The notes under the pieces: model-generated
Database searches by the model: none
Told to the model about the DNA's origin: nothing
The model's input: the letters and a program-made list of their open reading frames with translations, nothing else
Part shown: positions 1-36,929 of the stretch, one piece after another
Layout of the letters: every line of letters starts with the position of its first letter
Numbering within the stretch: the stretch's first letter is position 1
NCBI GenBank assembly: GCA_001769835.1
Contig: MEPR01000075.1
Span: forward strand, 1-36,929
DNA length: 36,929 bases
Source of the DNA: Bdellovibrionales bacterium GWB1_55_8
Lineage (GTDB): Bacteria; Bdellovibrionota; UBA1018
Reading direction: 5' to 3'
Translations under genes and position numbers: made by a program

Positions 1-758
1 AAAATAGCCATCTTCCTGCTTCTTTTGCTGAGCTTCTGGAGGCCATGAACGAGGGCCGCGACATAGCTCTGAGTGCCGCCATTGCCCAATTCGAGTTCTT
101 CGCGGTCCAGAATCCTGCTTTCGTCTCGAACGAAAGTCGGTACGATTTTAAGTTCACAAAACGGCGTCCGGTACATGGCTTCGATTTCGGAAAGGACATG
201 AAGCACACGCTTTTTCAGTGCAGGGATCTCCTCGATCGAAGTGGCGCCCCTGAGAAAGTACTCCGCGGGCGGAGCTGCCGGAAGCCGCATCCATTCCTGC
301 GATTCCTGCGGGGACGATTGCGCAAACAAGATTCCGCCCGCGATCTGCAAGGGAAGCCTGATGGTGTACTTGCCTCGGGACTTCGTCAGAGTGGCGACTC
401 CACCGAAATTATTTTGGCCCACACGAAAGGAATAGTTCACGCCTTCTCGTATCGCGCTTTCCGAAGCGTTCACGGGCCATGTGCCATTCCCGGTCCGGCG
501 CATATGCATGACCTTCGTGCCAGTCGCATCCAGACGAAGGGATACTTCGAGACGATGTGAGTAATAGCTTTTCAGTTTTTCGCGCTGCTCAGGCGTGATC
601 GCCGATAAAGGCAGACTCAAGGGCGTTACGTCATTTTCGTTCTTGATGAGGAGCTGGGTGGACGTGACTTTCGGGATCCCTGTCACTATCCGGTCAGCTC
701 CATGGGCGAGAGCCGTGAGAGTCAGGAGCACGAATACAGCAATGGATTGTTTGATCAT
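1..758 (-). CDS. Secreted protein of unknown function, 3' end cut by window edge
   Basis: The reading frame is open from an ATG at 758 down to base 1 with no stop, so about 252 residues are visible and the C-terminus lies outside the window. The first 20 or so residues (MIKQSIAVFVLLTLTALAHG) are a clear Sec signal peptide ending in a small-residue cleavage site. The mature part begins with a beta-rich stretch. Around residues 150-185 it has a segment rich in Pro, Gln and Trp, and it ends with a basic run (KLSKRSRK) at the edge. I do not recognise a family or any catalytic motif. It is divergent from the small secreted protein at 966-1418, with about 207 bases between the two starts. The frame and signal peptide make it a confident gene; its function is unknown. 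Confidence 0.75.
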   Translation of the reverse strand, partial: MIKQSIAVFVLLTLTALAHGADRIVTGIPKVTSTQLLIKNENDVTPLSLPLSAITPEQREKLKSYYSHRLEVSLRLDATGTKVMHMRRTGNGTWPVNASESAIREGVNYSFRVGQNNFGGVATLTKSRGKYTIRLPLQIAGGILFAQSSPQESQEWMRLPAAPPAEYFLRGATSIEEIPALKKRVLHVLSEIEAMYRTPFCELKIVPTFVRDESRILDREELELGNGGTQSYVAALVHGLQKLSKRSRKMAI

Positions 759-867
759 GGTTCGTCTCGGTTTTTCGTGTCTTGCGGCGCAACGAAGACG
801 GAAAAGAACACGGCATGACTCGTGGTGTCAACCGTTCTATTGCATGTTCTGTTTTGGGTGGCTCGTT

Positions 868-891
868 TGTTTGTAGACATGTCTACAAACA
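868..891. promoter_or_regulatory. 24-bp perfect palindrome, probable operator
   Basis: Bases 868-891 form a perfect inverted repeat with no spacer, core GTAGACATGTCTAC, in the divergent region between the genes at 758 (-) and 966 (+). A weak -10-like TTATAT sits at 907-912. A -35 element at normal spacing would fall at about 884-889, inside the right arm, so a bound dimer would overlap the promoter of the 966 gene. The size and symmetry fit a homodimeric repressor or activator site. I cannot name the regulator. Confidence 0.5.
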
Positions 892-965
892 TGAGCTATC
901 TCAACTTTATATCGAGCAGCAAAAAATGGGTATGCTCGTCACAATTGAAATTGGAGAAACATAAA

Positions 966-1418
966 ATGAAAAAGTTCGGTTTGATCTTGGCTGTAGTGGC
1001 ATCCATCGCGGTGCCTGCCTATGCGCAGAGCGTGGGGCCTGATTCCTCTTGGGACGAAATCCTGCAATCGTCTCAGTATCGTGTGTCGTTCCCGGTTGTT
1101 TTCTTTGGGAATACGGGGCTGCCGGTCAATGCGCTTTGCGTGGACGGAGGGTATCTTCATTCTGTCGAGCCCGTGAATGTTTGTCTTGATTGGGACGTGA
1201 GCCATATGCGTTGCGAGCGGTCCGAGACGATGACGCTTTCCACTTCTATCGATCATATGGAAGAGAGATGCATCAAGCGGCGTCGCATGAGGTGCCTTGA
1301 GACGGAAATCGTCCCGGTATCTCATCCCCTGGATTACAAGATCTCCGTTTATCAGAAGGTCCGTTATCCAAGTCGGGTGGCTTTCCGAAAAAATTTCACC
1401 ATTCCGTCTTGCGAGTGA
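966..1418 (+). CDS. Small secreted cysteine-containing protein, unknown function
   Basis: This encodes a 150-residue protein. The start at 966 is chosen because GGAGA (953-957) lies 8 bases upstream and it begins an ideal signal peptide, MKKFGLILAVVASIAVPAYA, cleaved after AYA. Upstream in-frame starts would destroy that signal. The mature domain of about 130 residues has six cysteines (in the LCVDG, VCLDWD, MRCERS, RCIKRR and RCLETE segments, plus the penultimate residue), so disulfides in the periplasm or outside the cell are likely. It has a basic CIKRRRMRC segment. No family is recognised. It lies 61 bases upstream of the DtxR-FeoA regulator gene, but a strong hairpin separates them. The palindrome at 868-891 is probably its operator. 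Confidence 0.7.
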   Translation: MKKFGLILAVVASIAVPAYAQSVGPDSSWDEILQSSQYRVSFPVVFFGNTGLPVNALCVDGGYLHSVEPVNVCLDWDVSHMRCERSETMTLSTSIDHMEERCIKRRRMRCLETEIVPVSHPLDYKISVYQKVRYPSRVAFRKNFTIPSCE

Positions 1419-1431
1419 ACGTTTGATACAA

Positions 1432-1471
1432 CAAGATGACTGAACTCGACAAACTGAGTTCAGTCATCTTG
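1432..1471 (+). promoter_or_regulatory. 16-bp perfect inverted repeat abutting the ribosome-binding site of the DtxR-FeoA gene
   Basis: The left arm 1432-1447 (CAAGATGACTGAACTC) and right arm 1456-1471 are perfectly complementary around an 8-base loop. The right arm ends one base before AGGA (1472-1475), the ribosome-binding site of the ATG at 1480. There is no T-tract after the stem, so it is not a classical intrinsic terminator. It could be a DNA operator for autoregulation by the downstream metalloregulator, or an RNA hairpin limiting initiation. It may also block read-through from the 966 gene. Confidence 0.55.
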
Positions 1472-1479
1472 AGGAATAA

Positions 1480-2169
1480 ATGGCAACCACGATCACTGGA
1501 GCGCTGGAAGATTATCTCGAGACAATTTTTCTTCTGATACGCGATAAGAAAATTGCTCGAGTCAAAGACATCTCGCAGGCGCGCGGTGTGCGATCCGCGT
1601 CAGTTTCCCCTGCGCTCGCGCGCCTTCAGGAACTTGGAATGATCCGGTACGTCCACCGGGAATATGTCGATTTGACCGCCGAGGGCGAGAAGGCAGCTCT
1701 TAAGATTTTCTCACGTCACCAGTTGCTTGTTTATCTTTTTGAGGATGTTTTCAATCTGCCCCCCAAGAGTGCTGAGGCAGACGCGTGCGGAATGGAGCAC
1801 TCTCTCTCGAATGAAGGACTGGATCATTTGGAGAGATTCGTGGAATTCACGAAAAACGATCCCGAAGGAAAACGGCTGGTGGATGGATTTCGCCGTTATC
1901 TTGCGGAGAAATCTGCGAACGCGCCTCGGTCTGGCGAACGGACGATCACGCAACTCAAACCAGGGCAAAGCGCCAGAGTCGTGGAAATCACCGGACATGG
2001 CATGATCAGGCAACGATTGCTCGACCTGGGGATCATGCCCAATACGATGGTGATGGTTGAGCGCAAAGCGGTAACCGGCGGGGAAGTGTTGATTAAATTG
2101 CATGGCAGTCAGATTTCCTTGCGGCGCAAGGAAGCGGATGCAGTCATCGTGCTGGAAGATCGCAACTGA
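1480..2169 (+). CDS. DtxR/MntR-family metal-dependent repressor fused to a FeoA domain
   Basis: This 229-residue cytoplasmic regulator has an N-terminal winged helix-turn-helix (about 5-70), a metal-binding dimerisation domain (about 72-145) and a C-terminal FeoA/SH3-like domain (about 155-226, core VVEITGHGMIRQRLLDLGIM). By motif alignment to Bacillus MntR, the primary site ligands are D11, E14, H80, C103, E106 and H107. The Asp at the first position is MntR-like, whereas Cys at 103 is DtxR/IdeR-like, so Fe versus Mn cannot be assigned. Family members bind a palindrome as dimers when metal is bound and repress metal uptake. No feoB or transporter is adjacent. The start has AGGA at 1472-1475, next to the 1432-1471 inverted repeat, which suggests autoregulation. 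Confidence 0.9.
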   Translation: MATTITGALEDYLETIFLLIRDKKIARVKDISQARGVRSASVSPALARLQELGMIRYVHREYVDLTAEGEKAALKIFSRHQLLVYLFEDVFNLPPKSAEADACGMEHSLSNEGLDHLERFVEFTKNDPEGKRLVDGFRRYLAEKSANAPRSGERTITQLKPGQSARVVEITGHGMIRQRLLDLGIMPNTMVMVERKAVTGGEVLIKLHGSQISLRRKEADAVIVLEDRN

Positions 2170-2182
2170 TTTTGGTTCAGTT
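2164..2182. terminator. Small hairpin spanning two convergent stop codons
   Basis: AACTGA (2164-2169) pairs with TCAGTT (2177-2182) around a 7-base loop. It contains both the stop of the DtxR-FeoA gene and the stop of the convergent beta-helix lipoprotein gene. The stem is short and lacks a strong U-tract on either strand, so terminator function is only suggested by position. Confidence 0.3.
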
Positions 2183-3667
2183 CTTCGCGAAGTTGAAGCT
2201 AGCCGGATTTATGGCTTGTCCGAGAATTTCCCAGATGTACTTCGTAATCGGATAAGCGCCCGGGTCGGCTGCAAAACCGCGACTCGAGACAGTAGCGAAA
2301 TCGTCGCGAATTCGCGATTCGTGCGGCCAGGGCCACAAAAGGGCCGGTTGTGTCGCGTTGTAATCTGGTTCGCCCCATTGTGTCCCGGAGACCCCGATTT
2401 GGTGCAGAACCTGAGCGCCCGCTTCGCCGGAACTTTGTCCCGCTGTATTCAAGGGGCCGCCGCTTTCGGCTCTTGGCAGATACAGCAGTCCGGAGGTCAA
2501 AGGGTTATAGTGTGTGATCCCCGTTCCAGTCAGGTCACTCGGGTTGAAAGTGCTTGAGTAGGTAACATTTGTGTTTCCATTTGCGGAGCTATTGCCCAGG
2601 TTCCAGAAAACGGAATCAGAAACGGTAATCGATTTCGTTCCCCAGTTGCCGATGCCCCTTCCTCCTATATTCCCAAAGGTTCCTCTTTGGATTGTAAGAT
2701 CCATGGATGTGTTGCTCGTTGCAAGTCCGCCGGCTTCTTGGGCATAGACAATCACGTCACGCAGGGAAAGTCCGATGCCGCCATCGTCAGTGTCGATCGA
2801 CCAGCCCCATGACTTATTGTTGATCGACATCGATCCAAGATATTCGATGTTGCTCGATGAACGGTTACCGGCATGCCCGGTCAGGTAAAAGGCACCCACG
2901 TTGTCGTTGTCATAGGTGCCGAGGTCCGAATCGATGACCAGGGCATTTTGAATGGAAACATTTGAGGATTGGTAAACCGTGATTCCGGCTTCAGGGTCGC
3001 TATTGTCGGATGTCCACCCGCCATCATCCCGAACAACGACCCTGCGAAGTACCACTTTGTCCGAGTTGTAAATGCATAACTTGTAGCGTCCGCCGGCCCC
3101 GTACATCCAACTGTCTTCGAACAGGATGTACTGTGTGTTGTTATAATCATTCGTGCCGACCGTGACGTTGCCATTGTTGCCGCCGGCTTGGCCACCCTTG
3201 AATGCGCATCTCATGAAGCGGATGTGATTGCCCAAGACTTGCTTGTTTTCGGTCGTATCGAATTTCAGACCTTCAAAGGAAATGTAGCTTCTGGCCTGAT
3301 CAAGAAGAAAAGACTTCGTGAGCACGACACCGCCGTCGCTTTCAGCCTTGATGGTGGTGTAACGGTCGGGGCCGCTTCCGTTTGGAACCGCGGCGATTTG
3401 CTCGTGATAGGTGCCGTTCACGATGATCAAGGTGTCGCCGGAGGACATGGCTGCGATACCAGCGGCGATCGTTGGGTAGATCTGGCCCGGACCCGCTCTC
3501 AGGACCGCACCAACAGGTGTGGTGGAGGGTGCTGGAACTGGTTCAGGTGCGCTGATGTCCGATGGGCCGATATGAACGCGTTCAGCGCAGCTTAAAAGGG
3601 ATAGAGCAAGTAGGGCCGACGCTATTAGAAGGCGTCTTTTTGCCCAGTCATGCACAGGCAAGCTCAT
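2177..3667 (-). CDS. Right-handed parallel beta-helix lipoprotein
   Basis: This encodes 496 residues. The N-terminus has a basic WAKRR, a hydrophobic stretch and the lipobox LLSC with Cys at residue 27, so the protein should be lipidated and anchored in the envelope. A Pro-rich linker (about 35-52) follows, then a long parallel beta-helix. This begins with the usual opening AGPGQIYPTIAAGIAAMSSG-type turn and continues with repeated short strands rich in Asn, Gly and Asp, as in polysaccharide lyase and PbH1-repeat proteins. The C-terminal tail (LWPWPHESRIRDDF ... GFAADPGAYPITKYIWEILG) matches a tail common in secreted beta-helix proteins. Polysaccharide binding or cleavage is plausible, but I cannot point to catalytic residues. 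No Shine-Dalgarno precedes the ATG, and a promoter-like element lies only a few bases upstream. Confidence 0.85.
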   Translation of the reverse strand: MSLPVHDWAKRRLLIASALLALSLLSCAERVHIGPSDISAPEPVPAPSTTPVGAVLRAGPGQIYPTIAAGIAAMSSGDTLIIVNGTYHEQIAAVPNGSGPDRYTTIKAESDGGVVLTKSFLLDQARSYISFEGLKFDTTENKQVLGNHIRFMRCAFKGGQAGGNNGNVTVGTNDYNNTQYILFEDSWMYGAGGRYKLCIYNSDKVVLRRVVVRDDGGWTSDNSDPEAGITVYQSSNVSIQNALVIDSDLGTYDNDNVGAFYLTGHAGNRSSSNIEYLGSMSINNKSWGWSIDTDDGGIGLSLRDVIVYAQEAGGLATSNTSMDLTIQRGTFGNIGGRGIGNWGTKSITVSDSVFWNLGNSSANGNTNVTYSSTFNPSDLTGTGITHYNPLTSGLLYLPRAESGGPLNTAGQSSGEAGAQVLHQIGVSGTQWGEPDYNATQPALLWPWPHESRIRDDFATVSSRGFAADPGAYPITKYIWEILGQAINPASFNFAKN

Positions 3668-3676
3668 AGTTATTAA

Positions 3677-3705
3677 TTATCGACTATTTTGTGTCGAATC
3701 TGAAG
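3677..3705 (-). promoter_or_regulatory. Candidate promoter of the beta-helix lipoprotein gene, near-leaderless
   Basis: On the minus strand TTCAGA (3705-3700) and GATAAT (3682-3677) are separated by 17 bases. Transcription would start about 3-4 bases before the ATG at 3667, which agrees with the missing ribosome-binding site. The same stretch has a 5-bp inverted repeat (TCGAC at 3681, GTCGA at 3694). The rest of the 256-base gap up to 3923 shows nothing I can name. Confidence 0.3.
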
Positions 3706-3923
3706 ATCGTCTCGATTTTTTTAATTTGCTCAAGTTCTTTAGATTCTTAGCTTGTTTCTGATCACTTGAGTTCGGCCTACATAACGCTGACGTATGTGGG
3801 TTAATGAACTCAGTCCGACCAGGAGGGTTGAACTTGCGGCCGGCGCCTTTCGTTGATGAATGGTTATACCGGCTGCGCGGAAATAACCTGGATTTCGATT
3901 CCAATCGTTCATTGAAGAGCTGC

Positions 3924-5927
3924 TTATCGCAGCAGTCCCCTGAATGCGCCCGCATCCGTGGTGCCATACTCAAACAGGAGAATGAGTCGATACTCGTCTT
4001 TTGGATAACTCCGAGGGAGTGTTCCGCGCGGGCCGAGTGCGCGAATCGCGCGCACCGCTTCGCTATCCAGGCTTTTGTCGCCTGAAGACCCTAGTAATTG
4101 AACGTCCTTCGTTTCTCCGTTTCGGCCGAAGGTGATCTCCACGGGCGTTACACCGGTGATTCCCGCGCGGAGCGCTTCTGGTGGGTACTTCCAGATGCTA
4201 TACAGTTCATCGATCACGTGGCGTTGAAAGGATCCGAGAAGAATGTCATCCGGGGTGTAAAAGCTGGCGTGTCCCTGATCTACTTTGGCTTGATAGCGTT
4301 TGCGGTAAGTATCCTCTATTTCGCCTAGTTTTCTGGAGCTCGGGAAAAGATTGATTCCGGTGCCTGTGCCGCTTCCGCCGCGTGATCCAATTCCTTTGGG
4401 CCTGAAGAGCCCGCTGTCCGGCTGCGATTCGGTCGTTGTCACCGCGCTTACCGATGTACTCACGTCTGTGTTCGGTGGCAATGGGTCAGTCGTCGCTGAC
4501 GGACCAGTAGGCTTATCGGTCGCAGGCGTGCGGTGAATGGTTCCCTTTGTCGCTATTTTGTCTGATCTGACTTTGCGGGGAATGAATTTGGTGCGCTTTT
4601 CGTGCTTTGCAGGCGACGGGATATTTTTGGCCACGGTCGGTAGAGCGTCTGGCGGATTTTGGAGGTCCACCATGATGATCTCTTTTTGCTTGGGCTTCGG
4701 CTTGTTTTTCGAAACTGCAACAACTGCAGTCGCTGCTGCGGCGTGCGCGGCAATCGCGGCACCGATCGAAGGAAGAATGCGTTCTTTTTTCCCCAACATT
4801 CGCGCGCGGGACTCCATGTGCATCCGAACTTCAGGCGTGAGGACCGCTTTTGTTGCGTTCCCTGTAAACGCTGGAGCACTGGTGCGAAATCCGCTCGCGA
4901 TGGCGCCGAGCGTCCCGCCGACGGCGGCCCCGACCAATACGTCTTGAATGACCTGCGGTCCCTGTGCCCTCAGTTCTTCGGCAAGCCGGCAGAAGAAGCT
5001 CATTTCAGGTGTTTTATCGGTGATCGCGTGACCGACCATCTTCGCAACCCGAGCGCCGCCCATCACTGCTGCTCCGCTCGCCGCACCGGCTGCGGTCCGG
5101 GACAGGGTAGTGAGAGCGGTCTCGGTGAGAATTTTTTCCATCGAGGAAGCCGCGGCTGCCACTTCGAAGGTCGCAAGCCCGAGCGTTCTGCCCATGGTCA
5201 CCATCGCGATCGCAAACCAACCGGCGCTCAGTATCTCGCCCCTGACCGCCTTGCTCACGTTCATTCCAATCGAAGCGCGTCGAGCCGACACTAGCGCGCG
5301 TCTGCTGTTTTCCTCGTACGTCTTGCTGAGAATCCCGTAGATCCCTTGCTTCAGTTCCCGTTGAAGCCCGGGTTTGACGGAGGTCTTTTTCATCGTTGAA
5401 AAGAGCTCTTCTTTTGCGGATTCCACTGGTTTGAGAAGCTTCTCGCGGCAATCAATTCCGCAGAATATTCCATCTGCGCCCTTGTGATACTGGCTTACTG
5501 CCGTGTTGAATTTCAGATACGATTTTGCGAAAACCGGGTGGTCCTGGAGTGCGGCAGCAATCGTCTCGAATTTTTCTTTTTCAGCATGCGCCATGGCCCA
5601 GGCCAGAGCAGTCGGGCTCAGCTTGGGCTGATACTTAGCGATAAGCGTGGATATCTTGTTTCGTGGCGCCTCCGGCGGCAGCTGTTTGAGTTCGCGGCTG
5701 AGCGCCTGCATCTGTTTCATGTCAGAAGCGTTCGGTTCGCGAAGCGCACACGAGGTGGGCGTTTTCCCGGTGCCAACATCTGTGTGCCGCAAGACTTGCT
5801 CGATATTTTCAAACGGCTTCTGCCCGGGCGAACAGCACTCTGCGGCCAAGCTCAAGTGGACGAACGGCGGTTGGGGGACCGCAAAGACAAGAGTACCCAG
5901 AGTTGCAATGAAGCCGATCCTAGACAC
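3924..5927 (-). CDS. Large secreted/envelope protein with SARRAS-type N-terminal module and TonB C-terminal domain
   Basis: This encodes 667 residues from a GTG start. A signal peptide (about 1-29) is followed by a Cys pair (31-32) and a helical region. SARRASIGM lies at 214-222, followed by hydrophobic or Gly/Ala-rich segments (about 231-255, 275-300, 330-350), FFC at 311-313 and a likely membrane helix at 385-405. Residues 408-540 are a Lys/Pro/Thr-rich linker of the kind that spans the periplasm in TonB proteins. Residues 565-655 match the TonB C-terminal domain (IWKYPPEALRAGITGVTPVE, then a conserved beta-strand and the S-L-D-S-E-A-V-R-A-I helix). The N-terminal 350 residues are paralogous to the protein at 14672-16645. 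No exbB/exbD pair is adjacent. I know of no function for the N-terminal module; the TonB fold suggests contact with an outer-membrane partner. Confidence 0.85.
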   Translation of the reverse strand: MSRIGFIATLGTLVFAVPQPPFVHLSLAAECCSPGQKPFENIEQVLRHTDVGTGKTPTSCALREPNASDMKQMQALSRELKQLPPEAPRNKISTLIAKYQPKLSPTALAWAMAHAEKEKFETIAAALQDHPVFAKSYLKFNTAVSQYHKGADGIFCGIDCREKLLKPVESAKEELFSTMKKTSVKPGLQRELKQGIYGILSKTYEENSRRALVSARRASIGMNVSKAVRGEILSAGWFAIAMVTMGRTLGLATFEVAAAASSMEKILTETALTTLSRTAAGAASGAAVMGGARVAKMVGHAITDKTPEMSFFCRLAEELRAQGPQVIQDVLVGAAVGGTLGAIASGFRTSAPAFTGNATKAVLTPEVRMHMESRARMLGKKERILPSIGAAIAAHAAAATAVVAVSKNKPKPKQKEIIMVDLQNPPDALPTVAKNIPSPAKHEKRTKFIPRKVRSDKIATKGTIHRTPATDKPTGPSATTDPLPPNTDVSTSVSAVTTTESQPDSGLFRPKGIGSRGGSGTGTGINLFPSSRKLGEIEDTYRKRYQAKVDQGHASFYTPDDILLGSFQRHVIDELYSIWKYPPEALRAGITGVTPVEITFGRNGETKDVQLLGSSGDKSLDSEAVRAIRALGPRGTLPRSYPKDEYRLILLFEYGTTDAGAFRGLLR

Positions 5928-6003
5928 CTTCTTATTTTTACATGCTGCGGACGGGAGTGCCAGAAATCGTCTTAACGGAATAATCTCGCGTCAATGAAAG
6001 TGA

Positions 6004-6813
6004 TTAACGTGCGCCGCTGGTTTTCGCGGATTTGATCTTGCCTGAGCTTGTCGACGTTGGTTTTGGCATTTTGCTGCGAATCGTTTTTTCCGCAGAAAGA
6101 ATGCTGTTCCGGAAGCCGCGTTCTTCAATCGATTTGCAGGCAGTCATCGCGGTTTCCATTTCCTTCACCAGTGCTTGCGACGGAGCCTTCGGGAAATCGC
6201 TCATGGTGATCGCGAGAAAGCGGGCCAGGAAGTCCTTTTCCAGAAGGGCCCTTGTCTGCGCATTCAGGAGTTCAGTGCTCGGATTGAGAGGCTTGCATTT
6301 TTCAGCAGCATTACGTGCGTACTGGGCTTTGGGGCCGCCTTTAAGATCGTTTTGCTGAAAGCCAACTGGCGCGCCTTCATTCGCGATGAAACTGAAATAG
6401 CCCTGCTGGGGGTCATCCCAGGACGCGTGGAACTCGAGGTACAGGGGCGAACTCGCTCGATCGGGTGTCACCAGTTTGAAACAGACGGAGTCTTCTGAGA
6501 CCAGTACCGATAGCGGTTCCTTCGGCTTCAAACCCGGGTCAAAGAAGAATGCCCGGTCGGGCGTATAGACAAAGAACCCGGCTTTTCCCTTGTGTTCAGC
6601 AGGGGTAGCCGCGAAGTGTTTGGTCGAGACGAAGGGAATCTGCGGTTTTGCCGCCGGACTGAGCACGGTCGAAAAACTGTACAAGCTTTCAAGCCCCTCG
6701 GAATTCAAGGCGTTCGCGCAGGCGACATACGGATCGAGTGATCCTGCGGAGGCTTGTGCAAGGTTGAAGATGGACAGGCTGGCGCCAACAAGGATTAAAA
6801 AGGACAGTTTCAT
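6004..6813 (-). CDS. Secreted protein of unknown function
   Basis: This encodes 269 residues. The start at 6813 is preferred over a longer frame to 6930 because it begins a textbook signal peptide, MKLSFLILVGASLSIFNLAQASA, cleaved near ASA. The longer version would put a charged 39-residue extension ahead of it. The mature protein has four cysteines (YVACAN, DSVCFK, AEKCKPL, TACKSIE), which could form two disulfides. Its first half is beta-rich, its second half is helical, and it ends in a Lys/Ser/Thr-rich tail. I do not recognise a domain. It lies 76 bases downstream of the TonB-ended gene on the same strand and may be co-transcribed with it, which would make it a candidate partner. Confidence 0.75.
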   Translation of the reverse strand: MKLSFLILVGASLSIFNLAQASAGSLDPYVACANALNSEGLESLYSFSTVLSPAAKPQIPFVSTKHFAATPAEHKGKAGFFVYTPDRAFFFDPGLKPKEPLSVLVSEDSVCFKLVTPDRASSPLYLEFHASWDDPQQGYFSFIANEGAPVGFQQNDLKGGPKAQYARNAAEKCKPLNPSTELLNAQTRALLEKDFLARFLAITMSDFPKAPSQALVKEMETAMTACKSIEERGFRNSILSAEKTIRSKMPKPTSTSSGKIKSAKTSGAR

Positions 6814-6916
6814 CCTTATATTGTCCTTTGACGATCTTGCGATGTAAAGGGGACGGGTACTTGCTCTTCGGCCATCTTCAGTCCAATTCGATTTACAAAC
6901 TCCAGGATACGGTGCA

Positions 6917-7249
6917 TTGACGCACTGCATTAAGTTTTCTGCTTATGAAGTGGGGCGTAACCGGGCTTTGCTCGGGCGCTCCTTTTTGGTCATGGAGCCT
7001 CGATGGGGCGGAACGTTCTCGCAATTTTCCAATTACCATTGGGGAATCAGCTATTTTTTCAGAATAGTTGAACGCGATAGCCGTCCCTTTGTTGAAGTCA
7101 GAGTAGGTACTCGCAAGACCGGATACAAAAGTGATTTTGATCTCGGAATGTTCATTCCACTCAAGCCCGATCAAAGCGCGATGCTTACGTGGACTGAGAA
7201 AAAGAGGCGGTATGCACCCGAGTACTCATTGGAGTGTGAACTGAAATAA
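6917..7249 (+). CDS. Possible small protein of unknown function (weak)
   Basis: This is a 110-codon frame whose only upstream start is a TTG at 6917; an internal ATG at residue 26 is the other candidate. Composition in the second half (alternating charged and aromatic residues, e.g. GISYFFRIVERDSRPFVEV) looks protein-like and beta-rich. There is no signal peptide, no clear ribosome-binding site and no recognised family. The frame ends with TAA at 7247-7249 and is then open in the same phase to 7459, so this may be the front part of a gene broken by a stop codon. It is divergent from the secreted protein gene at 6813. Confidence 0.35.
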   Translation: MTHCIKFSAYEVGRNRALLGRSFLVMEPRWGGTFSQFSNYHWGISYFFRIVERDSRPFVEVRVGTRKTGYKSDFDLGMFIPLKPDQSAMLTWTEKKRRYAPEYSLECELK

Positions 7250-7252
7250 CGG

Positions 7253-7459
7253 GTGAGGTGCTCGTTGGCTGGAAAGGATACCTGCACACGGCAATTTATC
7301 TGTAAGCTCGATCCGGTGATATCCAGGATCTTGCCCGTTGAAGAATTCAGTAAATACTACAAATCCATTTCGGCCAGACTGAGACTGTTCAACACGGCAA
7401 ATACCGAATTACTGATGCGGATAATTTTTCAGGCACTAAGAAAAAAGCCGGTTAGCTAA
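7253..7459 (+). pseudogene. In-phase open continuation after the stop at 7247, possible gene remnant
   Basis: Starting with GTG three bases after the previous stop and in the same phase, 68 codons stay open. The segment LPVEEFSKYYKSISARLRLF looks like a normal amphipathic helix. This suggests either one ancestral gene of about 180 codons with an in-frame TAA, or chance. From 7460 to 7575 I see only A/T-rich sequence and a short hairpin (CTGAA...TTCAG, about 7503-7521), with no further gene. Confidence 0.25.
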
Positions 7460-7575
7460 TTTGCTTTTTCAATCAAACTCTATCTTCAAGCAAGTGTGAA
7501 CGCCTGAATAATTCTTGTTCAGCTTATGAGCGTATGTTCCTTACTCAAGGATCAAAAACTCAAATCGGGGGATAA

Positions 7576-8793
7576 ATGAGATCGATCCGGCAGTTTCCCA
7601 TAGAAACGCAGGCTGTTCACGCAGGCGTCGGTGAGTATGAATTCGGTGCCGTGGTGCCGCCTATTTATCAGACCTCAACTTTTCGTTTCAAAGACAGCGA
7701 TCATGGTGCACGGCTCTTTCGTGGAGAAGAGGACGGTTATATTTACACCCGGATGAGAAACCCCACAGTCGAGGCCATGGAAAGTGCCATTGCCGTTCTG
7801 GAAGGGGGAACTCATGCTCTCGGTTGTGCGAGTGGAATGGCGGCCGTACACACCGTTTTCATGGCGTTGCTTTCCGCCGGAGACCACGTTCTTTGTTCTG
7901 ATTCAGTTTATGGGCCGACAACCACGCTGCTGACGGGCGTGTTTGGAAAATTCGGCGTGCAAGTGGATTTCATCGATACATCATCTCCTGAAAACGTCGC
8001 GCGCATGATGCGGCCCAATACCAAGGTCGTTTATGTGGAAACGCCCGGCAACCCGACGTTGGTCCTGTGTGACCTTGAAGCCATTGCTGATATTGCGCAT
8101 CGGAACAGGGCCCTGCTGGTTGTGGACAACACCTTCATGAGCCCCGTTTTGCAGCGTCCTTTTGAGTTGGGCGCAGACGTCATCCTTCACAGCATGACGA
8201 AGTTCCTGAACGGGCATGCCGATGTGGTCGCGGGTGTGGTGGTCGTCAAGAGCGAGGCGCAATACCGTGACTTCCGCCGCATTCTGAATCAAATCGGCGG
8301 TGTGATCGATCCTTTCAATTCATTTCTTGTCCACCGGGGCGTGAAAACTTTGGACGTCCGCGTTCGACGCCAGAACGAGAACGCAATGAAGGTCGCTAAA
8401 TTCCTGGAAGGGCATCCGAAGATAGCATGGGTGAGGTACCCGGGGCTTGAAAGCCACCCTCAGTATGAGCTCGCTCGGCGACAAATGAAGGGCCCTGGCG
8501 CCATGATCGCATGTGAGTTGACGGGAGGGATCACGGCCGGAAGAGCTTTGATGAACGGCGTAAGTATTTTCCAGCTGGCGGTCAGTCTGGGCGGTGTCGA
8601 AAGCCTGATTCAACATCCCGCTACCATGACTCACGCAAGTATGGGCAAGGCGCAGCGGGAGCAGGCGAAAATCACAGACGGACTGGTGAGAATCTCCGTC
8701 GGAATCGAAAACGTTGACGATTTGATTGAAGACTTGAGGCACGCCCTGGATGGGTGCGGCCGGCCGTCTGAAAGTAGAGAGTCTGCGATATAA
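7576..8793 (+). CDS. PLP-dependent trans-sulfuration family enzyme (cystathionine/methionine gamma-lyase type)
   Basis: This 405-residue cytoplasmic enzyme is of full length for the Cys/Met metabolism PLP family. Family residues are visible: Y57 and R59 in GYIYTRMRNPT (phosphate contact from the neighbouring subunit), the GCASGMAA loop at 83-90, Y112 stacking on the cofactor, D184 in VVDNTF, and the Schiff-base lysine K209 in LHSMTKFLNGH. The C-terminal SLGGVESLIQHPATMTH motif is typical of gamma-lyases. The active-site Cys of classical methionine gamma-lyase (after YG) is absent: the motif reads YGPTTT. Reaction choice among cystathionine gamma-lyase, gamma-synthase and methionine gamma-lyase therefore stays open. 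A GGGGGA ribosome-binding site sits 4 bases before the ATG. It is monocistronic by spacing. Confidence 0.92.
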   Translation: MRSIRQFPIETQAVHAGVGEYEFGAVVPPIYQTSTFRFKDSDHGARLFRGEEDGYIYTRMRNPTVEAMESAIAVLEGGTHALGCASGMAAVHTVFMALLSAGDHVLCSDSVYGPTTTLLTGVFGKFGVQVDFIDTSSPENVARMMRPNTKVVYVETPGNPTLVLCDLEAIADIAHRNRALLVVDNTFMSPVLQRPFELGADVILHSMTKFLNGHADVVAGVVVVKSEAQYRDFRRILNQIGGVIDPFNSFLVHRGVKTLDVRVRRQNENAMKVAKFLEGHPKIAWVRYPGLESHPQYELARRQMKGPGAMIACELTGGITAGRALMNGVSIFQLAVSLGGVESLIQHPATMTHASMGKAQREQAKITDGLVRISVGIENVDDLIEDLRHALDGCGRPSESRESAI

Positions 8794-8824
8794 CGGGCTA
8801 TAAAAAGATTCGTTCAGATCCCGC

Positions 8825-8853
8825 TTGCATATTAAAGTATTCTATTGAATAAT
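8825..8853 (+). promoter_or_regulatory. Candidate sigma70-type promoter for the redox gene trio
   Basis: TTGCAT (8825-8830) and AATAAT (8848-8853) are 17 bases apart in a very A/T-rich stretch, each close to consensus. This predicts a transcript starting near 8860, about 29 bases before the ATG at 8889, whose ribosome-binding site is GGGAG (8879-8883). Confidence 0.5.
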
Positions 8854-8888
8854 ATATGCTTAGCAATCTACATCATTTGGGAGTTCTC

Positions 8889-9287
8889 ATGAACAATCTC
8901 TTGGCTGTCATACTCATGTCTTCCGTTTCGTTCATCAGTTTCGCGTCTGGCGCGGAACCCACGGCTCCGCTCAACACTCCGGAACTGAAGCAAGTGGTGG
9001 GTAAAGATAAGAAGAATACGATCATATTCTTTCAGAACCCGTTGGGCAGGCCTTGCATCGAACAAAAGGCGATACTCGATAAACTTCATGCGGAGAAAAA
9101 GTCGAGTTTCAACATCGCCCACGTCAGCACTATGAAACCGGAAGATCGACAGGCGTTCTACGACTATGGGGTGCGGAGTCTTCCCATGCTGGTTCTTGTG
9201 AATAAGAATGGAAAGATCAGTCGGGTGTTTTCGCCGGGCATTCAGAGCGCCTCAACGATCGCGGGTGCATTGAGCGGGGCCGAGTGA
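8889..9287 (+). CDS. Periplasmic thioredoxin-like protein with a single active-site cysteine (GxxC)
   Basis: This encodes 132 residues from the ATG at 8889, chosen for GGGAG five bases upstream and the signal peptide MNNLLAVILMSSVSFISFASG. The mature part is a thioredoxin fold: strand IIFFQ (about 45-49), active-site region PLGRPCIEQ (51-59), and cis-proline in SLPMLVLV with P99. In place of CxxC the sequence is G53-R-P-C56, so only the second cysteine position is kept. Classical disulfide exchange by a CxxC pair is therefore excluded. A mixed-disulfide, peroxidase-like or chaperone role is possible. Its stop codon overlaps the start of the CcdA gene by one base (TGATG), so the two are translationally coupled and probably partners. 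Confidence 0.85.
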   Translation: MNNLLAVILMSSVSFISFASGAEPTAPLNTPELKQVVGKDKKNTIIFFQNPLGRPCIEQKAILDKLHAEKKSSFNIAHVSTMKPEDRQAFYDYGVRSLPMLVLVNKNGKISRVFSPGIQSASTIAGALSGAE

Positions 9288-9937
9288 TGGATTTGAGTAT
9301 ATCGAACACCGCGCTGGCCGTTGGCGCTGGAATGGCGAGCGTACTCTCACCCTGTATTTTCCCCGTCATTCCCATCATTATGGCCGGTGGCGCGGGGGGA
9401 CAGACGAAAGATCGTCTGCGGCCTCTTATCGTCGTGCTGGGGCTTTCGATCACATTCATGCTCATGGGTGCCATCTCATCGCTCTTCGGAACATTGCTGA
9501 TCGGCCGGGGACGCTACATCGAATGGGCGGGATCGTTTCTCATTACGCTGCTCGGGCTCATGGTGATTCTGGATCTGAGCGTTTTCAAGCGGTTTAATCT
9601 CTTTTCCAAAGTGCAAGTGAGCGGCGAAGGGCGATTTGGCGGGCTTCTTCTCGGCATGTCGCTGGGCCTGATCTGGGTACCCTGCGTGGGGCCTTTTCTT
9701 TCCAGTATTCTTGCTTTGGTTGGGACCAGTGGTCGCGTCGCGCACGGGATCACCCTTCTCGGGTTTTACTCGCTCGGCCTGGCCGTTCCCATGTTGGCGA
9801 TTGCCTATTCGTCTCATCTGTTCCGGACCAAGCTTCGAATGCTGGCACAGCATGAGAGGCCTGTTCGGTATGTGACCGGCGGTATCCTTGTGGTCTACGG
9901 AATTTACTCAGCTGTCCACGGCAACATGGCTTTTTAA
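9287..9937 (+). CDS. CcdA/DsbD-type transmembrane thiol-disulfide transporter
   Basis: This 216-residue membrane protein has about six hydrophobic helices. The two hallmark cysteines of the CcdA fold are C23 in VLSPCIFPVIP and C133 in WVPCVGPFLSS, which in this family carry reducing equivalents from cytoplasmic thioredoxin to periplasmic thiols. The start is the ATG at 9287, overlapping the stop of the thioredoxin-like gene; the in-frame GTG just before it is less likely. Its natural electron acceptor here would be the preceding periplasmic thioredoxin-like protein, although that protein lacks one cysteine of the usual pair. No cytochrome c maturation genes are nearby, so a role outside cytochrome assembly is likely. 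Confidence 0.9.
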   Translation: MDLSISNTALAVGAGMASVLSPCIFPVIPIIMAGGAGGQTKDRLRPLIVVLGLSITFMLMGAISSLFGTLLIGRGRYIEWAGSFLITLLGLMVILDLSVFKRFNLFSKVQVSGEGRFGGLLLGMSLGLIWVPCVGPFLSSILALVGTSGRVAHGITLLGFYSLGLAVPMLAIAYSSHLFRTKLRMLAQHERPVRYVTGGILVVYGIYSAVHGNMAF

Positions 9938-9957
9938 TCACGTCAGAAGGGTGTTTT

Positions 9958-10545
9958 ATGTTGTGTACGCATTGTAAACACCACTCCTGTCGTCAGCTCG
10001 AGTCTTGTGGTGCGGAGGCGTTTGATCGGGAAGTCGTTCGCAAAGAGTACCAGGACCCCGCGATTCAATCGGCTGTTCAGACTGCCGCTCAGCTCGTGGA
10101 CAACGGACGCGCTGGAACACTCAACCGGCTCCAGGAAATTATCGAGTTCGCGCGCGGCAGTGACTACCAAAAGATAGGACTGGCTTACTGTTATGGGATG
10201 GAAGCGGACGCTCGCAAAGTCACCGAACTGATGCGACAGAGTGGCTTCAAGGTGGAGGCGGTCTCGTGCACGACCGGGGCTATCGCTCAGGACGAGATCA
10301 ACACCGCCAGTTCGATCCATAATGTGAGCTGTAATCCGCTCGGTCAGGCTGCTCAGCTTCAATCGACGAGCCCTGACCTGGTCGTCATGATGGGGCTTTG
10401 CATGGGGCACGATATTCTATTTCAGCAGAAGCTTCGAATTCCGATGACCACGCTTGTGGTGAAGGATCGCCCCAACTCCCATAACCCGCTGCTAGGGATC
10501 CGGGATTTATACGAACAGCAGGTCGGGCTTACTCTGCCCCGTTGA
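9958..10545 (+). CDS. DUF1847 cysteine-rich putative metal-binding protein
   Basis: This encodes 195 residues without a signal peptide, so it is probably cytoplasmic. It has eight cysteines (3, 6, 11, 17, 78, 104, 125, 148) in motifs that fit the DUF1847 family: CTHCKHHSC near the N-terminus, IGLAYCYGM, VSCTTGAIA, NVSCNPLGQA and MGLCMGHD. The N-terminal Cys/His cluster suggests bound metal, and the later cysteines sit in Rossmann-like loops. No biochemical role is established to my knowledge. It follows the CcdA gene by 20 bases on the same strand with AAGG before the ATG, so the trio looks like one operon. The context suggests thiol or metal redox chemistry. Confidence 0.85.
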   Translation: MLCTHCKHHSCRQLESCGAEAFDREVVRKEYQDPAIQSAVQTAAQLVDNGRAGTLNRLQEIIEFARGSDYQKIGLAYCYGMEADARKVTELMRQSGFKVEAVSCTTGAIAQDEINTASSIHNVSCNPLGQAAQLQSTSPDLVVMMGLCMGHDILFQQKLRIPMTTLVVKDRPNSHNPLLGIRDLYEQQVGLTLPR

Positions 10546-10565
10546 ATGGTCCTCAAGAACGTCCT

Positions 10566-11972
10566 CTAGCGACCCTTCTGAGACTTCGAAGGCCGTTTTT
10601 TAATCTTCGTCTTGCTCGTCTTTTTGCTGGCGCTTGCAGGGGCACGCTTTGTGTCCGTCTTTTTACCCGCGGCCGCCGTCACTCGCTTCGAAGTATCCTT
10701 CTTGGGCTGTGTCTTGCTCGCTTTCTTGCTCACGCTTGCAGGACTGCGCTTGCGCTCCGGCGGTTGAAGGAAGTCATAATAAGCCTTCAGACCGTAACGT
10801 TTAGCAACATCGATTGCGCGAACGCCGTCCTCGCGTCGGAGTGTCAGGTCGGCCCCTTTTTTCACAAGGTACTGCGCGATCTTTTCATTACGACGATAGG
10901 TCGCCCACATCAGGGGCGTGGCGCCATTCAAGTCGCGGGCGTTGACGTTGGCGCGTTTCTTCACGAGGTATTTCACCATTGCGAGATGACCCTTCGTCGC
11001 CGCAATGTGGAGCGCGGATTTTCCGCGATCGAGCGTCAGGTTGACGTCGACGCTACGGCTTTCCACAAGGCGGCGCGCAAGACCAAGGTCATTGCTTCGC
11101 ACGGCCGAGAAGAACTCCTCCTTCGGCATGGAATCCGCTTGATCCTCACGAGATTCGGCCTCTTCTGCCGTCGATGCCAGGGATCGTGCAGGCATCTGAA
11201 CAGGTTTGGCGGCTATCACCGGAGCTGCTGCGGACGTCGGTGCCGCGAGAGGATACGCTGGCGCCACGCTGACAGGTGGTGCGGCTTCTGCTTTGGCAAG
11301 AGCAGGCGCCTCCTGAATGACTTCAGGCGAAACAGGAGTGGTGCGTGGCCAGACGATCAGCGTCACCAGAACCCCGATCGAGGCGAGCCCACCGGCTGCG
11401 CCGGCGACAAGCCACCATTTCTTCTCTTTTCGCCAGACCTGCCAGACGCTTTCCTCCGTCAGCTCGGGTTTGCCTCTGACTTCGAGTCTGCTCATTCTGG
11501 GTAGCGGGAGATCTTCCATTCTTCTTTGAGGCACCGCCATTCGCAGGATCATCTGCGTGGCGCTGTCTTCGGGGGCAGGGGATTGGACGGAGTCAAGGGT
11601 GTTTCCCTGGGCGGTCGCATTATTGCTATCCGCTGTTTCCTTGTCGACGGCTCCGCTGAGATTCACCATGCGGGTTGCTGCTTCCTCGATCACTGGAAGA
11701 ACAAGGAACTCGATTTTCGCTTTCTCCATCTGGAGAAAATCACCGACTTTCAATTCGAAGCTGCGGCCGGCGTTCCCGTTCAGCGAGAAATCGCTCGCCC
11801 CGTCTTCGGCGATGATGCGTGTTTCGCTTTCACCCAATTCGATGAAGCACCCGGTCTTGAACCCCAGCGCCTCCTCGTTCAGTGAAATATGTGTTCCCGA
11901 GGTGATTCGAAGCGCGACTTTCTCGCGGCGACCACTGTTATGATGAATTCGGATTTTTATTGTTCCTGTCAT
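10566..11972 (-). CDS. Single-pass membrane protein with FHA-like N-terminus, ankyrin repeats and Lys-rich tail
   Basis: This encodes 468 residues. The start at 11972 is chosen for GGGAAG about 7 bases upstream; an in-frame ATG at 12059 would add 29 residues. Residues 1-92 are beta-rich and end like the second half of an FHA domain (SLNGN ... FELKVGDFLQMEKAKIEF), a tentative match. A membrane helix (about 187-208) after the basic WRKEKKWW suggests an N-in topology, followed by an Ala/Pro-rich linker. About three ankyrin repeats follow (about 284-405, e.g. GKSALHIAATKGHLAMVKYL and GATPLMWATYRRNEKIAQYL). The last 65 residues are a Lys/Ser/Thr/Ala tail with two similar units. It is divergent from the MotB-like/MotA-like pair with 146 bases between starts, so a shared promoter region and shared function are likely. 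Confidence 0.8.
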   Translation of the reverse strand: MTGTIKIRIHHNSGRREKVALRITSGTHISLNEEALGFKTGCFIELGESETRIIAEDGASDFSLNGNAGRSFELKVGDFLQMEKAKIEFLVLPVIEEAATRMVNLSGAVDKETADSNNATAQGNTLDSVQSPAPEDSATQMILRMAVPQRRMEDLPLPRMSRLEVRGKPELTEESVWQVWRKEKKWWLVAGAAGGLASIGVLVTLIVWPRTTPVSPEVIQEAPALAKAEAAPPVSVAPAYPLAAPTSAAAPVIAAKPVQMPARSLASTAEEAESREDQADSMPKEEFFSAVRSNDLGLARRLVESRSVDVNLTLDRGKSALHIAATKGHLAMVKYLVKKRANVNARDLNGATPLMWATYRRNEKIAQYLVKKGADLTLRREDGVRAIDVAKRYGLKAYYDFLQPPERKRSPASVSKKASKTQPKKDTSKRVTAAAGKKTDTKRAPASASKKTSKTKIKKRPSKSQKGR

Positions 11973-12118
11973 ATTGATTCTTCCCAACATTCGATCGGTT
12001 TTTTGATCCGTAAGCCTGAGCGGTATGCGCGAATTTTGCGGCAACTGAACTGAAAACATTGAGATTCAACCGATTTAGTTCATTCAGATGTTGGCGAAAA
12101 CTGTCGATGTAAGGGTGC

Positions 12119-13798
12119 ATGAATCTGAACTACGACAGGATCAAGAGCCGGGTCGAGCAGGGAAGTCACCAGTGGACCTCCTACAGCGACCTCTTTCTGG
12201 TGTTATCGGTCACATTCCTTCTTCTTTATGTTGTCGCGAATTTAAGAAGTGGAACCTCATCCATCGTGCAGTCGCAGGCATTGCAGGCAGCTCGAACAGA
12301 GGTATCGGAACTCCAGAAGCAACTCAAGACGTATGAGGTTCTCAAAGACGACTATCTCCAGAAGGGCCCGTCGAAAGATGAAGTCGCCATCTATCAGGAG
12401 CTGATGGACAAGCTGACGCTCCTTGAAACCGAGGCGAAAAGCGAGCATGAGCAGGCACTGAAGAAAGCGCGTGCCGCGAAATCACGTGAGGATGGTTTGA
12501 ATCATTACCAGCAGCTCGTCAAGAACATCGTTAATGCGAACCTGATCGCGTCGGGACGACTCCAGAACAAGAACGAAGTGATTCAGGAACAGACGCGCGA
12601 ACTTGACGTCCTCGATAACGAAGTCAATCAGAAGACGAAAACGATCGAGCAGAACAACGCGCAGATCGCGACGATTGAAAGCGAACTCAAAGCGAAGGCG
12701 GAACGACTTAAAACGGCTTATCGCACCAGTAAGAAGAATCGGGCTTTGTACGAAAAGGAGCTTCGGGAACTCGAGAACGAAAGCGGCAAGAGGATCGCCA
12801 CTCTTCGTGATGCCAATAACCAGTTCGCGAAACAACTGGATGAAACGAAGACCCGGCTGGACGAGAAGAATCGCCAGGCTGAGAAACTGGTTGCCGAACT
12901 GAGCGCCAGGCAGACGCAATTTGAATCGCAGATGACTGCTATCACTGCGACGCACGAGACATCTCTTTCCGAGCAGAAGCGGCAGTTTGATGAGGCGCTG
13001 CGTGATGCGAAGCTGAGTGCGCAGGCACGAGTGGAGAAGGAGCGCGAATACCGGGCAGCGGTCGAAAGTCGCAACGCGAAGTTCAAGGCGGAGATGGATG
13101 CGCTCAATGGCGATCTTGCGCATACGCGAAGCGCACTTAAGAATGCGAGTGGCAAGTACCAGGAGTCCATTGCCGCACTTCAGAAGACGAATCAGACTCT
13201 CGAGCAGGATCTCAAGACAAGTATCACGAAGTTAAATGAACAGCGCCGCCTCGCCGAACAGATAAAGAAGAACTTCAGCAAATCCGGGATACAGGCCCAG
13301 GTCGATCCGAAGAGCGGGGATGTCACCATCGAATTCCAGCCGGAGTACTTCGATACCGATAGCTCCGCGCTCAAGGGAAATATGCGGCGCATTCTCGAAA
13401 AGACGATTCCCGTTTACGCGAAGAGTCTGTTTGAGGACGGAAAAATATCAAAACGCATCAGCTCAGTCGAGATCGTCGGCTTTGCTTCTCCGACCTTTCA
13501 GGGCAAAGTCGTCGATCCGGGCAGCCTTTCGGCCGGTGATCGCCAGGCCGTCAACTACAACATGGACCTGAGTTATCGACGAGCCAAATCCATTTTTGAA
13601 TTCGTATTCGATCCGAACCGTCTGAATTTCGAGCATCAGAAAGCACTGCTTCCGCTCGTGAAGGTGTCAGGGCGGAGTTATCTCGGCGCGGAACCCCTGA
13701 AGGAGCGGGGCCTCGCATCGCGGGATGACTACTGCAGCCGGTATGACTGCAGAAAGAGTCAGATGGTGATCATCAAGTTCAATCTGAAAGAGCAATAG
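12119..13798 (+). CDS. MotB-like protein: channel helix, very long coiled coil, OmpA-like peptidoglycan-binding domain
   Basis: This encodes 559 residues. A short N-terminal cytoplasmic segment leads to one membrane helix (about 22-41). Its SYSDLFLVLSVTFLLL places Asp24 where MotB and ZorB carry the proton-binding aspartate. Residues 50-385 are almost continuous coiled coil (heptads rich in Glu, Lys, Gln, Ala). Residues 395-557 resemble an OmpA/MotB peptidoglycan-binding domain: VTIEFQPEYFDTDSSAL, then SVEIVGFASP and the N-x-x-L-S-x-x-R-A helix at 480-489. Two cysteines near the C-terminus (DYCSRYDC) could form a disulfide. MotB itself lacks the 335-residue coil. The gene precedes the MotA-like gene by 9 bases, so they form a stator-like pair. 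Flagellar genes are absent, which argues against flagellar use. Confidence 0.85.
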   Translation: MNLNYDRIKSRVEQGSHQWTSYSDLFLVLSVTFLLLYVVANLRSGTSSIVQSQALQAARTEVSELQKQLKTYEVLKDDYLQKGPSKDEVAIYQELMDKLTLLETEAKSEHEQALKKARAAKSREDGLNHYQQLVKNIVNANLIASGRLQNKNEVIQEQTRELDVLDNEVNQKTKTIEQNNAQIATIESELKAKAERLKTAYRTSKKNRALYEKELRELENESGKRIATLRDANNQFAKQLDETKTRLDEKNRQAEKLVAELSARQTQFESQMTAITATHETSLSEQKRQFDEALRDAKLSAQARVEKEREYRAAVESRNAKFKAEMDALNGDLAHTRSALKNASGKYQESIAALQKTNQTLEQDLKTSITKLNEQRRLAEQIKKNFSKSGIQAQVDPKSGDVTIEFQPEYFDTDSSALKGNMRRILEKTIPVYAKSLFEDGKISKRISSVEIVGFASPTFQGKVVDPGSLSAGDRQAVNYNMDLSYRRAKSIFEFVFDPNRLNFEHQKALLPLVKVSGRSYLGAEPLKERGLASRDDYCSRYDCRKSQMVIIKFNLKEQ

Positions 13799-13807
13799 GA
13801 GAAGGCG

Positions 13808-14656
13808 ATGTTAGACCAATTTATCTTGGCCCATGTGGTGGATGCAATGTCGGCGGTCGTGATGCCGCTGATGCTGTTCGCTTTCTTCGGAGGCCTGCTG
13901 GCGCGAGCTTTGATTTACTATACGGCGCGAAGCGAGGCGAGATTCGCGCTCGAGTTTGAGAAGCGGGTCAGAGTGTATCTGATGGCGACGGACGCGCCCC
14001 GGGTGGCCTCTTTTTATCGAATCACCCGGATCCTTCTTGAGAAGACTTTCATTGAGTGTTTCGAAATGCGGGACAAGTTCAAACGCCGCAACCTGGACGC
14101 TGTCTGGAGCCTGACGGACCGACTTTTCCTGATTCAGGACGGCTCTCGTCGGCTCATTGAAGACACCCTTCGAAGTATTCGGTATTTTCGTCGCGAAGGC
14201 ATGCCGCCGAAGATGGTGGAAACCGCCAAATCGTCATTTGAGAGTAATCCTTACTTCAATCGGGTGCTCGGTATCGTTCCGGTCGCATTTCTTCATGAGC
14301 TGTTGAACATCCTACCGGGGATGTTCCTGATCGGCGGTATTCTGGGAACTTTCCTCGGAATTTCAAAAGGCTTGCCTGAACTAGGCGGTATGGACCTCGG
14401 GAATGTCGATGAAACCAAACGCGTCATGGATGCCTTCCTGATGACGATATCGCATGCCATGCTGAAATCGATCGTCGGTATCGCGTTCTCGGCCGCGATG
14501 ACTCTCATCAACACGATGTTTTCGGTCGAGGGCCTCTATTATTCGCTCGTGAATCGATATTCGAACGCGCTCGATTACCTTTGGAACGAGACAACGACCA
14601 ACGAAGTGGACGCTGTCGAACGCACGCCAGCAGCCCCGCCCAAGAAAGCGGCGTGA
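13808..14656 (+). CDS. MotA/ExbB/TolQ-like proton-channel protein
   Basis: This 282-residue inner-membrane protein has three predicted helices (about 13-37, 167-190 and 217-245) and a cytoplasmic helical domain between the first and second. The segment PGMFLIGGILGTFLGISKGL followed by the third helix matches the MotA/TolQ/ExbB channel core, in which pentamers surround two copies of the MotB/TolR/ExbD-type helix. GGAGAAGG lies immediately upstream of the ATG. Three helices and the compact cytoplasmic domain are closer to ExbB/TolQ/ZorA than to four-helix MotA. The partner is the preceding MotB-like protein. The reversed order (B-like gene first) and the long coil on the B-like subunit differ from Zorya, flagellar and Tol-Pal arrangements. 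The C-terminus is Ala/Pro/Lys-rich. Confidence 0.85.
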   Translation: MLDQFILAHVVDAMSAVVMPLMLFAFFGGLLARALIYYTARSEARFALEFEKRVRVYLMATDAPRVASFYRITRILLEKTFIECFEMRDKFKRRNLDAVWSLTDRLFLIQDGSRRLIEDTLRSIRYFRREGMPPKMVETAKSSFESNPYFNRVLGIVPVAFLHELLNILPGMFLIGGILGTFLGISKGLPELGGMDLGNVDETKRVMDAFLMTISHAMLKSIVGIAFSAAMTLINTMFSVEGLYYSLVNRYSNALDYLWNETTTNEVDAVERTPAAPPKKAA

Positions 14657-14671
14657 GAGTTTCTCGACAGG

Positions 14672-16645
14672 TCACTCCGGCGTTGCAACCTGCATTCGGC
14701 CATCGTCACCGATGATGACCCGGGCCGCTGCAAGCACCGCATCACTGCCCGGAGAGCCGCCAGAACCTGCGGGGGCATTGAAATCCGCTGAGACCACATT
14801 CGAAAATCCGCTTTCCATCTCATTCAAGTAAGCGGTCGCAGCGAAGTAATACGTCCCCGCGCCAAGGCCGGTCACCTCCGCCTCGAGCTGGTTCCCTACG
14901 TCGATGGAATTCGTGTAAAGTCCGGGCGTCGTCCCCCAATAAATCTTGTATCCACTCACGGACATCTCGACTTTGTTCTCATCAACTGGCGGATTCCATC
15001 CTAGGCGTACGCCACAAGAGTTTGTTTGCGTGCAGGAGGAACTGCTGGACGTATCCGGTGCCGGATCCCCGCCTGTTTCGCCTCCTCCGCCACCACTTCC
15101 GCAACCGGAGAGCGTCGACAACGCACCGAAAGACAATAGGCCCAGCCCTGCATACATTGATAGATTTGCGTTTTGCCCAAGATCGAAACTCGGGAGAAGA
15201 GGCGCTCTCTTCGGCTGCAGTGCCCACTTTGAAGCAGGCTTCAATGGACAGACGTCGGGGTTGGCTCGCGACTTGGCGATCGGCAGTGGGTTCGGCGTCA
15301 CTTTTGCCGCAGCTTTCGCTGGAACCGCCGGTGCCTTCTTCTGGCCAATCTTCGATGTCTTGCGGACACTTACACCAAGCCCTTTGGACACCCTCATTCC
15401 TGCCACGGAGCCGCTCAGTGCCAGCAGAGTTCCCAGGCTGTTCGCGGCAGTATCCACTCTCGCATGTTTCGCACGGTTCTCTAAGTCAACAGCTGCTGCC
15501 AGATTGCCTTTCTTGCGCGCGTCTTGCGCTTGCTTGTCGAGTTCCCTGGCATCTTGATGTGATTTTATCGCCGCTTCGCCTGAGCCCCATGCGAAGACCC
15601 CGGTTGTGCCGGTGGCGAGCACTTTTGCGGCGGTTGCGTTGATCATTGCTGCCCCCGCTACTCCGCCTCCGAGGCCGCCTCCGATGATCGCACCGGTCAG
15701 CGCGCGATTCAGGACTTCTCGGCCATGACTGTTCATCTGGTCGCCCAGCTTACAGAAAAAATCGCGTCCTTCTTCGTTTTGGGTGGCCGCGTAACCAGCT
15801 ATTCGTCCGAGTCCATCAATTCCAGCCAGCCCCATGCCGCCTGCGGCGGAGGCCGCCGAGGTCATGGCGATTTTCGCCGCAGCTCCAGTCACTGCACCTG
15901 CAGGAGTGAAAAGCCCCAGGTAAGAAAGAAAAACAAGATCCACAGAAAGTATCGAGCTCGTCAGGAACATCCCGACGGAGGCGCGTCGTGCGCTTTCCTC
16001 CGCTCGTTTGCTCGCATTCTGGTAAACCTGTGAAAGGACGCTGTACATGTTTTTCGTGAGGATCCTTTTGGAATCCGAGTCGAGCTTCGCGGTTGCGATG
16101 GTCTTCTTCAGGTCGGTGACTGCCCGGTCCAGTTTTCGGTCATCTTCCTTTATTCCGACAACGCCTCCGAACATCCGATTGCGGTTGTTTGTGTATTCGG
16201 CGGAAGCTTTGTCGAAAGTAGATAGTGATCGAGTGAGTCCGGGATTCGCCTTCAGGCCTTTTTGGATGATTCCGACCTGTACCCGTGCGGCTTCCCCCAG
16301 AATGGCACCAATCGCGGTGGAGCTGAGTTTCTTCTCATGTGAGGCGACTATTTTTGAAACAGCGCGGGAACGCTCTGCTCCCGTTTTTGACTTTTTCGAT
16401 GCGGCAAGAAGTTCCGTGCGCGTCCTCTTGAGTTGTGCTCTGTCAGATTGAGTTAATTCTCGTCCGCAGCTGGACCAGGTGCTTTCGACAGCAACTTGGG
16501 TCGCCTGAATCAGGCTGGCAAGCGCGGAAGTGTTCTCCTGACAGAGCTGGCAATCAGTTCCGAAACCGGGAGTTCCCAAAGAGAAGGATATTCCCACCAG
16601 GACGAGCTTGACGGCACGAACACAAAGATCTGTGCGGTTACCCAT
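14672..16645 (-). CDS. Large secreted protein with SARRAS-type N-terminal module, internal lipobox and FN3 domain
   Basis: This encodes 657 residues. The start has GGGGGA upstream and a signal peptide (about 10-30). The N-terminal module parallels the TonB-ended protein at 3924-5927: a Cys pair (32, 35), LSSTAIG, F-D-K-A-S-A-E-Y (144-151), YSVLSQVYQNASKRAEESAR, SARRASVGM (218-226), FFC (296-298), and a Gly-rich hydrophobic stretch (316-335). A short helical section (about 360-395) follows. Residues 495-515 then form a hydrophobic segment ending in the lipobox-like LSGC (C515), followed by Gly/Ser-rich residues, as if a lipoprotein signal had been captured inside the protein. Residues 545-622 are a fibronectin type III domain (GYKIYWGTTPGLYTNS ... 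GTYYFAATAY). It is convergent with the MotA-like gene, 15 bases apart. Its function is unknown. Confidence 0.85.
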   Translation of the reverse strand: MGNRTDLCVRAVKLVLVGISFSLGTPGFGTDCQLCQENTSALASLIQATQVAVESTWSSCGRELTQSDRAQLKRTRTELLAASKKSKTGAERSRAVSKIVASHEKKLSSTAIGAILGEAARVQVGIIQKGLKANPGLTRSLSTFDKASAEYTNNRNRMFGGVVGIKEDDRKLDRAVTDLKKTIATAKLDSDSKRILTKNMYSVLSQVYQNASKRAEESARRASVGMFLTSSILSVDLVFLSYLGLFTPAGAVTGAAAKIAMTSAASAAGGMGLAGIDGLGRIAGYAATQNEEGRDFFCKLGDQMNSHGREVLNRALTGAIIGGGLGGGVAGAAMINATAAKVLATGTTGVFAWGSGEAAIKSHQDARELDKQAQDARKKGNLAAAVDLENRAKHARVDTAANSLGTLLALSGSVAGMRVSKGLGVSVRKTSKIGQKKAPAVPAKAAAKVTPNPLPIAKSRANPDVCPLKPASKWALQPKRAPLLPSFDLGQNANLSMYAGLGLLSFGALSTLSGCGSGGGGGETGGDPAPDTSSSSSCTQTNSCGVRLGWNPPVDENKVEMSVSGYKIYWGTTPGLYTNSIDVGNQLEAEVTGLGAGTYYFAATAYLNEMESGFSNVVSADFNAPAGSGGSPGSDAVLAAARVIIGDDGRMQVATPE

Positions 16646-16820
16646 GGTTTCCCCCGATTGTGCGATGCTTCTATTCCATGCAAATTAAACGCCCTGCCGA
16701 AATGATCGCGAAAGCTGAGGAAAATCAGGAATTAAAAAAGACACACCTCTGTTCAAGACTTACACAGTGACGAATAAGCTGACGTATAAACCATATGAAT
16801 GGCAACCCCGGGCGCCGGTA

Positions 16821-18224
16821 CTAGCGCAGGTCCCGAATTTCCTCAGGCGTGAGCGAGGGCGGATGGAGAGTTCCGGCCGGAGGAACGCCAACCTGCCCAG
16901 GTTCTGCGGGGGGAGTGGTTCCGACGGTACCGGCCGTATTTCTTCCGAGGACAGCGGTCTCAAAGATCGGATCCAGGTTGGTCGCGGTTCTTGATTGCAG
17001 AAAGTTCTGAAAATCCTCGGTCGATACCAGTCGCGTTTTCCAGGTTGAAAAGAAATCCCGTAAAACTGACTTCAATCCGCCGAGATTTCCAGCGAACAGG
17101 TTATCCATTACGGTGAGCAGATCGCCGCCTTGATCATAGGCGGCAAACGGGGTGAATCGCTCAAACGGCGAGAGGTTCCCGATATTGGCCGGATCCAGAT
17201 CCTCCACGGTTCCGCTCCGGGGGTAATCCCGGTCGCGCCAGGTCGCGATTGCTTCATCGATCCAGCCACTCGAGCCGCCGGACGGCATCACCCCACGTCC
17301 GAACCAGGAGTGGGTGAGTTCATGTCCGAGGGCCGCTAGACTCGTGATGGTGGCCCCGCCATGCTCCATACCCCCACTTCCCGAAATGAATGCGGTGAAA
17401 GAGCCATGGAGATAGGGACCATAATCGCCCTCGAGCTCCGAAAAAAGTTCCGGCAAAGCTGCAATGGCTTCGTCCGCGGCTCTCGCACTCGCGGAATACA
17501 CGGTGATTGGAATTGGTTTTTCCACGCCTGGATAGGTGCTTCGCCGTACCTCGAAATCCGTATCGGTCAAATGCACATAAAACGAAGAGGTGGTGAAGTA
17601 AGGGGGAAACTCAATCGACCAGGAGGTCGGATTGGGCTGCGTCACCGTTCCGTTCGTGAAAATCTGATGAGGTTTGTCCGTCCCGACAAGCGAGGCATTG
17701 AGGATCAGCTTCAGCTGATCGTCCTCATAGCTCGCGGGAGCATACTCCTCGAAGAAGTTCCCGTCGCTGATATCAGCCATTGCGGTAACGAATCCAACTC
17801 CACCTTCACGATAACTGATTGCATCCACCGTGATGAGATAGTCGATCTGCAGGGTTTGATTGATTCCTGGTGGAACAGCGCTGCTCAGTACGTTCACGGT
17901 TTCATCGCCTGGATTTTCGGACGGCTGCACTCCAATGAGCTGACCATTGAGTTGAACCGATTGAATGATGCCTTTCAGAAGAAAGTAAGGCCTGCCTGCC
18001 TCGGGCGACTGGAACTGGATCGTTGCGCGACCCACTGTTTCCTTCTTGGCTGGATCAATCGTAAGATCCAAGGTCATGTTTTGAACGTTCATGGGCACCG
18101 CTCGGGCACCATCCAGATCGAATGCACGGATGGGGGACACCACATCGATCGTCACCTGAGCGTTCAGTGTTACTGACCCCAGAAGGCCAACTATCAAAGC
18201 GGACATAACTAGCAATCGAGTCAT
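16821..18224 (-). CDS. Secreted M1-family zinc metallopeptidase
   Basis: This encodes 467 residues. The start at 18224 is chosen for GAGGAG just upstream and the signal peptide MTRLLVMSALIVGLLGSVTLNA; a longer frame exists to 18299. The N-terminal half is beta-sandwich-like, as in M1 aminopeptidases. The active site is complete: GMEHGG (285-290) stands in for the GAMEN exopeptidase motif, and the zinc site HELTH (301-305) is followed after exactly 18 residues by E324 in WIDEAIATW. The C-terminal domain is shorter than in typical aminopeptidase N and ends in a Pro-rich tail (from about 440). The peptidase probably digests peptides in the periplasm or outside the cell. It is divergent from the AI-2E-family permease gene, with 99 bases between starts. 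Confidence 0.9.
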   Translation of the reverse strand: MTRLLVMSALIVGLLGSVTLNAQVTIDVVSPIRAFDLDGARAVPMNVQNMTLDLTIDPAKKETVGRATIQFQSPEAGRPYFLLKGIIQSVQLNGQLIGVQPSENPGDETVNVLSSAVPPGINQTLQIDYLITVDAISYREGGVGFVTAMADISDGNFFEEYAPASYEDDQLKLILNASLVGTDKPHQIFTNGTVTQPNPTSWSIEFPPYFTTSSFYVHLTDTDFEVRRSTYPGVEKPIPITVYSASARAADEAIAALPELFSELEGDYGPYLHGSFTAFISGSGGMEHGGATITSLAALGHELTHSWFGRGVMPSGGSSGWIDEAIATWRDRDYPRSGTVEDLDPANIGNLSPFERFTPFAAYDQGGDLLTVMDNLFAGNLGGLKSVLRDFFSTWKTRLVSTEDFQNFLQSRTATNLDPIFETAVLGRNTAGTVGTTPPAEPGQVGVPPAGTLHPPSLTPEEIRDLR

Positions 18225-18323
18225 GACACTCCTCAGCGTTTCGACAAATTTGTTTGTTTCATGTGAACGGTGCAACTGGGGGACCATGCTGGATGGCATG
18301 GTGCTTGATACCCGCCTGGCTCT

Positions 18324-19379
18324 ATGGGGCCGGCGACATATTTCCGCAATTTCGAGGGTCGCGTGTTCTTCGCTCTTGTGCTCGTAGTGACGGCGCTATT
18401 CATCTGGATGACCCGCGCATTCCTGATGCCTGTATTCTGGGCGGCTGTCTTCGCGGTGCTGTTTCAGCCAGCGTACCGCAGAACGGCTCGTATGCTTCGC
18501 GGGCGCCGCGCTATCGCGGCGCTCCTCACGATATTCGCGGTAATTTTTGTTGTTCTGATTCCAACCGCGCTGATCGTCACGTCCGTGGCCCGCCAGGCGC
18601 TTGGCCTCTATCAGCAGATCGCGACCGGACAGATTGACCTGGCCGCACCTGTGGCATTTATGCAGAAATTCACGCCAAGACTCGCGACGGCCCTGAGCGA
18701 GTTCGGTATTGAACTCGACCAGGTCCGGGAGGCAATCCAGTCTGGCGCAGTGACCGTGACCCAGTGGATCGCCGGCCAGGCACTGGCCATGGGACAGAAC
18801 GTCGCGGTCAATACGATTGTGTTCGTCCTCATGCTCTATTTTCTGTTCTTCTTTTTCCGTGATGGAGATCAGCTCGTCCGGGTTGTTATCCGAGCGTTGC
18901 CGATAGGCGATGTACGGGAAAGGCGGCTTTTTCAGAAGTTCGCCGAAGTCTCACGAGCCACTGTGAAAGGCACTCTTGTGGTCGCTGCAGTGCAGGGTGC
19001 CATCGGAGGGGTTTTGTTCGCGATCGTTGGAATTCAGGCTCCGGTATTCTGGGCAGTGATCATGGGAATTCTCTCATTGCTGCCGGCCGTAGGTACCGGT
19101 CTGATCTGGCTTCCTGCCGCGGTTATTCTGATTGTAGGCGGGGAGTTATGGAAGGGGATATTCCTGATCGCCGGCGGTCTGCTGATTATTGGACTCGTGG
19201 ATAATGTGCTACGCCCGATCCTTGTCGGACGGGAAACCAAAATGCCCGATTACCTGGTCCTGCTCGCCACTCTCGGAGGGGTCAGCATGTTCGGCTTTTC
19301 CGGTTTCGTTGTCGGTCCGATCATCACTTCATTCTGTCTTGTCATGTGGGAGATGTTTGCAGAGGAATATGCGCCTTAG
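18324..19379 (+). CDS. AI-2E family transporter (PerM/YdiK-like permease)
   Basis: This 351-residue polytopic inner-membrane protein is of normal length for the family. It has an N-terminal pair of helices, a soluble helical region (about 100-150), and a C-terminal membrane block including VFWAVIMGILSLLPAVGTGLIWLP and GLVDNVLRPILVG, hallmarks of PF01594. Members include TqsA (autoinducer-2 export) and Na+/H+ antiporters, so the substrate cannot be assigned. The start is uncertain because no good ribosome-binding site precedes the ATG at 18324; a GTG at 18363 is the alternative. It is convergent with the universal stress gene, 8 bases apart, and a run of seven T lies just after the stop. Confidence 0.88.
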   Translation: MGPATYFRNFEGRVFFALVLVVTALFIWMTRAFLMPVFWAAVFAVLFQPAYRRTARMLRGRRAIAALLTIFAVIFVVLIPTALIVTSVARQALGLYQQIATGQIDLAAPVAFMQKFTPRLATALSEFGIELDQVREAIQSGAVTVTQWIAGQALAMGQNVAVNTIVFVLMLYFLFFFFRDGDQLVRVVIRALPIGDVRERRLFQKFAEVSRATVKGTLVVAAVQGAIGGVLFAIVGIQAPVFWAVIMGILSLLPAVGTGLIWLPAAVILIVGGELWKGIFLIAGGLLIIGLVDNVLRPILVGRETKMPDYLVLLATLGGVSMFGFSGFVVGPIITSFCLVMWEMFAEEYAP

Positions 19380-19387
19380 TTTTTTTG

Positions 19388-20248
19388 TCATGCGGCTTTT
19401 TCATCCTTTGCATGCTCTGCGATCGGAATCACCATTACCGGGGAACGCGTTTCGAGAAGCACTTTCTTCAGGACGGAAGCGTGCTCGAAGTCGCCGTACC
19501 ATGGCAGCACAATCAGGTCGGGTGCAAGTTTTTTGTCCCATGCCAGGATCTCGTCTGCCGGATCGTTCATTCCCAGAATGAGTTTAAGTTTTGTATTCTC
19601 CGTTACGTGTCCCATCTCGCGAAGCCGCTCTATGAACTCCTCCCGCCAGGCTACCAAAGCATGCTGCGGCTGATGGTCCTGATAGCGGGGCAGGGGAAGT
19701 GCCCCTTGTTCGGGCGAAAATGGCTTTCCAGAGTAGCTAGGCACATGCAGTAACGTGAGGCTTGCCTTCGAATGATCCGCGATTTCTGCGGCGGGGGCCA
19801 CTGCCGCCGCACACGCGGCGGTACTGTCCTGGGGTAGCAGCATTCGCATCGGTTTCCAGTTCTCCCATTCCCCTCCATGCGGAACAAGTACCACAGGACA
19901 TCGGGCATTTTTCAAAACCTGCAAAGAGACAGGTCCAAGTCCCGCTGAGCCGGCGTTTTCGCCTGATCGCACCGGCATGACGACCATCGAACGGGGGTGC
20001 TCGGCGATCGTTTTTGAAATCATCTCAGCTGGCTCGCCTTCCAGGGGTTCCAGAATCGCATGGTGAAGCTGCTTGCGTTGAAGTTGAAGATATTCGAGGA
20101 GGTCATCAGCCGCTCCTGCATGTTCCATTGCGTGCACGAAACATAATGTCGCCCCCAGCGCATCGGCCAGAGCGGATGCGATCGGAATCACCGCTTTTGC
20201 GGCATCGCTGCGATCGAGCGGGACATAGACAGCATTCACTAGTTTCAT
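19388..20248 (-). CDS. Tandem-domain universal stress protein (UspA family)
   Basis: This encodes 286 residues. The start at 20248 is fixed by a perfect GGAGGT six bases upstream; the longer frame to 20527 is only overlap with the upstream gene. It has two Usp domains. The first (1 to about 145) has AVYVPLDRSDAA, then MVVMPVRSG and VLKNARCPVVLVP. The second (about 150-280) has LIVLPWYGD and VLLETRSPVMVIP. Such tandem proteins are cytoplasmic stress factors, some binding ATP. The glycine-rich ATP loop (GxxGS-type) is not clear in either half, so ATP binding is doubtful. Its ATG overlaps the TGA of the GH65 phosphorylase gene (ATGA), so the two are translationally coupled. Confidence 0.9.
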   Translation of the reverse strand: MKLVNAVYVPLDRSDAAKAVIPIASALADALGATLCFVHAMEHAGAADDLLEYLQLQRKQLHHAILEPLEGEPAEMISKTIAEHPRSMVVMPVRSGENAGSAGLGPVSLQVLKNARCPVVLVPHGGEWENWKPMRMLLPQDSTAACAAAVAPAAEIADHSKASLTLLHVPSYSGKPFSPEQGALPLPRYQDHQPQHALVAWREEFIERLREMGHVTENTKLKLILGMNDPADEILAWDKKLAPDLIVLPWYGDFEHASVLKKVLLETRSPVMVIPIAEHAKDEKAA

Positions 20249-23100
20249 GCGACCTCCTGCCAATGGTTTTCTGAAACCGGCTTCCACTTCCGCGCCGCTC
20301 CAGGAGCCAGTTCTCGCAATCCCGAACCGCGGGCGCCCACAAGAACGGGTTCCCAACCGCTGTTTTCCATCTCGAGACGCTGATTTGACGCCCGGATCAG
20401 GAGCAACTGTCCCCGCCAATGAACCTGAAATCGCAGTTCGCGCCAGTGTGCGGGCAACTTGGGTGATAAAGACAGTCCCTCTAATGACGCCTGCATTCCG
20501 GCAAAACCCATGATGGCACCTTGCCACAGGCCTCCCTGAGCTGCTGAATGGAGACCGCCGGACGCGTTGCCCATGTTGTTCTCCAGATCGACCTCGGCCG
20601 CCATTTTGAAGTAACGGAATGCCGATTCGCCCTTTTCAAGGCGCGCTGCCATCAGTCCGTAAATCGCTGGACTCAGTGAACTGCCATGCAAAGTTCGAGT
20701 TTCGTAATATTCGAAGCTGCGCCGCTTCTGTTCCATGGAGAATTGATCCGACATCAGATATTGAAGCATCACGACATCAGCCTGTTTGAGAAGCTGAGTC
20801 CTTCCAAGTGTCTCGATGTCGAGAAATACGCGAAAATCCGCACCTCCGGGCTGCCTTTCCAGAGACACGGTCTGGTCCTCGAGTCCGAAATAACCACGAA
20901 ACTGCTCAGTCACACCGTCGCGTTCTTTGGCAATGACGATGTCATCGGCGATCTCTGTCCAGCTTGAGAGCTCCTTTTCATCGACACGCAGGCGATCAAG
21001 TAATTCCAGAACTCCGGCGCGCGTCTCCGGGGAACGGGTGAGTTCCCGTGCCACAGTGGCGGCTTGCCTGAGATTCCACCTCGCCATTTCGTTCGTGAAC
21101 GCGTTGTCCGCGATGTCCTCGTGGTACTCGTCAGGCCCGATCGCATGCTCGATGTGAAACTTGCCGTCGTCTTTTTTTCTCACGACTCGACTCGCCCAGA
21201 AGCGGGCGGTCTCCATAAGTATTTCCGCGCCAGGCCCCGCCAGAAAGCCGCGATCGCCCGTATAAAGGTAATACTGCCAGGCTGTGTACGCGACATCCGC
21301 GGTGATGTGATGTTCCTGGTCACCCGTCAGGATTCTGATTTTTTCTCCGGAAGGGCTCGTCATGTGCCGCGGCGTGGTTTCCTCACCCGTATCCGCCGAT
21401 TCCCATGCGAACATCGCCCCCCGGTAGCCATTCTTGCGCGCATTTTTGCGGGCTCCGGTCAATGTATGATAGCGGTACATCAGCAGGCTTCTTGCAACGT
21501 CGGGAGCCACGCATATAAAGAACGGGAGCATGAAAATCTCGGTGTCCCAGAACACATGACCGAAATAGGAATTACCGGTCAATGCGCGCGCCCCGATTGA
21601 AACACGGTCGTCATCGGGATTGGCTGCGCTCAGAAGGCTGTAGGACGCAAAACGTAAGGCTCTTTCCGAAGCCGGATCGCCCTCAATCTCGATGTTGGCG
21701 ACGGACCAGCGGCTTTTCCAGTTATCGAGATGTGACCGCAGATGTGTTTCCATCGGCCGCTCCGCCATGGATGTAACATGCGCTCGCGACTGTTTGGCGG
21801 GTTTGCGCGAATCCCGTGAAGTGAAGATCGAAACAAATCGGTCCAGGCGGTACTCTTTCCCGAGCTCTGCCTCGAACTCCCAGTGATTCGCCACCCGGTT
21901 TTCGATGCGGCTCACGGCAGGATGCATCAGACGATTCCCTGTAACATTCAGAACGCCGATCTGGGCCACTGATATCTGTGCACCTCCGGCGTACGAATAA
22001 TTGACGATGATCGGTTCTCCCTTTCCCGCGCGTGCCCGGACGATCGCTATCCTGGAAGGATACGGATTCAGGTAGCTCTTGTGCTTGCTTGGATAGAGGT
22101 CTGCTTCGGCTTCCACCCGCAGACGACCCGAATAGTTTTCTGGAATGAGCGTGAATGACTGAAGAAATAGATGCCGGTCCTCCTGGGAAGCAAGGCGAAA
22201 TCCGCGAACGCTGGTAACTCTTCCAGCCGGATCCTGGTGCTTCAGTTCCCGCCACAACATCGCGCTGCCCATGTCCAGCACTCGGTGATTCTGTTGATAC
22301 GTTCCGCCCAGGATGTCATTTTCAAATGATGAGGCTGTTTCTTCCTCGCGTTCTTCCTCGCTTTCCTCGGGAAGAATCGAGATTCTGACTCTGACCCATT
22401 CAGGAGCAGCGACAAGCGCTGGTATCGGATTGTCTTCCTTTATTCTTTCGAAGAGACCGGCAACCAGCGTGCCTGGCCCCAGAGGCGAGCCCCTTTCGAA
22501 AAGCGTACCGCGCGTCCCGACATAGCCATTGCTGACGGTCAGCAGCGATTCGACTTCCAGTTCATGCGCGGGATCGTATCCTTCCCTGAGGATAACCCAG
22601 GCAGGATCCATGTGAGGCCCCTCAGGCAGCGCATCGAGTTCCCCTTTCTCCATGTGTTCGGCGATCGCGCCAAGCAGCGCCACCGGGTTTCCATCGTCCA
22701 CGAAGGTCGCTTCCTTGATGTCGAGGTCCACCCTGCTTCCACCGAAATCACCGGTGCGATAAGCAACAAGGATCTCTTTTGGGTCTATTCCGCACTCCCG
22801 GGCGAATCTTGTCACGACCCAGGTGAGATTGTGCGGCTGCTCCCGCACGAGCGGCTCACCGGATCGCGAATAGGTCGTCCATTCGTTCGAGTCTTGATGC
22901 ACGAGGCGATGCCGCAAGTGCGTGGGCACCATTTCCTCAAGACGGGAGCGAGCGGGCTTTTCATGCTTGGCGTCACTCACCATGAGAACTCGCAATCCCA
23001 ATTTCAGAACGGGTACGACGGATTCGATGACATCAGGGGTAGTCAGAGCTGGAATGACGACGAGAGCGAAACGTCGTTGTTTGAGTCTGTCAATGGTCAT
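20245..23100 (-). CDS. GH65 disaccharide phosphorylase with degenerate HAD-like N-terminal domain
   Basis: The frame runs from 23148 (967 residues); I prefer the ATG at 23100 (951 residues), which avoids overlapping the divergent start at 23147. Neither has a clear ribosome-binding site. In the longer numbering, residues about 20-175 look like a HAD fold without the catalytic DxD (FALVVIPAL instead). The GH65 part starts near 185 and has the conserved FWDTEIFMLPFF (533-544) and the general acid E674 in GPDEYHED; HGSSLSPAIYG near the C-terminus is the phosphate-binding loop. GH65 phosphorylases split trehalose, maltose or kojibiose with phosphate to beta-glucose 1-phosphate. The adjacent beta-phosphoglucomutase supports that product. 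The specific sugar is not readable. Confidence 0.9.
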   Translation of the reverse strand: MTIDRLKQRRFALVVIPALTTPDVIESVVPVLKLGLRVLMVSDAKHEKPARSRLEEMVPTHLRHRLVHQDSNEWTTYSRSGEPLVREQPHNLTWVVTRFARECGIDPKEILVAYRTGDFGGSRVDLDIKEATFVDDGNPVALLGAIAEHMEKGELDALPEGPHMDPAWVILREGYDPAHELEVESLLTVSNGYVGTRGTLFERGSPLGPGTLVAGLFERIKEDNPIPALVAAPEWVRVRISILPEESEEEREEETASSFENDILGGTYQQNHRVLDMGSAMLWRELKHQDPAGRVTSVRGFRLASQEDRHLFLQSFTLIPENYSGRLRVEAEADLYPSKHKSYLNPYPSRIAIVRARAGKGEPIIVNYSYAGGAQISVAQIGVLNVTGNRLMHPAVSRIENRVANHWEFEAELGKEYRLDRFVSIFTSRDSRKPAKQSRAHVTSMAERPMETHLRSHLDNWKSRWSVANIEIEGDPASERALRFASYSLLSAANPDDDRVSIGARALTGNSYFGHVFWDTEIFMLPFFICVAPDVARSLLMYRYHTLTGARKNARKNGYRGAMFAWESADTGEETTPRHMTSPSGEKIRILTGDQEHHITADVAYTAWQYYLYTGDRGFLAGPGAEILMETARFWASRVVRKKDDGKFHIEHAIGPDEYHEDIADNAFTNEMARWNLRQAATVARELTRSPETRAGVLELLDRLRVDEKELSSWTEIADDIVIAKERDGVTEQFRGYFGLEDQTVSLERQPGGADFRVFLDIETLGRTQLLKQADVVMLQYLMSDQFSMEQKRRSFEYYETRTLHGSSLSPAIYGLMAARLEKGESAFRYFKMAAEVDLENNMGNASGGLHSAAQGGLWQGAIMGFAGMQASLEGLSLSPKLPAHWRELRFQVHWRGQLLLIRASNQRLEMENSGWEPVLVGARGSGLRELAPGAARKWKPVSENHWQEVA

Positions 23101-23146
23101 GAAGCAAACGGGGTGCACGGCGCATACCTTGCTGCAATCATTCCGC

Positions 23147-23905
23147 ATGAAGGTTCAAACAGCGTTTCAAAAGGTATGGCGAGCCGTCATTCTGGATCTC
23201 GACGGAGTCGTTACTCGAACAGCAAGCCTGCATGCGCAAGCGTGGAAGCGGCTCTTTGACGAATTTCTGGCTACACGGCCGCTGGACGAGGCGGCCCGTG
23301 GGCCGTTCGATGAGAAACGAGACTACTTCCGTTACGTGGACGGGAAGCCCAGGGAAGACGGAGTGCGCTCATTTCTGGAGTCACGCGGCATATCGCTTCC
23401 GCATGGTTCGCATTCTGACGATCCTCACTCGGAAACCTGTCATGGCCTTGGGAACCGGAAGGACGGGTACTTCAAGGAGTTGCTGCGACAGAAAGGGCCT
23501 GAGGTATTCGAAGACGCGGTCGATGCTCTTCATCAGTGGAGAAGTCAGGGTCTGAAAACGGCGGTCGCTTCATCCAGCAAGAACTGCGGTGAAATCCTTG
23601 AGCTCGCTGATCTTCACCGGCTCTTTGACGTCAGAGTGGACGGCACGCATCTGCAGGAATGGGGGATGCCCGGGAAGCCCGCGCCTGATATGTTTCTCGC
23701 CGCCGCCGCCGCGCTTGAGACCCCGCCTGAGGATTGTATATTGGTAGAGGACGCGATTGCGGGCATCGAAGCCGCACGCAAGGGCCATTTCGGATACATC
23801 GTGGGAGTGGCTCGCCATGATGACTACGAGATGCTGCGCGATGCTGGCGCCGATCGCGTCGTCAGTAAGCTCACGGAAATTCCGTTCAGAAAAGAGGCTG
23901 CTTAA
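23147..23905 (+). CDS. Beta-phosphoglucomutase-type HAD enzyme
   Basis: This encodes 252 residues from the ATG at 23147; the frame is open further upstream but that part overlaps the divergent GH65 gene. HAD motifs are complete: the nucleophile and acid-base aspartates in VILDLDGVVTRTA, a cap with YFRYVDGKPREDGVRSFL as in GH65-linked beta-phosphoglucomutases, SSSKN (motif II), GKPAPDMF with its Lys (motif III) and VEDAIAGIEAA (motif IV). It would convert beta-glucose 1-phosphate from the neighbouring GH65 phosphorylase into glucose 6-phosphate. Mycobacterial Rv3400/Rv3401 show the same pairing. Here the genes are divergent with starts within about 46 bases, so the promoters must lie within coding sequence. 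Confidence 0.9.
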   Translation: MKVQTAFQKVWRAVILDLDGVVTRTASLHAQAWKRLFDEFLATRPLDEAARGPFDEKRDYFRYVDGKPREDGVRSFLESRGISLPHGSHSDDPHSETCHGLGNRKDGYFKELLRQKGPEVFEDAVDALHQWRSQGLKTAVASSSKNCGEILELADLHRLFDVRVDGTHLQEWGMPGKPAPDMFLAAAAALETPPEDCILVEDAIAGIEAARKGHFGYIVGVARHDDYEMLRDAGADRVVSKLTEIPFRKEAA

Positions 23906-23915
23906 GCAACCTCTT
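23892..23915. terminator. 24-nt near-perfect palindrome over convergent gene ends
   Basis: AAGAGG (23892-23897) and CCTCTT (23910-23915) flank TGCTTAAGCA (23899-23908), with one C/A mismatch pair. It contains the TAA stop of the phosphoglucomutase gene and reaches the stop of the convergent transporter gene at 23914. It could act as a bidirectional terminator, although neither strand has a long U-run after it. Confidence 0.4.
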
Positions 23916-25344
23916 AAAGCGGGTAGGATAGTGTCATTCCAAGCACAGTGACCATGATGAGGACGGCAGGTAAGAGTGCCAGAAAAACAATCGCGGTGTA
24001 ACCCATCACATCGCGAATTTTAAGTCCCAGGATCGCCAGGATGGGAAGCATCCAGAAGGGTTGAATCAGGTTCGCGAGCGCTTCGCCAAGATTGTAAACC
24101 GCCACGACCCACCCCAAATGGACCTTCAGATCGTGCGCTGCGGAGAGAACATAGGGTGCCTCGATCACCCATTTCGAGCCTCCTGAGGGCACGAAAATGC
24201 CAAGAAGGGTGGAGTAAATGGAAATGATCGGTGCAAAGGTCACCTGATTGGAGATCGAAACGAAGAAATGCGCGATCTTTTCATTGAGCGCGGTGCCCGT
24301 GATCATTCCAGCAATCCCCGCATAGAAGGGAAACTGAAGGATCACGCCCCATACTGAAGGGGTCGCTTCTTTGAACGCGTTCATCAGGCGGTGAGGCGTG
24401 CCATGAAGCAGGATTCCCAGTGTCAGGAAAAAGAAATTCAGGTTGTTCAGCGTGATTGCCATGACCAGGGTGGGGGCCTTGAAAAGAACGCTTCCGAGAT
24501 ACGATAACCCGAGAATCCCAAGTACAAAATTCAGAATACGAGAGTGTTCGAGCCACTCTCCGGGGGTTCGCGCACGGGGTGACTGGCTGGTGGCGCCCTC
24601 ATTACCGAGTTCATCGCTGGCTTCATGGTTGAATTGACCAAATTTGATCTGAAGTGCCGCCGCGTTCTTACACTTTGCGCCCACCGGAGTGTAAAACCAG
24701 ACCACAACGCCAACTAAAATAATCTCGATCGCGACCGTGAGCAGCGACTGCCAGAGAAAAACCGTATGTTGAAGGCCGATCAACCCGGAAGGAATCAGCC
24801 CCCCGCGGGCCACGACGGCTTGAATCGCGGGCTGCAGTGCGTTTGCCGTGCTCATCTGAAGATTAGCGGATCCCGAGAGTCCTTGCGCCCACATGCTTCC
24901 TTGCCCAAGGAAACAGGCTGCTGCGGCGGCCCGGTAATCGACAGTCGGGTTTCTTTTTGCGACCTCTCTCGCGAGAATGGCGCTGATGATCAAACTGAAC
25001 CCCCAGTTGAACCAGCAGGTGACCATAGAGAAAAGAGCAATCAGAAGAACGGCGGCCCTTGGATGTGTCGTCAGTTCGGCGAGCCAGATGATCATTCGGA
25101 ATACCGGTTTCGCCGTGGCGAGCACGTACCCGGTAATAATGATCAGGGACATCTGCATCGTGAAGGGAATGAGCTCCCAGAAACCCTTGCCCCAGCTGGT
25201 CAGCACCAGGTCCGGCGAAGCTCCTGCCAATGTCAGACTCAGGCCAAAAATGGCTAGAGTGGCGAGAAGCGCGAAGATAAATGCATCCGGGATGTAACGT
25301 TCGCTGAATTCCGTAAACCTAATTGCCAGGCCTGACAAAGACAT
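23914..25344 (-). CDS. AtoE-type short-chain fatty acid/carboxylate transporter
   Basis: This encodes 476 residues. The start at 25344 (MSLSGLAIRFTEFSERYIPD) matches the usual family N-terminus; upstream frame to 25602 overlaps the divergent operon and looks non-coding. About ten to twelve membrane helices and the conserved WFNWGFSLIISAILAREVA, FLGQGSMWAQGLSGSANLQM and GIFVPSGGSKWVIEAPY segments identify the AtoE/TIGR00366 family. These take up short-chain fatty acids or related carboxylates across the inner membrane. It is divergent from the catabolic operon with only 54 bases between starts, so co-regulation is likely and the operon's substrate or product may be a small carboxylate. Confidence 0.88.
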   Translation of the reverse strand: MSLSGLAIRFTEFSERYIPDAFIFALLATLAIFGLSLTLAGASPDLVLTSWGKGFWELIPFTMQMSLIIITGYVLATAKPVFRMIIWLAELTTHPRAAVLLIALFSMVTCWFNWGFSLIISAILAREVAKRNPTVDYRAAAAACFLGQGSMWAQGLSGSANLQMSTANALQPAIQAVVARGGLIPSGLIGLQHTVFLWQSLLTVAIEIILVGVVVWFYTPVGAKCKNAAALQIKFGQFNHEASDELGNEGATSQSPRARTPGEWLEHSRILNFVLGILGLSYLGSVLFKAPTLVMAITLNNLNFFFLTLGILLHGTPHRLMNAFKEATPSVWGVILQFPFYAGIAGMITGTALNEKIAHFFVSISNQVTFAPIISIYSTLLGIFVPSGGSKWVIEAPYVLSAAHDLKVHLGWVVAVYNLGEALANLIQPFWMLPILAILGLKIRDVMGYTAIVFLALLPAVLIMVTVLGMTLSYPL

Positions 25345-25398
25345 ATGAATGGAATGTGTCAAAAGGCGTGGCAAGTTTAAAGAGAAATCGGGTATGTT

Positions 25399-26265
25399 TT
25401 GCGGGTGAAATTCACGGGAGAGCGCATTCCGATTCTCAATAGAGGAGATCAGCTCCGCGAGGGTAAGTATTATCTTCATTCTTCCTTTGAGCGGGCATTG
25501 AATTACAGCAACGCCGGACGATTCATTTCGATGGTCACCCCTGAGGTCGGCTCCGGTCCGGATTCTCTGGTTTGGTGTGAATTGCCAGAGGACGCCCTTC
25601 ATGAGATCGAAATCGGTGGTCTCGAAGGGGGCGCGACGCCATGGATGAGCTGGGGTGGCAATCGCATACTTCTAGATGCTGTCCCCGTATTTGATTCAGC
25701 TCTGCCGCGGTTTTCAGCTGGAGATCGGGGCGCATTTGGCGAACGAATCCAGCTTTTTGAACATTTGCTAAAGAAACATGCCCCGGAACGAAGCCTTGTA
25801 TTTTTACTCGATACAGAACGGGAGGAACTCTTTCGGAGAGGATTTGAAGAAGCCTTGCTTCAGCGATTCCGAAAAGGCGCTGGTCTTCTGCGTGAGCAAA
25901 GGTACCTCGAATGTTTCACTGAGCTCAGAGGCTTGGGCTGGGGGCTAACGCCCTCGGGCGATGATTTCATTGCAGGAGTGGCAATGGCTCTGAGGTTTCA
26001 TGGCAGCTCACTGGATCTCGATGGCGCAACTCTGACCGGAATTTTGAGCGATGAGGCTTCTTCCTCCCTTTCAACGCATCTGATCAGGCGCTCTTTTCAG
26101 GGGTTGATTTGTGCTCGATGGAAGACGATGATTCAGACTTTGAAAACCGGTAAAGAGGTGGAAATCGAACGTGCGCTGCTGCGCGTGCTCGATGTTGGCG
26201 CGACTTCGGGCGCGGACACCTCCACCGGCTGGTTATTGGGCCTTCGAGGGGAGAACTGGGGATGA
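25399..26265 (+). CDS. DUF2877 protein, AllH-like carbamoyltransferase subunit
   Basis: This encodes 288 residues from TTG at 25399; a GTG at 25405 is an equal alternative, and neither has a clear ribosome-binding site. DUF2877 is recognised by GLTPSGDDFIAGV (182-194) and GATSGADTSTGWLLGL near the C-terminus. In Escherichia coli the family member AllH (YlbF) acts with AllF (FdrA) and AllG (YlbE) as oxamate carbamoyltransferase in allantoin breakdown. All three homologues follow here in the order H-F-G. The stop overlaps the FdrA start (ATGA at 26262-26265), showing translational coupling. It is the first gene of an eight-gene operon reaching 34636. Confidence 0.85.
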   Translation: MRVKFTGERIPILNRGDQLREGKYYLHSSFERALNYSNAGRFISMVTPEVGSGPDSLVWCELPEDALHEIEIGGLEGGATPWMSWGGNRILLDAVPVFDSALPRFSAGDRGAFGERIQLFEHLLKKHAPERSLVFLLDTEREELFRRGFEEALLQRFRKGAGLLREQRYLECFTELRGLGWGLTPSGDDFIAGVAMALRFHGSSLDLDGATLTGILSDEASSSLSTHLIRRSFQGLICARWKTMIQTLKTGKEVEIERALLRVLDVGATSGADTSTGWLLGLRGENWG

Positions 26266-27758
26266 TCGCCAAGGCAACCGTAAAAAAAGGGGAGTATCAC
26301 GATTCGGTCGCTCTGATGCGCGTGGCAAAGCTTCTCTCTGAGCAGGCCGGAGTTTTGGATTCAGCAGTCGTCATGGCTACCGACGAGAACAAGCGCCTGC
26401 TGCGGGGTGCCGGTCTTTCGACTCCGGATGTCAACGCTGCCGGCGAGAGCGATCTTGTGGTCGCAGTTGCCGCGGCGTCCGCCGAGCTTGCCGACGGATT
26501 TCTTTTGCAGGCGATTGAAGCCCTGAAGTCGAGACATCGCGAATTGAAAATAGGAAACGTGGCAAGAAGTCTGGATGGCGCGCTCAAGACACTTCCCGAT
26601 GCAAACCTTGCGTTGATTTCGATAGCTGGGCGCTATGCTTCCGCCGAAGCGCGGAAGGCGTTGGAAAACGGCCTTCATGTCATGCTCTTTTCCGATAATG
26701 TTTCGATTGAGCAGGAACTTGAGCTCAAGCAGTTCGCTTCCTCCCGCGGGCTTCTCCTTATGGGGCCGGATTGCGGAACCGCCATTATCAACGGAGTTCC
26801 TCTTGCGTTTGCCAATAACGTGAACCGCGGAAACATTGGCGTGGTCGCTGCCTCCGGCACGGGAGCCCAGGAGGTGACCACTCTCATATCCAATGCCGGC
26901 GCGGGTATCTCGCAGGCGATCGGTACCGGCGGGCGGGATGTAAAAAAGGAAATCGGCGGGATCAGTTTCCTTCAGGCGCTGGATTATTTGATCAACGATC
27001 CTAAGACCGAGGTTCTCCTTTTGGTTTCTAAGCCACCGCACGAAGCCGTTCTGAAGAATATTCTCGAGAAGGTGAAGGACTGCAAAAAGCCCGTTATCGG
27101 GACTTTCCTGGGCGCGAACCCGGAACTCTTTAAGGGGAGCGGTATGGTGGCTACCGCAACTCTTGAAGAGGGAGCCTATAAAGCCGTGGAGAGCGCGCTT
27201 GGAAAACCGGTTTCGAGAACCTCGGGCAATCCGCGGTTTCATGAAGTGATAGAAATTGAAGCTGCAAAGCTCCGGTCGTCTCAAAAATACCTCCGAGGTC
27301 TGTATACCGGCGGAACGTTTGTGAGCGAAACCCTGTTTCTTCTTCAGGGCATGAAGGGCGATCAGCATACCGTTATCGACTTCGGTGACGACGAGTTCAC
27401 GATCGGGCGACCTCATCCCATGATTGATTTCACTCTCAGAAATAAACGGATTCTAGAGGAGGCCGAGAAGCCGGAAGTCGCCGTTTTACTCCTGGATCTC
27501 GTTTTAGGTTGGGGGGCGCATATGGACCCGCTTCCAGAACTTCTTCCCGTTCTTTTGGAGGCAAAGAGGAAGGCTCAAGCAGCGGGACGGTATCTCCCGA
27601 TCGTAATGAGCGTGACTGGAACTGACCAGGATCCGCAGAATCGTACGAAAGTGGTCACGGCGCTCCGGGGCGCCGGAGTGATCGTCGCACCCTCGAACGC
27701 ATCGGCAGCCCGTTTTGCGCGCGGTGTTCTGGAACTTTCTGGAAAGGATTCCGTATGA
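26262..27758 (+). CDS. fdrA: FdrA (AllF-like) acyl-CoA-synthetase-fold carbamoyltransferase subunit
   Basis: This encodes 498 residues, close to E. coli FdrA. It resembles the succinyl-CoA synthetase fold: a CoA-binding-like Rossmann region with LLMGPDCGTAIINGVPLAFA (165-184) and GVVAASGTGAQEV (193-205), followed by a ligase-type region with VIGTFLGANPE and later VAVLLLDLVLGWGAHMDP. FdrA with DUF1116 and DUF2877 partners makes carbamoyl phosphate from oxamate-like carbamoyl donors in the allantoin pathway. The gene overlaps both neighbours by four bases (ATGA at 26262 and 27755), typical of stoichiometric subunits. No carbamate kinase follows in the window, so the fate of carbamoyl phosphate is not visible. 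The donor substrate may differ from oxamate given the downstream oxidase genes. Confidence 0.9.
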   Translation: MIAKATVKKGEYHDSVALMRVAKLLSEQAGVLDSAVVMATDENKRLLRGAGLSTPDVNAAGESDLVVAVAAASAELADGFLLQAIEALKSRHRELKIGNVARSLDGALKTLPDANLALISIAGRYASAEARKALENGLHVMLFSDNVSIEQELELKQFASSRGLLLMGPDCGTAIINGVPLAFANNVNRGNIGVVAASGTGAQEVTTLISNAGAGISQAIGTGGRDVKKEIGGISFLQALDYLINDPKTEVLLLVSKPPHEAVLKNILEKVKDCKKPVIGTFLGANPELFKGSGMVATATLEEGAYKAVESALGKPVSRTSGNPRFHEVIEIEAAKLRSSQKYLRGLYTGGTFVSETLFLLQGMKGDQHTVIDFGDDEFTIGRPHPMIDFTLRNKRILEEAEKPEVAVLLLDLVLGWGAHMDPLPELLPVLLEAKRKAQAAGRYLPIVMSVTGTDQDPQNRTKVVTALRGAGVIVAPSNASAARFARGVLELSGKDSV

Positions 27759-29143
27759 CTGACTTGTTTCAACGCGAGCTGAGTGTCGTCAATATCGGAC
27801 TTTCGTCCTTTAAAGAGTCTTTTGACCGAAATGGGATCAAGTCCATTCAGGTGGATTTCAGACCGGGCCTTGCCGTGAGCGGAAAATCAAAAGACAATAG
27901 CAAAACGCTTGAAGCTCAGGTGAATGTGGCCAATGAGGAAGCCATGAAGAGAATTCTCGCGGCCAGGCCCATGCTCATTGGGATGGGCCGCGCTTTGGAT
28001 CTCATACCTGGAATGAAGAAGAACTTACTGCTGCATGCAGGACCTCCGGTTACCTGGGAGCGGATGTGTGGGCCGATGAAAGGCGGAGTGATCGGAGCGC
28101 TGCTCTATGAAGGGCTGGCGAAAGACGATGCGCAAGCGGAGAAGCTTGCCGCAAGCGGCGAGATTGAGTACTCGCCTTGCCACGAGCATTCAGCTGTGGG
28201 TCCTATGGCTGGTATCATTTCACCCTCGATGCCGGTATTTGTCGTTAAGAACGAGACTTTTGGAAACGTCGCCTATTGTACGCAAAATGAAGGTCTCGGA
28301 AAGGTGCTTCGATACGGTGCTTATGGCGAAGATGTCGTGAAACGTTTGAAGTGGATGGAGACGGTTCTTTTTCCTGTACTCCATGCCGCGATCCAAAAGT
28401 TGGGCAGAATCGATCTGAAAACACTGATCGCACAGGCGCTCCACATGGGCGACGAAGTGCATAACCGCAATCGTGCGGCGACCTCCCTTTTCTACCGGGC
28501 TCTTGCCCCTGCGATTGTCGAAACCACTCAGGATCGGCAAATTGCCGTGGACGTCCTGAATTTCATCAATAGCAACGATCATTTTTTCCTGAACCTTTCG
28601 ATGGCTGCGGCGAAGTGCGCCCTTCAGGCCGCCGAAGGGATCTCACATTCGAGCATCGTGATCACCATGTCGCGAAACGGCACCGAGTTCGGAGTGCAGC
28701 TTGCCGGAACCGGTTCGAAATGGTTTACGGGACCTGCTCCTGTTCCGGATGCTCTTTATTTCAAGGGCTACACGAAGGATGACGCTAATCCGGATATTGG
28801 CGATAGCGCAATCACTGAAACAGCTGGTTTAGGGGGCTTTGCGATTGCCGCTTCACCGGCCATTGTCCAGTTTGTCGGGGGTCGGGCCGAGGACGCTCTG
28901 AACTATACACTTCAGATGTACGAAATAACGGCTGCCGAAAATAACGTCTATCAGATCCCTTCGCTTGATTTCCGTGGGACGCCGACTGGAATCGATGTGC
29001 GGAAAGTGGTGGATAAGAATATTCTCCCATTCATCGATACTGGCGTGGCTCATAAGAAGCCCGGTATCGGACAAGTCGGAGCCGGCGTTCTGAGCGCACC
29101 CCCGGAGCCGTTTATTCGGGCATTCGAAGGACTGTTTTCTTAA
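27755..29143 (+). CDS. DUF1116 protein (AllG/YlbE-like carbamoyltransferase subunit)
   Basis: This encodes 462 residues, full length for DUF1116. Typical segments are LLHAGPPVTWERMCGPMKGGVIGA, SPCHEHSAVGPMAGIISPSM and HMGDEVHNRNRAATSLFYR, each conserved in YlbE-like proteins; the last two carry His, Glu and Asp residues likely to be functional. It is the third component of the FdrA system and is cytoplasmic. Translation is coupled to fdrA through ATGA at 27755-27758. A 15-base gap with AAGGAG leads to the cyclase-family gene. The role in carbamoyl transfer is known only from the E. coli oxamate carbamoyltransferase work; the detailed reaction of this subunit is inferred. Confidence 0.9.
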   Translation: MTDLFQRELSVVNIGLSSFKESFDRNGIKSIQVDFRPGLAVSGKSKDNSKTLEAQVNVANEEAMKRILAARPMLIGMGRALDLIPGMKKNLLLHAGPPVTWERMCGPMKGGVIGALLYEGLAKDDAQAEKLAASGEIEYSPCHEHSAVGPMAGIISPSMPVFVVKNETFGNVAYCTQNEGLGKVLRYGAYGEDVVKRLKWMETVLFPVLHAAIQKLGRIDLKTLIAQALHMGDEVHNRNRAATSLFYRALAPAIVETTQDRQIAVDVLNFINSNDHFFLNLSMAAAKCALQAAEGISHSSIVITMSRNGTEFGVQLAGTGSKWFTGPAPVPDALYFKGYTKDDANPDIGDSAITETAGLGGFAIAASPAIVQFVGGRAEDALNYTLQMYEITAAENNVYQIPSLDFRGTPTGIDVRKVVDKNILPFIDTGVAHKKPGIGQVGAGVLSAPPEPFIRAFEGLFS

Positions 29144-29158
29144 AGAAGGAGTTTCACG

Positions 29159-30016
29159 ATGAAAAAAACACTGAACAGTAAATCCAAGAAAAGCAGCAAA
29201 AAGGCTGATGAGTTCCTGAAGTACATGAGCTCCCTTAAAATGTACGACCTCACACAGCGCCTGAGCGTTCACACGCCGCCTTGGCCGAGCTATGTTCCGC
29301 TCAGCATCCAGTATTTCAAACGGATTGCGGGTGCTCATATGGGGCAGGGAGCTAATGGTCAGGTCATCACGACGAGCAATCACGTCGGCACCCATATTGA
29401 CGGCGAAATTCACTTTCACGCTTCGGGACGTTCCATCGGACAAGTCCCGATGAACGAGTGGGTCGGACCCGGCGTGGTCGCTGACATTTCAGACGAGGTG
29501 TCGGATTACAGCCTCTACACTCCGGAAATGATCATGGACCGCGTCGAGGTGAAAAAAGGCGATGTTCTGATCATCAATACCGGGTATCACCGCTACGCAT
29601 GGGATCAGAAGGGCAGCGATGAGCTTCGTTACTTCGTGCGGCACCCCGGGCCCGCGCCTGGATTTCACAAATGGGCCTTGAAAATGAAACTCAAATGGAT
29701 CGGTGTCGATTGTGGCAGCGCGGATCACCCGATGAATACCATCATCCGCAAATGGCATCCCGATGCGTTTCTTGCGGCAGAGAAGAGTCTGAAGGAACAG
29801 TTCGATGGACGCGGCTGGGACGAGGTTTTCCCGCAGGATGAGTATTACCAGGTGATGCATCTGAAGCTCTTTCCAAAAAAGCTGGTGCACGCCGAGAACA
29901 TCGGCGGCGAGATCGCGAAGGTCTCGAACAAACGGCTCTACATCGGTCTGTTTCCAACCAAGGGAATTGAAATGGAATCGGCCTTTTGCCGTGTGGTGGC
30001 CTGGGATCATAACTGA
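29159..30016 (+). CDS. Cyclase-family metal-dependent hydrolase (kynurenine formamidase/isatin hydrolase-like)
   Basis: This encodes 285 residues. The family signature HxGTHxDxxxH is present as H75-V-G-T-H79-I-D81 with H85 and H87 following, giving the Mn/Zn site of PF04199 enzymes. Those enzymes hydrolyse amide or lactam bonds, as in N-formylkynurenine, isatin and related rings. The first 20 residues are a Lys/Ser-rich extension without signal-peptide character. AAGGAG lies 6-7 bases before the ATG. Position between carbamoyltransferase subunits and a molybdenum hydroxylase suggests it opens a ring that the hydroxylase has oxidised. The chemistry follows from the family; the substrate is inferred. 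Confidence 0.9.
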   Translation: MKKTLNSKSKKSSKKADEFLKYMSSLKMYDLTQRLSVHTPPWPSYVPLSIQYFKRIAGAHMGQGANGQVITTSNHVGTHIDGEIHFHASGRSIGQVPMNEWVGPGVVADISDEVSDYSLYTPEMIMDRVEVKKGDVLIINTGYHRYAWDQKGSDELRYFVRHPGPAPGFHKWALKMKLKWIGVDCGSADHPMNTIIRKWHPDAFLAAEKSLKEQFDGRGWDEVFPQDEYYQVMHLKLFPKKLVHAENIGGEIAKVSNKRLYIGLFPTKGIEMESAFCRVVAWDHN

Positions 30017-30026
30017 GGAGCGTTCA

Positions 30027-30914
30027 GTGGCGATTGTTCATGAGTTTGAATACCTGAAACCCAAGACGCTCAAGGAAGCTCTTCATGCCGTTGCCAAAAA
30101 TCGCGGAGCGATGCTCCTCGCCGGCGGCACGGATCTGGTCGGCCATTTAAAAGAGGGGAGCGTGGCTCCTTCTCTGATCGTTGATATCAAGGGCCTGCGC
30201 GAATTAAAGAAGATCGTCTTGAAAGGGCGCATCCTGAATGTGGGGGCGCTGGTCACCTTTGGTGAGCTCATGGAATCCAGGGTCATTCAGTCAAAGTTTC
30301 CGGTTCTCACGGAAATCGCCGGAAAAGTGGCGTCAGTCGGGATTCGAAATCGCGCAACGATGGTCGGCAATATCTGTTCGGCCGTTCCCTGCTTGGATTC
30401 CGGGCCGGTGCTCCTGGCAATGGACGCAATCATTCATGTAAAGGCAGTGCGTGGCGGACGCATGATCCCGGCTAAAAAATGGTTCTTGCAGGCACGCAAG
30501 ACGGCTATCAAACCGGGTGAAATCGTCACTCATGTTTCGATTCCGTTACCGGAGGAAAAGGGCGCGGGCTGTTACATCAAGCTTGGACGGTATCAAGGCG
30601 AGGATTTGGCGCAAGCGAGCGTTTTTGTCTGGATGGGAAAAAAGGGGCAAAGTCGTGTCGCGTTTGGATCGGTCGGCCCGACGCCTCTTCGCGGCACAAG
30701 GATCGAAAAACACCTGAAGGGTAAGAAGTTGGACCCAGCGGTTCTCGATTTGGCCAAAGAGCTCGTGTCGGAAGAGGTGAGTCCGATCACGGATATTCGT
30801 GCGACCAAGGAGTATCGCCTTCACATGTGCAAAATCATGCTGGAACGCGCACTGCTTTCCGCCGAAGCGAGAATCCGGGGTAATGGACCAAAGTACGGCA
30901 AAAGCCTGATTTAG
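30027..30914 (+). CDS. FAD-binding (medium, CoxM-type) subunit of a molybdenum hydroxylase
   Basis: This encodes 295 residues from the GTG at 30027, chosen because GAGGAG (30015-30020) is six bases upstream; an in-frame ATG at 29967 lies inside the cyclase gene. FAD-binding motifs are AGGTDLVGHLKEG near residue 33 and IRNRATMVGNICSAVPCLD near 110, the CoxM/XdhB FAD domain, followed by the CO dehydrogenase flavoprotein C-terminal domain (from about 180). It passes electrons from the [2Fe-2S] subunit to an acceptor. The family usually has an AAAIGRGG-type or TIGGN motif; here MVGN replaces the latter. The order M-S-L is the common one for this enzyme type. Confidence 0.92.
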   Translation: MAIVHEFEYLKPKTLKEALHAVAKNRGAMLLAGGTDLVGHLKEGSVAPSLIVDIKGLRELKKIVLKGRILNVGALVTFGELMESRVIQSKFPVLTEIAGKVASVGIRNRATMVGNICSAVPCLDSGPVLLAMDAIIHVKAVRGGRMIPAKKWFLQARKTAIKPGEIVTHVSIPLPEEKGAGCYIKLGRYQGEDLAQASVFVWMGKKGQSRVAFGSVGPTPLRGTRIEKHLKGKKLDPAVLDLAKELVSEEVSPITDIRATKEYRLHMCKIMLERALLSAEARIRGNGPKYGKSLI

Positions 30915-30934
30915 GCAAAGGCAACCCAGGGACT

Positions 30935-31420
30935 ATGATGATGAAAAAATCGATCAGCTTTCAATTGAATAAAGAGATGCGCACAATCGACGTCTCGCCG
31001 AACGAGGGTCTGCTTGAAATGCTTCGTGATCGCATCGGGGTCAAAAGCCCGAAATGCGGGTGCGATCGCGGTGATTGTGGAACCTGCACTGTCGTGATCG
31101 ACGGCAAGACGGTTCGGAGCTGCCTCGTCCTGGCGATCGAGGTGGACGGATCAGAGCTGACCACGCTTGAAGGCGTCATGAATCAGGGGCAGATTAACCC
31201 GCTTCAACAGATGTTCCTCGATAAAAACGTCTTTCAATGCGGCTTTTGCGCTCCGGGCATGATCCTATCGGCCACTGAACTTCTTGAAAAACATCCCCAC
31301 CCCACTCGCGAGCAGGTGCAGGAGGGGTTAGCCGGAAACCTCTGCCGTTGCACGGGTTACACTCCGATTATCGATGCGGTGCTGGAGCATGGCGGCTGCA
31401 AAGGGGGGTGCCGTGAGTGA
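30935..31420 (+). CDS. [2Fe-2S] (small, CoxS-type) subunit of a molybdenum hydroxylase
   Basis: This encodes 161 residues from the first of three ATG codons (30935, 30938, 30941); GGGA upstream would suit the second or third. The N-terminal plant-type ferredoxin cluster uses C43, C48, C51 and C63 (GCDRGDCGTC ... SC). The C-terminal helical domain binds the second cluster with QCGFC (C102, C105) and NLCRCTGY (C137, C139). The C-terminus adds two extra cysteines (GGCKGGC), not needed by the family. The stop overlaps the large-subunit start by 8 bases. Electrons move from the molybdenum centre through both clusters to the FAD subunit. Confidence 0.93.
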   Translation: MMMKKSISFQLNKEMRTIDVSPNEGLLEMLRDRIGVKSPKCGCDRGDCGTCTVVIDGKTVRSCLVLAIEVDGSELTTLEGVMNQGQINPLQQMFLDKNVFQCGFCAPGMILSATELLEKHPHPTREQVQEGLAGNLCRCTGYTPIIDAVLEHGGCKGGCRE

Positions 31421-33773
31421 CGAACTTGAGAAAAAAATCGACTTTAAGGTGATTGGAAAATCTGCGGTTCGTGTCGACGGCAAAGCCAAGATTTCGGGTG
31501 CGGCGCAGTACATCAACGACCTTGAATTCGGGCCTGGATTGCTTTTTGCCGAGATTGTCGAGAGTCCCCATGCCTATGCGCGGATCAAGAAGATAGATAC
31601 TTCGAAGGCCGAAAAGGTCACTGGCGTCGTGAAAGTCGTCTCCGGCAAAGAATTTCCGTTCCGTTTCGGCCTCTACATGCATGATCGCTACGTGTTCGCG
31701 CAGGATCATGTCCGGTTCGTCGGTGAGCAGGTGGCGGCGGTGATCGCACGTACGCCGGCCATTGCAAAAAAGGCAGCGCGTCTGGTGCGCGTGGAGTACG
31801 ACGTTCTTGAACCCGTGCTCGATGTTGAGGCGGCGCTTCAGGATGATGCGCCCTTGATTCATCCTGAGCTTGCAAAGTACCAGCACGTACCCTGGTTTTT
31901 CCCGAAAAAGAATTCGAACATCGCGCATTTTCGAAAAGTCCGTAAGGGCGACATGAATGACGGCTTCAAAAGCGCGGATTTCATCTTCGAGGACACTTAT
32001 ACAGTTCCGCGGTACGCCCACTGCTCGATCGAAACTCATGGTGCGGTCGGGCTCTTTGATCATTCGCGAAGACTGACGGTCTGGGCCGCCTCTCAGTCCC
32101 CGCATACGCAGCGTCATCTTTTCGCTGAGGCGCTTGCCCCACTTGGCATCACTCACAAGGATGTCCGGGTGATCGCACCTTTTGTCGGTGGCGGATTTGG
32201 CGGAAAGGCAGGAGTCTCGATGGAGATTCTTGCGGCCGCCCTTGCCACTACCGTACAGGGAAATCCGGTGAAGGTGATGTGGTCGCGCGCACAGGAGTTC
32301 TACAATACCTATCAGCGTCAGGGTGTCGTCGCCAAGATGCGCGTCGGGGTGAAGAAAGACGGCACGATCACGGCGCTGGAGCAGAAGCTTCATTGGGACG
32401 CCGGCGCTTATGTTGAATATGGCGCGAACGTGGTCAACGCGGCGGGCCTTTCGGCTACCGGGCCCTACCGGATTCCGAACGTGTCCATCGATTCAGTCTG
32501 TGTTTATACGAATCTTCCTCCTGGCGGTCCTTATCGCGGATTCGGCTATTCAGAATTTATTTTTGGACTCGAATCTCATCTGAATGAGATCGCCAAGAAG
32601 CTTCAATTGGACCCGGTGGAATTCAGATTGAAGAACGCGATCGCCGAAGGCGACACTTTGAATTACGGCGGCAAGATGAACCCCTCCGGCCTGCAGGAGT
32701 GCATTCGAAAAGCCGCACAAGAGATTGAATGGGGTAAGAAGACGGTTTCTTCTGACCCGAAAAAAGCGACGGGCAAGGGATTTGCGCTTTTCTGGAAAGC
32801 TCCCGCGATGCCTCCGAATGCTTCATCGACCGCTTTTTTGAAGTTCAATGAGGACGGAAGTTTAAACGTCCTTGTGTCTGCGATGGAAATCGGCCAGGGC
32901 TTCTTGACAGTGATGGCGCAGATAGCCGGCGAAGTTCTTGGAATCCCCGTCGAAAAGATCCGGGTGGAAACGCCCGATACGGACCGTAATCCCTACGAGT
33001 GGCAAACGGTCGCCTCCCACATCACCTGGAGTACGGGAAATGCCGTGAAGAAAGCGGCCATCGACGCGCGCGAGCAGATCTTCGATACAGTCTCACGAGC
33101 TCTCGGCAAGGATCGCGATTCCCTTTACCTTGAAGACGAGAGCGTGAAATCAAAACGAGAGCCGGCCTTTGGCCTCAAGCTTCGCGATTTCGTGATCAAC
33201 GGGATCATGATGAAAGACGGCACCTGGCGGGGCGGACCCATTGTCGCGCGCGGGATGTTCATGCCGGAATTCGCTTCGGCGATCAGTGATCCGGAGACGA
33301 GCCAGGGAGGAAAACCGAACGTTCACTACACGGTCGGCGCAAGCGCGATTGAAATCGAGGTGGACCGTGAAACCGGGAAAGTTCGGATTCCCAAGGTGGT
33401 TCTTGCGGTTGATTGCGGAAAAGTGCTGAATCCCGATTTGCTGAAGGGGCAGGTTACAGGCGGAATGGTCCAGGGCCTTGCAACGGTTTTGTTCGAGGAC
33501 ATGCGCTTCAGCGACGAGGGAAAGCTCCTGAACGCCAATTTCACGGATTACAAGATCCCCACCGCCATGGACGTCCCGGATGAGATTGTTTCCATTTTCG
33601 TTGAGCACGCCCAACCGGATGGTCCTTTTGGAGCGCGCGGGGTAGGGGAGCACACGATGATTCCCGCCGCGCCGATTATCGCCAACGCGATCGAGGATGC
33701 CTTGGGTATTCGCTTGAAATCTATGCCAATTACCGCGGAACGGGTCGCGTTGGCATTGCTTGACCGTAAATAG
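31413..33773 (+). CDS. Molybdopterin-binding (large, CoxL/XdhA-type) subunit of a molybdenum hydroxylase
   Basis: This encodes 786 residues from the GTG at 31413, preceded by a GGGGGG ribosome-binding site and overlapping the small-subunit stop. The N-terminal a/b hammerhead domain (about 15-130) and molybdopterin domains are present, with VGGGFGGK at 258-265, the loop PPGGPYRGFG and the catalytic Glu in GARGVGE (about residue 746). The CO dehydrogenase signature loop (AYRCSFR type) is absent, so this is not a form I CO dehydrogenase but a xanthine-dehydrogenase-family hydroxylase that inserts water-derived oxygen into an N-heterocycle or aldehyde. No XdhC-type maturation gene lies in the window. 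A short hairpin (AGGCC at 33772, GGCCT at 33783) follows the stop. Confidence 0.93.
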   Translation: MSDELEKKIDFKVIGKSAVRVDGKAKISGAAQYINDLEFGPGLLFAEIVESPHAYARIKKIDTSKAEKVTGVVKVVSGKEFPFRFGLYMHDRYVFAQDHVRFVGEQVAAVIARTPAIAKKAARLVRVEYDVLEPVLDVEAALQDDAPLIHPELAKYQHVPWFFPKKNSNIAHFRKVRKGDMNDGFKSADFIFEDTYTVPRYAHCSIETHGAVGLFDHSRRLTVWAASQSPHTQRHLFAEALAPLGITHKDVRVIAPFVGGGFGGKAGVSMEILAAALATTVQGNPVKVMWSRAQEFYNTYQRQGVVAKMRVGVKKDGTITALEQKLHWDAGAYVEYGANVVNAAGLSATGPYRIPNVSIDSVCVYTNLPPGGPYRGFGYSEFIFGLESHLNEIAKKLQLDPVEFRLKNAIAEGDTLNYGGKMNPSGLQECIRKAAQEIEWGKKTVSSDPKKATGKGFALFWKAPAMPPNASSTAFLKFNEDGSLNVLVSAMEIGQGFLTVMAQIAGEVLGIPVEKIRVETPDTDRNPYEWQTVASHITWSTGNAVKKAAIDAREQIFDTVSRALGKDRDSLYLEDESVKSKREPAFGLKLRDFVINGIMMKDGTWRGGPIVARGMFMPEFASAISDPETSQGGKPNVHYTVGASAIEIEVDRETGKVRIPKVVLAVDCGKVLNPDLLKGQVTGGMVQGLATVLFEDMRFSDEGKLLNANFTDYKIPTAMDVPDEIVSIFVEHAQPDGPFGARGVGEHTMIPAAPIIANAIEDALGIRLKSMPITAERVALALLDRK

Positions 33774-33811
33774 GCCTTGTTCGGCCTGGCGGATGCGGTA
33801 AAAGGCGGATT

Positions 33812-34636
33812 ATGAAAATCGCGCTAAGTCAGATGGATATAGCCTGGTTGGATGTTCCCGCTAATCTTCGCAAGGTCAAAAACACGATTGAAGAGGCGGA
33901 AGCGCAGGATGCGAGAATCCTGGTTTTTCCGGAAATGGCGCTGACTGGATTCTGTATGCAGCCTGAAGCGGCGGCCCTGGAGCTGGGTAGCCCGGAGATC
34001 AGGGCTCTCGCCGCGATGACCCGCGGCAAACAGGTGACGGTTTTCATCGGTGCGGCCATCAAGGACGGGCTCAAGTACACTAATGAGTGCCTGATTCTCA
34101 GAAATGGCGAGATCGTCGGATCCTACGCGAAAATGAACCTGTTCACCGTGACTGATGAACACAAGCATTACGAAGCCGGAAATCAGATGCTGACGATCGA
34201 TTTCGAGGGTTATCAGATTACGCCGCTGATCTGTTTTGATACGCGATTTGCGAAGCCTTTCATCAACGGTGCGGCTGCCGGAACTGACGTGTTCATCATC
34301 ATGGCCAGCTGGCCCGATGCGCAGTCCATGCAGTGGAGAACGCTTTTGAGTGCACGCGCGATGGACACCCAGGCTTTTGTCATCGGTGTCAACCGCATCG
34401 GAGCGGGCGATGGGATGACTTTCGCAGGTGAGTGCATGGTCGTTCCCCCTTCCGGCAAGCCGATGTTTGAGTACTCCTCAGACGAAAAGCTGATCGTCCT
34501 GGATGTGGATTTCGGTTATTCAAAAAAGCTCAAAGCAAAATTCCCCGTTCTTGCTGAACAGCATTCGCCAAGCCATTCCTTGCTCAGCCCCAGGCAAATA
34601 GTCCTGCGCACCGGTAATGCTTGTCCCCGGCATTAG
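33812..34636 (+). CDS. Nitrilase-superfamily amidase (omega-amidase/N-carbamoyl hydrolase-like)
   Basis: This encodes 274 residues. The catalytic triad of the carbon-nitrogen hydrolase superfamily is visible: E41 in VFPEMALTGF, K107 in GSYAKMNLF and C141 in PLICFDTRF. AAGGCGGA lies just before the ATG. The closest familiar group by motif is the YafV/Nit2 omega-amidase branch, but N-carbamoyl-amino-acid hydrolases share the same triad, and the operon would suit either. It is the last gene of the operon, 38 bases after the large hydroxylase subunit. It would cleave a terminal amide or ureido group of the ring-opened product. It is convergent with the YiiX-like gene, 13 bases apart. Confidence 0.9.
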   Translation: MKIALSQMDIAWLDVPANLRKVKNTIEEAEAQDARILVFPEMALTGFCMQPEAAALELGSPEIRALAAMTRGKQVTVFIGAAIKDGLKYTNECLILRNGEIVGSYAKMNLFTVTDEHKHYEAGNQMLTIDFEGYQITPLICFDTRFAKPFINGAAAGTDVFIIMASWPDAQSMQWRTLLSARAMDTQAFVIGVNRIGAGDGMTFAGECMVVPPSGKPMFEYSSDEKLIVLDVDFGYSKKLKAKFPVLAEQHSPSHSLLSPRQIVLRTGNACPRH

Positions 34637-34649
34637 AGGCTTCGTTTGC

Positions 34650-36098
34650 TCAATTCATTTCCGCGGGGCTCAGCCATCGATGGAAGAGCACCTTGGGCCT
34701 GGGGGTGAAGCGAGACTCCTCGCTGAAGTCATGCTTCCATGCCAGATCCTTTTCGTACTGCGCAAAGTCAGCTTCGCGCACCCTCTCAATCATGGCCTCC
34801 AGGTCCGATGGGCGCAAAAGCACATCGTCGCGGGCAAACTTCTCATTGTTTGATTTTTCGAGATTTTTATAGAATTTGCCTTCCACTTTATTGAGAAGCG
34901 CCACAACCTCCAGAACGTTGCGACTCATATTGCTGGGAAGAGACTTCCGAAGAGGTTCCTTCAATATAGGAAGTTTCCGGAACGTCCAGACGAACCACTT
35001 GAGCGCACGAACCCCGAACGTGGATTTGAGGACGTAGTTGCGATTTTCCATCCAATCATAGATCCGGGTCATCAGTGCATCCGAAAACCAGGTTCCTTGG
35101 ATTTTTTCGAGATTGCGCCATTCGGCGATCAATTCAAAATCAGGATCCATTTCCATGTCACTCGGGGCGAAAGTATCACTCACATGAATGCCCAAGCGAT
35201 CCATGAAGTCCTCACTTTGAAGATCCATCCGGCTCCGGAAGGCCGGCACCTTTACCTTGCCACCTGAGGCCGCTTCATAGGCATTGGACGGCACTTCCGA
35301 ACAGAACAAAGCACCGTGATCGGAAGTGTCCATGGAGAAATCGTAAGGGATGTTTCTGCCTTTATCGCTTTGTCGTACGGCGCGGTCGAACATATTTTTT
35401 GCCGCGGCATGCGCCAGTTCAGGATCTTTGTAGCGGAAGACCACCACCCGGGAACTCGAGGGATTCATGTATTTTGAAATTGGCGAAGCCAGCACGCCCA
35501 CTTCGATGTGCGCTTCGACCGTGTAGGTCTGACCTGTTTTATCGTCAATATAAACCAGCGCCGCGTGACTGAAGAGCCCGGCGGGTTTGGTGATCTTCGC
35601 GATCATTGCGCTCAAAAACCTGGCACCACGGCTGAGAAGAATATCTCCGGAACGAAGCGCCACACGTCCTTCTCCGTCCTTTTCCTGCGCTGAAACAATA
35701 TTCGGATTGATCATGAGCACCGGAGAGTCTCCTCGCAGGGCTCCGAGATCCTGAATGGGGGTTTCATTCTTTTGCTGTCTTCGACCATAAAGCATCGCCA
35801 GATAATCTTCGAGCAGCCGGAGGTCATTCATGGCGTTTCGCATTTGATCCGCGCACTCTTTCGGAAGCTCGCCTCGCAACACTCGAGCCGCGCCTTCTCG
35901 AATTTTGAGCCGGGCCGCAAAAGTCTCGCGTGCAATTTCGGGGGCCTGATCGGCCATCTCGGACAGTTCATCAAGACTGGCACTTCGTATTTTTCCGCTG
36001 AGAGGTCCGAAGTCTCCACAATCAGGATTTGCAGCTGCAAACGTGGGCTGCGCGACGATTCCCGCCAGCGTCAGCAACAGCAACAAGGATTTCCACAT
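34650..36098 (-). CDS. Secreted YiiX/YebB-like permuted papain-fold hydrolase
   Basis: This encodes 482 residues with GAGGAAG before the ATG and a signal peptide (MWKSLLLLLTLAGIVAQPTFA). An N-terminal helical region (about 25-115) precedes the YiiX-like permuted NlpC/P60 domain (about 145-275). This starts with the typical RSGDILLSRG (149-158) and has the probable catalytic His178 in LFSHAALVYID and Cys266 in ALFCSEV, with E196 in YTVEAHIEV nearby. The remaining 200 residues are helical and basic-acidic without a known domain. YiiX relatives are predicted amidases acting on peptidoglycan or lipid substrates. The flanking extensions make this protein more than twice the size of YiiX itself. 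Its strand and spacing make it a single-gene unit. Confidence 0.85.
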   Translation of the reverse strand: MWKSLLLLLTLAGIVAQPTFAAANPDCGDFGPLSGKIRSASLDELSEMADQAPEIARETFAARLKIREGAARVLRGELPKECADQMRNAMNDLRLLEDYLAMLYGRRQQKNETPIQDLGALRGDSPVLMINPNIVSAQEKDGEGRVALRSGDILLSRGARFLSAMIAKITKPAGLFSHAALVYIDDKTGQTYTVEAHIEVGVLASPISKYMNPSSSRVVVFRYKDPELAHAAAKNMFDRAVRQSDKGRNIPYDFSMDTSDHGALFCSEVPSNAYEAASGGKVKVPAFRSRMDLQSEDFMDRLGIHVSDTFAPSDMEMDPDFELIAEWRNLEKIQGTWFSDALMTRIYDWMENRNYVLKSTFGVRALKWFVWTFRKLPILKEPLRKSLPSNMSRNVLEVVALLNKVEGKFYKNLEKSNNEKFARDDVLLRPSDLEAMIERVREADFAQYEKDLAWKHDFSEESRFTPRPKVLFHRWLSPAEMN

Positions 36099-36119
36099 GG
36101 GACACTTCCTCCGCGCGGA

Positions 36120-36149
36120 GTTGTATCAATAATTGACTTATTTGATCAA
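36120..36149 (-). promoter_or_regulatory. Candidate promoter of the YiiX-like gene
   Basis: On the minus strand TTGATC (36149-36144) and TACAAC (36125-36120) are 18 bases apart, in the only A/T-rich part of the 175-base gap between this gene and the next. The ribosome-binding site GAGGAAG lies a few bases before the ATG at 36098. The match is moderate. Confidence 0.3.
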
Positions 36150-36273
36150 GTTAAATGGTGCTCAATTTTCCCTCGTAAAACCAGTGATTTGCCCCGTACG
36201 GTCCTGTCAGGGTGAGCCCGTCGAGCAATTTCGTCTTCCGAATCTGTCAGGCGTAAGGCTATGATCCGATTCT

Positions 36274-36645
36274 ATGGCAATCAATGCATGGTTCGGTTTT
36301 GTGGCTGTTGCCGCATTCGCAGGCTGCGCTCATGCGCCCGGCGGCTTCATGATTCAGCGTGGGGATAACGTCTATGAACTATTCGTCGGCGGCGCTGTCA
36401 GTCAAAAAGAGGACTCGTTCTTTCACGGTGCTTTCGAGATCTGTCGCAAAAACCATAATTCCGGTTTTGAGGTTTCCAAACGTTCTTCTGACGGCTACGC
36501 CTCAGTTGAAGCGACCATTACCTGCAAAGGGAAAGTGGACAAATTCATGTCTGACAAATATCGGGGTGCGACCATTCAGCTCGAGCGGAGCGACATCCGG
36601 TACAATGGCGGCTATCGCTTCCACGTGGTTCCTGCTTCAAAGTAA
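36274..36645 (+). CDS. Small lipoprotein of unknown function
   Basis: This encodes 123 residues. The N-terminus is a lipoprotein signal with the lipobox FAGC (Cys18) after the hydrophobic WFGFVAVAAFA. The mature domain of about 105 residues has two further cysteines (EICRKN and ITCKGK) and alternating beta and alpha pattern (VYELFVGGAVS, then a helix, then strands). The arrangement loosely recalls other small single-domain lipoproteins, but I cannot assign a family. There is no strong ribosome-binding site; the nearest purine run is AAGG 15 or so bases upstream. It is convergent with the partial gene at the window end. Confidence 0.6.
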   Translation: MAINAWFGFVAVAAFAGCAHAPGGFMIQRGDNVYELFVGGAVSQKEDSFFHGAFEICRKNHNSGFEVSKRSSDGYASVEATITCKGKVDKFMSDKYRGATIQLERSDIRYNGGYRFHVVPASK

Positions 36646-36651
36646 CCGATT

Positions 36652-36677
36652 GCAGGGGCTTCTCTATGGAACCCTGC
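36652..36677. terminator. Hairpin between convergent genes
   Basis: GCAGGG (36652-36657) pairs with CCCTGC (36672-36677) around a 14-base loop that contains the stop codon of the minus-strand gene at 36664. It lies just after the lipoprotein gene's stop. No U-tract follows, so terminator function is suggested only by position. Confidence 0.3.
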
Positions 36678-36929
36678 GAGCGACACTCTTGGACCAGCCG
36701 GTTTCGTCCCCGTTCTTGTCGTAGATAGTGGCTTCGATCACGAGATTTTTCTGACCATCCTGGGTGATCTTGGAGTGAATGGACATCATTTCGAGACTGG
36801 GCTCCTCTGCCGAGGTAGGCCACATCACGACTGTTTCAAACACCAGCGTTTCGCCTTCCAGTTTCATCTTCTCGATGATTCCCGAGTCCTCCGGATCGAG
36901 CTGCCGGAAAACGCCATCCGATAAATATG
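36664..36929 (-). CDS. C-terminal part of a protein of unknown function, 5' end cut by window edge
   Basis: The frame is open from the window end down to a TAG at 36664 and gives 87 residues with no stop. An internal ATG at 36867 is not the real start, because the frame and protein-like sequence (DGVFRQLDPEDSGIIEKMKL) continue upstream to the edge. The visible part is beta-rich (TLVFETVVMW, LVIEATIYDKNGDETG) with no cysteine. I recognise no family. Confidence 0.6.
   Translation of the reverse strand, partial: YLSDGVFRQLDPEDSGIIEKMKLEGETLVFETVVMWPTSAEEPSLEMMSIHSKITQDGQKNLVIEATIYDKNGDETGWSKSVARRVP

Follow-up and report, generated by a model that had tools for sequence, protein, structure and literature searches.

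A predicted ZorAB-side stator pair of Bdellovibrionota and its candidate FHA-like/ankyrin membrane partner

Bacteria use ion-driven stators to swim and glide, to take up nutrients, to constrict the outer membrane and, in one system, to defend themselves against phages. For Zorya defence, both the peptidoglycan-binding domain of ZorB and the long cytoplasmic tail of ZorA are required (PMC11890865). A two-hybrid assay showed that GltG, an FHA/TM/TonB-like protein of the Myxococcus gliding machinery, binds AglR, one of its stator subunits (PMC3169522), and this binding provides a precedent for an FHA protein with a transmembrane (TM) helix acting beside a stator. Here we describe a pair of stator-like genes from Bdellovibrionales bacterium GWB1_55_8, which appears to represent a further stator branch, nearest to the defence stators, devoid of their defence parts and common in Bdellovibrionota, together with the ankyrin membrane protein encoded next to it.

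The window, i.e. the whole analysed stretch of 36,929 nucleotides (contig MEPR01000075.1), contains the three open reading frames of the original prediction exactly where it had placed them. The ankyrin ORF (10566-12059, minus strand, 497 AA) opens at 12059, but its homologues begin at about the equivalent of Met30, and the start is therefore probably at 11972, giving a gene of 10566..11972. With this start a divergent intergenic region of 146 bases (11973..12118) separates the ankyrin gene from the B subunit gene (12119..13798, plus strand, 559 AA), in agreement with the distance quoted originally. A scan of this region for sigma-70-like promoters gave no match above chance. The A subunit gene (13808..14656, plus strand, 282 AA) begins 9 bases past the B stop, so B and A probably form one operon. 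The linkage of the ankyrin gene with the pair, on which the original prediction depended, recurs in at least eight other genomes. As had also been predicted, no flagellar, Tol-Pal or gliding genes were found among the flanking genes examined with Pfam, and Glt-type genes were likewise absent from this set. Two paralogous proteins of unassigned family flank the region (3924-5927 and 14672-16645, both on the minus strand; 26% identity over 305 AA, E 3e-25); the latter, located immediately past the A gene, was searched against Pfam, PADLOC and NCBIfam with no significant match. Elsewhere in the same genome, a FliG_C match was seen in a 789-AA frame near a MotA_ExbB gene (G000:C11:37992-39560, L221).

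The B subunit had been described as a MotB-like protein with a channel aspartate. This residue, Asp24 (codon 12188..12190, plus strand), lies in the TM helix and is invariant in the sequences of 30 relatives. Alignment of relatives revealed a family-specific conserved juxtamembrane segment (residues 65-141; 12311..12541, plus strand) with the consensus ..LNxYQQMVRNIINAN. A long coiled coil leads to the C-terminal ZorB/OmpA-like, predicted peptidoglycan-binding domain (residues 390-559; 13286..13795, plus strand) with the invariant cysteines C539 and C544. The OmpA-like domain assigned originally was right in kind: a Pfam scan of B gave nothing useful and the OmpA model was silent, but the PADLOC ZorB1 model matched at 2.6e-29, and the fold search with the AF2 model gave ZorB (8vvn_A, E 1.1e-5) as the best match and the only one with E < 0.001. 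A profile search of the PDB also finds ZorB; the remaining matches of this profile were rejected as coiled-coil noise. The helical region of B spans about 250-600 residues in the family. In the AF2 monomer of the window protein, which is of moderate confidence (pLDDT 71.8, pTM 0.42), it is broken up into helices (about 118, 89 and 88 residues), and some of the weak fold matches are three-helix bundles. Because of these breaks and matches, a folded bundle may describe the coiled coil better than a straight rod does, a reading that we hold with moderate confidence.

For the A subunit, originally described as a three-helix MotA/ExbB-like protein, three TM segments were shown in close relatives. 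The Pfam MotA_ExbB model matched A at only 0.41 and the PADLOC ZorA1 model at 8.4e-8. The core motif LPG.F..GGI.GTF.GI (residues 169-185; 14312..14362, plus strand) is common to ZorA (LPGILTGLGIIGTFSGL), and its GTF element carries the invariant Thr181. It is absent from the Mot/Tol/Exb paralogs of the window's own genome, which have xxxAPxIGLFGTVxGI or a similar core. A PDB search with a profile of 15 A sequences retrieved ZorA and no other stator chain, even when E values up to 10 were allowed. In a reference tree with eleven Mot/Tol/Exb paralogs from the window genome and two ZorA sequences, the family and ZorA were split from the Mot/Tol/Exb side with support of 99/97; because of the long branches, the tree does not settle the exact relation to ZorA. 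The NCBIfam Zor models match the pair far below their curated cut-offs. As judged from sequence, the pair is a stator of the ZorAB side, distant from Zorya proper, and not a flagellar MotAB, TolQR or ExbBD. The non-flagellar, stator-like character proposed originally is thus borne out by the tree split, which keeps the pair apart from flagellar stators and TolQR. The accompanying comparison with Zorya stood in so far as the locus is not Zorya, with ZorC/D/E missing and the gene order reversed, but it missed that ZorA/ZorB are the closest known relatives of the pair.

To place the pair within its family, we looked at its distribution and neighbours. A scan of the genome collection returned 132 encoding stretches, and the best 80 of the 132 come mostly from Bdellovibrionota and a gammaproteobacterial branch. 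An even sample of Bdellovibrionota gave matches in 119 of 241 genomes; about 96 of the 119 are of the close type (~40% of the 241 genomes), and most of the others are linked to cyclic-nucleotide-binding (cNMP) proteins. The usual operon, seen at about 70 loci, consists of B, A and then a gene for a protein with an FHA domain, a long coiled coil, a TM segment and a conserved C-terminal domain. This FHA partner has roughly 470-1440 AA. Its FHA domain is N-terminal, with Pfam values of 1e-11 to 3e-17 among the proteins scanned, and usually a single TM helix is predicted some 170-190 residues before the C-terminus; the conserved C-terminal domain is predicted to be periplasmic. More distant B-A pairs are followed at seven loci by a small cNMP-binding-domain protein. 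Such cNMP-type loci (L071:8356-8823, L072:1930-2376, L209-L214) bring in a third kind of partner. In the gammaproteobacterial pairs B has roughly 520-970 AA and no partner gene was recognised among the neighbours; since these pairs seem to be without one, a partner is probably not always needed.

Within one genus, probably Bdellovibrio, 19 of the 22 good genomes have one copy of the family and the other three have none. Its member G111, probably B. bacteriovorus HD100, a tractable laboratory strain, has the FHA type in a single operon of three genes (L196:6725-11617) between smc-like and ftsY-like genes, named by sequence reading; the operon may have a role in predation, gliding or envelope integrity. 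A plasmid search gave no match to the pair, and a search of viral contigs gave only two weak ones (28% identity). Two contigs, labelled Thioalkalivibrio (L098) and Streptomyces (L147), look like mis-binned Bdellovibrionota contigs, and the A and B rows of L098 are identical to those of L100, a Bdellovibrionales MAG. Our search of the open-access literature gave no paper in which Zorya is mentioned together with FHA, or together with ankyrin and MotA. The pair appears to belong to a conserved, single-copy, apparently undescribed stator family of predatory and related bacteria.

An ankyrin protein is encoded near the pair in at least nine genomes (the window, G002, G003, G006, G025, G030, the L079 and L081 MAGs, and G220), and at the intact loci its gene is adjacent and divergent. 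In G030 (L057/L075, UBA1018) the ankyrin gene lies a few kilobases from the pair; there the B and ankyrin genes are broken by stops or split and A is intact, which reflects either decay or assembly error. In an A+B tree built by a quick method, the nine ankyrin-type loci fall on one side of a branch with SH-aLRT 99, beside the FHA-linked group, and they span two taxonomic families, so the ankyrin type in all likelihood has a single origin. A search for the C-terminal domain of the FHA partner found it in none of the eight ankyrin-group genomes covered, and it was present in the four control genomes that matched. Both partners share an FHA/linker/TM/C-terminal-module plan with different linkers and end modules. 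Since the larger family normally has as partner a canonical FHA/coiled-coil/TM protein, the product of a gene in the B-A operon, the ankyrin protein is best seen as a lineage-specific replacement of this partner and not as a defining part of the family. The proposal that the ankyrin protein is a partner of the pair gains from the conserved divergent linkage; it had, however, missed the normal partner of the family, and the ankyrin protein is only a lineage-specific one.

The ankyrin repeats (residues 312-432; 10764..11126, minus strand), already recognised in the original prediction, were confirmed by Pfam (Ank_4, 1.8e-21), AF2 and fold search. By charge count, they are followed by a strongly basic C-terminal tail (10569..10763, minus strand) with a net charge of +16 over the last 45 residues; the values among relatives range from +9 to +16, and the tail is strongly basic in all. 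The FHA-like domain was originally a guess, and the Pfam scan of the protein saw no FHA domain, but in the AF2 model residues 31-120 of the 497-AA ORF (11700..11969, minus strand) form a confident all-beta domain (block pLDDT 75-90). Moreover, a profile-profile comparison limited to this domain and the canonical FHA domain of the relatives' partner gave a probability of 84% and a score of 35.9, against a mean of 11.4 (SD 2.3, maximum 22.6) in 100 column shuffles. With the ankyrin protein and the FHA partner compared by hhalign over their full length, only 1% was reached, and the signal appears on limiting the comparison to the domains; in the fold search of the whole protein the top 50 were all ankyrin structures, which filled the list ahead of the FHA-like fold. 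The domain seems degenerate, as it is devoid of the phosphothreonine-site motif GR..S..H..NG: the GR/SxxH/NG phosphopeptide-site pattern was found in 0/8 ankyrin-type proteins vs. 37/51 FHA-type proteins searched with the same pattern. Modelling and profile comparison thus point to a diverged FHA domain, homologous to that of the partner.

A single TM helix is predicted at residues 218-236 (11352..11408, minus strand), K/R-rich on the FHA side. In all eight ankyrin-type proteins examined K/R residues are richer on this side of the membrane segments, and the TM counts are 1, 3 or 5, with one protein scoring 4 at the threshold and its close relative 5. Charges and counts are consistent with a cytoplasmic FHA-like domain and a periplasmic ankyrin domain. 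Two T-x-x-V/I motifs in the FHA-TM linker (T129 and T168 of the ORF) recur in most relatives and resemble FHA ligand motifs; such linker motifs exceed the shuffled expectation in most members, which we treat as a lead only.

The cytoplasmic tail of A varies together with the kind of partner. In the window it has about 24 residues (259-282; 14582..14653, plus strand; median of 31 in the ankyrin type), is without the F-D-E-x-R-D-P-x-E-A-L-A motif and ends in KAA. Past the last TM helix, this motif (consensus FDExRDPxEALAE) is present in 67 of 69 FHA-linked A subunits and in none of the ankyrin-linked (0/9), cNMP-linked (0/7) or gammaproteobacterial (0/16) ones; the pattern was relaxed after inspection of the tails, and its earlier, stricter form matched 54/70 FHA-linked subunits and none of the others. 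The co-variation is suggestive and does not amount to independent replication, as with a single origin of the ankyrin clade the tail loss and the partner swap count as one evolutionary event each. The distribution fits, again suggestively, a docking of the FHA partner on the tail of A. A conserved small-residue end (KAA, KAS) was seen in 7/9 ankyrin-linked, 56/70 FHA-linked, 5/7 cNMP-linked and 1/16 gammaproteobacterial A subunits, with the window copy at 14645-14653. It persists even past unrelated low-complexity linkers and could be a binding or degradation signal.

We consider it probable, with considerable room for doubt, that the locus encodes a ZorAB/MotAB-type stator with the divergent FHA-like/TM/ankyrin protein as its dedicated, replacing membrane partner. 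B and A would form an inner-membrane stator of five A and two B subunits, by homology, in which ions may pass along a path lined by Asp24 of B and Thr181 of A. The A ring would rotate relative to B, and force would cross the long periplasmic helical stalk to the peptidoglycan-binding domain. The FHA-like head would lie in the cytoplasm by the A ring, with the TM helix beside the motor and presumably in contact with it, and the ankyrin domain and basic tail would act in the periplasm, either receiving the motor's force or gating the motor. In this role the ankyrin protein would take the place of the FHA/coiled-coil/TM protein, the third operon gene in the rest of the family, and the output would most likely be envelope or cell-surface work under signal control. 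The sensor or mechanical device suggested originally would likewise be a putative role. The divergent position of the ankyrin gene, outside the operon and unlike that of the FHA gene, counts against such a dedicated partner.

The pair could also drive movement of Bdellovibrionota on surfaces or during predation (gliding, prey entry), the FHA or ankyrin protein being a GltG-like force transducer. We regard this as unlikely, albeit with several points in its favour: the distribution is phylum-wide with conservation in a probable predator genus, the architecture parallels AglRQS-GltG (PMC3169522), and PMC13104615 describes the motor of Bdellovibrio gliding as unidentified and a major open challenge. 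Yet true Agl/Glt clusters also occur in Bdellovibrio (PMC3169522), no gliding genes lie near the window pair, and the relatives in Gammaproteobacteria and the three good genus genomes without the pair argue for a dispensable or more general role.

Somewhat less credible is a Zorya-type anti-phage defence with the FHA or ankyrin protein as effector. Its attraction is that A and B are nearest to ZorA/ZorB in the PADLOC, PDB sequence and fold searches, and that ankyrin proteins are present in other PADLOC defence systems. However, ZorC, ZorD and ZorE are absent beside the window pair, the neighbours in relatives being FHA, ankyrin, cNMP-binding or unrelated proteins; ten other window genes gave no PADLOC match, the long ZorA tail is missing and the gene order is reversed. 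Its retention as a single copy by most of the good genomes in one genus (at the locus examined, between smc and ftsY) and the outcome of the plasmid and viral-contig searches, with no match and two weak ones, respectively, also speak against defence. In addition, G202 carries a ZorA-ZorB-ZorC-ZorD-like locus (ZorA by model, the others by gene size and order) together with FHA-type and cNMP-type A subunits, typed by match strength, and this coexistence indicates that Zorya and the window family are distinct systems.

It is similarly improbable that the ankyrin gene has no functional tie to the stator and is a mere neighbour with a shared divergent promoter region. The gene is indeed divergent and not co-operonic, and ankyrin genes are abundant in these genomes, but proteins of this particular FHA-like/TM/ankyrin architecture were seen nowhere but next to the pair, across two taxonomic families and in the one clade devoid of the FHA partner, and their FHA-like domain appears homologous to that of the partner. 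An accessory flagellar stator, suggested by the Asp-containing MotB-like helix of B and by FliG elsewhere in the genome, is highly improbable given the three TM segments of A without a MotA-type core motif, the 99/97 split from the genome's own Mot/Tol/Exb paralogs and the poor Pfam MotA_ExbB match.

Returning to the stator with a replaced membrane partner, the observed family membership, conserved linkage and partner replacement, with the FHA-specific A-tail motif absent where the partner is replaced, are read by us as a modular stator with interchangeable membrane partners that would couple cytoplasm, motor and envelope. The docking of accessory proteins on a stator ring could then be studied through the partner swap as a natural experiment. 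More tentatively, and short of an even chance in our estimate, the family could be a phylum-wide, chromosomally conserved, signal-gated envelope motor, in which exchangeable FHA, FHA-like/ankyrin and cNMP-binding partners plug onto the A-ring tail of a ZorAB-lineage stator, a chromosomal non-defence relative from or beside which Zorya arose. If true, such a motor would couple signalling by phosphorylation or nucleotides to mechanical work that ions drive at the peptidoglycan.

Compared with the known systems, the family resembles Zorya types I and II most closely, as ZorA/ZorB are its best matches in all three kinds of search and share the A core LPG..GI.GTF.G and the C-terminal ZorB/OmpA-like domain of B; type I ZorB also has a TM Asp at position 24 near the N-terminus. 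It differs from Zorya in the order B-A vs. A-B, in the absence of the long cytoplasmic ZorA tail, with a very long coiled coil in B instead, and in having FHA, ankyrin or cNMP-binding proteins vs. ZorC/D/E as partners. With flagellar MotAB/PomAB the pair would share, by homology, the general A5B2 stator logic, and it has in common with them the TM Asp and a predicted peptidoglycan-binding domain, but A has 3 TM segments vs. 4, the clade is separate and no flagellar genes are nearby. TolQR/ExbBD likewise combine a 3-TM A subunit with a single-TM B subunit, yet they form a separate clade, the B of the window family is large, with a coiled coil and an OmpA-like domain, and no TolA/TonB partner was identified for the window pair. 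The Agl-Glt system of Myxococcus xanthus (AglRQS and GltG) offers the same combination of a stator with a protein of cytoplasmic FHA, TM and periplasmic domains (PMC3169522); AglRQS, however, is TolQR-like and GltG ends in a TonB-like domain, whereas the stator of the window family is ZorAB-like and the end module of its partner is a conserved helical domain or ankyrin repeats.
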